Assembly (NCBI RefSeq): GCF_030687535.1
Contig: NZ_CP117437.1
Coordinates: 2,315,501-2,379,500, forward strand
Length of the DNA stretch: 64,000 nt
Reading direction: 5' to 3'
Source: Pseudomonas sp. FP2335
GTDB taxonomy: Bacteria; Pseudomonadota; Gammaproteobacteria; Pseudomonadales; Pseudomonadaceae
Part shown: piece by piece, positions 1-64,000 of the stretch
Layout of the letters: every line of letters begins with the position of its first letter
Numbering within the stretch: position 1 is the first letter of the stretch
The notes under the pieces: generated by a model
Told to the model about the DNA's origin: nothing
Database searches by the model: none
The model's input: only the letters and a program-made list of their open reading frames with translations
Program-made: the position numbers and the translations under genes

Positions 1-71
1 CAATTATCGAGATCAACCAACTCGTCACCTGACCTACTGGCGAAACCCAATCCACATGCGGGAGCGTGCTG

Positions 72-161
72 GTGTGGGAGCGGGCTTGCTCGCGAATGCG
101 GTGGGTCAGATATGAATTCATTGACTGATCCACCGGATTCGCGAGCAAGCCCGCTCCCACA
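72..161. repeat. REP inverted pair
   Basis: Two facing copies of the Pseudomonas REP sequence (gtgggagcgggcttgctcgcg and its complement) separated by about 30 nt, able to form a long hairpin. It lies upstream of the DING gene. The same element recurs at about 14.5, 36.7, 44.5 and 49.5 kb, always between genes. Confidence 0.9.
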
Positions 162-260
162 TGGGTTATGTGTGTTCAGCACATTTATCGTGCTCCCGTT
201 CTACCTCGGGTTCCTCATTCCGTCACATCCCAAGGTCTATACGGCCTCCAGCCCCACTCG

Positions 261-278
261 CTGAAACCTCGCTGTCAC
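261..278 (+). promoter_or_regulatory. Pho-box-like direct repeat upstream of the DING gene
   Basis: CTGAAAC-CTCG-CTGTCAC has the 7-4-7 layout of a PhoB site (CTGTCAT repeats at 11-bp period), with the second unit 6/7 and the first 4/7. It lies about 230 bp upstream of the start codon, on the strand of a gene for a phosphate-binding protein. Direct control by PhoB is inferred. The rest of the 161-505 stretch shows no gene. Confidence 0.45.
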
Positions 279-505
279 CTGCGCCCAAACCGCTCAAAAT
301 CATGACCAAAACACCCGAGAATCTTTTTAAAAATCAAGGCGTTCCTCCCGAGGTTTTTTCCTACAACCGTCATCGGAAACTGCGAATTTCTCTCCCATGG
401 TTTTCACCCCTGGCCACCCCCGCACGACGGCTTGGGACCGAAGCCATGGCGTCATGCAAGAGCCATCTACCCCAAACGTACAAACACGACGAAAGGAGCT
501 TCTTC

Positions 506-1681
506 ATGTTTAAGCGCAACGTTCTCGCGGTATCAATGACCCTCGCTGCACTGTGCTCGGCACAAGCTGCATTCGCAGACGTAAACGGCGGCGGCGCCAC
601 TCTGCCTCAGCCGCTGTACCAGACTGCTGGCGTACTCACCACCGGCTTTGCCCCTTACATCGGCGTTGGCAGCGGCAAAGGCAAAGCGGCGTTCCTCAAC
701 AACGACTACAGCCAATTCGGCACCGGCACCAAGAACGTGCACTGGGCTGGCAGCGACTCCAAGCTGACGGTCGATGAACTGCTCAATTACAAGAACGGTC
801 ATGAAGCCGCGTGGGGCAAGCTGATCCAGGTACCTTCGGTGGCGACTTCGGTGGCCATTCCGTTCAACAAGGCAGGGACTGCTGCCGTTGACCTGAGTGT
901 CAACCAACTGTGCGGCGTGTTCTCCGGCCGTCTGACCGACTGGAGCCAGATCGCGGGTTCGGGCCGTACCGGCACGATCAAGGTTGTTTACCGCAGCGAA
1001 GCGAGCGGCACCACCGAACTGTTCACGCGCTTCCTCAACGCCAAGTGCGCCGAGACCGAGGCATTCGCTGTGACCACTAACTTTGCCCAGAGCTACGGCA
1101 ACGTGACCAAGAAGGTTCCAGCCGGTTCCGTTTCTGCCTCGGGCAGCCAAGCGGTAATGACTCTGTTGAACTCCACCGACGGTGCCATCACCTACATGAG
1201 CCCGGACTACGCGGCCACCACTCTGGCCGGTCTGGATGACGCGACCAAGGTTGCCAAGGTCAACGGCGTTTCCCCAGCACCTGCCAACGTATCTGCCGCC
1301 ATCGCCCTTGTACCGGTTCCGACTGGCACCAACGTCGCCAACCAGAACGCCTGGGTTCCAACCTTCGCCGCCGCTGCCAGCACTACCGACCCAAGCGTCG
1401 TCGCCTACCCGACTTCGGGCTACCCAATCCTGGGCTTCACCAACGTGATCTTCAGCCAGTGCTACGCCAACGCTGACCAGACCACCCAGGTCCGCAACTT
1501 CTTCACCCGTCACTACAACCTCAGCGCGTTCGGCAGCAACGATACCGCGATCCGCAACAACCGCTTCGTGCCTCTGCCAGACTCCTGGAAAACCGCGATC
1601 AACGATAACTTCCTGACCGCCACCAGCGCCCTGAGCATCGGCAAGTCCAACGTGTGCAACGGCATCGGTCGTCCGCTGTAA
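506..1681 (+). CDS. DING/PstS-like phosphate-binding protein
   Basis: Secreted or periplasmic phosphate-binding protein of the PstS superfamily, DING branch. The 391-residue product has a signal peptide (about residues 1-24, cleavage after AFA). The mature protein would begin DVNGGGATLP, a variant of the DINGGGATLP signature. Other family blocks include IGVGSGKGKAAF, HWAGSDSKL, CGVFSGR, YRSEASGTTELF and the C-terminal VCNGIGRPL. The reading frame stays open upstream to 161, but ATG 506 follows a good ribosome site (gaaaggagct) and begins the signal peptide. DING proteins bind phosphate and are induced by phosphate starvation. In P. aeruginosa relatives lie near the Hxc type II secretion genes, next to the pdtA region, so co-regulation fits. 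A strong terminator follows. Confidence 0.92.
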   Translation: MFKRNVLAVSMTLAALCSAQAAFADVNGGGATLPQPLYQTAGVLTTGFAPYIGVGSGKGKAAFLNNDYSQFGTGTKNVHWAGSDSKLTVDELLNYKNGHEAAWGKLIQVPSVATSVAIPFNKAGTAAVDLSVNQLCGVFSGRLTDWSQIAGSGRTGTIKVVYRSEASGTTELFTRFLNAKCAETEAFAVTTNFAQSYGNVTKKVPAGSVSASGSQAVMTLLNSTDGAITYMSPDYAATTLAGLDDATKVAKVNGVSPAPANVSAAIALVPVPTGTNVANQNAWVPTFAAAASTTDPSVVAYPTSGYPILGFTNVIFSQCYANADQTTQVRNFFTRHYNLSAFGSNDTAIRNNRFVPLPDSWKTAINDNFLTATSALSIGKSNVCNGIGRPL

Positions 1682-1707
1682 CCCCGCTTCAACGACCCGC
1701 AACACCG

Positions 1708-1742
1708 ATCAGCAACGGCCTGTGCCGTTGCTGATTTTTTTT
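1708..1742 (+). terminator. Rho-independent terminator after the DING gene
   Basis: Perfect 12-bp stem (atcagcaacggc / gccgttgctgat) with a CTGT loop and a run of eight T. It separates the DING transcript from pdtA. Confidence 0.93.
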
Positions 1743-1758
1743 GCGTTAGCAGCCCTTT

Positions 1759-1776
1759 ATGAACTTTGCATGACAG
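1759..1776. promoter_or_regulatory. Pho-box-like repeat in the pdtA promoter
   Basis: ATGAACT-TTGC-ATGACAG is a 7-4-7 direct repeat; its complement reads CTGTCAT-N4-AGTTCAT, close to the PhoB site. It starts a block of about 34 nt (to 1792) that recurs at 14700-14733 before phdA. In P. aeruginosa the homologous promoters need PhoB plus the ECF sigma factor VreI. The -10 element was not assigned. Confidence 0.6.
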
Positions 1777-1863
1777 AAGTTCAGTCGCGCCCCTCGCCAA
1801 CCGCCTAACCCTCATACGTGAGCATGTCTTGCCCCTGGGCAACTACAAAGAAGGAAGATCCAG

Positions 1864-4800
1864 ATGGTCCGCTGCAAACCAACGGTTCACCGCAAAGCCC
1901 AGCCCGTGTTGTTGCTCAAGCCCCTGGCGCAGGCCATTGCCTTGTTGATGGTGGCGGGCAACGCCCAGGCGGCGTCGGCGTTCAGTTCCGGCTGGTTTGC
2001 CGATAAGGGCGCGTCCCAGGCGGCCACGGCGGCGCGTACCAGTGGGCAGGTGTCGGGCATTCCGACCTTGAACCAGCAGGCGCGGGCCAATCAGCAGTTG
2101 GCGCGTTCGATCAGCACGCTGAACACCAGCGTCGCGGCGATTGCCGCGCAGCAGGCGGCGCAAGCGGCCGGGCGGCAGGCGGCATTGGGGCAGGTGTCGA
2201 CGATTCCCGATGGCTTGGGCAAGGGCGGTTTGCAGGTCGACAACAGCCTGACCCAGGGCTGGACCAACGCCAAGGGCCCGACCCAGACCCAGGCCGGCGG
2301 CAAGACCACGGTGAACATCGAGCAGACCGCCGACAAGGCGATCCTCAACTGGGAGACGTTCAACGTCGGGCGCAACACCACGGTGGACTTCCAGCAGCAG
2401 TCCAACTGGGCGCTGCTCAACCGCGTCAATGATCCGAATGCGCGCCCGAGTGAAATCCAGGGCCAGATCAACGGCGCCGGCACGGTCATGATCATGAACC
2501 GCAACGGCGTGGTGTTCAGCGGCACCAGCCAGGTCAATGTGCGCAACCTGGTGGCGGCGGCGGCGAACATCACCGATGAGCAGTTCACCCAGCGCGGCAT
2601 TTACGTCGATGCCAACGGCACCCAGCCGACGTTTACCGATGCGGCCGGCAAGGTTGAAGTCCAGCGCGGCGCAGTGATCCAGACCCACAACGCCGCCACG
2701 TCCACCGATGCCGGCGGCTATGCCTTGCTGCTTGGTTCCGAGGTGGACAACGCCGGTACGATCATCACCGCCAAGGGCCAGACCACCCTGGCGGCGGGTG
2801 ACAGCTTTTACATCCGCAAAGGTGTCGGCACCGCCGGCAACGAGCGTTCCACCACCCGTGGCAACGAAGTGGCGGCTGGCCTCAACGCTGGCAGCACGGC
2901 GGGCAAGGTCAGCAACAACGGCCTGATCATGGCCTCCACCGGCGACATCACCCTGACCGGCCACCAGGTCGCGCAGAACGGCGTGGCCCTGGCCAGCACC
3001 TCGGTGGATACGCGCGGGACTATCCACTTGCTCAACGCGGCCACTGACACCACTGGCAGTGTCACCCTGGGCGAAGGCAGCACTACCGCGATCCTGCTGG
3101 ATGCCAGCGCCAGCACCGCGCTCAACAGCCAGCAGGCCAACGGCCTGAGCAAGTTCGATGGCCTGGCCGCCAACCTGATCAACGGGCAGTTCAATCACCT
3201 CAGCGCCGTGGCCGACCGCAGCGACCAATCACGGGTCGAGATCGTCAGCGGCGGCACGGTGGACTTCCAGAACGGCTCGATCACCCTCGCCACTGGCGGG
3301 CAGGTCGCCGTCAGCGCCGGGCAACGCAGCCTGGTGCGCGACGGCGCGAAGATCGATGTGTCGGGCGCGGTCGGCGTCAAGGTGGCGATGGAAGCCAACA
3401 ACATCAAGATCAACGTGCAGGGCAACGAGCAGCGCGATGCGGTGGTCAACCGCGATGGCGGGCAACTGATCAACAACGACGTGTGGGTCGACCTGCGTGA
3501 GCTGGTGTTTGTCCCGGCCGGCACCAACGGCTATACGACGGATCGCTGGTACACCGCGGGCGGCTTGCTCGAAGTCGGTGGCTACCTCGGCACCCAGGGC
3601 CACTCGGTGGGCGAGTGGATGGCCCAGGGCGGCACTGTGACATTTACCGGCAAGGACGTGGTGACCCAGCAGGGCGCGCAGATCAACCTGTCGGGCGGCA
3701 CCGTGGATGTGCAGGCCGGCAAGATCCGCCTGACCTGGCTCAAGGGGCCGGACGGGCGTTTGTACGAGCTGTCGAAGGCACCGGGCGACATTCTCTACTC
3801 CGGCGTCTACAAGGGTTTTGAAGACACCAGTGCGCGCTGGGGCCAGACCGATTACTACTACAACCCCCTGATCGCCCAGCAAAGCCGCCAGGAGTCCGGT
3901 TACACCGTGGGCCGCGATGCCGGCAAGCTGGTGATCGGCACGTCAGGCGCGGTGTTGGAAGGCCAGATTCTCAGCGACGTGTTCCAGGGTGATCGCCAGA
4001 CCCGGGCACCGGCGCTCAACCTTGACGGTTATCAGCAATCCCAGAAAGCGCTGGCCCAGCGGGCGCAGTTGATCATCGGGCAATACACGCCGATCTATGA
4101 CAAAACCACCGGCACCCTGCGTTATGGTCTGACGCCGATGGCGGAGCAGGTGCTGATCGAGCAGTCCGCGCAAAAGATCGCCGCCGGTATGGACTTGAGC
4201 ACGGCATTGCCCGCCGAGCGTCAAGGCGCGGTGGTGCTGGACGCCGATCAACTCAATGGCTTCCAGCTGGGCGCGATCAAGCTCGGTGCCAAGCAGGGCA
4301 TCGCCGTCAATGGCGCACTCAACGTCGCCGATGGCGGCGACATCACCCTCTACGCACCGCGTGTCGAGGTGAACGCAAACCTGACTGCCCACGGCGGCAG
4401 CCTGAATCTGGGCAACGTGCTCAACCAGGTCAATCTCAACGGCAACAACGCCGTGGCCGACGTGATCCTGGCGGGCAGCGGGCAGATCGACGTGGCCGAG
4501 GGCGTCAAGCTGGACGCCTCGGGGCGCTGGAACAATCTGCTGCTGGACCCTGCCGGTGGCGGCAACGGTGTGGCGTACGTGAACGGCGGCAAGGTCTCGC
4601 TGCGCAGCAGCGGCGATGTGAGCCTTGGTGCGGGCAGCCTGGTGGAGGTGTCCTCCGGGGCCACACTTGGCGTCGATCGCAGTGTCAACGCTGGCAAAGG
4701 CGGCAGCGCCACCCTGAGCGCCCTGGGCGCGTTGAGCCTCCAGGGCGAGGTGCGCGGTTACGGTGTGAGTGGCGGTGGCACCCTGGCCTTGCAGAGCCAG

Positions 4801-7800
4801 AAGGTGTTGATTGGCGAAAGTGCCGATCCCCTCGCCACCGGCACGTTGCAATTGGCCGGGGACTTTTTCAACAAGGGCTTTTCGGCCTACGACATCACTG
4901 GCAATGAAGGGCTGCTCGTCGCCGACGGCACCCAGGTTGACGTGACGGTGCCGGTCTTGCACCTGGGTGACCAGGCGAGTACCGCGCCCAGTGGCAGTGA
5001 CCCCGCCAGCGCCATGGCGCGCTGGCTGCCCGAGTTGTATCAGCCGGACGCCGTCAAAGGCGTGCTGACCCCACGGCGCGGCGCCAGCTTGAACCTGACC
5101 GCCGGCAACCCGTACATCACGGCTGACAAACTGGCGACCACGGCCCTGACCGTTGGCCAGGGTGCAGTGATCAACGTCGACCCGCGCCAGGCCATCAACC
5201 TGCGCAGCGTTGGCCAGTTGACCCTCAACGGTACACTCAACGCCTGGGGCGGCAACGTCAGCCTGGGCGGCCTGGCGGTGACCCCGCAGGTGCTGTTGCA
5301 GGCGAATGCCGAAGGGCATGGCCGCTCGATCTGGCTGGGTGAACAGGCCGTGGTCGATGTGTCGGCCCGCGCCGTCAGCGCCGTGGACAACCAAGGGCGC
5401 CGCTACGGCGTGGTGGACGCCGGTGGCAAGATCCGCATCGGTGGCGATCTTGACCTGACCACCGGCGTCGCCAGCGCCAGCGACCTGTTTGTGGTGGTGC
5501 GTGACGGGGCGCGCCTGGAAGCGTCCGGCACCCAGGCCACACTGAATGTAGCGGGGCAGGGCACGGTGCAGGTCGCCAGCAACGGCGGCACCATCAGCCT
5601 GGCCTCCAACAACGGCCTGTACCTGGATGGCAGTTTTGTCGCCCGCGCCGGTGGCGTGGGGGCGGCGGGTGGTAGCCTGGTCGTCGCGTTGCAGAGCCCG
5701 AACTACCTCAAGCAGTACGCCAGTAACCGGGTACTCAACGGCCGCGAGTTGATCATCAGCCAGACCCACCAGCCCCTGAATCTGGCGGACACCGCCGAGG
5801 CCGCCGCCGACAGCCTGGTCTATGGGCATGCGCGGCTCGGAGCGGACCAAATCAGCGCGGGTGGTTTTGACAACCTGGCGCTGATGAGCAATGGCCTGAT
5901 GAGCTTCGATGGCGACGTGAACATCGCCATGGGGCAGAGCCTGCGCCTGTTCAGCGCCGCGTATAACCTCAGTGAAGGTGCCGCCGCTGGTTCACGGATC
6001 AACCTGTCGGCGCCGTATCTGTTGCTGGCCGGTCTGACGACGCAGACCCTGGACCCGAACGTGCGCCCGACCATCAACCTGGGCAAGCCGTCTCAGCTCG
6101 CCACGGCGGCGCAGTTCAATGCTGGTGGCGATCTGATTGATGTGCGCGACAACGTGGTGTTTGGCATGAAGGGCAGCCTGTACCAGGCCGACGCCAGCCT
6201 GATCACGGTTGAGCGGCGCGGTTTTGATCAGGTGAACCTCACCAGTCAGGGCGACTTGCGCTTCCTGGCGGGTAGCGTTGAAAACGCTATCGTCGCCGGT
6301 ATCAACACGCAGTTGCTGACCCAAGGCGACATGACTCTGCGCGCTGCGCAACTCTACCCGGCCACCGAAGTCGGTGCGCGTATCGTCGCCGGCTATTTGG
6401 GCGATTCATCCACCGTTGCCCTTGGCCTGGATTTTGACCCCTTGCGCACGTTGACCATCGGCCGTGTCGGCAGCACCGATGCACCGCTGCCTTATTCGGT
6501 GTTCGGCCACCTGCAACTGGGTGCCGCAAACATTATCCAGGGGGGCGTGGTACGCGCTCCGCTGGGGCTGATCGATATTGGCAGCACGGGCAGCGAGCGC
6601 GTGCAGTTGCTGCCGGGCAGCCTCACGTCGGCGAGTGGCAAGGGCCTGGTGATGCCGTTTGGCGGCACGGTGGACGGCCAGGTCTACCGCTATAACGGCA
6701 AGCAAGTGGTGTTTGTCGGGCAAGGCGGGCTCAGTGCCAGCGGTCAGGATCTGGGGATTGGCGTGATCCTGGGCGGCAAGACCGTCGCCGTGCTGCCCGA
6801 TGCCACCGTGGACCTGTCCGGCGGCGGCGAATTGCTGGGTGCCGGGTTTGTGTCCGGGCGCGGCGGCTCCACCGATGCGCGCTACAACCCGCTGGTGCAA
6901 GTGGGCGCCAACGGTGGGTTCAGCCTGCCGGGCCTGTCCACCAACCCGATCTACGCGATTGTGCCGGGGGTGCAGCCCGTTGCCGCGCCTGTGGCGGGGG
7001 AGGCTGGGGCGGTCACGCCGTTGGTTGGCCAGCAAGTCACGATCGGCGCCGGTATACCGGGGCTGCCCGCCGGAACTTACACGCTGATGCCATCGACCTA
7101 CGCGTTACTGCCCGGGGCCTATCGCGTTGAAATGAACGGTTTGGCTGGCTTGGGCGGCGATGGCGCGACCCAATTGATGCGCAACGGTTCGTGGAGCACG
7201 GCCGGGCGCTTGTCGATTGCCAATACCGGAATCAGCGACAACGTTGCCAGTCAATTGATCCTGACGTCGGCCGATACACTGCGCCGCTATTCCCAGTACA
7301 ACGAAACCAGCTATGCGCAGTTCGCCAGGGCGGACGCGGCAAAAATCGGCGTGCCACGCCCCATGCTTGAGGTGGATGCCAAGACCTTGAAACTGGCCTT
7401 GCGCACCGGTGGTGGTGCGGATGCATTTTCATTCCAGGGTATTGGCCGCTTCGGTGCAGCGCAGGAGGGTTATGGCGGTACGGTAACGGTAGTCGACACG
7501 ACCCGTGGTGGCATTGAAGTAGTGGGCGCAGATCGGGCGGCGACCCAGGGTTTTGCAGGGATCACCTTGCGGGCTGACAGCCTCAATGCACTGGGGGCAT
7601 CGCGCCTGGTCGTCGGGGGCATGACCAGCGTCACGTATGGCCAGTCTGGCAACTTCATCACGTTGGTGGATGGGGTGAACGGCGCCCGCAGCAACATTGT
7701 GCTGCGTGAAGGCGCGACGTTGGCTGCGCCTGAAGTGTTCCTGGTCAGTCAAACCGGCTCGATCGTCGTTGAGCAGGGCGCTTCGATCAACACTATCGGC

Positions 7801-10800
7801 CGAGGCAACGCGGGCTACGACGCCCGTGACGGTTTTATCTACAAGGTCACCAACATGCTGGCGGTGTCCAACGGCCTGCTCAATGTGATCGCGGCGCCGG
7901 GCATTGGTGGCGAGGTTAGTGGGGGCATCAGCATCGGCACCTGTAGCACCAGCCCTTGCAGTGGGCAGACCGGGCTGTATTCCGAAGGCAGTATCGTCGC
8001 TTTGACCGACGCCTCGTTTGCACTGGGCGATCAAGTGCGCTACGGCACGCGTCACCTCAACCTGGGGGTCAGTGCGATCAACCTTGGCAGCGCCGCTGCG
8101 CTCGCCGCCGCAGAAGCCGCGAATCAACGGCCGGCAGGCCTCACGTTGTCCCAGGCACTGCTTGACCGTCTGCTGCAGGGCGATACCCAGTTCGGCGCGC
8201 CGGCCCTGGAGACCCTGCAACTCTCGGCCCGTGACAGCTTCAATTTCTACGGCAGCACCTCGCTGGATACTTATGACCCCCTGACCGGCAAATCGCGGTT
8301 GAGCAACCTGATGATCTCCACGCCGGCGATCTATGGCGCCGGCGGTGCCAACGATGTGGCCAGCATCCACACCGCCAACCTGATCTGGCAAGGCGCGACC
8401 AACCCGGCGGGTGCCGTGGTCAGCGGCGGCGCGGGCACCGGCAGCGGGCGCCTGGACATCAACGCCGACCGCATCGAATTCGGTTACGGCAGCTTTGCCC
8501 AGCCGAGCACGACCCTGAACTTCGACCGCCTGGCGCTGGGCTTTGCCAACGTCAATCTGAACGCCAGTGAACGCATCACCGCCAACCACAAGGGCAGCCT
8601 GTCGGTCTATCAACAGCAGGGTGCCTATGACGCGGTGAAGGGTTTCACCTACACAGGCGGTAACCTGAATATCCTCACGCCGCTGATGACCGGTGCCGCT
8701 GGCTCAGTCAACCGCATCACTGCCGGTGGCGCGATTGATGTGGCGGCGTCTGCCGGGGCACGCGGCAAGGCCGAGGGGCAGGGTGCCGAATTGTCCTTGA
8801 ACGGCGACAGCATTCGTCTGGCGGGCGCCGTGGTGCTGCCGAGCGGCAAGGTCAGCCTTGCAGCGCGGGGTGATGTGCAGTTGACGGACGCGGCGTTGAT
8901 TGATGTCGCCGGGCGTGCGATCACCTTCAACGATGTGACCAAGTACGGCTGGGGCGGCGACGTCACCCTCGACAGCCGCACCGGCAATATCCATCAAGCG
9001 GCAGGCTCGACCATCGACCTGTCGGCCCAGTACAACCAGGCGGGCACGCTGCGGGCCGTGGCGCTGGATGCGGCGGGCGGGATCGTCGACCTGCAAGGCA
9101 CGCTCCTGGGCAGCAGCAGCGGCTACTACGACGCGGGCGGCACCTTGATGCCTTATCTGGCGGGCAGCGTGCAGATCCAGGCCCAGCGCCTGGGCAGCAG
9201 CGGTGTGCTGGACCAGCAGTTTGCCGACCTCAACAGCCGCCTCAACATCGGCCAGGTGTTCGGCGCGCGCAGCTTCCAACTCAAGCAAGGCAACTTGACC
9301 ATCGGCAACGGCCTCAAGGCCGGCAACATCAGCGTCTCGGTAGACAACGGCAGCCTGCGTGTCACTGGCCTGGTGGATGCCAGCGGTGAACGCGTGGGCA
9401 GCATCAACCTGGCCGGCAAGCACGGCTTGAGCCTGGACGGCAGTGCCGTGCTGGATGCCCACGGCAGCAAACTGCGGGTGGACAGCTACGGCAAGATCAT
9501 CGACTCGCCGAACCGTGCCATGGTGGTGCTCGGCTCCGGCGACGGGCGCTTGACCCTCGCCGATGGCGTGCGCATCGACCTGCGTCACGGCACCGCCGGT
9601 TCGACCCACAACGACGGGCTCGCGCGTGGCAGCCTTGAATTGAACGCGCCACGGCTGATCAATGCCGATGGCAGCAGCAACGACATCGACATCGACGCCC
9701 GTGGCCGCCTGGCAATCCAGGGCGCACGCTCGATCACGCTCAACGGCATGGCCACATACGACGATGCGCCCGTGATCAACGACCCGACGGCCAGCGGGCG
9801 ACCTTATCAGCAGATCGACCAGGCTTACCTGGATGGCAAGCACGCACTGAGCACGGCGTTTATCAACGCGGCCTTGCTCAACTCGGACTTGCTCAACAAC
9901 AAGCTCGCCGGGCTCAACAACAGCACGTATGCCGATACGTTCCATCTGCGCCCAGGGGTGCAAATCGTCAGCAGCACCCCGGACGGTGACCTGGTGGTAC
10001 AGGGCGACCTGGACCTGTCCGGCTATCGCTACGCCAGCCTCAACCCGCACACCCGGCAGACCTCGGTGTACGGTTCCGGTGAAGCGGGCAGCCTGACCCT
10101 GCGCGCGGGCGGCGACCTGAGCGTTTACGGCAGCATCAACGATGGCTTTGCACCGCCGCCGGAAACCGTGGATGACAAGGGCTGGGTATTGTTGCCCGGC
10201 AAAGACTTCAGCGGCGGCGATATCGTCGTGCCGGGCAACGGCGTGACCCTGGCCGATGGCACGGCGTTCCCGGCGGGCAGTACGTTGAACTACGACCTGC
10301 CGATCAAGGGCCTGACGGTCGCGGCCGGCACGCGCTTGCCGACGACAGCGGTGTTGGATCAGGCGCTGGTATTGCCTGCCGGTACGGTATTGGCGGCGGC
10401 AGTACGGGATGCGTCGGGCAATGTGGTGTATGCCGCCGGCACGTTGCTCGGCGAGGCCACCACGCTGCAACCGGGCACCCAGCTGGACGCCGGCACGCTG
10501 CTGAGCCAGGGCACGGCCTTGCGCAACATGCTCTGGCCCAAAGGTGTGCCACTGCCGCAGGTGCATCAGGGCACGCTCTCCACCAGTGTCGTTCTGCTCG
10601 ACGGTAGTCGCGCCTTGCCACGCGGGGCGTTGATCCCGGCCGGTACCAACATCAAGCTGCCCGACGGGGTTGAATCGGTCCAACTGCGTCCGGAAGTGGC
10701 GGGGCGTCAGGGCAAGCTGTGGGCCATTGCGCCGATGCTGGCCGAGGGGTCGCAATCCTGGTCACTGCGTCTGGTGGCGGGCGCCGACACCGACGCGGCG

Positions 10801-13800
10801 GACAGCCGTATCCTGCAAGCCCATCCACGGGGCGGCGACCTGCACCTGGCTGACAGTCACTACGGCATGTTCGCCAAGGATGTACCGCTCAAGGGGGCCC
10901 AGACCTGGACCGCTTACGCGGTCATCGACCTTGCGCTCAACGGGATCACCGTGGTCGAAGGCGACCCGATTGACCAGGCCATCGTTGATATGGTCGGGAT
11001 GGGTACGATCGAGAATTTCTGTGCCAACTACGGCGCCTATTGCGTGGTCAAGGTCAACCAGCTCTGGACCGAGTCCGCCGCGCAGGAACTGGCGGCGATG
11101 GGTATCCATGTGTCCAAGGGCGACGTGATTCAGCAAAGCCTGCTGGACCAACTCAACGTCGGCACCATCGAACAGTTCTGTGCCAACTCACCCACGTATT
11201 GCTACCTGCCCAGCAGCAAGGTTGCCGCGCCATCCAGTACCCGCTTCAGCGTGCTGCGTACCGGCACGGGCGACCTGGAGCTGTTGACTGCTGGCGACCT
11301 GAGCATGGACTCACTTTATGGGGTCTATACCGCAGGCACGTCCTCCGTCGCGACCCAGGCGGGCGATCCCTACAATCAAGCGCGGACCCTGGGCCGCACT
11401 AACACCGTCCTGGCCGATCCTGCCAGCGCCTACGAAAAGTTTGTCAATGGTTCTGCCGACAGCCTGTACCGCGCCTGGTATCCCGATGCCGGCGGCAACC
11501 TCACGCTGAACGTCGGCGGGAACCTGACGGGCAATATCACCGGTATCTCCGAGGGCATCGCCGGGCGGCCTGATCCCAAGGACCGTGGCTACGATTCCGC
11601 CAGCGTCGGCAACTGGTTGTGGCGTCAAGGCAGCGCCGATGTGGCCACCGGCGGGCAGGCCCAACCCACGGCCTGGTGGATCAACTTCGGCACCTATGCC
11701 AGCACCCCTTCGGTCGATCAGATGCTCGGCTTCACCGGCTTTGGCACCCTTGGCGGCGGTGACCTGGATGTCAACGTGCGCGGTAACGCCGGGTTGCTGG
11801 ACAGCCGGACCAACAGCGCGCTCGATCCCGGTTTGAACCCGCGTACCCAAGGCCTGGTATTGGCGGTGGGCAGCACCGGCCGGATGGCCAACGACGGCAG
11901 CCTGGTGCTGAACGGCGGGGGCGACTTGCGGTTGCGTGTCGGCGGTACGCTCAACCCGGTTGGTGTGCAGACGACGGATTTGCGCAACGGGGTACTGGTC
12001 AACGTGCGTGGCAATGCACAGGTGCAAAGCGGCGCGGTGGGCGGTATCAATCTGACTTACGGCAGCACGACCACCCAGCACAGCCCTGGCGAAACGCGCG
12101 CATACGATCCGTTAAAGGCCACCCGTGGCTTGCCGTTGGGCGCAATTACCCTGGTGCCGGGTGACGCCACGTTCAACCTGGCGGCGGCGGGCGATCTGGT
12201 GGTGCAGAATGTGCTCGACCCGGGCCGGGGCTCGGTGGCGAACAAGTCCGCGTTTACACGGGGAGCCGAGCGGGGTGTAGGGGACAGCTGGTTCACGTTA
12301 TGGACGGATCACACCGCGATTGATCTTTTTTCGGCTGGCGGCAATGTGACGCCGAATGTCAGCGGCACTCCTTCTGATCTGGCAATCGTGTATCCCTCGA
12401 TCCTTCGAGCAACCGCCGCCGGTGGCAGTCTCTACTATGGACGAGCGGTGCGAGAATCCTCGATTGATACTGGCTACATCGCTAATCTTCTGCTCGCCCC
12501 AGGCGCCAATGGCGAGTTGCAGTTCCTGGCCAGCGATTCGATTTACGCGGGCGGCATGTTCGTCACGCCGTCTGCGGCCGACCCCGGCATCATGGCCACC
12601 CCTTGGCGGCCGGCATTCGTCGGCACGATCAACGGCCAGACAGACGCCGATAGCCACAATATCTCCGACAGCAGCGGCCTGGTGTCGGGGGGTAGCTTTG
12701 TCAGTACTATCCCGCGTCCCTTGTTCACCTTTGGTGCCCCGACGGCCTCTGCGGCGGGGTATGTGCCGAGTGCTCCGGCGCGCTTCTACGCGTTGAGCGG
12801 TGACCTGATAGGCGTCAGCAGCGGCAGGGTGATTACCTTCTCCACCACAGCTGGAACGCGCAACGCGGGGCAGGTCTGGTACGAGGGCAACGGCGCGGTG
12901 CGGATGATGGCCGGGCGCGACATCGTCAGCAGCGGCAGCGCGTTCAACAACACCGTGGGACCGGACTCGGAGCTGCAAACCGGCAACCTGTTCATCCACA
13001 ACAACCCCAACGATATTTCCATCGTCTCCGCCGGCCGCGACATTCTCTACAGCAACTTCCAGGTCGCCGGTCCTGGTCTGCTGGAGGTGACGGCGGGCGG
13101 CAATATCCTGATGTCCGGGCGAGCGGCGGCCAACGGCGGCGAGGTCAGCGTGACCAGCCTGGGGGCGGTGGTGGCGGGCGACAACCGCCCTGGCGCAAGC
13201 ATCGTGATGCAAGCCGGTGTCGGCCCCAAGGGCCCGGATTACCTGCGTTTCGTCGAGCCCTACATGAACCCCGTCAACCTGGCGCAAGCCGGCGAGTCGA
13301 TCCAGGGCGCCAAGGTGGCCAAGACCTACGAAAACGAGTTGGTCACCTGGCTCGCCGAGCGCTTCGGTTTTGTCGGCGATAGCACGCAGGCGTTGGCCTA
13401 TTACAAGGCGCTGCCTGCGGAGCAACAACGGGTGTTCGCCCGTGACGTGTACTTCGCCGAACTCAAGGCCGCCGGCCGCGAGTACAACACCGATGGCAGC
13501 GTGCGCCAGGGCAGCTACCTGCGTGGGCGTGCCGCCATCGCCGCGCTGTTCCCGGACAAGGACGTGGCCGGCAACCCGATCACCTACAAGGGCGACATCA
13601 CCCTGTTCGGCAGTTCGGGCGTGCACACCAACTTCGGTGGCGCGATCCAGATGCTCACCCCGGGCGGCAGCCAGACCTTCGGTATCGAAGGCGAGGCGCC
13701 ACCGTCCACGGCGGGGGTGATCACCCAGGGTGCTGGCGATATCCAGCTGTATTCCATGGGCAGCATCCTGCTCGGCCAGAGCCGCATCATGACCACTTTT

Positions 13801-14433
13801 GGTGGCTCGATCATGGGCTGGACCGCCGAAGGCGACATCAACGCCGGGCGCGGTTCCAAGACCACCGTGGTGTACACGCCGCCCAAGCGTGTCTATGACA
13901 ACTGGGGTAACGTCAGCCTGTCGCCGTCCGTGCCGAGTACCGGCGCGGGGATCGCCACGCTCAACCCGATCCCGGAAATACCGGCGGGGGACATCGACCT
14001 GATCGCACCGCTGGGCACCATCGATGCGGGCGAGGCGGGCATTCGGGTGTCGGGCAACGTCAACATCGCCGCGTTGCGCGTGGTGAACGCGGCGAACATC
14101 CAGACCCAGGGCAAGTCGTCCGGGGTGCCGGTGGCGGCGGCGGTCAACACCGGCGCCATGAGTTCGGCCAGCGCGGCCGGAGCGGCGGCGTCCCAGGCGG
14201 CGCAAGAGGCGGCGCGCAGCCAGCAGGCGGCGGCCAAGCAAGGGCGGCCGTCCATCGTCACCGTGGAGGTGCTGAGCTTTGGCACCGAGCCGGTAGAACG
14301 CGGCCCCGAAGACGCGCCGAAAACCAGCGGCTACAACCCCAACAGCCCCGTGCAGGTGCTGGGCGCCGGCCCCCTGAGCGACCAGGCACGGGCGCGCTTG
14401 ACGGATGAGGAGCGCAAGCAGATCAGTTTGTAG
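1864..14433 (+). CDS. pdtA: PdtA-like two-partner-secretion exoprotein (TpsA, filamentous haemagglutinin family)
   Basis: Giant surface or secreted beta-helical exoprotein of 4189 residues, very close in size to P. aeruginosa PdtA (PA0690) and in the same gene order. ATG 1864 is preceded by gaagga. A long signal peptide (about residues 1-38, rich in Leu/Ala, ending AQAASA) is followed by an Ala/Gln-rich stretch. The TPS/haemagglutination domain (about residues 110-270) includes NWETFNVG, NRVND and NRNGVVFSGTSQVNVRNL. Most of the rest is Gly/Asn/Asp-rich beta-helix-type sequence. The C-terminus is Ala/Gln-rich, then polar, with no transmembrane anchor. Three Cys pairs are visible: one near residue 2027 (CSTSPC) and two CAN-x3-YC motifs near 3053 and 3106. 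The expected transporter is PdtB at 15482. Regulation is probably PhoB plus VreI. A terminator follows, so downstream genes use their own promoter. Confidence 0.93.
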   Translation: MVRCKPTVHRKAQPVLLLKPLAQAIALLMVAGNAQAASAFSSGWFADKGASQAATAARTSGQVSGIPTLNQQARANQQLARSISTLNTSVAAIAAQQAAQAAGRQAALGQVSTIPDGLGKGGLQVDNSLTQGWTNAKGPTQTQAGGKTTVNIEQTADKAILNWETFNVGRNTTVDFQQQSNWALLNRVNDPNARPSEIQGQINGAGTVMIMNRNGVVFSGTSQVNVRNLVAAAANITDEQFTQRGIYVDANGTQPTFTDAAGKVEVQRGAVIQTHNAATSTDAGGYALLLGSEVDNAGTIITAKGQTTLAAGDSFYIRKGVGTAGNERSTTRGNEVAAGLNAGSTAGKVSNNGLIMASTGDITLTGHQVAQNGVALASTSVDTRGTIHLLNAATDTTGSVTLGEGSTTAILLDASASTALNSQQANGLSKFDGLAANLINGQFNHLSAVADRSDQSRVEIVSGGTVDFQNGSITLATGGQVAVSAGQRSLVRDGAKIDVSGAVGVKVAMEANNIKINVQGNEQRDAVVNRDGGQLINNDVWVDLRELVFVPAGTNGYTTDRWYTAGGLLEVGGYLGTQGHSVGEWMAQGGTVTFTGKDVVTQQGAQINLSGGTVDVQAGKIRLTWLKGPDGRLYELSKAPGDILYSGVYKGFEDTSARWGQTDYYYNPLIAQQSRQESGYTVGRDAGKLVIGTSGAVLEGQILSDVFQGDRQTRAPALNLDGYQQSQKALAQRAQLIIGQYTPIYDKTTGTLRYGLTPMAEQVLIEQSAQKIAAGMDLSTALPAERQGAVVLDADQLNGFQLGAIKLGAKQGIAVNGALNVADGGDITLYAPRVEVNANLTAHGGSLNLGNVLNQVNLNGNNAVADVILAGSGQIDVAEGVKLDASGRWNNLLLDPAGGGNGVAYVNGGKVSLRSSGDVSLGAGSLVEVSSGATLGVDRSVNAGKGGSATLSALGALSLQGEVRGYGVSGGGTLALQSQKVLIGESADPLATGTLQLAGDFFNKGFSAYDITGNEGLLVADGTQVDVTVPVLHLGDQASTAPSGSDPASAMARWLPELYQPDAVKGVLTPRRGASLNLTAGNPYITADKLATTALTVGQGAVINVDPRQAINLRSVGQLTLNGTLNAWGGNVSLGGLAVTPQVLLQANAEGHGRSIWLGEQAVVDVSARAVSAVDNQGRRYGVVDAGGKIRIGGDLDLTTGVASASDLFVVVRDGARLEASGTQATLNVAGQGTVQVASNGGTISLASNNGLYLDGSFVARAGGVGAAGGSLVVALQSPNYLKQYASNRVLNGRELIISQTHQPLNLADTAEAAADSLVYGHARLGADQISAGGFDNLALMSNGLMSFDGDVNIAMGQSLRLFSAAYNLSEGAAAGSRINLSAPYLLLAGLTTQTLDPNVRPTINLGKPSQLATAAQFNAGGDLIDVRDNVVFGMKGSLYQADASLITVERRGFDQVNLTSQGDLRFLAGSVENAIVAGINTQLLTQGDMTLRAAQLYPATEVGARIVAGYLGDSSTVALGLDFDPLRTLTIGRVGSTDAPLPYSVFGHLQLGAANIIQGGVVRAPLGLIDIGSTGSERVQLLPGSLTSASGKGLVMPFGGTVDGQVYRYNGKQVVFVGQGGLSASGQDLGIGVILGGKTVAVLPDATVDLSGGGELLGAGFVSGRGGSTDARYNPLVQVGANGGFSLPGLSTNPIYAIVPGVQPVAAPVAGEAGAVTPLVGQQVTIGAGIPGLPAGTYTLMPSTYALLPGAYRVEMNGLAGLGGDGATQLMRNGSWSTAGRLSIANTGISDNVASQLILTSADTLRRYSQYNETSYAQFARADAAKIGVPRPMLEVDAKTLKLALRTGGGADAFSFQGIGRFGAAQEGYGGTVTVVDTTRGGIEVVGADRAATQGFAGITLRADSLNALGASRLVVGGMTSVTYGQSGNFITLVDGVNGARSNIVLREGATLAAPEVFLVSQTGSIVVEQGASINTIGRGNAGYDARDGFIYKVTNMLAVSNGLLNVIAAPGIGGEVSGGISIGTCSTSPCSGQTGLYSEGSIVALTDASFALGDQVRYGTRHLNLGVSAINLGSAAALAAAEAANQRPAGLTLSQALLDRLLQGDTQFGAPALETLQLSARDSFNFYGSTSLDTYDPLTGKSRLSNLMISTPAIYGAGGANDVASIHTANLIWQGATNPAGAVVSGGAGTGSGRLDINADRIEFGYGSFAQPSTTLNFDRLALGFANVNLNASERITANHKGSLSVYQQQGAYDAVKGFTYTGGNLNILTPLMTGAAGSVNRITAGGAIDVAASAGARGKAEGQGAELSLNGDSIRLAGAVVLPSGKVSLAARGDVQLTDAALIDVAGRAITFNDVTKYGWGGDVTLDSRTGNIHQAAGSTIDLSAQYNQAGTLRAVALDAAGGIVDLQGTLLGSSSGYYDAGGTLMPYLAGSVQIQAQRLGSSGVLDQQFADLNSRLNIGQVFGARSFQLKQGNLTIGNGLKAGNISVSVDNGSLRVTGLVDASGERVGSINLAGKHGLSLDGSAVLDAHGSKLRVDSYGKIIDSPNRAMVVLGSGDGRLTLADGVRIDLRHGTAGSTHNDGLARGSLELNAPRLINADGSSNDIDIDARGRLAIQGARSITLNGMATYDDAPVINDPTASGRPYQQIDQAYLDGKHALSTAFINAALLNSDLLNNKLAGLNNSTYADTFHLRPGVQIVSSTPDGDLVVQGDLDLSGYRYASLNPHTRQTSVYGSGEAGSLTLRAGGDLSVYGSINDGFAPPPETVDDKGWVLLPGKDFSGGDIVVPGNGVTLADGTAFPAGSTLNYDLPIKGLTVAAGTRLPTTAVLDQALVLPAGTVLAAAVRDASGNVVYAAGTLLGEATTLQPGTQLDAGTLLSQGTALRNMLWPKGVPLPQVHQGTLSTSVVLLDGSRALPRGALIPAGTNIKLPDGVESVQLRPEVAGRQGKLWAIAPMLAEGSQSWSLRLVAGADTDAADSRILQAHPRGGDLHLADSHYGMFAKDVPLKGAQTWTAYAVIDLALNGITVVEGDPIDQAIVDMVGMGTIENFCANYGAYCVVKVNQLWTESAAQELAAMGIHVSKGDVIQQSLLDQLNVGTIEQFCANSPTYCYLPSSKVAAPSSTRFSVLRTGTGDLELLTAGDLSMDSLYGVYTAGTSSVATQAGDPYNQARTLGRTNTVLADPASAYEKFVNGSADSLYRAWYPDAGGNLTLNVGGNLTGNITGISEGIAGRPDPKDRGYDSASVGNWLWRQGSADVATGGQAQPTAWWINFGTYASTPSVDQMLGFTGFGTLGGGDLDVNVRGNAGLLDSRTNSALDPGLNPRTQGLVLAVGSTGRMANDGSLVLNGGGDLRLRVGGTLNPVGVQTTDLRNGVLVNVRGNAQVQSGAVGGINLTYGSTTTQHSPGETRAYDPLKATRGLPLGAITLVPGDATFNLAAAGDLVVQNVLDPGRGSVANKSAFTRGAERGVGDSWFTLWTDHTAIDLFSAGGNVTPNVSGTPSDLAIVYPSILRATAAGGSLYYGRAVRESSIDTGYIANLLLAPGANGELQFLASDSIYAGGMFVTPSAADPGIMATPWRPAFVGTINGQTDADSHNISDSSGLVSGGSFVSTIPRPLFTFGAPTASAAGYVPSAPARFYALSGDLIGVSSGRVITFSTTAGTRNAGQVWYEGNGAVRMMAGRDIVSSGSAFNNTVGPDSELQTGNLFIHNNPNDISIVSAGRDILYSNFQVAGPGLLEVTAGGNILMSGRAAANGGEVSVTSLGAVVAGDNRPGASIVMQAGVGPKGPDYLRFVEPYMNPVNLAQAGESIQGAKVAKTYENELVTWLAERFGFVGDSTQALAYYKALPAEQQRVFARDVYFAELKAAGREYNTDGSVRQGSYLRGRAAIAALFPDKDVAGNPITYKGDITLFGSSGVHTNFGGAIQMLTPGGSQTFGIEGEAPPSTAGVITQGAGDIQLYSMGSILLGQSRIMTTFGGSIMGWTAEGDINAGRGSKTTVVYTPPKRVYDNWGNVSLSPSVPSTGAGIATLNPIPEIPAGDIDLIAPLGTIDAGEAGIRVSGNVNIAALRVVNAANIQTQGKSSGVPVAAAVNTGAMSSASAAGAAASQAAQEAARSQQAAAKQGRPSIVTVEVLSFGTEPVERGPEDAPKTSGYNPNSPVQVLGAGPLSDQARARLTDEERKQISL

Positions 14434-14463
14434 ACTTTTTGAAGGACCTCTCGATGTACCTTT

Positions 14464-14492
14464 GGGGCGATCACTGATCGCCCCGTTTTTTT
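14464..14492 (+). terminator. Rho-independent terminator after pdtA
   Basis: Stem ggggcgat / atcgcccc with a 5-nt loop followed by G and seven T, 30 nt after the pdtA stop. Confidence 0.9.
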
Positions 14493-14531
14493 GTGGGCGA
14501 TGTGAAGCAAGAGGGTGGGCGCAGATCCAGA

Positions 14532-14637
14532 TGTGGGAGCGGGCTTGTGTGGGAGCGGGCTTGCTCGCGAATGCGGTGGGTCAGTCAGCACATGCATCAA
14601 CTGATACACCGCATTCGCGAGCAAGCCCGCTCCCACA
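14532..14637. repeat. REP inverted pair with a partial duplication
   Basis: Facing REP copies (gtgggagcgggcttg... and ...caagcccgctcccaca). The left arm has its first 16 nt duplicated (tgtgggagcgggcttg twice in tandem), a small slippage scar. It lies between the pdtA terminator and the phdA promoter. Confidence 0.9.
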
Positions 14638-14699
14638 GAACCCATGCACACATGTCCTGCCGTGCCCGGTCCCGGAAATTGCCTGCGAATCAATCCAAA

Positions 14700-14717
14700 A
14701 TGAAGCTTTCATGACAA
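14700..14717. promoter_or_regulatory. Pho-box-like repeat in the phdA-pdtB operon promoter
   Basis: ATGAAGC-TTTC-ATGACAA, a 7-4-7 repeat like that before pdtA. The 34 nt from here match the pdtA promoter block at 27 positions, including the downstream AAGTTC-GT-GC-CCC. It probably drives phdA and the genes after it. Confidence 0.6.
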
Positions 14718-14819
14718 AAGTTCGGTAGCTCCCACCCGCGCCTGTCTGTCCTATGTAACGCGCTGGATACGATCAAAAGTCGTTGTCGAAGCCGTCAGCA
14801 GGACGCCAGGAGTGGGGCA

Positions 14820-15422
14820 ATGGGAACTATGGAACGTTACTCGAAAGTCGGCATGCAGGAGCTCGATCAGCGCCTGTCGAAGATCGTCGAAGCCGCGCGC
14901 AAGAAGCCGGTTTCGGTGTACCGCTATGGCGCGCCGTGGGTGTGGATCGTCTCCCAGGACGATTGGCAGGGCGCCTTGAAGGAAGTGTCCAGCTTTATCC
15001 CGGCAGGGCATTCGCTGGTGTTGCTGCGCCCGCAGATCGATGAGGTGCTCGACAGCCATCGCGACTGGCTCCAGCCCGAGCCGGGCATGCTGATTGCGCC
15101 GCACACCGTGGTGCACATCCTCCTGTTGCAACTGCTGTATTCGGTGCCCAGCGAGCAGCAACTGCACGAGCAGCTCAATTACAACCTGCTGTTCCGTTGG
15201 TTCGTCGGCCTCGACCTGAACCAGAAGGTGTGGGGCATTCACGTCCTGCAACGGGACATCGCCAGCGTGCTGGGCAACCCGCGGGCGGTGCAGTTGATCC
15301 AGACCATCATCGGTGACGTGTTTTGTGGCGCCTTGCTGCACATGCCGGAGTTCTCGCTGAATTTCGCCTTGCTGCACACCTGGCTGGCCCGGCACAGCCA
15401 TCTTTCGACAACCAGCAATTGA
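14820..15422 (+). CDS. phdA: PhdA-like protein: Phd-type N-terminus plus DUF772-like region
   Basis: A 200-residue protein matching PA0691 (PhdA, prevent-host-death) in position. Residues 4-70 resemble a Phd/YefM antitoxin fold (MERYSKVGMQELDQRLSKIV, then PVSVYRYGAPWVWIVS). Residues about 105-150 (EQQLHEQLNYNLLFRWFVGL) resemble the N-terminal DUF772 segment of IS5-family transposases. No DDE catalytic part is present. In P. aeruginosa PhdA is linked through BfmR to control of phage-mediated lysis and DNA release in biofilms. Its job inside a secretion operon is unclear. The start is ATG 14820 or ATG 14829 (MERYSK); caggag lies just upstream. First gene of the operon behind the second Pho box. 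Confidence 0.8.
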   Translation: MGTMERYSKVGMQELDQRLSKIVEAARKKPVSVYRYGAPWVWIVSQDDWQGALKEVSSFIPAGHSLVLLRPQIDEVLDSHRDWLQPEPGMLIAPHTVVHILLLQLLYSVPSEQQLHEQLNYNLLFRWFVGLDLNQKVWGIHVLQRDIASVLGNPRAVQLIQTIIGDVFCGALLHMPEFSLNFALLHTWLARHSHLSTTSN

Positions 15423-15481
15423 GCAGGCCAAACGCCGTGCAAACGGCGACGGTGCAAAAACTTGGAAAGTTAGGGGGCGGT

Positions 15482-17065
15482 GTGGAGCATCTGTTCAAGT
15501 CAACGCTGGCGCTGTGCTGCCTGACGCTGTGGGCCCAGGCCCAGCCTGCGCAGGCCGAGGAGGAGGGCGCAGCACGCCGGGTCGACGTCAATGAGTACTT
15601 CGTGCGCGGCAACACCGTGCTCGATGCGGCGGCGATTGAAGAGGCGGTGTACCCGTTTCTCGGCCCGCAAAAAACCTTGGGCGACATCGAAGGCGCCCGC
15701 GACGCGCTGCAAAAGATCTACCAGGCACGGGGCTACCAGTCGGTGTTTGTCGAGCTGCCGGAGCAGAAGGTCGATGACGGCATCGTCTACCTGCAAGTCA
15801 GCGAAACCAAGATCGGCCGCGTACGCGTGGTCGGTGCCAAGCATTACTCGCCAGTGGAAATCCGCGACGAAGTGTCGGCGCTCAAGGAAGGTGCGGTGCC
15901 GGACTTCGCCACCGTGCAAACCCAGCTCGCCGGGCTGAACCGTGGCGTCGGGCGTCAGGTCACGCCACTGGTACGCGAGGGCCAGCGCCCGGGCACCATG
16001 GATGTGGACTTGCAGGTGGAAGACCAGAATCCCTGGCACGCCAGCATCGGCCTGAACAACGACTACAGCGCCGACACCGAAAAGCTGCGTTCGGTCGCCA
16101 CCCTGAGTTACGACAACCTCTGGCAACTGGGCCACGCGATTTCCCTGACCTACTTCACCGCGCCCCAGGACAGCGCCAACGCCAAGGTCTGGTCGGGCTC
16201 CTACACTGCGCCGCTGGATGATCGCTGGGCGTTGCAGTTCTCCGGCTACCAGTCCGATAGCAATATCGCCACCCTCGGCGGCAGCAACGTGCTGGGCAAG
16301 GGGCATTCCTATGGCGTGTCGGCGATCTACAGCTTTCCGAGCGCTGGCGTCTGGGCCAATTCGTTGTCGGTGGGTATCGACTTCAAAGACTTCGACGAAG
16401 AAATGAAATTCGGCGCCAGCAGCGACCAGGTGCCGCTCAAGTACGCGCCGTTCACCCTCGGCTACAACGGCTATCGCTACACCGAGCAATCCCAGCTCGG
16501 CCTGGGTTTGAACCTGGTGGTGGGCACCCGCGCGTTCTTCGGCTATGGCAGCGATGCCGAAGCGTTCGACCACAAGCGCTACAAAGCCAGCCCCAGTTTC
16601 GCCGTGCTCAAGGGCGACCTGAATTACACCTACACCTTCACTGGCGATTGGCAGTCGGCGTCCAAGGCCGCGTTCCAGCTGGCCTCGGGGCCGCTGGTGT
16701 CGAACGAGCAATATTCGGCCGGCGGCGCCACCTCGGTGCGCGGTTATCTGGCGGCGGAGCGCACTGGGGACGAGGGCTACTTGCTCTCCCAGGAGCTGCG
16801 CACGCCGTCCCTGGCCAAGTACGTCGGCAGCTACGTCAAGGACTGGCGCTTCTACGCGTTTGCCGAAGGCGCACGCCTGCGTCTGCACGACCCGATGCCC
16901 GAGCAAGAAGACGAATACAGCCTGGCCAGCGTCGGCCTCGGCACCCGCGCCAGTTTGAGCAAATGGTTGTCCGGCAGCCTGGATTGGGGCTACCCGCTGC
17001 TCGATGGACCGAACACCCAGAAACAGGACTCGCGACTGCACTTCAGTGTGCAGGCGACTTTCTGA
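15482..17065 (+). CDS. pdtB: PdtB-like TpsB outer-membrane transporter (ShlB/FhaC/HecB family)
   Basis: Outer-membrane Omp85-type pore that exports PdtA. The chosen start is GTG 15482, after aggggg; the open frame to 15323 lies inside phdA and would not begin with a signal peptide. The resulting 527-residue product has a signal peptide (MEHLFKSTLALCCLTLW, cleavage near AQA at about 25). POTRA regions follow, roughly residues 35-190 (VDVNEYFVRGNTVLDAAAIEE, then QKVDDGIVYLQVSETKIGRVRVVG). The C-terminal barrel ends in HFSVQATF with a terminal Phe. SVRGYLAAE, in the barrel, matches the conserved loop-6 RGY motif of the family. It overlaps no neighbour and lies 24 bp before the exbB-like gene. 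Confidence 0.92.
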   Translation: MEHLFKSTLALCCLTLWAQAQPAQAEEEGAARRVDVNEYFVRGNTVLDAAAIEEAVYPFLGPQKTLGDIEGARDALQKIYQARGYQSVFVELPEQKVDDGIVYLQVSETKIGRVRVVGAKHYSPVEIRDEVSALKEGAVPDFATVQTQLAGLNRGVGRQVTPLVREGQRPGTMDVDLQVEDQNPWHASIGLNNDYSADTEKLRSVATLSYDNLWQLGHAISLTYFTAPQDSANAKVWSGSYTAPLDDRWALQFSGYQSDSNIATLGGSNVLGKGHSYGVSAIYSFPSAGVWANSLSVGIDFKDFDEEMKFGASSDQVPLKYAPFTLGYNGYRYTEQSQLGLGLNLVVGTRAFFGYGSDAEAFDHKRYKASPSFAVLKGDLNYTYTFTGDWQSASKAAFQLASGPLVSNEQYSAGGATSVRGYLAAERTGDEGYLLSQELRTPSLAKYVGSYVKDWRFYAFAEGARLRLHDPMPEQEDEYSLASVGLGTRASLSKWLSGSLDWGYPLLDGPNTQKQDSRLHFSVQATF

Positions 17066-17089
17066 CTTTTTCTTCCGGAGACTCCACCC

Positions 17090-18889
17090 ATGCAACGCCT
17101 ATTCCTGAGCCTGTTGATCTGCCTGGGCTTCGCGCTCCCGGCCACTGCCCATGCCTGGTGGCAAGACGACTGGCACTACCGCAAACAGATTTCCGTGGAC
17201 ACCACCGCCCAAGGCGCCGCGATCAGCCAGGCCCTGGGCCGCACCGCGCTGCTGGTGCGCCTGCACACCGGCAACTTCACCTTTGACGGGGTGAAGGACG
17301 ACGGCGCCGACCTGCGCTTTGTCAGCGCCGACGACAAGACCGTGCTCAACCACCAGATCGAGAGCTTCGACCCGCTGATGGGCATGGCCCTGATCTGGGT
17401 CGATGTGCCCAAGGTTGAAGGCGGCCAGCGCCAGGACCTGTGGATGTACTACGGCAACCAGAAAGCTGCGGCTACCAGCAACGGCCAACTGGCGTTCGAC
17501 CCCAACTACACCGCGCTCTACCACTTCGACGATGCCAACGGCACCCCGGCCCGTGACACCACGGCCTATGCCAACACCGCGCTGAACGCCACCGGCGCGA
17601 GCATCGACGGCGTGATCGGCCGCGCCTTGCAGTTCGGCGGCCAGCCGCTGCTGTTGCCGGCCAGCCCGTCGCTGCAACACGCCGCCGGCGCGGCGTTCAC
17701 TTTCAGCGCCTGGTTGCGCCTGGATCAGGCCAGCGGCGAGCAAATCGTCTTCGCCCGTCGCGAGGGTGCGCACAGCCTGTTGCTGGGCTTGAACCAGGGC
17801 ACGCCGTTTGTGGACGTCGACGGCCAGCGCGCCGTGTCGAGCCAAGCGCTGAACCCCGGCCAATGGCAGCACCTGGCGTTCACCGCCGAGGGTGAAAAAG
17901 TCGCGTTGTATGTGAATGGCCGCGAAACCGCGACCCTGGCCGTGGCCGTGCCTGCGTTCAACTCGCCACTGGCGATTGGTGGCGACCTGCCGGACGCCGC
18001 CAGCACTCACCAGCCGTTTGCCGGGGCCATCGACGAGCTGCGCCTGTCCAAGGTCGCACGCCCGGCCACGTTGCTGCTGGCCGACGCCAGCGCCCAGGGC
18101 GCCGAGTCGAAACTGGTGGCATACGGCGTCGATGAAGAACAGTCCGGTTTTGGTTTCGGCAGCCTGGGCTTTTTGCTCAACGCCGTGCCGGTGGACGCCT
18201 GGGTGATCATCCTGGTGCTGGTGGCGATGATGTTCCAGTCGTGGGTCATCATGCTGCGCAAGAACCGCCAGGTCAGCCGTCTCAGCGCGGCCAACGAAGT
18301 GTTCCGCGAGCACTTCGCGCAGATCGGCACGCGTCTGGAGATGTATGCCGACGACGCGCAGTTGGCCGAGCGTCTGCAGCATTCCTCGCTGTGGCGCCTG
18401 TACCTGGTGGCGGTGAAGGAAATCCGTACGCGCCGCGCCCAGGGCGCTGACACCTCGTCAGTCTCGGCGGCGACCATCGAAGCGATCCGCTGTTCCATGG
18501 ACGGTGTGCGTACCCGCGAAAACCAGGCGCTCAGCGCCAAGCTCTCGACCCTGTCCAACGCCATCGCCGGCGGCCCGTACATCGGCCTGCTCGGCACCGT
18601 GCTGGGGATCATGGTGGTGTTCCTCGGCACGGCCATGGCCGGTGACGTGAACATCAACGCGATTGCGCCGGGGATGGCGGCCGCCTTGCTGGCCACGGCC
18701 ATGGGCCTGTTCGTCGCGATCCCGGCGCTGTTTGGCTACAACCGCCTGATCACACGCAACAAGGAAGTCAGCGCCGATATGCGGGTGTTCGTCGACGAGT
18801 TCATCACCCGCCTGGCGGAGATGCACGGCGAAAGCCAGTCCAGTGAAGCCGCGCATCGCCGCGAGCAGCACGCCGCCGTACCGGCCTGA
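17090..18889 (+). CDS. ExbB/TolQ/MotA-family proton channel with N-terminal DUF2341 and lectin-like domains
   Basis: Inner-membrane energiser subunit of 599 residues, far longer than ordinary ExbB (about 240). A signal peptide (1-22) precedes a periplasmic region. The first part (about 25-150, WWQDDWHYRKQISVDT, LWMYYGNQKA) is DUF2341-like. The second (about 150-335, LYHFDDANGTPARD, FTFSAWLRLDQ, PFAGAIDELRLSK) is a concanavalin A/LamG-type jelly roll. Then come transmembrane segment 1 (about 368-390), a cytoplasmic stretch, and segments 2 and 3 (about 497-517 and 529-552) with the MotA/TolQ/ExbB core (IGLLGTVLGIMVVF). It corresponds to PA0693 (ExbB2). A good ribosome site (ccggag) precedes ATG. 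It forms a cassette with the ExbD- and TonB-like genes immediately downstream. Confidence 0.9.
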   Translation: MQRLFLSLLICLGFALPATAHAWWQDDWHYRKQISVDTTAQGAAISQALGRTALLVRLHTGNFTFDGVKDDGADLRFVSADDKTVLNHQIESFDPLMGMALIWVDVPKVEGGQRQDLWMYYGNQKAAATSNGQLAFDPNYTALYHFDDANGTPARDTTAYANTALNATGASIDGVIGRALQFGGQPLLLPASPSLQHAAGAAFTFSAWLRLDQASGEQIVFARREGAHSLLLGLNQGTPFVDVDGQRAVSSQALNPGQWQHLAFTAEGEKVALYVNGRETATLAVAVPAFNSPLAIGGDLPDAASTHQPFAGAIDELRLSKVARPATLLLADASAQGAESKLVAYGVDEEQSGFGFGSLGFLLNAVPVDAWVIILVLVAMMFQSWVIMLRKNRQVSRLSAANEVFREHFAQIGTRLEMYADDAQLAERLQHSSLWRLYLVAVKEIRTRRAQGADTSSVSAATIEAIRCSMDGVRTRENQALSAKLSTLSNAIAGGPYIGLLGTVLGIMVVFLGTAMAGDVNINAIAPGMAAALLATAMGLFVAIPALFGYNRLITRNKEVSADMRVFVDEFITRLAEMHGESQSSEAAHRREQHAAVPA

Positions 18890-18900
18890 GGAGTATCAGC

Positions 18901-19326
18901 ATGGCTTCCGTAAACGCCTCCCACGACGATGACGACGATGCCGCCGTCGACAGTATCAACATCACGCCCCTGGTGGACGTGCTGATGGTGGTGCTGGTGA
19001 TGTTTATCCTCACCGCCACCGCCCAGGTCTCGGGGATCCAGATCCACTTGCCCAAGGCCAGCGCCTCGGTGTCGCTGTCGGAGGCCAAGACCAAGGCCAT
19101 CTCCGTCAACGACGGCGGCCAGGTGTTCCTCGACGCCTACCCGGTGACCCTCGGCGAGCTGGAAGAGCGCCTGCGCATCGAGAAAGCGCTGAACCCGGAT
19201 TTCCCGGTGATCGTGCGCGGTGACGCCTTGGTGCAGTACCAGAAGGTGATCGAGGTGCTCGACTTGCTGCGACGGCTGGAGCTGTCCCAGGTCGGGCTGG
19301 TCACCGGCAAACCGAGCCAGGGCTGA
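18901..19326 (+). CDS. ExbD/TolR-family energiser subunit
   Basis: A 141-residue partner of the ExbB-like channel. It has a short acidic N-terminus (DDDDDAAVDSIN), one membrane segment at about residues 20-42 with the conserved Asp (NITPLVDVLMVVLVMF), then a periplasmic domain (IQIHLPKASAS, FPVIVRGDALVQYQKV). The Asp in PLVDV is the family's proton-pathway residue. It lies 11 bp after the exbB-like gene, with gaggag before ATG, and corresponds to PA0694. Confidence 0.93.
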   Translation: MASVNASHDDDDDAAVDSINITPLVDVLMVVLVMFILTATAQVSGIQIHLPKASASVSLSEAKTKAISVNDGGQVFLDAYPVTLGELEERLRIEKALNPDFPVIVRGDALVQYQKVIEVLDLLRRLELSQVGLVTGKPSQG

Positions 19327-19329
19327 GCC

Positions 19330-20034
19330 ATGACCGCACAGATCCCGATGCCGCCGTTGCCGGTGAAAAACAAGCCGCCGCTGCGCCCGCTGAAGTGGGG
19401 CGCAGGCCTCTTGCTGGGCGCGGTTGCGGCCTGGTTTTTGTGGCAGTGGGCCAATGACATGAGCGGCGTGCGCCGTGAAGCGCCAAAGATCCCGACGATT
19501 ATTCCGTTGCCGCCACCGCCACCACCGCCGCCGGAAAAACCCAAGGAGCCCGAGCCCCAGGTCGAAGAAAAAATCCCCGAGCCGGTGCCGACGCCTGAGC
19601 CGCAAGAGGTCAAGCCAGCGGACGAAGCACCACCGTCGCCGGCCGATGATCTGGCCAACCCGATGCAGATCGACGGTGATGCGCAGTCGGGTAATGACGG
19701 CTTCAACATCGGCGCCGGCAAGGGCGGCGGCATGGCCGGTTCCGGTGGCGGCGGCCTGGGTGCGGGGACCTACAAGCAGTACCTGGCCGGTGTGTTCCAG
19801 CGCTTGCTGCGCGATGACCCGCAGTTGCGCAATCGCGCCTATGCAGTGCAGGCCGATTTGTGGCTGCGCGGTGACGGGCAGGTCACGCGGGCCGAGCTGG
19901 TCAAGTCCAGCGGTGATGCCGAAATCGATGCACAGGTGCTGGCGGCGTTGCGTGCCTCCCACGTGCCGCAACGTGTTCCGGACGCAGTGAAGATGCCGGT
20001 ACGCCTGTCCTTCAAGGGCCGGCGGCCGGATTGA
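19330..20034 (+). CDS. TonB-like periplasm-spanning protein
   Basis: A 234-residue TonB-type protein. It has a short N-terminal tail, a membrane anchor (about residues 18-37, GAGLLLGAVAAWFLWQW), a Pro/Glu/Lys-rich rod (about 57-105, eight consecutive Pro then EKPKEPEPQ), a Gly-rich linker, and a C-terminal TonB domain (about 155-232, KQYLAGVFQRLLRDD, ASHVPQRVPDAVKMPVRL). It starts 3 bp after the exbD-like stop and corresponds to PA0695. It would carry inner-membrane energy to an outer-membrane partner. PdtB or the porin downstream are candidates, which is inference, because TpsB transporters are not usually thought to need TonB. Confidence 0.88.
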   Translation: MTAQIPMPPLPVKNKPPLRPLKWGAGLLLGAVAAWFLWQWANDMSGVRREAPKIPTIIPLPPPPPPPPEKPKEPEPQVEEKIPEPVPTPEPQEVKPADEAPPSPADDLANPMQIDGDAQSGNDGFNIGAGKGGGMAGSGGGGLGAGTYKQYLAGVFQRLLRDDPQLRNRAYAVQADLWLRGDGQVTRAELVKSSGDAEIDAQVLAALRASHVPQRVPDAVKMPVRLSFKGRRPD

Positions 20035-20076
20035 TCGAACCCCTTTTCTACGGTTTTTTACAGGAGTTGCGTACAC

Positions 20077-21777
20077 ATGATTTCCCCCGTGAATCGACTG
20101 ACCCTGGCGGTTGGCATGGTCATCGCGACCCTGGTCGGCCAGGCGACGGCAGCCCCGGTCGCCCCCTCGGAAAACGTCACCGTCAACCTGATCCGCCTGT
20201 TGGTGCAGCAGGGGGTATTGACCCAGGACACGGCCAACGGGCTGATCGCCCAGGCTGAAAGAGAAGCCCAGCAGGCGCGCCAGGCCAACGCCGCGCCGGT
20301 GGTGGCCGCCGGTCCCGCCGCCGCGCCGGGGGACGTGCGTGTGCAGTACGTGCCGCAAGCGGTGCGCGATCAGATCCGCGATCAGGTCAAGGCCGAAGTC
20401 ATGGCCACTGCCAAGCAGGAAAACTGGGCACAGCCCAACACGTTCCCGGACTGGGTCTCGCGCATCAGCTTTGACGGCGACATCCGCCTGCGTGACGAGT
20501 CGCGTTACTTCTCCGGCAACAACAGCAACCAGATCGTCGACTACGCCAAACTCAATGACACCGGCCCGTATGACGTGAACAAGGACTCCAACACCAAGTT
20601 CCCGCCGCTGCTCAACACCACCAAGGACCGCGAGAACCTGTTCCGCCTGCGCGCACGCCTGGGCATGAAGGCGGTGCTGTCACCGGAGTGGACCGCCGGT
20701 ATCCGCATCGGCACCGGTTCCGACAACAACCCGGTGTCGACCACCCAGACTCTCGGCGGCGGCTTTGGCAAGAAGGACATCTGGCTCGACCAGGGCTACC
20801 TGACCTGGAAGGCCAGCGACTCCATGGCGCTGACCGCCGGGCGTATCGGCAACCCGTTCTACTCCACCGACATGATGTATTCCAACGACCTCAACTTTGA
20901 CGGCGTGGCGGCGATCTTCAACCACAAGCTCAACAGCGAGTGGGGTTTGTTCGGCACCGTGGGGGCGTTCCCGGTGGAATACACCGCGGATGCCGCCAGC
21001 AGCAACGGCATCGACAAGGAGGACAGCGAGACCAAGTGGCTGTTCGGCGCGCAGATCGGTGCGGACTGGAAGATCAACCGCAGCAACAGCCTCAAGCTGG
21101 CGGGCGCCTACTACCAGTTCCAGGACATCGAAGGGCAGCGCTCCAGCCCGTGCACGCCGTGGGCCGGTGCCGCCGGTTGCGACACCGACGGCACGCGCGT
21201 GGCCTTTATGCAGAAGGGCAACAGCGTGTTCCTGCTGCGCGACATCACGCCCAACCCGGCCGACCCGGCGAAGACGCCGAACCCGCAGTACGTGGGGCTG
21301 GCGTCCAAGTTCAATGTGCTCGACCTCAATGCGGTGTGGGACAGCGAGCTGCCGAGCGACTTCAAGCTGCGCAGCCAGGCCAACTTCATCCACAACCTGG
21401 CCTACGACAAGGGCGAGATGCTCAAGCGCGGCGAAGGCCAGATCGTCAACAACATCAACAGCAACGGTCAGTTTGAAAGTGGCGGCAATGCGCTGATGGT
21501 CTCGTTCACCCTCGGCAGTGCACTGGAGATGCGCAAGCGTGGCGACTGGAACGTGTTGGCCGGCTACAAGTACATCCAGCCGGATGCCTTGCCCGACGGC
21601 TTCAATGATTCCTCGTTTCACCTGGGCGGCACCAACGCCAAGGGTTACTTCATTGGCGCCAACTACGGGCTGGAAAAGAACGTCTACGCCAGTGCGCGTT
21701 GGTTGAGTGCTTCCGAGGTATATGGCGCGCCGTTCGAAGTCGATGTGATGCAACTGGAACTCAACACGCGCTTCTGA
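20077..21777 (+). CDS. Putative outer-membrane porin (PA0696-like)
   Basis: A 566-residue exported protein. It has a signal peptide (about 1-25), a predicted helical region (about 30-120, QAEREAQQARQANA, VRDQIRDQVKAEVMA), then a long barrel-like part beginning ISFDGDIRLRDESRYF and ending LELNTRF with a terminal Phe, the outer-membrane signature. Family-wide it matches the putative-porin group found with ExbB/ExbD/TonB genes. The substrate is unknown. aggag precedes ATG. The N-terminal VNLIRLLVQQGVLTQDTANGLI segment is typical of this porin group. Confidence 0.85.
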   Translation: MISPVNRLTLAVGMVIATLVGQATAAPVAPSENVTVNLIRLLVQQGVLTQDTANGLIAQAEREAQQARQANAAPVVAAGPAAAPGDVRVQYVPQAVRDQIRDQVKAEVMATAKQENWAQPNTFPDWVSRISFDGDIRLRDESRYFSGNNSNQIVDYAKLNDTGPYDVNKDSNTKFPPLLNTTKDRENLFRLRARLGMKAVLSPEWTAGIRIGTGSDNNPVSTTQTLGGGFGKKDIWLDQGYLTWKASDSMALTAGRIGNPFYSTDMMYSNDLNFDGVAAIFNHKLNSEWGLFGTVGAFPVEYTADAASSNGIDKEDSETKWLFGAQIGADWKINRSNSLKLAGAYYQFQDIEGQRSSPCTPWAGAAGCDTDGTRVAFMQKGNSVFLLRDITPNPADPAKTPNPQYVGLASKFNVLDLNAVWDSELPSDFKLRSQANFIHNLAYDKGEMLKRGEGQIVNNINSNGQFESGGNALMVSFTLGSALEMRKRGDWNVLAGYKYIQPDALPDGFNDSSFHLGGTNAKGYFIGANYGLEKNVYASARWLSASEVYGAPFEVDVMQLELNTRF

Positions 21778-21796
21778 GGCGCACAGGAGATGCCAC

Positions 21797-22423
21797 ATGA
21801 ACACGCGAATCTGCGGGCTGCTGTTGTTGTTCATCGCCAGCGGCGCTTGCGCCGAAGGCATGGAAGAGCGCCTGCGCACTCAACTGCGCAGCACTACCCA
21901 GCAGTTGCAGGCGCTGCAAAGCGAGCAGGCCCAGGCCAGTGCCGCGCGCATCGCCGCCGAAGCCCAGGCCAAGCAGGCCCAGGCGCAAATCAAGCAATTG
22001 ACCGCCGAGCTGGAAAAGACCCGTGGCGTGGCCGAACAGATGGCCGGCCAGCAACAGAGCCTGCACAACCAGGCGCAAGCCCAGGTGGCGGCAAGCAACG
22101 AGCAGATCGGCAAATTCAAGAAGGCCTATGAGGAACTGCTGGTGCTCGCCAAGGGCAAGGAGGCCGAACGCGCCCGCTTGCAGGCGCAATTGAGCGAACG
22201 TGACACACAAGTGCAGCAATGTTCAGTCAAAAATCAACAGATGTACGGGGTGGCCCAGCAGTTGCTGGCGGCCTACGAAAAGATCGATGTGGCTGAGGTG
22301 ATGAGCATCCGCCAGCCCTTCGCCAGCAGCGCGCGGGTCAAGTTCGAGGAACTGGCCCAAGGCTTTGGCGACGATCTGTACAAGAGCCGTTTCGATGCGC
22401 CCCAGGCAACCGCCAATCATTGA
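21797..22423 (+). CDS. Exported coiled-coil protein of unknown function (PA0697-like)
   Basis: A 208-residue protein with a signal peptide (residues 1-19, cleavage at ACA-EGM). A long coiled coil (about 22-145) is rich in Gln, Ala and Glu, with heptad-like LQALQSEQAQASAARIAAE patterning. A more globular C-terminus (about 150-208) contains YGVAQQLLAAYEKIDVAE. One Cys (CSVKNQ) follows the coil. It is probably periplasmic and a structural part of the machinery encoded by the operon; no enzymatic motif was seen. caggag precedes ATG. Confidence 0.75.
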   Translation: MNTRICGLLLLFIASGACAEGMEERLRTQLRSTTQQLQALQSEQAQASAARIAAEAQAKQAQAQIKQLTAELEKTRGVAEQMAGQQQSLHNQAQAQVAASNEQIGKFKKAYEELLVLAKGKEAERARLQAQLSERDTQVQQCSVKNQQMYGVAQQLLAAYEKIDVAEVMSIRQPFASSARVKFEELAQGFGDDLYKSRFDAPQATANH

Positions 22424-22443
22424 TAGACAGGGAAGAGATCAGC

Positions 22444-22911
22444 ATGAACGAATTGATTGATAGCGTGACCATCCAGAGTCTCACCGAGCTGTTGCAGGAC
22501 GCCGGTTACCGGGTCAACCCGAGCGAACAGAACGGTATCGTGCAACTGCTCAGCGCCAGCCAGGGCATCGGCTTTGCCGTGCGCTTCGGCAACCCGGCGG
22601 CGGAGCAGGGCAGTTATGTGGACTTCACCTACAGCTGCGCGCTGCGCATCCAGGGCCAATTGCCGCAAGGCCTGGCCGAGGTGTGGAACGCCTCGCGGCG
22701 CTTTGCGCGGTTGTCGGTGCAAGGTGAATTTTTGCTGATGGAAATGGACGTGGTAGTGGCCGGTGTGGGCGTCACGCATTTGCGCAGCCAGCTGGAACTG
22801 TGGGACCGCCTGTTGCAGGAGTTCATCGTCTACCTGCGTGAGTACAGCCAGCAGGCGGCGCAGTTGCAGGCCGCCGCGCAGGTGGTGGGCGAAGAGGCGA
22901 GCGTATTGTGA
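22444..22911 (+). CDS. YbjN-domain protein (PA0698-like)
   Basis: A 155-residue cytoplasmic protein. ATG 22444 is preferred, preceded by agggaagag, although the frame is open from 22420. It shows the YbjN layout: LTELLQDAGYRV near the start, then a beta-rich middle (IGFAVRFGN, YVDFTYSCALRI), a VWNASRRFARLSV segment, LLMEMDVVVAGVGVTHLRSQLELWDRLLQEF and a short tail. YbjN proteins are type III secretion chaperone-like folds, so a chaperone role for an operon product is possible but unproven. Its stop overlaps the GTG start of the next gene. Confidence 0.75.
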   Translation: MNELIDSVTIQSLTELLQDAGYRVNPSEQNGIVQLLSASQGIGFAVRFGNPAAEQGSYVDFTYSCALRIQGQLPQGLAEVWNASRRFARLSVQGEFLLMEMDVVVAGVGVTHLRSQLELWDRLLQEFIVYLREYSQQAAQLQAAAQVVGEEASVL

Positions 22912-23849
22912 AAAAGCCAACCCTGATGGTCGGCGCCGGTGCGCTGGCCCTGCTGGTGGTGGCTGTGGGCTTGAGCTTGCGGCCGGGCAGCGACCCGGTG
23001 GCGGCGCAACAGCCGGCGCCGGTAGCCGCGACGCCGGCGAGCGGCCCGGCGGTGGCGCGCCTGGGCAACCAGCAGATCGACCTGGCGGAAATGAAAAGCG
23101 TGCTGGCGAGCCTGCCGGCCGAGTCCCGCGAGCAATTGCGCGGCAACCGTGGCGCGCTGGAGACGTGGCTGCGCTCGCGCCTGGCGCAAAAAGCCGTGCT
23201 TGAACAGGCCGACGCCCAGGGCTGGCGCCAGCGCCCGGAGGTGGAGCAGCAGACCCGTGCCGCCGCCGAGCAGATTGTGTTTCGCGACTACATGCTGTCG
23301 GTCAGCCAGGTGCCTGCCGACTATCCCAGTGCGGCTGAGTTGCAACAGGCCTACGACGCCGGCAAGGCACAGTGGGTGACGCCGCCGCTGTATCGGGTGA
23401 GTCAGATTTTCCTCGCGGTGAACGACCCGCAGTCCGCCGACGCGGTCCGCCGCCAGGCCCAGGAACTGAGTCGCAGGGCCCAGGCCGCGCCGGCAGATTT
23501 CGCCGCGCTGGCCACGCAATATTCCCAGGACCCGAACACCGCCCAGCGCGGCGGCGATTCGGGCATGCAACCGTTGCAGCAGTTGGTGCCCCAGGTACGC
23601 GAGGCGGTGGCGCGGCTCAAGGTCGGCGCGGTGTCGGAGGTGGTGCAGAGCCCGGCCGGGTTCCATGTGCTCAAGCTCACCGGCCAGCAACCGGCGCGCA
23701 CCGCGACCCTGGATGAACTGCGTGAACGGCTCACCGAAGCCTTGCGCAGCCAACGCCAGGAGCAGATCGCCAAGGCGTACCTGGAAGGCATACTCAACAC
23801 CGCGACCTTGAGCATTGATGGCGCCGAGTTGAACAAGGTGTTGGAGTAA
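22908..23849 (+). CDS. Parvulin-type peptidylprolyl isomerase, membrane-anchored or periplasmic
   Basis: A 313-residue protein, PA0699-like. It starts with GTG overlapping the previous stop (GTGA). An N-terminal hydrophobic segment (about residues 5-22) anchors or exports it. A SurA/PrsA-like helical region (about 45-145, ETWLRSRLAQKAVLEQADAQ) leads to the parvulin domain (about 160-255: YRVSQIFLAV, DFAALATQYSQDPNTAQRGGDSG, VVQSPAGFHVLKL). A C-terminal helix closes it. It probably assists folding of the exoprotein, transporter or porin in the periplasm. Confidence 0.88.
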   Translation: MKKPTLMVGAGALALLVVAVGLSLRPGSDPVAAQQPAPVAATPASGPAVARLGNQQIDLAEMKSVLASLPAESREQLRGNRGALETWLRSRLAQKAVLEQADAQGWRQRPEVEQQTRAAAEQIVFRDYMLSVSQVPADYPSAAELQQAYDAGKAQWVTPPLYRVSQIFLAVNDPQSADAVRRQAQELSRRAQAAPADFAALATQYSQDPNTAQRGGDSGMQPLQQLVPQVREAVARLKVGAVSEVVQSPAGFHVLKLTGQQPARTATLDELRERLTEALRSQRQEQIAKAYLEGILNTATLSIDGAELNKVLE

Positions 23850-23900
23850 CGCGCGACCACCCGCATTGGATGCACAGACCAACAAGACAGGGAGTCTCCC

Positions 23901-24890
23901 ATGGCATTTCTAGAACCGTCCGGCGTCCAATCGCCCGCCCCCTGGCGCGCCGTGAATGAGCCACACCGCACTTGGCAGGCCTTGGCCGGCGAGATCGACC
24001 CGGAGGTGGCGCGCTACTTCCTGGTGAGTGCGCGCTGCGGTTGTTTCATGCAGGCGGCGCGCAGCCTGAATATCAAATCGACGTTGTTGCGCAAACGCCT
24101 GGCGCAGCTCGAAGAACAGGTGCGGCATGCGCTGTTCACGTATCAGGGCAACGGCTTGGTACTCAGTCGTGATGGCCAGCAATTGCAGGCACAACTGGTC
24201 GCCCTGGCCCATGAACGGCGCCTGCCGGTGGTGGAGCAGCCGCTGATCCGCCTGGCCGTGGCCGAACCGATCCTGCACGACATCCTCGGCCGCGACCTGA
24301 TTGCCTTGCTGCGCCGTAATGCCAGCGTGCGCCTGGAGATCATCTCCATCGACAGCCAGCTGTCGCTGCAAGCGGTGGATGTGGACGTGGTGCTGTGGTT
24401 GTCCGACACCGACGGCCCGGCGTGCGGCCCGAGTTTCCCCACTGAACCGCCGCAGTCCCTGGCGCGCCTGCATTACCTGCCGCACATCGCCAAGCGCTAC
24501 TCACGCCTGACCACGCGCCCGGACAGCGTCGACGACCTCGACGACTACATGTTGGTGCAGTGGCAGCCCGACGTGCAGGTCGAGGCCTTGCACCCCTGGA
24601 ACCACGTGGTGGAACAACGCCGCGCCGCCGTGGTGCAGGTGCAGGCCTACTCGCTGATGCTGGAAATGATCCGCTGCGGCGCGTGCATCGGCTTGCTGCC
24701 ACACTACATGGGCAGCTTCGACCGAGGGCTGGTGGCGTTGCCGGGGTTGCTGGACGACAGCATGCAGCGCCAGGTATGGCTGGCGGTGAACGCCCAGGTG
24801 CGGGATGCGCAGGCGGTGCAGGTGATTGTGGAGTTGATCGTAAGCACGTTCGAGGGGCGGCGCGAGTGGTTTGCCCTCGGGACTGCTTGA
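23901..24890 (+). CDS. LysR-type transcriptional regulator (PA0701-like)
   Basis: A 329-residue regulator with an atypical N-terminal extension of about 35 residues before the winged helix-turn-helix (about 38-97: RYFLVSARCGCFMQAARSLNIKSTLLRKRLAQLEEQ). A substrate-binding-like effector domain follows (about 115-315). The helix-turn-helix is less canonical than in most LysR proteins (SLNIKSTLLRKRL in the recognition part). It ends the pdt-like operon, and agggag precedes ATG. The effector and targets are unknown; in P. aeruginosa this gene also closes the block. Confidence 0.82.
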   Translation: MAFLEPSGVQSPAPWRAVNEPHRTWQALAGEIDPEVARYFLVSARCGCFMQAARSLNIKSTLLRKRLAQLEEQVRHALFTYQGNGLVLSRDGQQLQAQLVALAHERRLPVVEQPLIRLAVAEPILHDILGRDLIALLRRNASVRLEIISIDSQLSLQAVDVDVVLWLSDTDGPACGPSFPTEPPQSLARLHYLPHIAKRYSRLTTRPDSVDDLDDYMLVQWQPDVQVEALHPWNHVVEQRRAAVVQVQAYSLMLEMIRCGACIGLLPHYMGSFDRGLVALPGLLDDSMQRQVWLAVNAQVRDAQAVQVIVELIVSTFEGRREWFALGTA

Positions 24891-24983
24891 GCGACTGGCA
24901 TTGGGGTAAGCCCGTTCAAGGGCGTTGCGCTTGAGGGATAAGTGCGCGAGGCTTGCCGACCTGTCTCTGTCGGAGCGAAGCCC

Positions 24984-25538
24984 GTGCAAGCCACCCGTTT
25001 GACCCTGATCTGTCATGCCGTCACGCCCCTGCAAAAACGCGGGCGCTTCTGCGCTGACGAAGCGGTGGCGATGGATTGGCAAGGCGCGGCGCTGTCGCTG
25101 GCCGCGCGTTACAAGCCCAGCCGCCGCCTGCTGTGCGGGCCGGAAGCACGCACTCGGCAGACCGCGGGGTTGTTCGGCAGCGATGCGCTGCTTGAAGAGG
25201 CCTTGCGCGATGGCGATTTCGGCCAGTGGAAAGGCCAGGACATCAGCCAGCTGGCGATCGATGAGTTGAACGCGTGGCTGGCCGACAGCGCCAGTGCGCC
25301 CCACGGTGGCGAATCGGTGGATCAGGTCTGTGCACGGGTCGCGCAGTGGATGCAGGCCCTTGAAGCGCACCCCGGCCATATCGTCGCCGTCACCCACCCC
25401 TTGGTGATTCGCGCGGCGATGCTCTACGCCCTGCAGCTTCCGGTGGCGATGTTCTACCGGATCGACGTCGAGCCGCTGTCCAGCACGGAGCTGCGCTTCA
25501 ATACGGTCTGGCGCCTGCGCCTGGAAACTCACGCCTGA
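24984..25538 (+). CDS. Histidine phosphatase (phosphoglycerate mutase-like) family protein
   Basis: A 184-residue protein. GTG 24984, just after cggagcg, is preferred over an upstream start at 24942. The family's RHG signature reads CHA (LTLICHAVTP): the catalytic His is kept but the phosphate-binding Arg is Cys. Other landmarks are present: PEARTRQTAGLF, DGDFGQWKGQD and the second His in AVTHPLVIRA. It lies 45 bp before cobF, so a link to cobalamin metabolism is possible (CobC-like phosphatases belong to this family), but nothing in the sequence proves it. Confidence 0.75.
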   Translation: MQATRLTLICHAVTPLQKRGRFCADEAVAMDWQGAALSLAARYKPSRRLLCGPEARTRQTAGLFGSDALLEEALRDGDFGQWKGQDISQLAIDELNAWLADSASAPHGGESVDQVCARVAQWMQALEAHPGHIVAVTHPLVIRAAMLYALQLPVAMFYRIDVEPLSSTELRFNTVWRLRLETHA

Positions 25539-25583
25539 ACCGCCGAACATGGCAAAATCCACGCCCCGCAATGAGAGCAACCC

Positions 25584-26339
25584 ATGAAACGCATCCTGAT
25601 CATCGGCATTGGCGCCGGCAACCCTGACTACATCACGATGCAGGCCGTGAAGGCGCTCAATCGCACCGACGTGTTTTTCCTGATGGACAAGGGCCAGAGC
25701 AAAGACAAGTTGATCGACCTGCGCCGCGAGATCTGCGAGACCTACATCACCGAGCCCGGCTACCGCTTTGTCGAGGCCGATTGCCCCGAACGCGTGCGCG
25801 GTGAAATTGACTACACCACCGCCGTGGAGGATCTGAACCGCGACAAGCAGCAAACCTTTGAGCGCATGATCAACGAGGAAATGGCCGACGGAGAAGTCGG
25901 TGCCTTCCTGGCCTGGGGCGACCCGGCGCTGTACGACAGCACCATTCGCATCCTGCAAGCGATCCTGGCCAGCGGGCGCAGTGAGTTTGAATTCGAAGTG
26001 ATCCCCGGCATCACCAGCGTGCAGGCCCTGGCGGCGCAACACAAAGTGCCGCTGAACCGTATTGGCCGCTCCATCGAGATCACTACCGGGCGCCGGTTGG
26101 CGGCAGGGCAGGCGAGTGATGCGGACACCTTGGTGGTGATGCTCGATGCGCAAGACTCCTACCGCACCGTGGCTGATCAGGACCTGGACATTTACTGGGG
26201 GGCCTACCTGGGCACGCCGGATGAGATCCTGATCAGCGGCAAAGTCGCTGAAGTCGCCGAAGAAATCGAGCGGGTGCGCAAGGCGGCACGCCTGGCCAAT
26301 GGCTGGATCATGGACACTTATCTGTTGCGCAAACCCTGA
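25584..26339 (+). CDS. cobF: Precorrin-6A synthase (deacetylating)
   Basis: A 251-residue SAM-dependent methyltransferase of aerobic cobalamin synthesis. CobF methylates precorrin-5 at C-1 with loss of acetate, giving precorrin-6A. The tetrapyrrole-methylase fold is clear: IIGIGAGNPDYITMQAVKAL at the N-terminus, GDPALYDST at about 113-121, EVIPGITSVQALAAQ at about 139, and RSIEITTGRRL. The length fits the family. Other cob genes are absent from the window, so it stands apart from the main cluster. No B12 riboswitch was recognised upstream. Confidence 0.93.
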   Translation: MKRILIIGIGAGNPDYITMQAVKALNRTDVFFLMDKGQSKDKLIDLRREICETYITEPGYRFVEADCPERVRGEIDYTTAVEDLNRDKQQTFERMINEEMADGEVGAFLAWGDPALYDSTIRILQAILASGRSEFEFEVIPGITSVQALAAQHKVPLNRIGRSIEITTGRRLAAGQASDADTLVVMLDAQDSYRTVADQDLDIYWGAYLGTPDEILISGKVAEVAEEIERVRKAARLANGWIMDTYLLRKP

Positions 26340-26350
26340 GGTATCGCCCC

Positions 26351-27070
26351 ATGCTCAAGTTGTTTGCCCTCGCGCTGACCCTGGTGGCCGGCGCCGTTCA
26401 TGCCGACGATACGCTACACACCGATTTACCGCTGGCGTACCTGGAACAGACCCAGGCTGATGCGCGTAACGCGCCGCTGGTGATTTTCCTGCATGGGTTT
26501 GGCAGCAACGAAGAGGACCTGTTTGGCCTCAAGGACGCACTGCCATCCACTTGGACCTACCTGTCGGCACGGGCGCCGATGCCGGTGGATGCGCGTGGCT
26601 ATCGCTGGTTTGCGAAGAAACCCGGGGATGGCGATTACGACGGCGAGACCGCCGATTTGCAACGCAGCGCCAGGTTGATCGAAGACTTTGTGACCCAGGC
26701 CACCGCCAAGTACCACACCCGCAGCGACCGGGTGTTTCTGGTGGGGTTCAGCCAGGGCGCAATCATGTCCTACGAGGTGGGGTTGCGTAAGCCGACGTTG
26801 GTGCGTGGGATTGCGGCGTTGAGTGGCAGTGTGTTGCCAGTGCTCAAGGCTGAGCTCAAGCCGGATGCGGCATTGAGCGGGCTGGCGATCTTCATTGGCC
26901 ACGGCACGCTGGACCAGGCGCTGGCGTATGCGTCGGCGACGAGGGCGAATGAGGCGTTGGTGGGGGTGGGGTTGAAGCCGGAGTTTCATGGGTATATGGG
27001 CATGCCGCATACCATCAGCGAGGCTGAAGTGCAGGATTTGAAGGCCTGGCTGGAAAACAGCTTGAAGTGA
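26351..27070 (+). CDS. Exported carboxylesterase/phospholipase-like alpha/beta hydrolase
   Basis: A 239-residue protein with a signal peptide (MLKLFALALTLVAGAVHA). It has an acyl-protein-thioesterase-like core: FLHGFGSNEEDLFGL (oxyanion region), a nucleophile elbow GFSQG (Ser near residue 136), and the catalytic His in GMPHTISEAE near the end. The Asp position fits GHGTLDQAL. It starts 11 bp after cobF and may be co-transcribed. The substrate is unknown. A bidirectional terminator follows. Confidence 0.85.
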   Translation: MLKLFALALTLVAGAVHADDTLHTDLPLAYLEQTQADARNAPLVIFLHGFGSNEEDLFGLKDALPSTWTYLSARAPMPVDARGYRWFAKKPGDGDYDGETADLQRSARLIEDFVTQATAKYHTRSDRVFLVGFSQGAIMSYEVGLRKPTLVRGIAALSGSVLPVLKAELKPDAALSGLAIFIGHGTLDQALAYASATRANEALVGVGLKPEFHGYMGMPHTISEAEVQDLKAWLENSLK

Positions 27071-27081
27071 GCACGGTCAAA

Positions 27082-27106
27082 AAATGTGGGGCGGGGCCCC
27101 ACATTT
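27082..27106. terminator. Bidirectional terminator between convergent genes
   Basis: Stem aaatgtggggc / gccccacattt with a 3-nt loop, flanked by A-rich and T-rich ends. It sits between the esterase (+) and the exported protein gene (-). Confidence 0.85.
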
Positions 27107-27132
27107 GGTTTGGTGTTGCTTGGCGGGTCGGG

Positions 27133-27687
27133 TTATTTGCCGCCCGTGATCTGCTTCACCAGCTCGGCATGGCCCTTGGCGTCATCGCCTCGCGAAATCG
27201 CCTGGATCACCAGCATGTGGTTGCCCGATCCCCCCAGGAATGTGCTGTTCAGCGTCTTGCCACCGCCCTGTGTCGCGGTGCTGTCCACCTGGCGCAGGCC
27301 CAGGCCCTTGAAGGTCAGTTTTTTCTCGCTCTGTTTCTTGAAGTCCGGCAGGGCAGCGCTCTGATCCTTGACGAAGCCGGCCACTGCACCGTCGAGGAAC
27401 TGTGCGTCGTTATCCTCGACGTTCACCCCGTCGGTCCGTACCGTTTCGGCGACGATCACCACACTTTTCGTGGTCTGGTTGGCGTATAGCGTGCCTTGAG
27501 TGGCGGCGCTGGCATCTTCGGCCTTGCTGACCGGCAGGGTGTCGGCCGCGTAGGCCTTGGGCAGGTTGAAGGTGAACTTGCCACCCAGGGTGGAGATGGT
27601 CTGCGTGGTCGGCTTGCTGGCGGCGAACACGCTGCCGGCGGCAAGCGCGAGGGCCAGCAAGGCGGCGGTCTTGGTGAAAGTGGCCAT
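27133..27687 (-). CDS. Exported protein of unknown function
   Basis: A 184-residue protein with a clear signal peptide (MATFTKTAALLALALAAGSVFA, cleavage after VFA). The start at 27687 is preceded on the minus strand by tggagcg; an upstream frame to 27720 is not needed. The mature part is mixed beta/alpha (TISTLGGKFTFNLPKAY, KSVVIVAETVRTDG, GGSGNHMLVIQAISRGDD), with no Cys and no recognised catalytic motif. It looks like a small periplasmic protein common in Pseudomonas. Confidence 0.8.
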   Translation of the reverse strand: MATFTKTAALLALALAAGSVFAASKPTTQTISTLGGKFTFNLPKAYAADTLPVSKAEDASAATQGTLYANQTTKSVVIVAETVRTDGVNVEDNDAQFLDGAVAGFVKDQSAALPDFKKQSEKKLTFKGLGLRQVDSTATQGGGKTLNSTFLGGSGNHMLVIQAISRGDDAKGHAELVKQITGGK

Positions 27688-27759
27688 GAAGCGCTCCAGG
27701 GGTGAACGAAATTGCGGCACATTCTGTCAGAAAAATCGCAATCTCGTTCGCCCTGGGCC

Positions 27760-29568
27760 TTACACCTTGTCGGACTCTTCTTCGAGCCGGTCCATCTCAA
27801 ACAATCGCGCCAGTTCCGCCCGGGCTTCCTGGGCGGTCTGCATGACCTTGGCCGCGTCGTCGTACACCGCGTGCTGCGCGGCCAGTACTTGCAGGTCGTG
27901 GTTCTTGAAGCGGGTGATGCGCGCATCCGCCTGGGCCTGGGTCAAGCCGAGGCCGACCAGGGTGCGGCGGCTCATTTCCAGGCTGGAGTAGAAGGTCTCG
28001 CGCACTGGTGAGGCGTCGAGGTCCACCAGGCGGTGCACGTGCTGGCGGTTACGCGCACGGGCGATGATCTTCATGTGCGGGTAGAGGTTGCGTACCAGTT
28101 CGGCGGTCTTGATGTTGATTTCCGGGTCGTCCATGGCGATCACGAAGAACTCCGCCTGGTCGACCTTGGCCGCGTGCAGGATCTCGGGGCGTTGCGGGTC
28201 GCCGTAGAACACCGGCATGCCGCCGAAGCTGCGGGTCAGCTCGATGGTTTCCACCGAGGTGTCGAGGGCGATGAACGAGATGTTTTGCGCGCGCAGGATC
28301 CGCGCGACGATCTGGCCCATCCGCCCCATGCCGGCGATCACCACGCGAGGCGCATCGCTCTCGATGGTGCGGTATTCCTCGGGCACTTCCACCGGCTTGA
28401 CCTTGGGCTTGAACAGCTTCGGGCAGACCAACAGCAGCAACGGGGTGACCGCCATCGAGAGGGTGATGGTCAGCACCAGTACATCGTAGAGATGAGGTTC
28501 GAACAGGCCCTGGTCGCGACCGATCTTGAACACCACGAAGGCAAATTCACCGCCTGCCGCCAACACCACGCCCAGGCGCAGGGCGCTTTCGCGGTTGAGG
28601 TCGCCCACCAGGCGGCCGACGGCGTAGAGCAGGGGTAATTTCAGGCCGATCAGCAGCAGGGTCAGGCCGATCACCAGCAGTGGGCTGCTGAGCAGCAAGC
28701 TGAGGTTGGCGCCCATGCCCACGCTGATGAAGAACAGCCCCAGCAGCAGGCCCTTGAACGGCTCGATCTGGGATTCGAGTTCGTGACGGTATTCCGAATC
28801 CGCCAGCAGCAGCCCGGCGAGGAAGGCGCCGAGGGCCATCGACACGCCCACCAGTTCCATCAACCATGCGGTGCCGATGACCACCAGCAGGGCGGTGGCG
28901 GTGGACACTTCGCGCAGGCCGGTCTTGGCCACCACGCGAAACACCGGCCGCAACAGGTAGCGCCCGCCGATGATCACCACGGCGATACTGCCGAGGATCT
29001 GCAACACATGCTGCAAGCCCTGGGCCTCAGTGGTCGGATGATCGCTGCCGGCCAGCAACGGCACCATGGCGATCAACGGGATGGCTGCGATGTCCTGGAA
29101 CAGCAGAATGGCAAAGGCCAGGCGCCCATGGGGCTGGTTCAGTTCCTTGCGTTCGGCCAGGCTTTGCAGGCCGAAGGCGGTGGACGACAACGCCAGGCCC
29201 AGGCCCAGCACGATCGCGCTGTTCCACGACTGGCCAAACAGCCACAAGGCTACAGCGCCCATCACCAGGCCGGTGAGCAACACCTGGGCCAGGCCGACGC
29301 CGAACACCGCCTTGCGCATCACCCACAGACGCTTGGGCGACAGTTCCAGGCCGATGATGAACAGCAGCAACACCACGCCCAACTCGGAAAATTGCGCGAC
29401 GCTTTGCGGGTTACCCACCAACCCGAGGACTGACGGACCGATGATCACGCCAGCGAACAGGTAGCCCAGCACCGCGCCCAATTGCAGGCGCTTGGCCAGG
29501 GGCACGGTCAATACGGCGGCGAGCAGGAACACCACCGCTGCTTGTAACAGGTTGCCTTCATGGGGCAT
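27760..29568 (-). CDS. Monovalent cation:proton antiporter-2 family, Kef-type K+/H+ antiporter
   Basis: A 602-residue inner-membrane antiporter. The N-terminal membrane domain (about 1-385) has a dozen or so hydrophobic segments with family blocks LGYLFAGVIIGPSVLG, LLLFIIGLELSPKRLW and LFQDIAAIPLIAM. A cytoplasmic TrkA-N/RCK domain (about 405-520: RVVIAGMGRMGQIVARIL, ALDTSVETIELTRSFG, VFYGDPQRPEIL) binds nucleotide in the family. A charged C-terminus follows. KefB and KefC are gated by glutathione adducts; which of the two this resembles more cannot be settled here. ggag precedes the start. Confidence 0.9.
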   Translation of the reverse strand: MPHEGNLLQAAVVFLLAAVLTVPLAKRLQLGAVLGYLFAGVIIGPSVLGLVGNPQSVAQFSELGVVLLLFIIGLELSPKRLWVMRKAVFGVGLAQVLLTGLVMGAVALWLFGQSWNSAIVLGLGLALSSTAFGLQSLAERKELNQPHGRLAFAILLFQDIAAIPLIAMVPLLAGSDHPTTEAQGLQHVLQILGSIAVVIIGGRYLLRPVFRVVAKTGLREVSTATALLVVIGTAWLMELVGVSMALGAFLAGLLLADSEYRHELESQIEPFKGLLLGLFFISVGMGANLSLLLSSPLLVIGLTLLLIGLKLPLLYAVGRLVGDLNRESALRLGVVLAAGGEFAFVVFKIGRDQGLFEPHLYDVLVLTITLSMAVTPLLLLVCPKLFKPKVKPVEVPEEYRTIESDAPRVVIAGMGRMGQIVARILRAQNISFIALDTSVETIELTRSFGGMPVFYGDPQRPEILHAAKVDQAEFFVIAMDDPEINIKTAELVRNLYPHMKIIARARNRQHVHRLVDLDASPVRETFYSSLEMSRRTLVGLGLTQAQADARITRFKNHDLQVLAAQHAVYDDAAKVMQTAQEARAELARLFEMDRLEEESDKV

Positions 29569-29648
29569 TGGGAACTCCAGGATCTTTAGAGCGAATCAAC
29601 AGGAGCGTATTAGAGCGCTTTTTACATTTCGAGAATTGTGTTTTTGCG

Positions 29649-29855
29649 GTGAGTGATGCATGTGGCGTGTCCTTGAGCCAGGAGAGCCTGGCCAAACTAT
29701 TGAATATCAATCAGGCGGCGGTCTCCAAGATGGAGCGCCGCACCGACATGTACATCAGTACATTGCGAGACTACATCCGTGCGATGGGCGGCGACTTGGA
29801 GATTATCGCGACGTTTCCAGACGGCCAGGTCAAGATCGATAACTTTGCCTATTGA
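29649..29855 (+). pseudogene. XRE-type antitoxin remnant (N-terminus lost)
   Basis: The C-terminal two thirds of a HigA-type helix-turn-helix protein is intact: LSQESLAKLLNINQAAVSKMERRTD, YISTLRDYIRAMGGDLEIIA and FPDGQVKI. Upstream of it the usual first helix is replaced by unrelated sequence. The only in-frame starts are GTG 29649, with no ribosome site, or TTG 29568, which overlaps the start of the antiporter gene. No toxin gene adjoins. It is best read as a decayed orphan antitoxin, though a 68-residue product is conceivable. Confidence 0.5.
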
Positions 29856-30742
29856 AGGCTACCCGGCCCTGTGCCGGGTTTGCGTTTCACCGGCCAGCGA
29901 TACAACCCCACCCCCAACCCCACCAGAATGACAGCCATCGAAACCAGCTCCAGCCAGGAAACCCGCTCCCCAATGATCAGCATCGAACTGGCGATCCCAA
30001 ACACCGGGATCAGCAGCGACAGCGGTGCCACCGTCGATACCGGGTACGCCTTGAGCAATGAGTTCCAGCCCCAGTAGGCAAAGTGCGTGGCCAGGTAGAC
30101 CTGGAACAGGATCGAGCCGATGGCCGTGGCGTCCAGGTGGGCGGGCAGGCTTTCGAACGCAGCGTTGCCGTGCATCCACCAGGCCATCAGGAACAGCGGG
30201 ATCGGTGGAAACAGGCTGGCCCAGACCATGAACGCGAAGATTTCCTTCACCCCTGAGCGTTTGATGATCACGTTGCCCACGCTCCACGCCAGTGCGCTGA
30301 GTACGATCAGCATGACCCCCAGCACCGCGTGGCTACCCTCCTGGGTGACGACAATGCCCGCCAGGCCGAGCAAAGTCAGCCCGGCGCCGACCAGTTGGGC
30401 GTCACGCAGGGTTTCGTTGAACAGCACCACGCCCCAGCCGAGGGTGAAGAACACGCTGAGCTGGATGATCAGCGAAGCGATGCCGGGGCTCACGCCTATC
30501 TGGATGCCGTAGTTGATCACGCCCCACATGCCCAAGCCGAAAATCACCCCGTAAGCCGCTACATAGGCGAAGTGCACGGCGGGGCGTCGGATGAAGAACA
30601 CCAGCGGCAAGGCGGCGAGGGCGAAGCGGATGCCGGTGAGTACGAAGGGGTCGATACCGCGCAGGCCAAGCTTGGTAATGGGAAAGTTCAAACCCCAGAC
30701 CAGAGTGACGAGGATGGCAAGTGCCAGGTGTTTCTTGAGCAT
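29849..30742 (-). CDS. EamA/DMT-family transporter
   Basis: A 297-residue inner-membrane permease of the drug/metabolite superfamily with two EamA repeats (about 8-135 and 148-285) and about ten hydrophobic segments. The start at 30742 (MLKKHLAL) follows aaggga on the minus strand; the frame is open further upstream, but that part overlaps the divergent regulator. The first repeat starts LVTLVWGLNFPITKLGL. The likely substrates in this family are amino acids or metabolites; none can be named here. The divergent AraC gene at 30846 is the probable regulator. Confidence 0.88.
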   Translation of the reverse strand: MLKKHLALAILVTLVWGLNFPITKLGLRGIDPFVLTGIRFALAALPLVFFIRRPAVHFAYVAAYGVIFGLGMWGVINYGIQIGVSPGIASLIIQLSVFFTLGWGVVLFNETLRDAQLVGAGLTLLGLAGIVVTQEGSHAVLGVMLIVLSALAWSVGNVIIKRSGVKEIFAFMVWASLFPPIPLFLMAWWMHGNAAFESLPAHLDATAIGSILFQVYLATHFAYWGWNSLLKAYPVSTVAPLSLLIPVFGIASSMLIIGERVSWLELVSMAVILVGLGVGLYRWPVKRKPGTGPGSLQ

Positions 30743-30845
30743 GGTCGTTCCCTTGAGCTGGCTGGCGTGTCCAAAGGCAACGATGGTAGGCGGCGTTCTC
30801 ATGGCCCGCTTGCTATGCCAGGTCATGTTTTGACAAAATCGGGCC

Positions 30846-31628
30846 ATGATCCCGACCTTCACCCACGATGACCCCGAAGCCGTAGTGACGCTGCACGAAT
30901 ATGCCTCGGGCACCGTGTTTGCGCGCCACGCCCACAGCCGTGGCCAGTTCGCCTATGCGTCCACGGGGGCGATGAAGATGTTTACCGACCTTGGCAATTG
31001 GGTGGTGCCGCCGCAGCGGGCGATCTGGGTGCCCGGCGGCGTGCCCCATGAAATGCACATGCGTGGCGATGTGGTCATGCTCAACACCTATCTCTCTGAC
31101 GCCGCTGCCCGGCGCGCAGGTTTGCAGGGGCATTGCCAGGTGTTCGAGGTGTCGCCGCTGCTGCGCCATTTGCTGGAGGCGGCACTGGCGATTGATCCGG
31201 CGGCGGGGCCCAGTGTCAGGCAGCATTGCGTGCTGACGTTGCTGGTGGATGAAATCGGTGCCATGCCAGAGCTGCCCCTCAGCGCGCCGCTGCCGTTAGA
31301 GCCTCGGCTCGCCCGCGCCTGCCAGCGCTTCCTGGACGCGCCCACGCAGACCATCGCCCTCGACACCATGGCCGAATGGTCAAGCATGAGCCGGCGCACC
31401 TTTACCCGTCAGTTCCTTGAACACACTGGCATGACCTTCGTGGCCTGGCGCCAGCAGGTGTGCCTGCTGGAAGCCACCGCGCGGCTCAGCCACGGTGCCT
31501 CGATTACCGACGTGGCGCTGGCATTGGGCTTCAGCAGCTCCAGCGCATTTACCTCGGTGTTCCGGCGCAACGTGGGGGAGGCGCCGGCGCGCTACCTGGC
31601 CAAATCAAGGGCGGCGGCGTTGTTCTGA
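30846..31628 (+). CDS. AraC-family transcriptional regulator
   Basis: A 260-residue protein with an N-terminal cupin (about 10-90: LHEYASGTVFARHAHSRGQF, WVVPPQRAIWVPGGVPHEM) and a C-terminal AraC/XylS domain with two helix-turn-helix units (about 165-255: SLDTMAEWSSMSRRTF-type first motif, then SITDVALALGFSSSSAFTSVFRR). It is divergent from the EamA transporter with about 100 bp between, in the arrangement typical of a local regulator of an exporter. Confidence 0.88.
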   Translation: MIPTFTHDDPEAVVTLHEYASGTVFARHAHSRGQFAYASTGAMKMFTDLGNWVVPPQRAIWVPGGVPHEMHMRGDVVMLNTYLSDAAARRAGLQGHCQVFEVSPLLRHLLEAALAIDPAAGPSVRQHCVLTLLVDEIGAMPELPLSAPLPLEPRLARACQRFLDAPTQTIALDTMAEWSSMSRRTFTRQFLEHTGMTFVAWRQQVCLLEATARLSHGASITDVALALGFSSSSAFTSVFRRNVGEAPARYLAKSRAAALF

Positions 31629-31710
31629 TCGTTCATCGGTCAGGATTCACCGTTGCGCCGGCCACGCTTTGTTACTATCGCCGTCCATCGTCACCAGGAG
31701 TCACCGGCCC

Positions 31711-33267
31711 ATGCAGCACCAGTGGGATGAAATGCACCGCACCCGCAAGCCCACCTTTGTGTTGTGTGGCGAGCCCCAGGGGGATGTGCTCAATCTCTAC
31801 GTTCACGGTTATTCGGCCTTCTTCAACCGTCAGCAACTGGGTAATTTCAAGGCGCAACTGGCGAGTATCGAAGGCTCGACCAATGTGATGCTGTTCTGGC
31901 CGGCCGGGCATTTTCTGGAAAACCTGTTCGCGCCGTTCAAGGAGGTGATCGCTGCGATGCTCGGCGGCGGTGGCCTGGGCGCCGCTACCGTGGGGGTGGG
32001 CAAGGCGATTGCGTATTTTCTCGACCATTACAAAAGTGTTGAGGCGCGTGTCGACGAAGTCGCCCAGACCCTGTTGCCTGAACTGGCCAACTTTCTGCAC
32101 GCCGAGGCCCTGCCGGTGCGGCGCATCAACCTGATCGGGCATTCCCTCGGCGCGCGGATTCTGGTCAAAAGCCTGTTGGCCAGCCCTGAGGTGGCTCGTG
32201 AACTGCCGTTGAATCACTTGCTGCTGATGGGCGGGGCGATCTGTACGTCGAGCCCATGGGATCAAGTCTCGGCGCCGCTGCAGGGCCGGCTGATCAACTG
32301 CCATTCCAGCAAGGATTGGGCACTGGCGATCAAGCCGGACAACGAGCGCTGCATCGGTCGTTATGCCATCCCGCTCACGCCCGCCCTCAAGCCCAAGGTC
32401 ACCAATGTGCACCTGGCAACTTTCGATCACGCCGCCTACTGGCCGCAGCTTAAAACGGTGGTGCAATACACCGACCTGTTGCAGGAACGGCGCGGCATGA
32501 TCCGCGCCGACCAGCGCAGCAGCGAGGTGCGCTTTGCCGAAGAGGACGCCGAACTGTTCCCGGCACTGGTGCAGGCGCGGCCGGATGAGTTGAAGTTCCT
32601 TGCCGAACTGATGGCGCAAAAACGCAGCGCGTCGATTGATGCCAGCGTGCGCGAGCCGCTGAAACTGGCCATCGAGCTGCAACGCATGGGCGGCGACAGC
32701 TTTATGAACCTGGCCCGTGGCCATGGCGTGGGGTATCGACAGATCGCCGAGGATGTCGCGCAACGGCTGGGGATCAAGTTTGATCAGCCGGTTGCAACCG
32801 TGGCGTTGGCGGACATCGAGGCACAGGTCGCGCAGCAGCTCATCGAACAATACAAGGGCAAACTCAACAGCGCTGACCGGCAAGCCTTCGACGCCGAACT
32901 CAAGGCCGCGGCGCAAAAAGAGCAGGGCTTGTTCAATCGTTTCGACATGGGCCGCTCGGCGACCACGGCGTTGAGTGGCACGGCGCTGGCCGGGCTCACC
33001 GGTTTCATCCTGCGGCGCGGTGCGGCCACGGCGATTCCGCTGGTGGGCCAGGCGTTGGCGGCCGCGATGTTGCTGGTGAGCGGGGTGCGTGCATTTTCCG
33101 GCCCGGCCTATTCGATTACCACCTTGGCGGTGCTGGTGGTCGGCGTGATCCGTCAGCGCATGGAGCGCGAGGCGCTGAACCAGGAAATGGACCTGGTGGT
33201 GCAAGTCGTGGAAGCGTTTGACCTGCCCAGGGACACGGTAATGCGCACGGTCGCGTCCGACTGCTAA
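31711..33267 (+). CDS. Alpha/beta hydrolase fused to a YaaW-like (UPF0174) domain
   Basis: A 518-residue two-part protein. ATG 31711 follows caggag; the longer frame from 31495 overlaps the AraC gene. The N-terminal part (about 15-240) is an alpha/beta hydrolase with VHGYSAFF near the start and a nucleophile elbow GHSLG (INLIGHSLGARILV, Ser near 148), resembling DUF726-type hydrolases. The C-terminal part (about 280-515) resembles E. coli YaaW: LQRMGGDSFMNLARGHG, YRQIAEDVAQRLGIKF, SGVRAFSGPAYSITTLAVL. A Gly/Ala-rich hydrophobic hairpin (about 435-480) suggests membrane contact. The function of YaaW is unknown. The gene stands alone between regulator and mntH. Confidence 0.78.
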   Translation: MQHQWDEMHRTRKPTFVLCGEPQGDVLNLYVHGYSAFFNRQQLGNFKAQLASIEGSTNVMLFWPAGHFLENLFAPFKEVIAAMLGGGGLGAATVGVGKAIAYFLDHYKSVEARVDEVAQTLLPELANFLHAEALPVRRINLIGHSLGARILVKSLLASPEVARELPLNHLLLMGGAICTSSPWDQVSAPLQGRLINCHSSKDWALAIKPDNERCIGRYAIPLTPALKPKVTNVHLATFDHAAYWPQLKTVVQYTDLLQERRGMIRADQRSSEVRFAEEDAELFPALVQARPDELKFLAELMAQKRSASIDASVREPLKLAIELQRMGGDSFMNLARGHGVGYRQIAEDVAQRLGIKFDQPVATVALADIEAQVAQQLIEQYKGKLNSADRQAFDAELKAAAQKEQGLFNRFDMGRSATTALSGTALAGLTGFILRRGAATAIPLVGQALAAAMLLVSGVRAFSGPAYSITTLAVLVVGVIRQRMEREALNQEMDLVVQVVEAFDLPRDTVMRTVASDC

Positions 33268-33305
33268 GCTGCGCGCCTGTCTAGTGTGTTTGCCTGGGAT
33301 ACCGT

Positions 33306-34625
33306 GTGAAATTCAGCCTGCCGAAAATTGCCACCGCCCCGTTCTGCCCGCCGGAAGTGGCCGGCTCCGTTGCCGTCGACCCCAAGGCTTCGTTCTTCAA
33401 GCGCATGCTGATGTTCGCCGGCCCCGGCCTGTTGATCTCCATCGGCTATATGGACCCCGGCAACTGGGCCACGGCCATCGAGGCCGGTTCACGTTACGGC
33501 TACAGCCTGTTGTTCGTGGTGCTGCTGGCCAGCCTGGCGGGGATGGCGGTGCAGTGCTTGTGCTCGCGGCTGGGCATCGCCACTGGCAAGGACCTCGCGC
33601 AACTGTGCCGCGAGCGCTACAGCCGGCGCTCTGCCCGCACCCAGTGGGCGCTGGCGGAAATCTCCATCATTGCCACCGACCTGGCCGAAGTGCTCGGCTG
33701 CGCCCTGGCGTTTCACTTGCTGCTGGGGGTGTCGCTGACCACCGGCATTGTCATCACCGCCTTCGATACGCTGCTGATCCTGGCCCTGCAGAACCGAGGC
33801 TTCCGGCGCCTGGAAGCGATCATGCTGGCGCTGGTGGCGACCATCGGCGTGTGTTTCTTTATCGAACTGGTGCTGATCAAACCGTATTGGCCGGATGTGT
33901 TCAGCGGCTTTACGCCGTCACTCTCGGCGATCAGCGACGCTGCGCCGTTGTACCTGGCCATCGGTATTCTCGGCGCGACGGTCATGCCGCATAACCTCTA
34001 CCTGCACACCTCGATCGTGCAGACCCGTCTGATCGGCAAGGACCTCGCCAGCAAACAGGACGCGGTCAAACTGGCGCGCATCGACACCATCGGCTCGCTG
34101 GCCCTGGCCTTGCTGGTCAATGCCGCGATCCTGACCCTCGCCGCCGCCGCGTTCTACAAGAGTGGCCACACCGATGTGGTCGAGATCCAGGACGCCTACC
34201 ATCTGCTCGACCCATTGGTGGGCGGCGCGTTTGCCAGCATTCTGTTCGGCATCGCCTTGCTGGCGTCGGGGCAAAGCTCGACGTTCACCGGCACCATTGC
34301 CGGGCAGGTGATCATGGAGGGTTACCTCAACCTGCGCATTCCCTGCTGGCAACGCCGCCTGATCACCCGCGGCCTGGCGCTGATCCCGGCGTTCCTCGGC
34401 GTGTGGCTGATGGGCGATGCGGCCATCGGCAAGCTGTTGATCCTCAGCCAGGTGGTGCTCAGCCTGCAATTGCCGTTTGCGTTGTTCCCGCTGATCCGCA
34501 TGACCGGAGACAAGCAGCTAATGGGGCCGTTTGTGAACCGGCTGCCGACGCGGGTGTTGGCGTGGTTTCTGTTTACCGTGATCAGCGGGGCGAATGCGTG
34601 GTTGATTGGGCAGTGGCTGTTTTAA
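33306..34625 (+). CDS. mntH: Nramp-family divalent metal (Mn2+/H+) transporter
   Basis: A 439-residue inner-membrane transporter with about eleven hydrophobic segments. The metal-binding motif DPGN in segment 1 (GYMDPGNWATAIEAG) and MPHNLYLHTS in segment 6 are intact, as is the GQSSTFTGTIAGQ signature. The GTG start at 33306 is a weak point, since another GTG overlaps it at 33304 in a different frame and no strong ribosome site is seen. MntH proteins import manganese under oxidative stress or Mn limitation. It is convergent with a LysR gene, with 1 bp between the stop codons. Confidence 0.93.
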   Translation: MKFSLPKIATAPFCPPEVAGSVAVDPKASFFKRMLMFAGPGLLISIGYMDPGNWATAIEAGSRYGYSLLFVVLLASLAGMAVQCLCSRLGIATGKDLAQLCRERYSRRSARTQWALAEISIIATDLAEVLGCALAFHLLLGVSLTTGIVITAFDTLLILALQNRGFRRLEAIMLALVATIGVCFFIELVLIKPYWPDVFSGFTPSLSAISDAAPLYLAIGILGATVMPHNLYLHTSIVQTRLIGKDLASKQDAVKLARIDTIGSLALALLVNAAILTLAAAAFYKSGHTDVVEIQDAYHLLDPLVGGAFASILFGIALLASGQSSTFTGTIAGQVIMEGYLNLRIPCWQRRLITRGLALIPAFLGVWLMGDAAIGKLLILSQVVLSLQLPFALFPLIRMTGDKQLMGPFVNRLPTRVLAWFLFTVISGANAWLIGQWLF

Positions 34626-34626
34626 A

Positions 34627-35556
34627 TCATCGATCCCAATACGGCACGGTCCCAAAACACTCCACAAAGTAATCAATCACCGTGCGCACCTTCAGCGACA
34701 ACCGCCGGCTCCCCGGCCATAGTGCGGCGATCTGCTGCGGCTCCAGTGTGGTCGCCACTTCGTATTCGCTCAGCACCGCCTGCAAGGTGCCGGCGCGCAA
34801 GCCTTCGCCGATCAGCCAGGAGGGGAACACGACCAGCCCAAGGCCTTGTTCGGCGGCGTGGGTGAGAGTGTCGGCGTGGTTGCCGGTGATCGGGCCCTTG
34901 ACGCTGTAGGGCGTCCAGTCGCTGCCGGCGCGGCGGAAGAACCAGCGTTGTTGGCCGGTGATGCCTTTGTAGGCCAGGCATTGGTGGTGGACGAGTTCGT
35001 CGGGGTGCTGCGGTGTGCCGTGTCGGGCCAGGTAGGCGGGGCTGGCGGCGATGCGAAAGCGCTGCGGGGCGAAGATGCGCGCCTGCATGCCTGAGTTGTT
35101 GAGCACGCCGATGCGAAACAGCAGGTCGGTGCCGTCTTGCAGCGGGTCGACGTAGGTGTCGGTCTGCTGGATGTCCAGTTGCAGCTTGGGATAGCGTCGG
35201 CACAGTTCGCCGAGCCACGGTGACAGGTGGCGCTGGCCGAACACCATCGGTGCGTTGATACGTACCAGGCCGCTGGGTTCGCTCTCCTGTTCCTGCAGGG
35301 CCTGGCCGGCGGTTTCCAGTTGTTCCAGCAACAGTCGCGCATGATGCCCGAGCAGGCGCCCGGCCTCGGTCGGGCTGACCGCTCGGGTGTGGCGGTAAAG
35401 TAACTGCTGGCCCAGGGCGTGCTCCATCAGCTGGATCTGCCGGGAAATGGAGGAGGGTGCCAGGCTTTCCCGGCGGGCCACTTCGGAAAAGCTGCCGTGG
35501 TCGAGCACCGCGACGAACAGGCGCAGCGCCTTGAAACTCAATTCATTCAAACCCAT
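34627..35556 (-). CDS. LysR-type transcriptional regulator
   Basis: A 309-residue protein with a canonical LysR helix-turn-helix (about 5-65: FVAVLDHGSFSEVARRESLAPSSISRQIQLMEHALGQQLL, then RAVSPTEAG) and an effector-binding domain (about 92-295). It resembles the CrgA/AphB-like subgroup with RYPKLQLDIQQTDTYVDPLQDG. It is divergent from the two YdcZ-type transporter genes and may regulate them; a tttgcgcaaa palindrome lies between. Confidence 0.88.
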   Translation of the reverse strand: MGLNELSFKALRLFVAVLDHGSFSEVARRESLAPSSISRQIQLMEHALGQQLLYRHTRAVSPTEAGRLLGHHARLLLEQLETAGQALQEQESEPSGLVRINAPMVFGQRHLSPWLGELCRRYPKLQLDIQQTDTYVDPLQDGTDLLFRIGVLNNSGMQARIFAPQRFRIAASPAYLARHGTPQHPDELVHHQCLAYKGITGQQRWFFRRAGSDWTPYSVKGPITGNHADTLTHAAEQGLGLVVFPSWLIGEGLRAGTLQAVLSEYEVATTLEPQQIAALWPGSRRLSLKVRTVIDYFVECFGTVPYWDR

Positions 35557-35579
35557 GCATCATGACTCCGTGCTGTGCG

Positions 35580-35590
35580 TTTTGCGCAAA
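35580..35590. promoter_or_regulatory. Palindrome in the LysR/DMT intergenic region
   Basis: TTTTGCGCAAA, with a perfect 10-bp palindrome (tttgcgcaaa), 24 nt upstream of the LysR start and about 90 nt before the DMT gene. It is compatible with a LysR autoregulatory site, but short and unproven. Confidence 0.25.
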
Positions 35591-35677
35591 GGTGTTGTCG
35601 GCATGCTCCCATTTATTGCATAGCACGGCCACCGGATAATGCGCGCCATGGTTCCTTTCTTGAAACGCAGGTGATGT

Positions 35678-36166
35678 ATGCAGGCAAGTTCTATCGAGGG
35701 TGTGGCGTCGGCCCGTCCGAAACATAACCTTCTGCGGCTGTTGTTGCTGCCGTTGGTGATCCTGGCGGGCATGGGCCTGTCGGTGGAGGCAGGCTTGCTC
35801 GGGCCGCTGGGCCAGCAAGTCGGGCATTTGTGGGCGACGTTGAGCATCTTTGGCGTTGGTTCGGCGATCTTGTACGTGCTCTTGTTGTTCAGCGGCCCGC
35901 AAAAGGGCCCGGCGCTGGCCGACCTGCCGCGCTGGCAATTGATCGGCGGGTTCCTCGGGCCGATGTACGTGGTGGTGTTGACCCTGGCTACGCCGCATAT
36001 CGGCATCGCGATGACCATGGTCGCGATTTTGTCCGGGCAGGTCGGCAAGAGCGTGCTGATCGACCATTTCGGTTGGTTCGGCACCGCGCGCAAGCGGGTC
36101 AACGGCGAGCGCTGGATAGCCCTGGCGTTGATTGTGGTGGCACTTGTTCTGATTGCACGAGGGTAA
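35678..36166 (+). CDS. YdcZ-type (DUF606) DMT transporter subunit 1
   Basis: A 162-residue membrane protein with about five hydrophobic segments after a short polar N-terminus. Family blocks include LRLLLLPLVILAGMGLSVEAG, PRWQLIGGFLGPMYVVVL and VAILSGQVGKSVLIDHFGWFG. The protein carries one DUF606 unit, and such proteins often occur as tandem pairs, presumably acting as a heterodimer. The substrate is unknown. The paired gene starts 4 bp after its stop. Confidence 0.85.
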   Translation: MQASSIEGVASARPKHNLLRLLLLPLVILAGMGLSVEAGLLGPLGQQVGHLWATLSIFGVGSAILYVLLLFSGPQKGPALADLPRWQLIGGFLGPMYVVVLTLATPHIGIAMTMVAILSGQVGKSVLIDHFGWFGTARKRVNGERWIALALIVVALVLIARG

Positions 36167-36170
36167 GGCG

Positions 36171-36626
36171 ATGAATCTGATTCTATTGTTGGTACTGGTC
36201 ATTGCCGCCGGTGCGGTATTGAGTGTGCAGGCCGCGATCAACGGGCGCCTGGGCCAGACGGTCGGCGTGTTGCGCAGCAGCTTGCTGACCTTTGCCGTCG
36301 GTGCGCTCAGCACGGCGCTGCTGATTTTCTTCTTCGAGCCCGCCCAGGCCGTCAGCTTGCTGGACGTGCCGAAATGGCAACTGACCGGCGCCTTGTTCGG
36401 CGTGGTGTACATGTTGGTGATGGTCGGCGCGGTGCCTGTGGTCGGCACCGCCGTGGCGACGGTGGCCGTGATCGTCGGTCAATTGGGCATGGGCATGTTG
36501 ATCGACAACTTCGGCTGGCTGGGCAACCCGGCGATTGAGTTATCCGGGAACCGGATTGTGGCGATGGTCTGTCTGGCACTGGCATTGGTGTTCATGTATC
36601 GCAGCAATACTCGCCAGGCCGACTGA
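36171..36626 (+). CDS. YdcZ-type (DUF606) DMT transporter subunit 2
   Basis: A 151-residue partner of the preceding gene with the same fold: LLLVLVIAAGAVLSVQAAINGRLGQ, VPKWQLTGALFGVVYMLVMV and VIVGQLGMGMLIDNFGWLG. ATG 36171 is preferred to the in-frame upstream start at 36153, which lies inside the previous gene; gggtaagg precedes it. About 15 residues of GQ-G---L-D-FGW are shared by both subunits, showing a tandem duplication origin. Confidence 0.85.
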   Translation: MNLILLLVLVIAAGAVLSVQAAINGRLGQTVGVLRSSLLTFAVGALSTALLIFFFEPAQAVSLLDVPKWQLTGALFGVVYMLVMVGAVPVVGTAVATVAVIVGQLGMGMLIDNFGWLGNPAIELSGNRIVAMVCLALALVFMYRSNTRQAD

Positions 36627-36640
36627 TGTGGTCAAAGAAA

Positions 36641-36742
36641 TGTGGGAGCAACTGTTGAGCTTTAGCGAGGCTGAGAAGGCGGTGGCATTGCTGGTAGAGG
36701 TGTTGGCTGAACCACCGCTTTCGCGGGCAAGCCCGCTCCCAC
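36641..36742. repeat. REP inverted pair, hybrid type
   Basis: Left arm tgtgggagca followed by a tttagcgaggctgagaaggc segment; right arm is the standard gcgggcaagcccgctcccaca. The two arms belong to different REP sub-types, so this is a mosaic. It lies after the DMT pair. Confidence 0.75.
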
Positions 36743-36862
36743 AGGTGATTGGTGTTGATGGATAGTGAGTGTTCGGCTAGAGATCGCCCAGGCACTGCCA
36801 ATCCCCAGTGGGAGCTGTCGAGCTTTAGCGAGGCTGCGAAGGCGGCGGCACTGCTGGTAGAG
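36718..36862. repeat. Composite repeat, copy 1
   Basis: About 145 nt, from tcgcgggcaagcccgctccc through the ggtgattggtgttgatgga linker to gagctttagcgaggctgc and ctggtagag. It is nearly identical to 49585-49726, linker included. The gagctttagcgaggctg module also occurs at 36657-36702. The rest of the stretch up to the AraC gene shows nothing recognisable. Confidence 0.85.
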
Positions 36863-36986
36863 AGGTTGCGCCGCAACCATAGAATCTCCCACACCCACAC
36901 AATCCCGTTCCCACATCGGAAAATAGCTCGGATTGTCGAGCGTCGCTGATTACCATGAGCACTCACTCCTGACTGATGTGCTCCCC

Positions 36987-37751
36987 ATGGCCCTGGCCGC
37001 ACCCCCCGACCTCAGTGATCATGCCGTTCCCGTGCAGCCCCTGGCACGCACCTATCCGCGTGGGTTGTATGTGGAGCCCCATAGCCATGACTGGGGTCAA
37101 TTGCTCTACGCCATGAGCGGCGTGATGTGGGTCGAAACCCCGCGCGAAGCCCTGGTGGTGCCGCCCCAGCGTGCTGTCTGGTTGCCGCCGGGGGTGGAGC
37201 ATGGGATTCGCGTGGTGTCGGAGTTGCAGATGCGCAATATCTACCTGCGCCCCGCATTGGCAGCGACGCTGGACAGCCAGGTGCAGGTGATCGAGGTCGG
37301 CGGGCTGCTGCGCGAACTGATCGTGACCTTGGTGGACGAGGGCGACAGCGGTGATGCCGGCTACTACGACGCGGTGGTGCGTCTGGCGTTGCTGGAATTG
37401 CAACGGGCGCGGCGCTCGCCAATCCGCATCGCCATGCCGATGGACGCCGACCGTCGTCTAAGCAATGCGTGCCAGGCGGTGATGGTCGCACCATCCCTGG
37501 ACATCTCCTTCGAACAACACGCCGCAGCCGCCGGGGCCAGCGTGCGTACCTTGTCGCGGTTGTTCCAAAGCCACCTGGGCATGGGCTTCGCCGAATGGCG
37601 TCGCCAGGTGCAACTGGCCACGGCGGTCGCGGAGTTGATCCAGGGCCAATCGGTGAGCAGTATCGCGCGCGCTCTGGGTTACTCGCCAAGCAGTTTCAGC
37701 GACATGTTCCGCCGCGCACTCGGTGTGGCGCCGTCGCACTATGTCGGCTGA
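36987..37751 (+). CDS. AraC-family transcriptional regulator
   Basis: A regulator of about 254 residues with a cupin N-terminus (YVEPHSHDWGQLLYAMSGVMWVETP, ALVVPPQRAVWLPPGVEHGI) and a C-terminal AraC domain (about 150-250: SFEQHAAAAGASVRTLSRLFQSHLG, SIARALGYSPSSFSDMFRR). The start is uncertain: ATG 36987 has no obvious ribosome site, and the frame is open from TTG 36933. Architecturally it is related to the AraC gene at 30846. Downstream are a XapX mini-gene and an oxidoreductase, its possible targets. Confidence 0.85.
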   Translation: MALAAPPDLSDHAVPVQPLARTYPRGLYVEPHSHDWGQLLYAMSGVMWVETPREALVVPPQRAVWLPPGVEHGIRVVSELQMRNIYLRPALAATLDSQVQVIEVGGLLRELIVTLVDEGDSGDAGYYDAVVRLALLELQRARRSPIRIAMPMDADRRLSNACQAVMVAPSLDISFEQHAAAAGASVRTLSRLFQSHLGMGFAEWRRQVQLATAVAELIQGQSVSSIARALGYSPSSFSDMFRRALGVAPSHYVG

Positions 37752-37839
37752 GGAATTGGCCGAAATCCTGAAGCACTTGGCCGATGCGTGAGGAGGGCGG
37801 GCTCTAGACTGAGCCCATCAACCTACAAGGCGCCACCCC

Positions 37840-38013
37840 ATGAACTACCTCATTTCTCTCGCCATCGGCCTGTTTGTCGGCGTGATCTACGGCGCCTTGG
37901 ACTTCCGCTCGCCCGCGCCGCCGGCCATCGCCCTGGTGGGTTTGATGGGCATGTTGCTCGGCGAAAAGCTCTGGCCCCTGGGTCGGCAGCTGGTCAGCGG
38001 TTGGTGGTCCTGA
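37840..38013 (+). CDS. XapX-domain small membrane protein
   Basis: A 57-residue protein too short for ordinary gene screens. It has two hydrophobic segments: LISLAIGLFVGVIYGALDF, then AIALVGLMGMLLGEKLW. The RSPAPPAIALVGLMG-type turn is the hallmark of XapX (DUF1427) proteins, whose function is unknown. It lies between an AraC regulator and an oxidoreductase on the same strand, 30 bp before the latter's start, and is probably co-transcribed. Confidence 0.8.
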   Translation: MNYLISLAIGLFVGVIYGALDFRSPAPPAIALVGLMGMLLGEKLWPLGRQLVSGWWS

Positions 38014-38043
38014 TTTCCCTTTTCCCTGCGATGGATATTGGTC

Positions 38044-39003
38044 ATGAAAGCACTGCAATTTTCCGCTACCGGCGACCTCAACGCCCTGCGCTTCGTCGAC
38101 GTCGCCACCCCGGTGCCGGGCGCCGATGAAGTGCTGGTGCAGATCAAGGCGGCAGGCTTGAACCCCAGCGATGTGAAAAACCTGCTTGGGCGTTTCCCTT
38201 ACACCACGTTGCCGCGCATTCCCGGACGTGACTTCGCTGGCGTTGTCGTCGAAGGTCCGCAGGCGTTGCTTGGCCAGGAAGTCTGGGGCACCGGTCGCGA
38301 CCTCGGTTTTTTTGCCGACGGTTCTCATGCCGAATACCTGAAGGTGGCGGCCAACGGCGTGGCCCGCAAGCCCAGCCATCTGAGCTTCGCCCAAGCCGCC
38401 AGCCTTGGTGTTCCCTACACTACCGCCTGGGATGCCCTGGAGCGCAGCGGTGTGGGCAAAGGCACGCGCTTGCTGGTGATTGGTGCCAATGGCGCCGTCG
38501 GCGGTGCGGCCTTGGCCCTGGCGAAAATCCGTGGCGCCCAGGTGCTGGCGGCGGTACGGCGCCCGGAGCAGGTTGAGGCATTGCAAGGGCAGGGGGTAGA
38601 CACGATTGCCCTGGGGCAGCCGGAGGACTTGGGTGCACAGGTCAACCGCGTGTTCACCGGCGGTGCCGATGTGATCTTCGACACCACTGGCTTCTGGCTG
38701 CCGGCGGCCGTGGCCGGTCTGGCGCCGTTTGGCCGTATCGCGATCATCGCCGCGCCGCTGGACGGTCATGTGCAACTGCCAGCCCTGGCCTTGTACCGCA
38801 AGGGCGGGTCGGTGGTGGGGATCAATTCGTTGCTCTACAACTGCGAGCAATGCGCGCGGATGCTGGAGCAGTTCGGGCGGTTTTTTGATGAGGGGTCGCT
38901 GCCGCTGCCGACGGGGTTGCGGGAAGTGGCGTTGGCCGATGGTTTGGTGAGCTATGAGGAAGTGAACAGCGGCAGTGCAGACAAGATCATCTTCTTGCCT
39001 TAA
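38044..39003 (+). CDS. Medium-chain dehydrogenase/reductase, quinone-oxidoreductase-like
   Basis: A 319-residue enzyme. ATG 38044 is preferred to TTG 38038. The GroES-like N-terminal domain (about 1-120) carries GLNPSDVKNLLGRFP and PGRDFAGVVVEG. The Rossmann domain (about 120-265) carries the nucleotide loop VIGANGAVGGAALALAK. The catalytic-zinc ligand set of true alcohol dehydrogenases is not evident, as expected for the NADPH:quinone reductase group. The substrate is unknown. Confidence 0.85.
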   Translation: MKALQFSATGDLNALRFVDVATPVPGADEVLVQIKAAGLNPSDVKNLLGRFPYTTLPRIPGRDFAGVVVEGPQALLGQEVWGTGRDLGFFADGSHAEYLKVAANGVARKPSHLSFAQAASLGVPYTTAWDALERSGVGKGTRLLVIGANGAVGGAALALAKIRGAQVLAAVRRPEQVEALQGQGVDTIALGQPEDLGAQVNRVFTGGADVIFDTTGFWLPAAVAGLAPFGRIAIIAAPLDGHVQLPALALYRKGGSVVGINSLLYNCEQCARMLEQFGRFFDEGSLPLPTGLREVALADGLVSYEEVNSGSADKIIFLP

Positions 39004-39017
39004 TGCCATTCAAATGA

Positions 39018-39038
39018 GGGAGGGGCGAGCCCCCTCCC
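39018..39038. terminator. Hairpin between convergent genes
   Basis: Stem gggagggg / cccctccc with a 5-nt loop (cgagc), without a T tract. It lies between the oxidoreductase (+) and the NUP gene (-) and resembles a minimal REP unit. It could terminate both transcripts. Confidence 0.55.
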
Positions 39039-39053
39039 ACAGCTTGATCCCTA

Positions 39054-40076
39054 TCAGGCCTCGGGAACGCCGTTTTCCCACGCCGACCAGTTCTTGAGGA
39101 TCGCCTGTACCAGCGGGTTACCCGTGCGATACAGGTTCTCCAGCGCCGGCACGAACCCACCCTGGTCCGCGTACTTCAGCAGGTTGTCCACTTCGCTGTA
39201 GCCCGGATAAGGCCGGTCGAAGTCCGACCCCGCTCGTACCACCGCCAAGCGTTGAATATCCACTAACCCTTCGCGGCTGGCGCGCAGCAGTGCTTCATAG
39301 GTGGAGTTGTCCTCCTGCTGGGTGGTGCAGTACTCGCCTTTGTTGTCGGTGAGCAGCTTGGTCCAGACTTCGGCGCGTTCACTCAGGCGTGTGCCGGAGA
39401 ACCAGGTATTGCCCGCCAGGGTGTCGCAGCGCGTGACCTGCGGCGGTTGATTGGCCGGGGCGGCCGGGTAGTGTTTGCGCCAGGCAGCGGATTCCTTGCT
39501 TTCGCTCAACTTAACCTGGTGCGACAGGGCAAACGCCTTGGCCTGCAACTTGGGGTTGAGCTCAAACACTTCGGTCTTGTAGTCCAGCGGCGGCTTTTCG
39601 TTCGGGCCTTTGGTGTTGATGCCGATGTAACCGGTCGGCCAATCCTTTGGCGCGTCCCGCGAGTCCAGTTCCCACTGCGTGCCGAACTCCACCAGATAGT
39701 GAGCCCAGGCCGCAGTGCCGATGGTGCCATGCTTGGGGCTGATGCCGGCGATCCCGGCGATCAGGAAGTAGCTCTGGCGCAAGTCGAACTTGGGCGACAA
39801 GGCCAGCGCCAGGGTCGACGCGGCGGCATTGGTCTGGCCCATGCCGGTCACCAGCAGGCAGACGTCCTGGGTGTTGCAGCGGATTACCGGGTATTCGGCA
39901 GAAAGGCCCGGTACGCGGACTTCCTGCTTGAGTTCCAGGCGATCGATCCAGGTCTGTGCCTCGGGGGCGAACATGGTGATCAGCATCACCTTGGGCTTGA
40001 TAGGCGCATCCGCCAACACCACAGGGGATAGCAGGGCCAGGCCGACGGCCAGCGAGAGACGGGTAAACAGTTTCAT
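39054..40076 (-). CDS. NUP-family purine nucleoside permease-like protein
   Basis: A 340-residue exported protein with signal peptide MKLFTRLSLAVGLALLSPVVLA. It matches the NUP family, which includes a yeast purine nucleoside permease although bacterial members are soluble: KVMLITMFAPEAQTWIDRLE, VCLLVTGMGQTNAAASTLALALS, FLIAGIAGISPKHGTIGTAAWA. This fold resembles nucleoside phosphorylases, so binding or cleaving nucleosides in the periplasm is likely. The start at 40076 follows aaggag. It sits 14 bp after the Tsx gene, forming a nucleoside uptake pair. Confidence 0.85.
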   Translation of the reverse strand: MKLFTRLSLAVGLALLSPVVLADAPIKPKVMLITMFAPEAQTWIDRLELKQEVRVPGLSAEYPVIRCNTQDVCLLVTGMGQTNAAASTLALALSPKFDLRQSYFLIAGIAGISPKHGTIGTAAWAHYLVEFGTQWELDSRDAPKDWPTGYIGINTKGPNEKPPLDYKTEVFELNPKLQAKAFALSHQVKLSESKESAAWRKHYPAAPANQPPQVTRCDTLAGNTWFSGTRLSERAEVWTKLLTDNKGEYCTTQQEDNSTYEALLRASREGLVDIQRLAVVRAGSDFDRPYPGYSEVDNLLKYADQGGFVPALENLYRTGNPLVQAILKNWSAWENGVPEA

Positions 40077-40090
40077 CCAAAGCTCCTTGA

Positions 40091-41038
40091 TCAGAATTGA
40101 TAACCGACGCCGGCGTAGTAACCCCAGCCGTCCGAACGGGCGCGGAAGTTGCCTTCGCCAAAATTCAACTCGCTGCCGTCCTCCCAGTTGCCGCCGTTGT
40201 GAAAGTAGCGACCGACCAGGGTGAAGCGCAGGTGGGTGAACGAGTACAGCAGCACGTTGGTTGCCACCAGGGAATTGGCGGTGCGCGCCGGGTTGTCCTT
40301 GTGCAGGTCCGAGCCGAAATCGTAGTTGGTAAAGCCGATGTAGGTCAGCGAGGCACCGTTGTCGAAGCTGCTGATGGGCACGATGTATTTCATTTGCGCA
40401 CGGTAGCCGTCCCACGAGTATTCATTGCTGGCACCATAGTTTTCCCACTGATAACGCCCGTAGAAATTCGCCGACAGGTTGACCCGCGAGTGAGTCTCGA
40501 TTTCGGTGCCCAGGCCGCTGTACAGCGTGTTGGCGCGGTTGGCCTGGTTGCTGCCGTGGTCGTAGATCCAGTCGAACGCCACATACCATTCCTTGAACGG
40601 CCCGATGGCCAGGCTGCGGCCCGCCAGGTAGTCGATGGAGATGCGCGGCTCGTGCTCCATGAACACTGGCGAGCCATGGTCCCACGCGCCTTTGTCATTG
40701 CTGTTACCGATGCCGAGGATCTTGGGCACGTCGATGTAGCCATACAGCTCGAACGGCCCCTTGCGGCCGAAGTACTCGTATTCCAGGTAGATGTCGTCGG
40801 ACGGCTTGGGGCCGAAGCTGATGTCTTTGCTGCCGATAAGTGTCAGGTCCTGATTGAACCAGTCTGACAGGTAAGCGCCTTTTTTCGTCGGGCTGGCTTC
40901 CGGGCTCAGGGTTTCGCCCTGTGCTGAGTCATCGACGGGGTTTTCCTGCGCCAAAATGGGTGCGCTGAGTACTCCCGTAACGACAGCCAGTAGCAGGGAA
41001 ACACCAAGGGCGCAGGGGTGCCTTGAAGTGGAATGCAT
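40091..41038 (-). CDS. Tsx-like nucleoside-specific outer-membrane channel
   Basis: A 315-residue outer-membrane barrel. It has a signal peptide (about residues 1-30), a short polar linker, then Tsx-family blocks: WFNQDLTLIGSKDISFGPKPSDD, YLEYEYFGRKGPFELYGYIDVP, FMEHEPRISIDYLAG. It ends YYAGVGYQF with terminal Phe. Tsx passes nucleosides and deoxynucleosides. It is first in a two-gene operon with the NUP gene. Confidence 0.88.
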   Translation of the reverse strand: MHSTSRHPCALGVSLLLAVVTGVLSAPILAQENPVDDSAQGETLSPEASPTKKGAYLSDWFNQDLTLIGSKDISFGPKPSDDIYLEYEYFGRKGPFELYGYIDVPKILGIGNSNDKGAWDHGSPVFMEHEPRISIDYLAGRSLAIGPFKEWYVAFDWIYDHGSNQANRANTLYSGLGTEIETHSRVNLSANFYGRYQWENYGASNEYSWDGYRAQMKYIVPISSFDNGASLTYIGFTNYDFGSDLHKDNPARTANSLVATNVLLYSFTHLRFTLVGRYFHNGGNWEDGSELNFGEGNFRARSDGWGYYAGVGYQF

Positions 41039-41112
41039 TGAAAATCCCTATTCGTACGCGGTTTGAACCCAATTCTTCGGGTCGTGGTGAACTTGGCTGG
41101 CAAGTTCGTCCC

Positions 41113-41124
41113 GCAAACGTTTGC
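41113..41124. promoter_or_regulatory. PurR-like palindrome before the nucleoside operon
   Basis: GCAAACGTTTGC, a perfect 12-bp palindrome with the central CG typical of LacI-family operators and close to the E. coli PurR core. It is 75 nt upstream of the Tsx start codon. A nucleoside- or purine-responsive LacI-type repressor is inferred, and its gene is not in the window. Confidence 0.55.
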
Positions 41125-41193
41125 ACAGGCTGTACCAACTTTGTCTATTGGCTTGAATAAGCAGGGAAAAAGCGTGATTAATCGACCTTTTGG

Positions 41194-42132
41194 TCAGAAT
41201 TGACTGGGTGTCATTGTGTCGAGGCGATTGAACAGATGCATCGCGGTTTCCCGGCGGTATTCGCTCGGCGTCTGCTGCATCTCGATGCGAAAGTGCCGGT
41301 TGAAATTGGACAGATTGGCGTAGCCCACTTCAAAGCAGATTGCCGCCACCGACATCTCGCTTTGCAGCAACAACCGGCAGGCGCGTTGCACGCGGAACTT
41401 GCGCATCAGGTCGATAAAACCGTGGCCGGTGTTGCGCTTGAAGAAGCGCGAGAAGCCCGGCTCGCTCATCTCCAGTTGCGCGGCGATCTCCGACAGGCGC
41501 ACGTCACCTGTGAGTTCGCGCATCAGGTAATCGAAGGCCTTGTTGATGCGCTCGGCGCTGCGTGCATCCAGGGTCGGCGCGTAGCACGGGCTGGCCAGTG
41601 CCTGGACGTGCTGCGCCGGGGCGTGCTTGAGGGTGTCGAGCAGTTGCAGGAACAGGATCAGCCGCTGCAGGCCCTGGGCGCGGCCGATGTCTTCCATCAA
41701 GGCTGCCGCACGCAGCGCGGTGTCGCCGTGAAATTGCAGGCCGCGTCGGGCGTGCTCGAACAGCGGCTGCAAGTCGCCGAGTTCCGGTAGGGTCTTGCGC
41801 AGGGCGAGGAGCGCGGTGCCGTCGAACTGCAGCACCACATCGCGACCGTGCAGGTGTTCGCCGGGGGCCAGTTCGCCAATCCAGTCGTGGGGCAGGTCGG
41901 GGCCGATCAGGGCGACATGGCCGGCGCTGAATGCACCGATATAGTCGCCCGCAACCAACTTGCCGCTGCCCTGGCGGATCAGGTGGATTTCAAATTCGGG
42001 GTGATGGTTCCAGCGCGCCAGGTCATAGGGGTAGTCGTGTTCGAACCAGCGAAAGCAGTGGTCCGGTTCGGGCAGGATCACTTCACGTTCGGCGGGGCGG
42101 TGCTCGAACAGCTGGGCGCGGCTGGCAGGCAT
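41194..42132 (-). CDS. mtlR: AraC-family regulator, MtlR-like
   Basis: A 312-residue AraC-type protein. N-terminal sensor region (about 20-110): FEHDYPYDLARWNHHPEFEIHLIRQG, GDYIGAFSAGHVALIGPDLPHDWIG. C-terminal DNA-binding part (about 200-300): RLSEIAAQLEMSEPGFSRFFKRNTGHGF and SVAAICFEVGYANLSNFNRHFR. The sensor blocks match the mannitol/polyol regulator MtlR of Pseudomonas, and the divergent gene encodes a polyol-binding protein. The name rests on both points. Nested inverted repeats lie in the shared intergenic region. Confidence 0.78.
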   Translation of the reverse strand: MPASRAQLFEHRPAEREVILPEPDHCFRWFEHDYPYDLARWNHHPEFEIHLIRQGSGKLVAGDYIGAFSAGHVALIGPDLPHDWIGELAPGEHLHGRDVVLQFDGTALLALRKTLPELGDLQPLFEHARRGLQFHGDTALRAAALMEDIGRAQGLQRLILFLQLLDTLKHAPAQHVQALASPCYAPTLDARSAERINKAFDYLMRELTGDVRLSEIAAQLEMSEPGFSRFFKRNTGHGFIDLMRKFRVQRACRLLLQSEMSVAAICFEVGYANLSNFNRHFRIEMQQTPSEYRRETAMHLFNRLDTMTPSQF

Positions 42133-42218
42133 GGCGGGGCTTCTTATGATTCTTGGAATCGCTCCAAAATACGCGCCTCGAGCGTGGCCGCGCTACCCCT
42201 GTTTTTGCCCGGGACTGA

Positions 42219-42263
42219 TACTTTTTTAACCCGCGAGTGACGGTTAAAAAAGTACCACTCGCG
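42219..42263. promoter_or_regulatory. Nested inverted repeats, candidate MtlR operator
   Basis: A perfect 13-nt pair (tacttttttaacc / ggttaaaaaagta) separated by 10 nt. Inside the spacer, cgcgagtg pairs with cactcgcg at 42256-42263. The two pairs interlock. This lies 80 nt before the mtlE-like start and about 90 nt from the mtlR-like start, fitting an AraC-family control region. Confidence 0.6.
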
Positions 42264-42343
42264 CGTCCGCCATGGGTTTGTGGGGGCTTGGCCAAGCTGC
42301 TGTAATCGGCCCTCAACAACAAAAACAACAGGTGGAAACCGCC

Positions 42344-43654
42344 ATGCTCAAGCTTACGCAAGCATTGTTCCTGCTGTCCGGCCTGGCCTCGGCCATGGCC
42401 AGTCACGCCGCCGATACCGTGACCATCGCCACGGTCAACAACAGCGACATGATCCGCATGCAGCGTCTGTCCAAGGTGTTCGAAGCGCAGCACCCGGACA
42501 TCAAGCTCAATTGGGTAGTGCTCGAAGAAAACGTGCTGCGCCAGCGCCTTACCACCGATATTGCGACCCAGGGCGGGCAGTTCGATGTGCTGACCATCGG
42601 CACCTACGAAACCCCGCTGTGGGGCGCCAAACACTGGCTGGAACCGCTGACCGGGCTGCCGGCCGGCTATGACGCCGACGACATCTTCCCCTCGGTGCGC
42701 CAGGGCCTGTCGGTCAACAACACCCTTTACGCCTTGCCGTTCTACGGCGAAAGCACCGTCACCTACTACCGTACCGACCTGTTCGAGCAGGCTGGCCTGA
42801 GCATGCCCGCGCATCCGACCTGGACCCAGCTTGGCGAATTCGCCGCCAAGCTCACTGCCAAGGACAAGGATCAGTACGGCCTGTGCCTGCGCGGCAAGGC
42901 CGGTTGGGGCGAGAACATCGCGCTGCTGAGCACCATGGCCAATGCCTTCGGCGCGCGCTGGTTCGATGAGCAGTGGAAGCCCGAACTGACCAGCCCCGAG
43001 TGGACCGCGGCGGCCAATTTCTACGTCAACAACCTCAAGCAATACGGCCCGCCGGGGGGGTCCAGCAACGGTTTCAACGAAACCCTGGCACTGTTCAACA
43101 GCGGCAAATGCGCGATCTGGGTCGACGCCAGCGTCGCCGGCTCCTTCACCACCGACAAGAGCCAAAGCAAGGTCGCCGACCGCACAGGCTTCGCCGCCGC
43201 GCCGACCGAAGTCACCGACAAGGGCTCCTCGTGGCTGTACGCCTGGTCCCTGGCGATCCCGGCCACTTCCAAGCACAAGGACGCGGCGAAAGCGTTTATC
43301 ACCTGGGCCACCTCCAAGGACTACGTCCAATTGGTCGCCGATAAAGAAGGCATCACCAACGTCCCGCCAGGCACCCGCCAGTCCACCTACAACGACGCCT
43401 ACTTGAAGGCCGCGCCGTTCGCCCAGGTGACCCTGGAAATGATGAAGCATGCCGACCCCGCGCACCCGTCGGCCAAGCCGGTGCCGTACGTGGGCATCCA
43501 ATACGTGACCATCCCCGAGTTCCAGGCCATCGGCACCTCGGTCGGCAAGCTGTTCTCGGCGGCGCTGACCGGCGGCATGTCGGTGGACCAGGCGCTGCTT
43601 CAGGCCCAGTCCACCACCGAACGCGAGATGAAACGTGCGGGTTATCCGAAATGA
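42344..43654 (+). CDS. mtlE: ABC transporter sugar/polyol-binding protein, MtlE-like
   Basis: A 436-residue periplasmic solute-binding protein of the family-1 sugar-binding type. It has signal peptide MLKLTQALFLLSGLASAMASHA, then VTIATVNNSDMIRMQRLSKVFE, FDVLTIGTYETPLWGA and KCAIWVDASVAG. It resembles MtlE, the mannitol/glucitol-binding subunit of Pseudomonas. ATG 42344 is used; the longer frame from 42272 covers the promoter. In the usual operon mtlF, mtlG and mtlK (permeases and ATPase) follow, but here the next gene is the dehydrogenase 17 bp on. The transporter is therefore incomplete at this locus. Confidence 0.85.
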   Translation: MLKLTQALFLLSGLASAMASHAADTVTIATVNNSDMIRMQRLSKVFEAQHPDIKLNWVVLEENVLRQRLTTDIATQGGQFDVLTIGTYETPLWGAKHWLEPLTGLPAGYDADDIFPSVRQGLSVNNTLYALPFYGESTVTYYRTDLFEQAGLSMPAHPTWTQLGEFAAKLTAKDKDQYGLCLRGKAGWGENIALLSTMANAFGARWFDEQWKPELTSPEWTAAANFYVNNLKQYGPPGGSSNGFNETLALFNSGKCAIWVDASVAGSFTTDKSQSKVADRTGFAAAPTEVTDKGSSWLYAWSLAIPATSKHKDAAKAFITWATSKDYVQLVADKEGITNVPPGTRQSTYNDAYLKAAPFAQVTLEMMKHADPAHPSAKPVPYVGIQYVTIPEFQAIGTSVGKLFSAALTGGMSVDQALLQAQSTTEREMKRAGYPK

Positions 43655-43671
43655 CTTTGACAGGAGCAGCC

Positions 43672-44445
43672 ATGAAACGACTGGAAGGTAAAAGCGCGCT
43701 GATCACCGGCTCGGCGCGCGGCATCGGCCGCGCCTTTGCCCAGGCCTATATCGCGGAGGGCGCCCGCGTGGCCATCGCTGATATAAACCTGCAACAGGCG
43801 CAAGCGACCGCCGCCGAGCTGGGTCCACACGCCTATGCCGTTGAAATGGATGTCACCAACCAGACCTCCATCGACGACGCGATTGCCGCCGTGGTGGCCG
43901 AGGCCGGCAAGCTGGATATTCTGATCAACAACGCCGCGTTGTTCGACCTGGCGCCCATTGTCGACATCAGCCGCGCTAGCTACGAGCGACTGTTCTCGAT
44001 CAATGTCGCCGGCACGCTGTTCACCTTGCAGGCGGCAGCGCGGCAGATGGTCCGCCAGGGCCACGGTGGCAAGATCATCAACATGGCCAGCCAGGCCGGA
44101 CGCCGTGGCGAGCCGTTGGTGGCGGTGTACTGCGCGACCAAGGCCGCGGTGATCAGCCTCACGCAGTCGGCGGGGTTGAACCTGATCAAGCAGGGCATCA
44201 ACGTCAATGCCATCGCGCCGGGGGTCGTGGACGGCGAGCATTGGGACGGGGTGGATGCGCTGTTCGCCCGGCATGAAGGTCTGGCGCCGGGGGAGAAGAA
44301 GCGGCGGGTGGGGGCAGAGGTGCCGTTTGGGCGGATGGGCACGGCGCAGGATTTGACCGGGATGGCGGTGTTCCTGGCATCAAAGGACGCTGACTATGTG
44401 GTGGCCCAGACCTACAACGTCGACGGCGGCAACTGGATGAATTAG
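43672..44445 (+). CDS. Short-chain dehydrogenase, sorbitol (glucitol) dehydrogenase-like
   Basis: A 257-residue SDR enzyme. It has the cofactor motif TGSARGIG (residues 12-19), NNAA at about 89-92, catalytic Ser in MASQAGRRG and Tyr-Lys in YCATKAAVISLTQSAG, and VDGGNWMN at the end. Overall it is close to SmoS-type sorbitol dehydrogenases, which oxidise D-glucitol to fructose and also galactitol. It starts after caggag, 17 bp past the mtlE-like stop, so both are probably one transcript. Confidence 0.88.
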   Translation: MKRLEGKSALITGSARGIGRAFAQAYIAEGARVAIADINLQQAQATAAELGPHAYAVEMDVTNQTSIDDAIAAVVAEAGKLDILINNAALFDLAPIVDISRASYERLFSINVAGTLFTLQAAARQMVRQGHGGKIINMASQAGRRGEPLVAVYCATKAAVISLTQSAGLNLIKQGINVNAIAPGVVDGEHWDGVDALFARHEGLAPGEKKRRVGAEVPFGRMGTAQDLTGMAVFLASKDADYVVAQTYNVDGGNWMN

Positions 44446-44457
44446 CGTCGTACCGGG

Positions 44458-44564
44458 GTGTGGGAAGGGCTTGTGTAGGGGGGCGCTTGCTCGCGAAGGC
44501 AGAGTGTCAGTCGCTGGGGATGTTGACTGAGTCACCGCCTTCGCGGGCAAGCCCGCTCCCACAG
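44458..44564. repeat. REP inverted pair, left arm degenerate
   Basis: Left arm gtgtgggaagggcttgtgtagg is mutated relative to the REP consensus; right arm gcgggcaagcccgctcccacag is intact. It sits between the convergent SDR and nrtR genes. Confidence 0.82.
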
Positions 44565-44591
44565 TTGAGCTGTGTTGTTCGGCAGAACGCG

Positions 44592-45284
44592 TCAGTCCGC
44601 AAAGCTACGGTCGAAAAAGTAGATCTCTCCTGGCTTCAACACTTCCATCGTCGCCTGCGGTCTTCCTCCTTCACCCTGCTTCTTGCGCCCCGTTTCCTGC
44701 AAATACCCTGCCTCCGTCAGCTTCATCAGGCGCTGGCGAATACTGGTCTTCAACACCGGCCGCGCCAGCACCACGGAGAATATCGTGGTCGCCTCCGGTG
44801 CGCTGAACTCGTCGCCCAGGAACATCAACGGCAGGCTGCTGTACAACGACTTCGACAACAGCCGTTCCTGCACTGCCGCGACGATCAGGTTGTGGTCGAA
44901 CGGCAGCTTGAGGCCGCCCTCGGCGACGGCATCCAGGCCAAACCAGGCCTGATGCGCGCCCAATTCCACCGCCTGCGCAACGATCGCCAGGTAGTAGGTG
45001 GACGACGACCAGCAACGCGGGTCGCGGAACGCATCCCCCACGGTGCCCACCTGTTCGCTCCAGGCCAGCTCAAAACCCACCTTGTCACTGGCGCGCAACC
45101 GCTCTAGCGCATCGTTGAGGCTCAGGTCCTGCACGCCGCCATTCACCACCACACCCGGTAGTGCCCAATGCCCGGCGAACGGTTCGGCTTCGCGCCTGTT
45201 GAGCAGCAGCTTCAATTCACCGGAGGCGCGGCAGTAGTACAACACGCACAGGTCGATGGTATGCAGGTAGGCGCTGAGTGACAT
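44592..45284 (-). CDS. nrtR: NrtR-family Nudix-related regulator of NAD metabolism
   Basis: A 230-residue regulator. The N-terminal Nudix-like domain (about 8-150: VLYYCRASGELKLLLNRREAEPFAGHWALPGVVV) lacks the catalytic Nudix box glutamates, as expected for NrtR, which senses ADP-ribose. The C-terminal winged helix (about 150-225) has TSIRQRLMKLTEAGYLQETGRKKQGEGGRP. Divergent pncA, pncB and nadE form the classical NrtR target operon. The start follows aagga on the minus strand. Confidence 0.93.
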   Translation of the reverse strand: MSLSAYLHTIDLCVLYYCRASGELKLLLNRREAEPFAGHWALPGVVVNGGVQDLSLNDALERLRASDKVGFELAWSEQVGTVGDAFRDPRCWSSSTYYLAIVAQAVELGAHQAWFGLDAVAEGGLKLPFDHNLIVAAVQERLLSKSLYSSLPLMFLGDEFSAPEATTIFSVVLARPVLKTSIRQRLMKLTEAGYLQETGRKKQGEGGRPQATMEVLKPGEIYFFDRSFAD

Positions 45285-45383
45285 GGAACATCCTTATGAA
45301 CAGTGGCGGGGCACAGTCTAACGGATCGAACAGATATGTCATGTACTGAGTCCAGCATAGATAAACAAATGTTTCTTGCAATG

Positions 45384-45404
45384 AAAGTACATGACGTGTA
45401 CTTT
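45384..45404. promoter_or_regulatory. NrtR-type operator
   Basis: Perfect 8-nt arms aaagtaca / tgtacttt with a 5-nt spacer (tgacg), 26 nt before the pncA start. Arms, spacing and position fit the operators known for the NrtR family. Another tgtcatgtact stretch lies nearby at about 45337. Confidence 0.8.
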
Positions 45405-45430
45405 TGTTTCCAGGCCACAGGAGAACCGCC

Positions 45431-46078
45431 ATGACCCTCGCGAAAACCGCCATTGCTTCATTCGACGTCGATGCCCAGAAGAGCTTCACGCCGCTGTGCC
45501 CCAACGAACTGCCGGTGGCCGGCGGCGACCAGATCGGCGCCGAGCTCAACTTCATGGCCAGCCTCGCCGGCCATCGTGTCGGCAGCAAGGATGCGCATAC
45601 CCCGCACGCCCCGTGGGTGGTGGCGCAACACAGCGAGATGCTGCAACCCACCGGCCTGGCCCATGCCGATGTGACCTGGGTCAGCCACTGCGTACCCGGC
45701 ACCGAAGGCTTCACCTTGCTCGACGAGTTGCCCACCCCGTATGACTACGACTACTTCATCTGGAAAGGCGTCGAACCCGACCTGCACCCCTACGGCGCCT
45801 GCTTTCATGACCTGCACGACAAACTGTCCACTGGCGTCATCGAGTACCTCAAAGCCCACGGCGTGAGCCGCGTGCTCGTCGGCGGCCTGGCCCTGGACTA
45901 CTGCGTCAAGACCACCGCGTTGCAACTGCTCAAGGCCGGCCTGGAAGTGGTCCTGCACCTGCCCGCCTGCCGAGGCATCAGCGAAGAGGGCGGTGTGCAG
46001 GCGGTCAACGATCTGCTCAAGGCCGGTGCCGTAATTAGCAGCACCCGCGAAGAACTGGCCGCGATGGCCAGGCGTTAA
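45431..46078 (+). CDS. pncA: Nicotinamidase
   Basis: A 215-residue isochorismatase-fold hydrolase converting nicotinamide to nicotinate for NAD salvage. Catalytic Asp is in FDVDAQKSF, metal ligands in KDAHTPHAPW, Lys in FIWKGVEPD, and the nucleophile Cys in GGLALDYCVKTTALQLL. ATG 45431 is chosen: gagaaccgcc precedes it, and the longer frame from 45404 starts inside the operator. It lies 11 bp before pncB. Confidence 0.93.
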   Translation: MTLAKTAIASFDVDAQKSFTPLCPNELPVAGGDQIGAELNFMASLAGHRVGSKDAHTPHAPWVVAQHSEMLQPTGLAHADVTWVSHCVPGTEGFTLLDELPTPYDYDYFIWKGVEPDLHPYGACFHDLHDKLSTGVIEYLKAHGVSRVLVGGLALDYCVKTTALQLLKAGLEVVLHLPACRGISEEGGVQAVNDLLKAGAVISSTREELAAMARR

Positions 46079-46089
46079 GGAGAACCACC

Positions 46090-47307
46090 ATGGAAAGTGC
46101 CTACGACTACGAATCCCCGGTGATCCAGGGATTGCTCGATACCGACTACTACACCTTCACCATGATGCAGGCCGTGTTGCACCAGCACCCCAACGTCGAT
46201 GTGGAATACAACTTCATCGTGCGTTCCAAGGAAAAGCTCGGCCACTTGATCCCGCAACTGCGCGACGAACTGGAAAAACTCGCTGGCCTGCAGATGCGTG
46301 AAGGCGAGTTGCGGTTTCTGTTCAACCCGCGTTTTCGCGAATACCTCACCCCGGATTACGAGCGTTTCCTCGGCCTGTTCCGTTTCAACCTGCGCTATAT
46401 CCATGTCAGTGAAGTCGATGGCCAACTGAACATCCGCGTGGTCGGCCCGATGCTGCACTGCATCATGTTCGAACAGCCGGTGCTGGCGCTGGTCAGCGAG
46501 TTGCGCAACCGCGACAAGTACCCCGACGTGAGCCTCGAAGACGTCACCCGCAAGCTCTACCAGAAGTTTGACTGGCTGGAGAAAAACCTCAGCCGCGACG
46601 AACTGGCCGACCTGCGCGTGTCTGATTTCTCCACCCGCCGGCGCCTGTCGTTCAAGGCCCAGCGCGAAGTGGTCGACATCATGCGCCGCGACTTCCCCGG
46701 CCAGTTCGTTGGCACCAGCAACGCGCACCTGGCCTATGAATTCGACTTGCCGCTGATCGGCACCATGGCCCACCAATGGCTGATGGTGCACCAGCAACTG
46801 GGGCGCCTGCGTGAGAGCCAGAATGCGGCGTTGGAGAACTGGGTGCGTGAGTACCGTGGCCGCCTCGGCATTGCCTTGACCGACTGCATCAGCACCGATT
46901 TTTTCCTCAAGGACTTCGACCTGTACTTCGCCAAGCTCTACGACGGCCTGCGCCAGGACTCCGGTGACCCCATCGCCTGGGCCGACAAAGTATTGGCCCG
47001 CTACAAACAACTGGGCATCGACCCGATGACCAAGGACCTGATGTTCTCCGACGGCCTGAATTTCGAAAAATGCCTGCCGATCCTGCGCCACGTGCGTGGC
47101 AAGGCCAGGTTCGGTTTCGGCATGGGCACCAGCTTGGCGTGTGATGTAGAAGGCGTCGAACCGCTGAGCATCGTGATGAAACTGGTGCGGGTGCACGGCG
47201 AGCCAGTGGTGAAGTTCTCCGATGACCCGATCAAGAATGTCTGCGAAGACGCCTCGTTTTTGCAGTACGCGGCACAGGTGTTCAACGTAGGTAGCGTGGA
47301 GGTGTGA
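46090..47307 (+). CDS. pncB: Nicotinate phosphoribosyltransferase
   Basis: A 405-residue enzyme joining nicotinate and PRPP to give nicotinate mononucleotide. Signature blocks: LLDTDYYTFTMMQAVLHQHP at the start, VSDFSTRRRLSFKAQREVV, GTSNAHLAYEFDLPLIGTMAHQW (the catalytic-His block), and CISTDFFLKDFDL. The length matches bacterial PncB. aaggagaacc precedes ATG. It lies between pncA and nadE, consistent with one operon. Confidence 0.95.
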   Translation: MESAYDYESPVIQGLLDTDYYTFTMMQAVLHQHPNVDVEYNFIVRSKEKLGHLIPQLRDELEKLAGLQMREGELRFLFNPRFREYLTPDYERFLGLFRFNLRYIHVSEVDGQLNIRVVGPMLHCIMFEQPVLALVSELRNRDKYPDVSLEDVTRKLYQKFDWLEKNLSRDELADLRVSDFSTRRRLSFKAQREVVDIMRRDFPGQFVGTSNAHLAYEFDLPLIGTMAHQWLMVHQQLGRLRESQNAALENWVREYRGRLGIALTDCISTDFFLKDFDLYFAKLYDGLRQDSGDPIAWADKVLARYKQLGIDPMTKDLMFSDGLNFEKCLPILRHVRGKARFGFGMGTSLACDVEGVEPLSIVMKLVRVHGEPVVKFSDDPIKNVCEDASFLQYAAQVFNVGSVEV

Positions 47308-47308
47308 C

Positions 47309-48118
47309 ATGCAAGAGCGTATTGCGCAGGAACTCAACATCAATCGGCGCTTGGTGGCGGGTGGCGAGCCCGGGGAAATCCAACGACGCATCGACTTCAT
47401 CAAGACCACCTTGCGCCAGTCCGGCTGCCAAGCCCTGGTGCTGGGCATCAGCGGTGGTGTTGACTCCCTGACTGCCGGCCGCCTGTGCCAACTGGCGGTG
47501 GAGCAATTACGCGCCGAGCACTACGACGCACGCTTTATTGCCATGCGCCTGCCTTACAAAAGCCAGGCGGATGAAGCCGATGCCCAGGCCTCACTGGCGT
47601 TTATCACTGCGGACCAGGTCGATACCCTGAACATCGCCGCCAGCGTCGATGGCCTGATGGCCAGCCTGAGCGCCACTGAACCCAGCGCCGCCCACATCGA
47701 CTTCATCAAAGGCAACGTCAAGGCGCGCGCACGGATGATTGCGCAGTACGCCGTGGCCAACCTGCACAACGGCCTGGTGGTCGGCACCGACCACGGTGCC
47801 GAAGCGTTGATGGGGTTTTTCACCAAATTCGGCGACGGCGCGTGCGACCTGGCGCCACTGTCGGGCTTGACCAAAACCCAGGTGCGCCTGCTGGCCACGG
47901 CGCTTGGCGCACCGGCCAGGCTGGTGCACAAACAGCCCACGGCTGACCTTGAAGAGCTGGTGCCTGGCAAGTTGGATGAGCACGCCTACGGGTGCACCTA
48001 CGAGGAAATCGATGCGTACCTGATGGGCGAGCCGGTGAGCGAGCGGGTGAGGGGGATACTGCAGGGTGCTTACATGAAGACGGCTCACAAGCGCGCACTG
48101 CCAATTACCCCGATCTGA
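47309..48118 (+). CDS. nadE: NH3-dependent NAD+ synthetase
   Basis: A 269-residue enzyme for the last step of NAD synthesis. It has the ATP-binding P-loop SGGVDS (GISGGVDSLTAGRL) and the substrate regions FIKGNVKARARMIAQYAVAN, VVGTDHGAEALMGFFTKFGDGACDLAPLSGL and LVHKQPTADLEELVPGK. It starts 1 bp after the pncB stop, with gtggaggtg upstream. Confidence 0.95.
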   Translation: MQERIAQELNINRRLVAGGEPGEIQRRIDFIKTTLRQSGCQALVLGISGGVDSLTAGRLCQLAVEQLRAEHYDARFIAMRLPYKSQADEADAQASLAFITADQVDTLNIAASVDGLMASLSATEPSAAHIDFIKGNVKARARMIAQYAVANLHNGLVVGTDHGAEALMGFFTKFGDGACDLAPLSGLTKTQVRLLATALGAPARLVHKQPTADLEELVPGKLDEHAYGCTYEEIDAYLMGEPVSERVRGILQGAYMKTAHKRALPITPI

Positions 48119-48230
48119 CGCTGGAGTTTGCAGGTTTCATGGCGATAGGTCGTTATTTGTCGGCGAAAGCAACGTGCGGGGAGCGAGGAAAGTTAACCGA
48201 GAGGTATCGGCAAGCTCATGGGTGCTTGCA

Positions 48231-48259
48231 GGAACCATTCGACAGCCAGTTGCCACAGA
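48231..48259 (+). promoter_or_regulatory. hrp box (HrpL-type ECF sigma promoter)
   Basis: GGAACC (48231-48236), a 16-nt spacer, then CCACAGA (48253-48259). This is an exact match to the GGAACC-N15/17-CCACNNA consensus for HrpL-dependent type III secretion promoters. It lies 72 nt before ATG 48332 on the same strand. The 48119-48331 stretch holds no other gene. Confidence 0.85.
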
Positions 48260-48331
48260 GAGGAGGTCGATCCTGTGCGCGCCAACGAGTGGGGGTCGGC
48301 AGTTATCGATTCCACTATTTGAGGTTGTGCC

Positions 48332-49432
48332 ATGTACCATTTAAGTCTTCATCAGGAATCGCTTTTCAATGGCGGTTTTATCCAGCGTAGTGAGCAGCCC
48401 GGAATTGCGCTTACCAGCATCTATATGAACGTGCCCAACTCATCAGTGGCCCGTGAGTTCGCCCACAACTTCGATCACTTCCGCAGGTTCGGCAGCGACT
48501 TTGTCACGCGTCCAAACCTTGAGTGGGCGGCCGGCCGCCAGCCGATGGGGGATAACTACGTCAACCGGATGACCTCCCTCGCCCGAGAGCTCCTCAGCCG
48601 TCCTGAAGTGAGCCAACTGCTGAGTAATCAAGTCAGCCGGGGCGATGCGGACGCTATGATCATGCATTTTGATCAACGGGAAGCTCCAATGCTGCGTGAA
48701 GCGCCCAAGTACCACTGCAGTGGCTTGCAGCAGCGGCCCGACGGTCAATTCAACTTTCGCTTGGCCCTTCAAGCCTCCCCGCAACTGCCGGCTTTGGACG
48801 GCCAGTACGCCAATCGCAGCCAGTGGAACGGCCCGGCCCAAGATTCCGGGAATCGTCCGTATGCCAATGACTCAAAGGAGGAGTTCTGCAACAAGATACT
48901 GGCGCGTTTCAGTGCCTTTGAAGATCCGAATTCTCCGGGCATGATCACCGACAAGTCCCTCAGTGCCGTTGCCAGCGGTTATCGCCTGGATGGCCAGCCC
49001 GCCACGCAGAAGGAGGTAGATCTGGCCAATGAACTGCTGGAGCGGGGTGGCTTGTTCAAGGAGCTTGATCAAAGCAGCATGGGCGTAATGGACGGCGCTT
49101 TCTCCAGGGGCAATTTGCAGTTCTCGTCGGACAAGTATCGCAATATGGGTGATCACGACCTGCTGCAAGGCGTTAAAGACAACTTCAGGCAATTCACCGC
49201 TGGCGCCAACGATAAGTACGTCAACGTCAATGAGTTGAAGGAAGCGGCAGGGCTTATCCCGTCCAATCGTACGTTCAGTCAGGAAGCCCGCCAATTGGCT
49301 GCTGAGCTTCTCAAACGTCCAGGCCTGCTACGAGACCTGGACATCGGTATCAAAGTGGAGAGTGGCAAGCCGGGCGCAGAAGACCAACGCTTCGATATCG
49401 ACAACCTCAACCACATGCTCGGTAAAAGCTGA
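48332..49432 (+). CDS. Three-repeat protein, candidate HrpL-dependent type III secreted protein
   Basis: The specific family of this 366-residue product is not recognised. It has no signal peptide or membrane segment. The first 30 residues are polar with several Ser/Gln (HLSLHQESLFNGGF), as in type III secreted proteins. Three similar units follow: about 42-100 (EFAHNFDHFRRFG, LARELLSRPEV), 183-260 (NKILARFSAFEDP, LANELLERGGLFKELD) and 292-366 (GVKDNFRQFTAG, LAAELLKRPGLLRDLD). Each combines an F-x-x-F helix, an EF-hand-like loop and an L-A-x-E-L-L-x-R helix, reminiscent of repeats in HrpF/NolX/HrpK translocators. The gene is visibly less GC-rich than its neighbours, which suggests transfer. 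Two His/Asp-rich loops may bind metal. Confidence 0.65.
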   Translation: MYHLSLHQESLFNGGFIQRSEQPGIALTSIYMNVPNSSVAREFAHNFDHFRRFGSDFVTRPNLEWAAGRQPMGDNYVNRMTSLARELLSRPEVSQLLSNQVSRGDADAMIMHFDQREAPMLREAPKYHCSGLQQRPDGQFNFRLALQASPQLPALDGQYANRSQWNGPAQDSGNRPYANDSKEEFCNKILARFSAFEDPNSPGMITDKSLSAVASGYRLDGQPATQKEVDLANELLERGGLFKELDQSSMGVMDGAFSRGNLQFSSDKYRNMGDHDLLQGVKDNFRQFTAGANDKYVNVNELKEAAGLIPSNRTFSQEARQLAAELLKRPGLLRDLDIGIKVESGKPGAEDQRFDIDNLNHMLGKS

Positions 49433-49451
49433 TCGTCAGCGGGTTGAGGCA

Positions 49452-49483
49452 CAGCGATGAGTCGGTGGCCCGGCTCATCGCTG
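49452..49483. terminator. Long hairpin after the three-repeat gene
   Basis: Arms cagcgatgag(tcgg) and (ccgg)ctcatcgctg, about 14 bp with one T-G pair and a 4-nt loop. There is no long T tract, but the position 20 nt after the stop fits transcript ending. Confidence 0.6.
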
Positions 49484-49520
49484 CTGTTATCGGGAACCCG
49501 GACCGATCATCGTTTTAGGG

Positions 49521-49610
49521 CGTAGTAGCGGGCTTGCTCGCGAAAGCGGTCTGTCAGCTGGTGCAACCGCTGACTGATACACCGTTTTCGCGAGCAAGCC
49601 CGCTCCCACA
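49521..49610. repeat. REP inverted pair
   Basis: Left arm cgggcttgctcgcgaaagcgg and right arm ttttcgcgagcaagcccgctcccaca face each other across about 40 nt. It is continuous with the composite repeat that follows. Confidence 0.85.
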
Positions 49611-49726
49611 GGTGATTGGTGTTGATGGATCGTGAGTGTTCGGCTGGAGATTGCCCAGGCACTGCCAATCTCCCGTGGCTGTCGAGCTTTAGCGAGGCTG
49701 CGCAGGCGGCGGCACTGTTGGTAGAG
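49585..49726. repeat. Composite repeat, copy 2
   Basis: Matches copy 1 (36718-36862) across the REP arm, the ggtgattggtgttgatgga linker, the aggcactgccaatc segment and the gtcgagctttagcgaggctg module, with a handful of substitutions and a small deletion. The rest of the interval up to the MATE gene shows no gene. Confidence 0.85.
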
Positions 49727-49857
49727 GTGGAGCGTTTCATCCTGACCATGGCAGATGAAGGGCGGCAAGCTGCGGCGTTCTGCATTCCTCGTTACTGGAT
49801 TGGATCCATTTGCGGTATAAGCTCGCATCGCGCTTGTGTCACGAGGCTCCGTTTTTC

Positions 49858-51213
49858 ATGCAAAACCCTATGCAACGCCCGCTATGGCAGATCTACCTGA
49901 TCTTCCTGGCGCCGATGGTGCTATCCAACTTCCTGCAAAGTTTTTCCGGCACGCTCAACGGCATCTACGTCGGGCAGATGCTCGGCACCCAGGCGCTGGC
50001 GGCGGTGTCGGGGATGTTTCCCATCGTGTTTTTCTTTATCGCCCTGGTCATCGGCCTGGGGGCGGGCGCCTCGGTGCTGATCGGCCAGGCGTGGGGCGCG
50101 CAGGAGACAGGGCTGGTCAAGGTGATCACCGGCGCGACCCTGACCCTGGGCGCATTGGTGGGGGTGATCGCGGCGGTGCTCGGCAGCTTGTTTGCGCGTC
50201 CGGCGTTGCAGGCGTTGGGCACGCCGGTTGACGTGTTGGACGATGCGGTCGGCTATGCGCAGATGATGATGCTGATCATGCCGCTGCTGCTGGTGTTCAT
50301 CCTCTACACCCAACTGCTGCGCGGTGTCAGCGATACGGTGTCACCTTTGCTGGCGCTGATGGTCTCGACCCTGGTCGGGCTGCTGCTGACCCCGGCGCTG
50401 ATCCGGGGCTGGATCGGCCTGCCGCCCATGGGTATCCAGAGCGCGGTGTATGCCGGGCTGGTGGGTAACGCTTCGGCCATGCTGTTTCTGATCCTGCGCC
50501 TGCGCCATAAAAATCATGTGATGGCCCCCGACCGTGAACTGCTGGCGGCCCTGCGCCTGGACCGCGTGATCCTCGGTAAAGTCCTGCGCATCGGTTTGCC
50601 CACTGGCTTGCAGATGGTGGTGTTGTCGCTGTCGGAATTGGTCATCCTTGCCCTGGTTAACAGCCATGGCTCCCAGGCCACCGCGGCCTATGGCGCGGTG
50701 ACGCAGATCGTCAACTACGTACAGTTTCCGGCGCTGTCGATTGCCATCACTGCATCGATCCTCGGCGCCCAGGCGATTGGCGCGGGGCGGCTGGAGCGTA
50801 TCGGGCCGATCCTGCGCACCGGGCTGCTGATCAATACTTGCCTCACTGGTGGCTTGATCGTGCTGGGTTACTTGCTGTCGCACTGGTTGCTTGGCCTGTT
50901 CATCACCGAGGACGCGGCGCGGGTGAGTGCCGAGCACCTGCTGCATATCATGCTGTGGAGCATCCTGGTGTTTGGCTTCCAGGCCGTGGTCGGCGGCATC
51001 ATGCGGGCCAGCGGGGTGGTGCTGATGCCGGTGGCGATCTCGATCTTCTGCGTGCTCTGCGTGGAGCTGCCGATGGCCTATCTGTTCAACGCGCACTTCG
51101 GCCTGGAAGGCGTGTGGATGGCGTTTCCGGTGACTTACCTGGCGATGCTCGGGTTGCAGGTCACGTATTACCGCCTGGTATGGCGACACAAGCAGATCAC
51201 GCGGTTGGTGTGA
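49858..51213 (+). CDS. MATE-family multidrug efflux protein
   Basis: A 451-residue inner-membrane exporter with about twelve hydrophobic segments in two halves. Family blocks: LAPMVLSNFLQSFSGTLNGIYVGQMLG at the start, GAGASVLIGQAWGAQ, LRGVSDTV, and in the second half LPTGLQMVVLSLSELVILALVNSHG and LSIAITASILGAQAIGAGR. ATG 49858 is preferred, with the next ATG at 49870 possible. It probably exports cationic compounds by Na+ or H+ antiport. The last 17 bp overlap the convergent TetR gene. Confidence 0.92.
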   Translation: MQNPMQRPLWQIYLIFLAPMVLSNFLQSFSGTLNGIYVGQMLGTQALAAVSGMFPIVFFFIALVIGLGAGASVLIGQAWGAQETGLVKVITGATLTLGALVGVIAAVLGSLFARPALQALGTPVDVLDDAVGYAQMMMLIMPLLLVFILYTQLLRGVSDTVSPLLALMVSTLVGLLLTPALIRGWIGLPPMGIQSAVYAGLVGNASAMLFLILRLRHKNHVMAPDRELLAALRLDRVILGKVLRIGLPTGLQMVVLSLSELVILALVNSHGSQATAAYGAVTQIVNYVQFPALSIAITASILGAQAIGAGRLERIGPILRTGLLINTCLTGGLIVLGYLLSHWLLGLFITEDAARVSAEHLLHIMLWSILVFGFQAVVGGIMRASGVVLMPVAISIFCVLCVELPMAYLFNAHFGLEGVWMAFPVTYLAMLGLQVTYYRLVWRHKQITRLV

Positions 51214-51784
51214 GTTTAAGGCCGCCCAGCAGCAGCTCCAAACCGAGCAAGCCTTCTTGTAGCCGCGCGTCCGGGTGTTCATTCCGGGCAATCCACAGCG
51301 CGGTGCTGACCAGGCTGCCGTTGATCAACTGAGCCAATGCCTGGCTCGGGGCCGGGTGGATCACCCCGGCTTGCATCAAGCCTTCCAGCAGTTGGCGCAG
51401 CGATGCCACGCAGTGTTGCTGGGAGCCGGTGTCTCCCAGCACGGCAGGGGCATCCTGCAACACGATGCGCTGGATCTCGCTGTCCTGGGCCATGCCCAGA
51501 TACGTCCGGCAGCGCTCACAGAAGCCCACCCAGGGGTCCAGGGCCTGGTCGGTGATGTGCTGCAAACGCGCATCCATCTCGCTGTCGAGTTGCGCCACCA
51601 CGGCAGCCAATAGACCTTTCTTGTCACCGAAGTGATGGTACAAGGCACCGCGGGTCAGACCGGCGCGGGCGGTAAAGTCGTCCATCGAGGTGTTGGCGTA
51701 CCCTTGAGTGGCAAACGCCTGGCGCGCGCTGGCGATCAGCCGGGCGCGGGTGTCTTCGATCATTTCAGCACGGGCTCGGCTCAT
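51197..51784 (-). CDS. TetR-family transcriptional regulator
   Basis: A 195-residue repressor. The helix-turn-helix is at about 10-55 (ARLIASARQAFATQGYANTSMDDFTARAGLTRGALYHHFGDKKGL), and the ligand domain follows. MSRARAEM at 51784 is the start; the frame extends to 51919 over the operators. It is divergent from the MFS gene, with two identical-type palindromes between, so it most likely represses that gene and itself. Its sequence resembles AcrR/TtgR-like repressors of efflux pumps. Confidence 0.92.
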   Translation of the reverse strand: MSRARAEMIEDTRARLIASARQAFATQGYANTSMDDFTARAGLTRGALYHHFGDKKGLLAAVVAQLDSEMDARLQHITDQALDPWVGFCERCRTYLGMAQDSEIQRIVLQDAPAVLGDTGSQQHCVASLRQLLEGLMQAGVIHPAPSQALAQLINGSLVSTALWIARNEHPDARLQEGLLGLELLLGGLKLTPTA

Positions 51785-51815
51785 GGGGGGCTCGTTATGG
51801 GCAAGTGAGTGATTG

Positions 51816-51832
51816 ACATACGGTGCGTATGT
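51816..51832. promoter_or_regulatory. TetR operator 1
   Basis: ACATACG-GTG-CGTATGT, perfect 7-nt arms with a 3-nt spacer, 32 nt upstream of the TetR start. Its centre is 32 nt from that of operator 2, about three helix turns. Confidence 0.8.
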
Positions 51833-51847
51833 TAAGCATGATTCGTC

Positions 51848-51864
51848 ACATACGTATCGTATGT
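51848..51864. promoter_or_regulatory. TetR operator 2
   Basis: ACATACG-TAT-CGTATGT, the same arms as operator 1, 62 nt before the MFS start. Two identical half-site pairs at helical phase suggest cooperative binding of two dimers. Confidence 0.8.
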
Positions 51865-51925
51865 ATTTTGCCTTGATCGCTTCAAATGGCAAACCCCAAG
51901 GCGCAGAAGAAGAGGTCAAGAAGAG

Positions 51926-53098
51926 ATGGCAAACCCCTATGCCGCGTTATTCCAGGTGCCAGGCGCGCGGGCTTTTGTGCTGGCCGGCATGCTTGCGCGC
52001 ATGCCGGTGTCGATGACCGGCATCGGCCTGATCACCATGCTCGCCCAAGTGCATGGCGGCTATGGCCTGGCGGGCTCGGTGGCGGCGGTGTTTGCGTTGG
52101 CCACGGCATTTTGTGCACCGCAGGTTTCACGGTTGGTGGACCGTTATGGCCAGGGCCGGGTGCTGCCCATCGCCGCGTTGATCGGCGGCGGTGGCTTGTT
52201 GATGGTGCTGCTGTGTACCCGATTGCAGGCGCCGGGCTGGACGTTGTTCCTGTTCGCCGCCCTGGCCGGTTGCATGCCGAACATGTCCGCCATGGTGCGG
52301 GCGCGCTGGACCGAGTTGTACCGTGGGCAACCCAAACTGCAAACCGCGTTTGCCCTGGAATCGGTGCTGGATGAGGTGTGCTTTATCATCGGCCCGCCGA
52401 TTTCGGTGGGCTTGAGCGTAGTGCTGTTCCCGGAGGCCGGGCCGCTGGTCGCCGCCCTGTTGCTGGCGGTGGGCGTCACCACCTTTGTGTTGCAGCGTGA
52501 AACCGAACCGCCCGTGCATGTGCACCACGACCACCACAGCGGCTGGTTGATCGCGTCGCCATCCGTGCTGATCCTGATGATCCTGCTGCTGGCCATGGGC
52601 GTGATCGTCGGCGTGGTGGACGTGGTCAGCGTGGCCTTCGCCCAGCACCAGGGCCAGCCGGCGGCGGCGAGCATTGTGTTGTCGGTGTACGCCATCGGCT
52701 CGTGCCTCGCCGGGTTGGTCTTTGGCACGCTCAAGCTCAAGGCGCCGCTGCCCCGGCAGTTCCTGTATTGCGGCGTGGCCACGGCGTTGACCACCTTGCC
52801 GCTGTTGCTGGTGACCAACATCCCGGGGCTGGCGGTGACGATCTTTATTTCCGGCCTGTTCTTCGCGCCAACCCTGATCGTGTCCATGGCCCTGGTGGAG
52901 CGCATCGTCTCACCCAGCCGCCTGACCGAAGGCATGACCTGGCTGATCACCGGCCTGAGCATCGGCGTGGCCATCGGTGCCGCCAGCTCCGGCTGGATGA
53001 TCGACCACTTTGGCGCCACCAGCGGATTCTGGGTGGCGTTGGTGGCGGGGGCAGTGGTGGCGGGGTCAGCGGTGCTTGGGTATCGGCGATTGGGCTGA
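51926..53098 (+). CDS. Major facilitator superfamily transporter
   Basis: A 390-residue inner-membrane transporter with about twelve hydrophobic segments. The central loop (about 193-204) holds HVHHDHHSG, a His cluster suggesting metal contact or simple composition. The family is the sugar-efflux/drug type with GRVLPIAALIG, FALESVLDEVCFIIGPPISVGL and WLITGLSIGVAIGAASSGWMIDHFGA. It is divergent from TetR under twin operators, so it is probably an inducible exporter. agaggt precedes ATG. Confidence 0.9.
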   Translation: MANPYAALFQVPGARAFVLAGMLARMPVSMTGIGLITMLAQVHGGYGLAGSVAAVFALATAFCAPQVSRLVDRYGQGRVLPIAALIGGGGLLMVLLCTRLQAPGWTLFLFAALAGCMPNMSAMVRARWTELYRGQPKLQTAFALESVLDEVCFIIGPPISVGLSVVLFPEAGPLVAALLLAVGVTTFVLQRETEPPVHVHHDHHSGWLIASPSVLILMILLLAMGVIVGVVDVVSVAFAQHQGQPAAASIVLSVYAIGSCLAGLVFGTLKLKAPLPRQFLYCGVATALTTLPLLLVTNIPGLAVTIFISGLFFAPTLIVSMALVERIVSPSRLTEGMTWLITGLSIGVAIGAASSGWMIDHFGATSGFWVALVAGAVVAGSAVLGYRRLG

Positions 53099-53218
53099 TC
53101 AGCCAATCGTTGGGAGCGGCTGTGCGCAGTGATGTTGTAAAAACTCGTTCAATGCCTGGCGTGTCAGGTCATCTTCGATGGAGCCAATGTAGCCGTTGTG
53201 TTTCAGTCGGTTGTTCAC
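53099..53218 (-). pseudogene. Internally deleted HicB-type antitoxin remnant
   Basis: A 39-codon frame beginning GTG: MNNRLKHNGYIGSIE, then DDLTRQALNEFLQHHC. The first part matches the start of HicB-like antitoxins (MNN-LKH-GYIGSIE), the second their C-terminal ribbon-helix-helix (N-LTRQALNEFL-HH). The roughly 80 residues that normally separate them are missing, with the frame kept. No HicA toxin is next to it. It lies in the 298-bp gap between the MFS gene and the NRPS. Confidence 0.55.
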
Positions 53219-53316
53219 TGAATCAGGTCTTCTGATTTCAATTGTTCGATGATCTGGCGCCGAACCTAGTGTTTCAGTTCGTTGATGACACTCGGTAGCA
53301 CGCCTTTTACCCCGCG

Positions 53317-53340
53317 CTAATTTTTCCCTCTCCGGTTCGT
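53317..53340 (+). promoter_or_regulatory. Possible PvdS (iron-starvation) box
   Basis: CTAAT (53317-53321), 16 nt, then CGT (53338-53340). The PvdS consensus is TAAAT-N16-CGT, so the spacing and CGT fit but one A of the -35 triplet is missing. It lies 55 nt before the NRPS start. Confidence 0.4.
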
Positions 53341-53395
53341 TTTATAGGGACGACGTGCCTTTGTGCTTCCCGCCTATTGCTCCGGACTCCAAGAA

Positions 53396-64000
<10,605 letters not shown>

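What the first reader, a model, noticed from the sequence alone, without database searches (positions are those of the whole stretch)
48231..49432. Exact hrp box drives an uncharacterised gene with no type III cluster nearby
GGAACC-N16-CCACAGA ends 72 nt before a protein with no signal peptide and a polar N-terminus. The segment is also less GC-rich than its neighbours, lies between NAD genes and REP clusters, and looks acquired. Together these suggest a stand-alone HrpL-regulated type III substrate in a P. fluorescens-group strain, perhaps an undescribed effector or helper.
Basis: partly seen in the sequence, partly recalled or inferred. Interest (0 to 1): 0.85.

Follow-up and report, generated by a model that had tools for sequence, protein, structure and literature searches.

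The report
RspL-controlled EF-hand-like type III protein
A bacterium of the Pseudomonas fluorescens group carries, far from its type III injection machine but apparently under that machine's own genetic switch, a fast-changing gene for a protein of three calmodulin-like modules distantly related to the injection helper HrpK, which makes it a good candidate for one of the still unknown proteins that these plant-associated bacteria export.

Summary
The box lies at 48231-48259, 72 nt before a 366-aa ORF. Alone it is at chance level (23 pattern hits genome-wide, 34 for the reversed control), but a strict box precedes 15 of 16 distinct homologous ORFs of >=300 bits and none of 119 other ORFs in the same loci. 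The genome has an RspL-type sigma factor and a type III cluster about 1.5 Mb away. In 298 genus genomes the family occurs in 44 of 50 with an RspL-like factor (>=68% identity), 2 of 35 with a more distant HrpL and 1 of 213 with neither. The protein is predicted to be three homologous EF-hand-like pairs behind a disordered N-terminus. Two modules show distant similarity to HrpK's central domain, but there is no hydrophobic segment. It is not stand-alone (two hrp-box-linked paralogues) and no obvious recent island. Best reading: accessory type III substrate, effector-like or helper. Transcription, secretion and calcium binding are untested.

The parts
48231..48259 (+). hrp box (RspL/HrpL promoter): -35-like GGAACC 48231-48236, N16, -10-like CCACAGA 48253-48259
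   Evidence: exact match; strict box before 15 of 16 distinct homologues >=300 bits vs 0 of 119 control ORFs; aligned promoters, rows picked by the pattern
48321..48324 (+). GAGG, Shine-Dalgarno-like, 7 nt before the ATG
   Evidence: read directly; TGAGGT is seen at a similar place in 12 of the 18 promoters printed, the window's among them (my count)
48332..49432 (+). 366-aa ORF, RspL-linked EF-hand-like module protein
48332..48415 (+). codons 1-28: predicted disordered N-terminus, candidate type III export signal (inferred)
   Evidence: pLDDT <50 for residues 1-28; [quoted passage not shown]
48434..48682 (+). module 1 (about residues 35-117), EF-hand-pair-like; its second loop is 9 residues shorter than the family consensus
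   Evidence: secondary structure; alignments; module homology
48692..48850 (+). disordered, length-variable linker (residues 121-173)
   Evidence: pLDDT <50; alignment A1
48872..49138 (+). module 2 (about residues 181-269), EF-hand-pair-like
49142..49429 (+). module 3 (about residues 271-366), EF-hand-pair-like; identical over 93 residues (274-366) in the otherwise divergent homologue P0002; aligns with HrpK about residues 285-355

Best explanation
The gene is an accessory member of the RspL (HrpL-type sigma factor) regulon of a Pseudomonas fluorescens-group strain. RspL at 48231-48259 transcribes it together with the distant Rsc/Rsp type III cluster. The product has a disordered export-type N-terminus followed by three repeated EF-hand-like pairs; these modules are distantly related to the central domain of the translocator HrpK1 but come without its hydrophobic C-terminus. 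Most likely it leaves the cell through the type III apparatus, folds outside, and acts on the host side as an effector-like protein whose modules bind a partner, possibly in a calcium-dependent way. Shown here by computation: box conservation, presence of rspL, an rspR-like gene and the type III cluster, co-occurrence with RspL, module repeats. Predicted: the fold. Inferred: transcription by RspL, secretion, site of action, calcium binding.
For: Strict box before 15 of 16 distinct homologous ORFs >=300 bits vs 0 of 119 control ORFs, with a varying spacer. ECF sigma factor beside SctW and SctV, with SctR, SctU, SctC (each over its NCBIfam cut-off) and a sigma-54 activator-type protein. Family in 44 of 50 RspL-type, 2 of 35 HrpL-type and 1 of 213 other genomes. 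A paralogue of the same genome, also behind a hrp box, is found in 40 of 298 genomes, all 40 RspL-type. Predicted disordered N-terminus and three EF-hand-like pairs; module-to-module profile E 2.1e-8, 1.6e-11 and 9e-10. Against the 291-column HrpK central region, module 1 E 1.7e-5 (Prob 78) and module 3 E 8.2e-5 (Prob 61), the same region reversed E 0.08-0.48; against its two halves, E 9.1e-7 (Prob 91) and 1.7e-5 (Prob 79). Effector-like evolution: dN/dS 0.45 vs 0.06-0.16 for four neighbours, presence/absence at the nadE-MATE site, mosaic C-terminal module.
Confidence: 0.6

Rival explanations
1. It is a type III helper rather than an effector: a secreted, hydrophilic translocation or tip accessory that, with its paralogues at 2.107 Mb, stands in for the HrpK1 that this T3SS lacks.
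For: Modules 1 and 3 show distant similarity to HrpK's central domain. No PF16937 match in the genome at E<=10, and RspL-type genomes mostly lack canonical HrpK (PF16937 at E<=1e-78: 1 of 50, against 19 of 35 HrpL-type). The paralogue is near-core in RspL-type genomes (40 of 50). The P. fluorescens 2P24 T3SS lacks hrpK1 and was reported as secretion-positive, translocation-negative (PMC4700148, abstract and passages).
Against: No hydrophobic segment. The window gene itself is sporadic (10 of 298 genomes, its own among them, with >=300 bits), missing at the same site in two relatives and fast-evolving, unlike a core machine part. 12 of 50 RspL-type genomes carry another PF16937 protein of 1036-1117 aa.
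Confidence: 0.25
2. It is co-regulated but stays inside the cell, for example as a chaperone, secretion regulator or calcium buffer.
For: HrpL regulons contain non-effector genes (PMC3879358, title and start of abstract in the search listings).
Against: Disordered polar N-terminus, variable length and rapid change; relation to a translocator's domain.
Confidence: 0.1
3. The hrp box is a chance match before an unrelated or decaying gene.
For: Box count in the genome is not above the backward control; the second loop of module 1 is shortened in the window protein.
Against: Box retained before 15 of 16 strong homologues and strong co-occurrence with RspL; open 366-aa frame; dN/dS 0.45, below 1.
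Confidence: 0.05

Closest known systems
HrpK1 / T3SS_HrpK1 domain (Pfam PF16937), putative type III translocator of Pseudomonas syringae and relatives
   Same: EF-hand-like modules align with the central domain (module 1 with about residues 191-228, module 3 with about 285-355 of P0049); 27 of 48 alignment rows match PF16937 weakly; disordered N-terminus in both models; of two HrpK ORFs looked at, one (L082) has a hrp box just before its open frame.
   Different: The window protein gives no Pfam hit; no hydrophobic C-terminus (19-residue mean 0.51 vs 1.77-1.88 in the two HrpK ORFs measured); 366 aa vs open frames of 759 and 902 aa; not next to the sigma-factor gene; repeats of one module in place of a single large domain.
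HrpF/PopF/NolX translocon proteins (Pfam PF05819) of Xanthomonas, Ralstonia and rhizobia
   Same: HrpF of Xanthomonas is reported to carry 2-3 imperfect ~110-aa repeats and NolX one (PMC5483457, passage), reminiscent of the three ~95-aa modules here; 2 of 48 alignment rows match PF05819 at E<=0.1.
   Different: No match of the window protein to PF05819; no hydrophobic region; in Xanthomonas and Ralstonia another regulator, HrpG/HrpX or HrpB (PMC5483457 passage).
Hypothetical proteins behind Hrp(Rsp)L boxes predicted as effectors in P. fluorescens-group strains (A506, SS101, BG33R, WCS417, WCS374, WH6)
   Same: Same group of bacteria, same kind of promoter, hypothetical proteins (PMC3390384 passages; PMC6647874 section 11; PMC2997014 passages).
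   Different: The parts I read give no fold or family for them; their supplementary tables were not readable here, so members of this family may be among them.
Calmodulin / troponin C EF-hand pairs
   Same: Predicted helix-loop-helix pair topology; the best structural and sequence-profile matches are EF-hand proteins.
   Different: Weak scores; loops lack the full set of calcium ligands and the second loop of each pair looks extended; mostly 8-24% identity in the rows printed.
Calsymin (CasA) of Rhizobium etli
   Different: No sequence comparison made; no type III link is stated in the passage.

Membership tests
[quoted passage not shown]
   48231-48259, N16, 72 nt from the ATG; consensus as given in PMC6647874
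HrpL/RspL regulon | HrpL-type sigma factor and type III cluster in the same genome | tested here: met
   ECF sigma 869961-870509 next to SctW/SctV; SctR, SctU, SctC, sigma-54 activator type. No HrpL-specific model was hit; the name rspL rests on position and on its homologues (G044's lies just before HrpK)
HrpL/RspL regulon | box conserved before orthologues | tested here: met
   15 of 16 >=300 bits, 25 of 39 >=60 bits, 0 of 119 controls
HrpL/RspL regulon | transcription depends on the sigma factor | not testable with these tools
   needs RNA or reporter data
Type III secreted protein | export-type N-terminus (Ser-rich, few acidic residues in the first 12, aliphatic at 3 or 4) | tested here: inconclusive
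   Window protein: 6 Ser/50, 1 acidic/12, Leu4. Alignment rows: >=5 Ser in 22 of 48, <=1 acidic in 46 of 48, aliphatic or Pro at 3/4 in 34 of 48
Type III secreted protein | type III-dependent secretion or translocation | not testable with these tools
   wet-lab assay needed
HrpK1/HrpF translocator (PF16937) | PF16937 match over the curated cut-off | tested here: not met
   0 hits for the window protein; none in the genome at E<=10; the best family member reaches 28.9 of 30.9 bits
HrpK1/HrpF translocator (PF16937) | hydrophobic C-terminal region | tested here: not met
   highest 19-residue hydropathy mean 0.51 vs 1.88 and 1.77 in two HrpK ORFs
HrpK1/HrpF translocator (PF16937) | homologous central domain | tested here: inconclusive
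   Modules 1 and 3 align with HrpK: E 1.7e-5 (Prob 78) and 8.2e-5 (Prob 61) over the 291-column region, reversed controls 0.08-0.48; E 9.1e-7 (Prob 91) and 1.7e-5 (Prob 79) against its halves. Module 2 does not. Whole profiles: Prob 26, E 7e-4 over 38 columns
NolX (PF05819) | PF05819 match over cut-off | tested here: not met
   0 hits for the window protein; 2 of 48 alignment rows at E<=0.1
EF-hand superfamily | paired helix-loop-helix fold | tested here: inconclusive
EF-hand superfamily | canonical 12-residue calcium loop DxDxDG...E | tested here: not met
   no loop keeps the full ligand set; partial sets such as D198-N200-G203-I205 and D294...E301 (read by eye). Calcium binding by another geometry is not excluded

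The most novel reading that the evidence does not exclude
The RspL-type ('cryptic') type III systems of the P. fluorescens group use, in place of HrpK1, a shuffling family of secreted EF-hand-module proteins, of which the window gene is one; the modules stay loose in the low-calcium cytoplasm for export and fold when they meet millimolar calcium outside or calcium signals in a host cell, so that calcium switches a type III translocation aid or effector.
Probability: 0.15. Interest if true: 0.8.

Novelty: new variant of a known kind. Interest (0 to 1): 0.6.

Why it matters
The type III systems of plant-beneficial pseudomonads are widespread, but their role is called enigmatic and many of their predicted effectors are unrelated to known families (PMC3390384 and PMC8780523, passages); at least one (2P24) secretes but appears to have lost translocation, and lacks hrpK1 (PMC4700148). 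A family that tracks the RspL-type sigma factor in 44 of 50 genomes, carries its promoter, and is built from EF-hand-like modules with distant similarity to HrpK gives a testable set of substrates. It also raises the question whether the poorly understood HrpK/HrpF/NolX core domains are themselves EF-hand-like. In the held library, no paper combined EF-hand, type III effector, Pseudomonas and HrpL; none of the 7 papers (HrpF, NolX, type III) and none of the 10 listed of 20 that name HrpK1 also names EF-hand. Subscription papers are not held.

Tried and rejected
Pfam, NCBIfam and PDB sequence searches of the single protein: nothing useful. Megablast of 46090-51213 against plasmids: no match. 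Sigma-70 promoters and terminators in 48050-49900: none found, which is within the shuffle expectation. Idea that the gene sits on a recent island: rejected in that form, although nadE-MATE without the gene exists in L106 and L108. Idea of strict mutual exclusion with PF16937 proteins: rejected, 12 of 50 RspL-type genomes carry a PF16937 protein of 1036-1117 aa. Whole-model fold search with the HrpK model: no EF-hand among the 50 rows shown and no convincing match (best E 0.26), so the EF-hand-like nature of HrpK rests on helix order in the model and only.

Limits of the counts. The invariance of GGAAC and CCAC in the promoter alignment is by construction, because rows were picked by that pattern. 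The MATE reading frame was off by one base; MATE identities and GC3 from those calls are not used, and replace them. The family alignment A1 holds the window protein and 47 of the 48 proteins; P0032 (253 aa) was left out. The survey scored only up to six candidates per genome and used E<=0.001; one search used E<=1e-30 and E<=1e-10; misses are possible. The cut between RspL-type and HrpL-type (68% identity) was set after seeing the gap between 68% and 56%. The hit in G044 (E 3.9e-4) was not reproduced by my own hmmsearch of that locus. The 119 control ORFs are mechanical ORFs of >=120 aa, not checked genes. 'Canonical HrpK' is my label for PF16937 matches at E<=1e-78. The Fisher tests do not correct for kinship.

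The names rspL, rspR, rscV and so on are by homology and order; the P. fluorescens-group placement rests on the RspL-type cluster, on the nearest named locus (L039, Pseudomonas sp. PDM05, 92% identity) and on recalled knowledge of the group. That 7pjd and lanmodulin are EF-hand proteins is recalled.

Full report
OBSERVATION. The sequence GGAACC-N16-CCACAGA is present at 48231-48259 and ends 72 nt before the ATG of a 366-aa ORF at 48332-49432, preceded by GAGG at 48321-48324. The gene has 56.0% GC in a 63.5% window. By itself the box means little: 22 of 100 shuffles of the window hold at least one match to the loose pattern, and in the 6.06-Mb genome the GGAACC pattern occurs 23 times against 34 for the same pattern read backwards, the GGAACT version 9 against 11.

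WHAT MAKES IT REAL. I collected homologues by protein search (48 proteins at E<=0.01) and by genome searches. Among distinct homologous ORFs from loci L039-L081, a strict box (GGAAC[CT], spacer 15-16, CCACNNA, from 300 nt before to 150 nt after the opening of the frame) precedes 15 of 16 with >=300 bits and 25 of 39 with >=60 bits; of 119 other mechanical ORFs (>=120 aa) in the same loci none has one. The sixteenth strong homologue, L061, has a box later in its long open frame. The 14 misses among the 39 are L061, two ORFs of L049, L063, L064, L074, L075 and the short ORFs of L045, L046, L048, L050, L051, L072 and L073, which resemble module 3 only; with GGAACA allowed, L049, L051 and L074 show box-like sites too. 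The aligned promoters differ in the spacer.

THE SIGMA FACTOR AND THE MACHINE ARE THERE. The window's genome (one contig, window at 2315501-2379500) carries at 869961-870509 an ECF sigma factor, and near it SctW, SctV, SctR, SctU and SctC, each over its NCBIfam cut-off, and a sigma-54 activator-type protein, with hrp boxes at 870715 and 883644. This fits the rspL/rspR-type clusters reported for P. fluorescens-group strains (PMC6647874, passages). The distance to the window gene is about 1.5 Mb, so 'no cluster nearby' is right and 'no cluster' would be wrong.

CO-OCCURRENCE. In 298 genomes of the genus, the family profile finds 47 (E<=0.001, at most six candidates scored per genome) and the RspL protein finds 85 (E<=1e-30). 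Splitting the latter at a gap, 50 have an RspL-like factor (>=68% identity to the window strain's) and 35 a more distant HrpL (<=56%). The family is in 44 of 50, 2 of 35 and 1 of 213 genomes respectively. The two hits in HrpL-type genomes (G044, G146) lie in HrpK ORFs (PF16937 E 4.6e-96 and 1.7e-82); the G044 hit is weak and was not reproduced. The single hit without RspL (G001) is in a long protein whose C-terminal part resembles NolX (26.6 bits, cut-off 26.1). The ten genomes with a match of >=300 bits, the window's own among them, are all RspL-type. A paralogue of the window strain (2107518-2108336) is found in 40 of 298 genomes, all RspL-type. Related genomes are not independent, so the Fisher values overstate the strength.

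NOT ALONE. The family profile finds two more genes in the genome, at about 2107455-2108339 (E 7.9e-12) and 2108901-2109824 (weaker, E 9.2e-4), each behind a hrp box; one further box lies between them.

RELATION TO HrpK. The window protein has no Pfam hit. Of the 48 alignment rows, 27 match PF16937 (T3SS_HrpK1) at E<=0.1, best 1.1e-6 (28.9 bits, cut-off 30.9), 18 match EF-hand_6, and 2 match NolX. Comparing the whole profiles gives only a 38-column match (Prob 26, E 7e-4). Module by module against the 291-column HrpK region, module 1 gives E 1.7e-5 (Prob 78), module 3 E 8.2e-5 (Prob 61), module 2 E 9e-3 (Prob 4), and the region reversed E 0.08-0.48; against the two halves of the region module 1 gives E 9.1e-7 (Prob 91, about residues 191-228 of P0049) and module 3 E 1.7e-5 (Prob 79, about 285-355). 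The HrpK model shows helix-loop-helix elements in that region, but its fold search found no EF-hand among the 50 rows shown. The two HrpK ORFs measured have a hydrophobic C-terminus (19-residue mean 1.77-1.88); the window protein has no stretch above 0.51. It seems to be built of HrpK-like modules, but it is not a member of the HrpK1 translocator family by the tests made.

EVOLUTION. The gene lies next to the same MATE gene in 14 of 24 family loci examined (L039-L062; 12 distinct genes, since L044/L054 and L041/L056 repeat each other) and also next to nadE in 8 of them; some flanks are too short to tell. MATE is 91-98% and nadE 80-96% identical to the window's there, the gene 34-59% except in PDM05 (92%). 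In five relatives that have this nadE, chosen by me from the survey (L104-L108), two (L106, L108) show nadE and MATE as neighbours without the gene, 443 and 196 bp apart; in the other three neither MATE nor the gene lies within the roughly 1.5 kb held. Against PDM05, dN/dS is 0.45 for the gene and 0.06-0.16 for four neighbours with dS 0.05-0.19 (about 50 substitutions); against two farther relatives it is 0.21 against 0.03-0.15, with saturating dS for the gene. The homologue P0002 is identical over the last 93 residues but about 62% identical over the rest (184 of 299 columns, counted), which suggests module exchange. This is a fast-changing accessory gene at a long-used site, as effectors often are (inference).

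MECHANISM. Shown: promoter conservation, sigma factor and machine in the genome, co-occurrence, module repeats. Predicted: EF-hand-like fold and disordered N-terminus. Inferred: RspL transcription, export through the type III channel, action on the host side. I put effector-like substrate first (0.6) because the gene is sporadic and fast-evolving and lacks hydrophobic segments, and type III helper second (0.25) because of the HrpK-like modules, the absence of a PF16937 match in the genome and the near-core paralogue. For the helper reading, P. fluorescens 2P24 is instructive: its T3SS lacks hrpK1, secretes, and appears to have lost translocation (PMC4700148, abstract and passages).

LITERATURE. 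Loper et al. 2012 report 14-15 genes behind putative Hrp(Rsp)L promoters coding for conserved hypothetical proteins in A506, SS101 and BG33R (PMC3390384, passages); PMC6647874 gives 15 and 11 candidates for WCS374 and WCS417 (section 11); the WH6 genome paper lists boxes, one of which (PFWH6_1942) resembles those of L077, L078 and L080 (PMC2997014, passages; my comparison by eye). The supplements were not readable, so family members may already be on such lists as unnamed candidates. No held paper combined EF-hand, type III effector, HrpL and Pseudomonas. None of the 7 papers names EF-hand, and of the ten papers listed (of 20 found with at least two of HrpK1, HrpF, EF-hand) none has both EF-hand and HrpK1; the one with HrpF and EF-hand is on an unrelated subject by its title.

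VERDICT. A real, conserved, RspL-linked gene family; a new variant of a known kind (type III substrate or helper with HrpK-type modules). Interest 0.6.

Noticed in passing
window strain genome 2107397-2109824 (L029 3397-5824): Two adjacent genes for 294- and 307-aa distant relatives with similar modules, with hrp boxes at 2107397, 2108358 and 2108781; the first is found in 40 of 298 genus genomes, all with an RspL-type factor.
   Followed up: partly
window strain genome 1424037-1424064 (L028 2037-2064): hrp box GGAACC-N15-CCACAGA very like the one listed before PFWH6_1252 of strain WH6 (PMC2997014 Table 4); the next + strand ORF of >=90 aa starts 244 nt later.
   Followed up: no
window strain genome 1455831-1456651 (L032 3831-4651): hrp box 25 nt before a 255-aa ORF with an astacin/matrixin-like metalloprotease match (PF01400 E 1e-11).
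   Followed up: no
window strain genome 4066839-4068152 (L033 4839-6152): hrp box 32 nt before a 417-aa ORF without Pfam or NCBIfam match; another effector candidate.
   Followed up: no
L045-L048, L050-L052, L072, L073: Nine short ORFs (158-226 aa) at other loci that match only module 3 (48-61% identity); two of the nine, L047 and L052, have a strict hrp box.
   Followed up: no
G017, G048, G059, G090, G119, G121, G175, G197, G206, G209, G261, G283: Large ORFs of 1036-1117 aa with a PF16937 (HrpK1) domain at E 1e-46 to 2e-48 in 12 of 50 RspL-type genomes, apart from canonical HrpK.
   Followed up: no
L084 1-3072 (G001): Long protein ending in NolX-like and EF-hand-like stretches in a genome without RspL.
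   Followed up: no
window 45404-48118: Nicotinamidase-pncB-nadE look like a second, accessory NAD-salvage set: of ten relatives searched, five have only one nadE copy, 56-58% identical.
   Followed up: no
window 49522-49609: REP-like inverted repeat (36-nt arms, 86% complementary) behind the gene.
   Followed up: no
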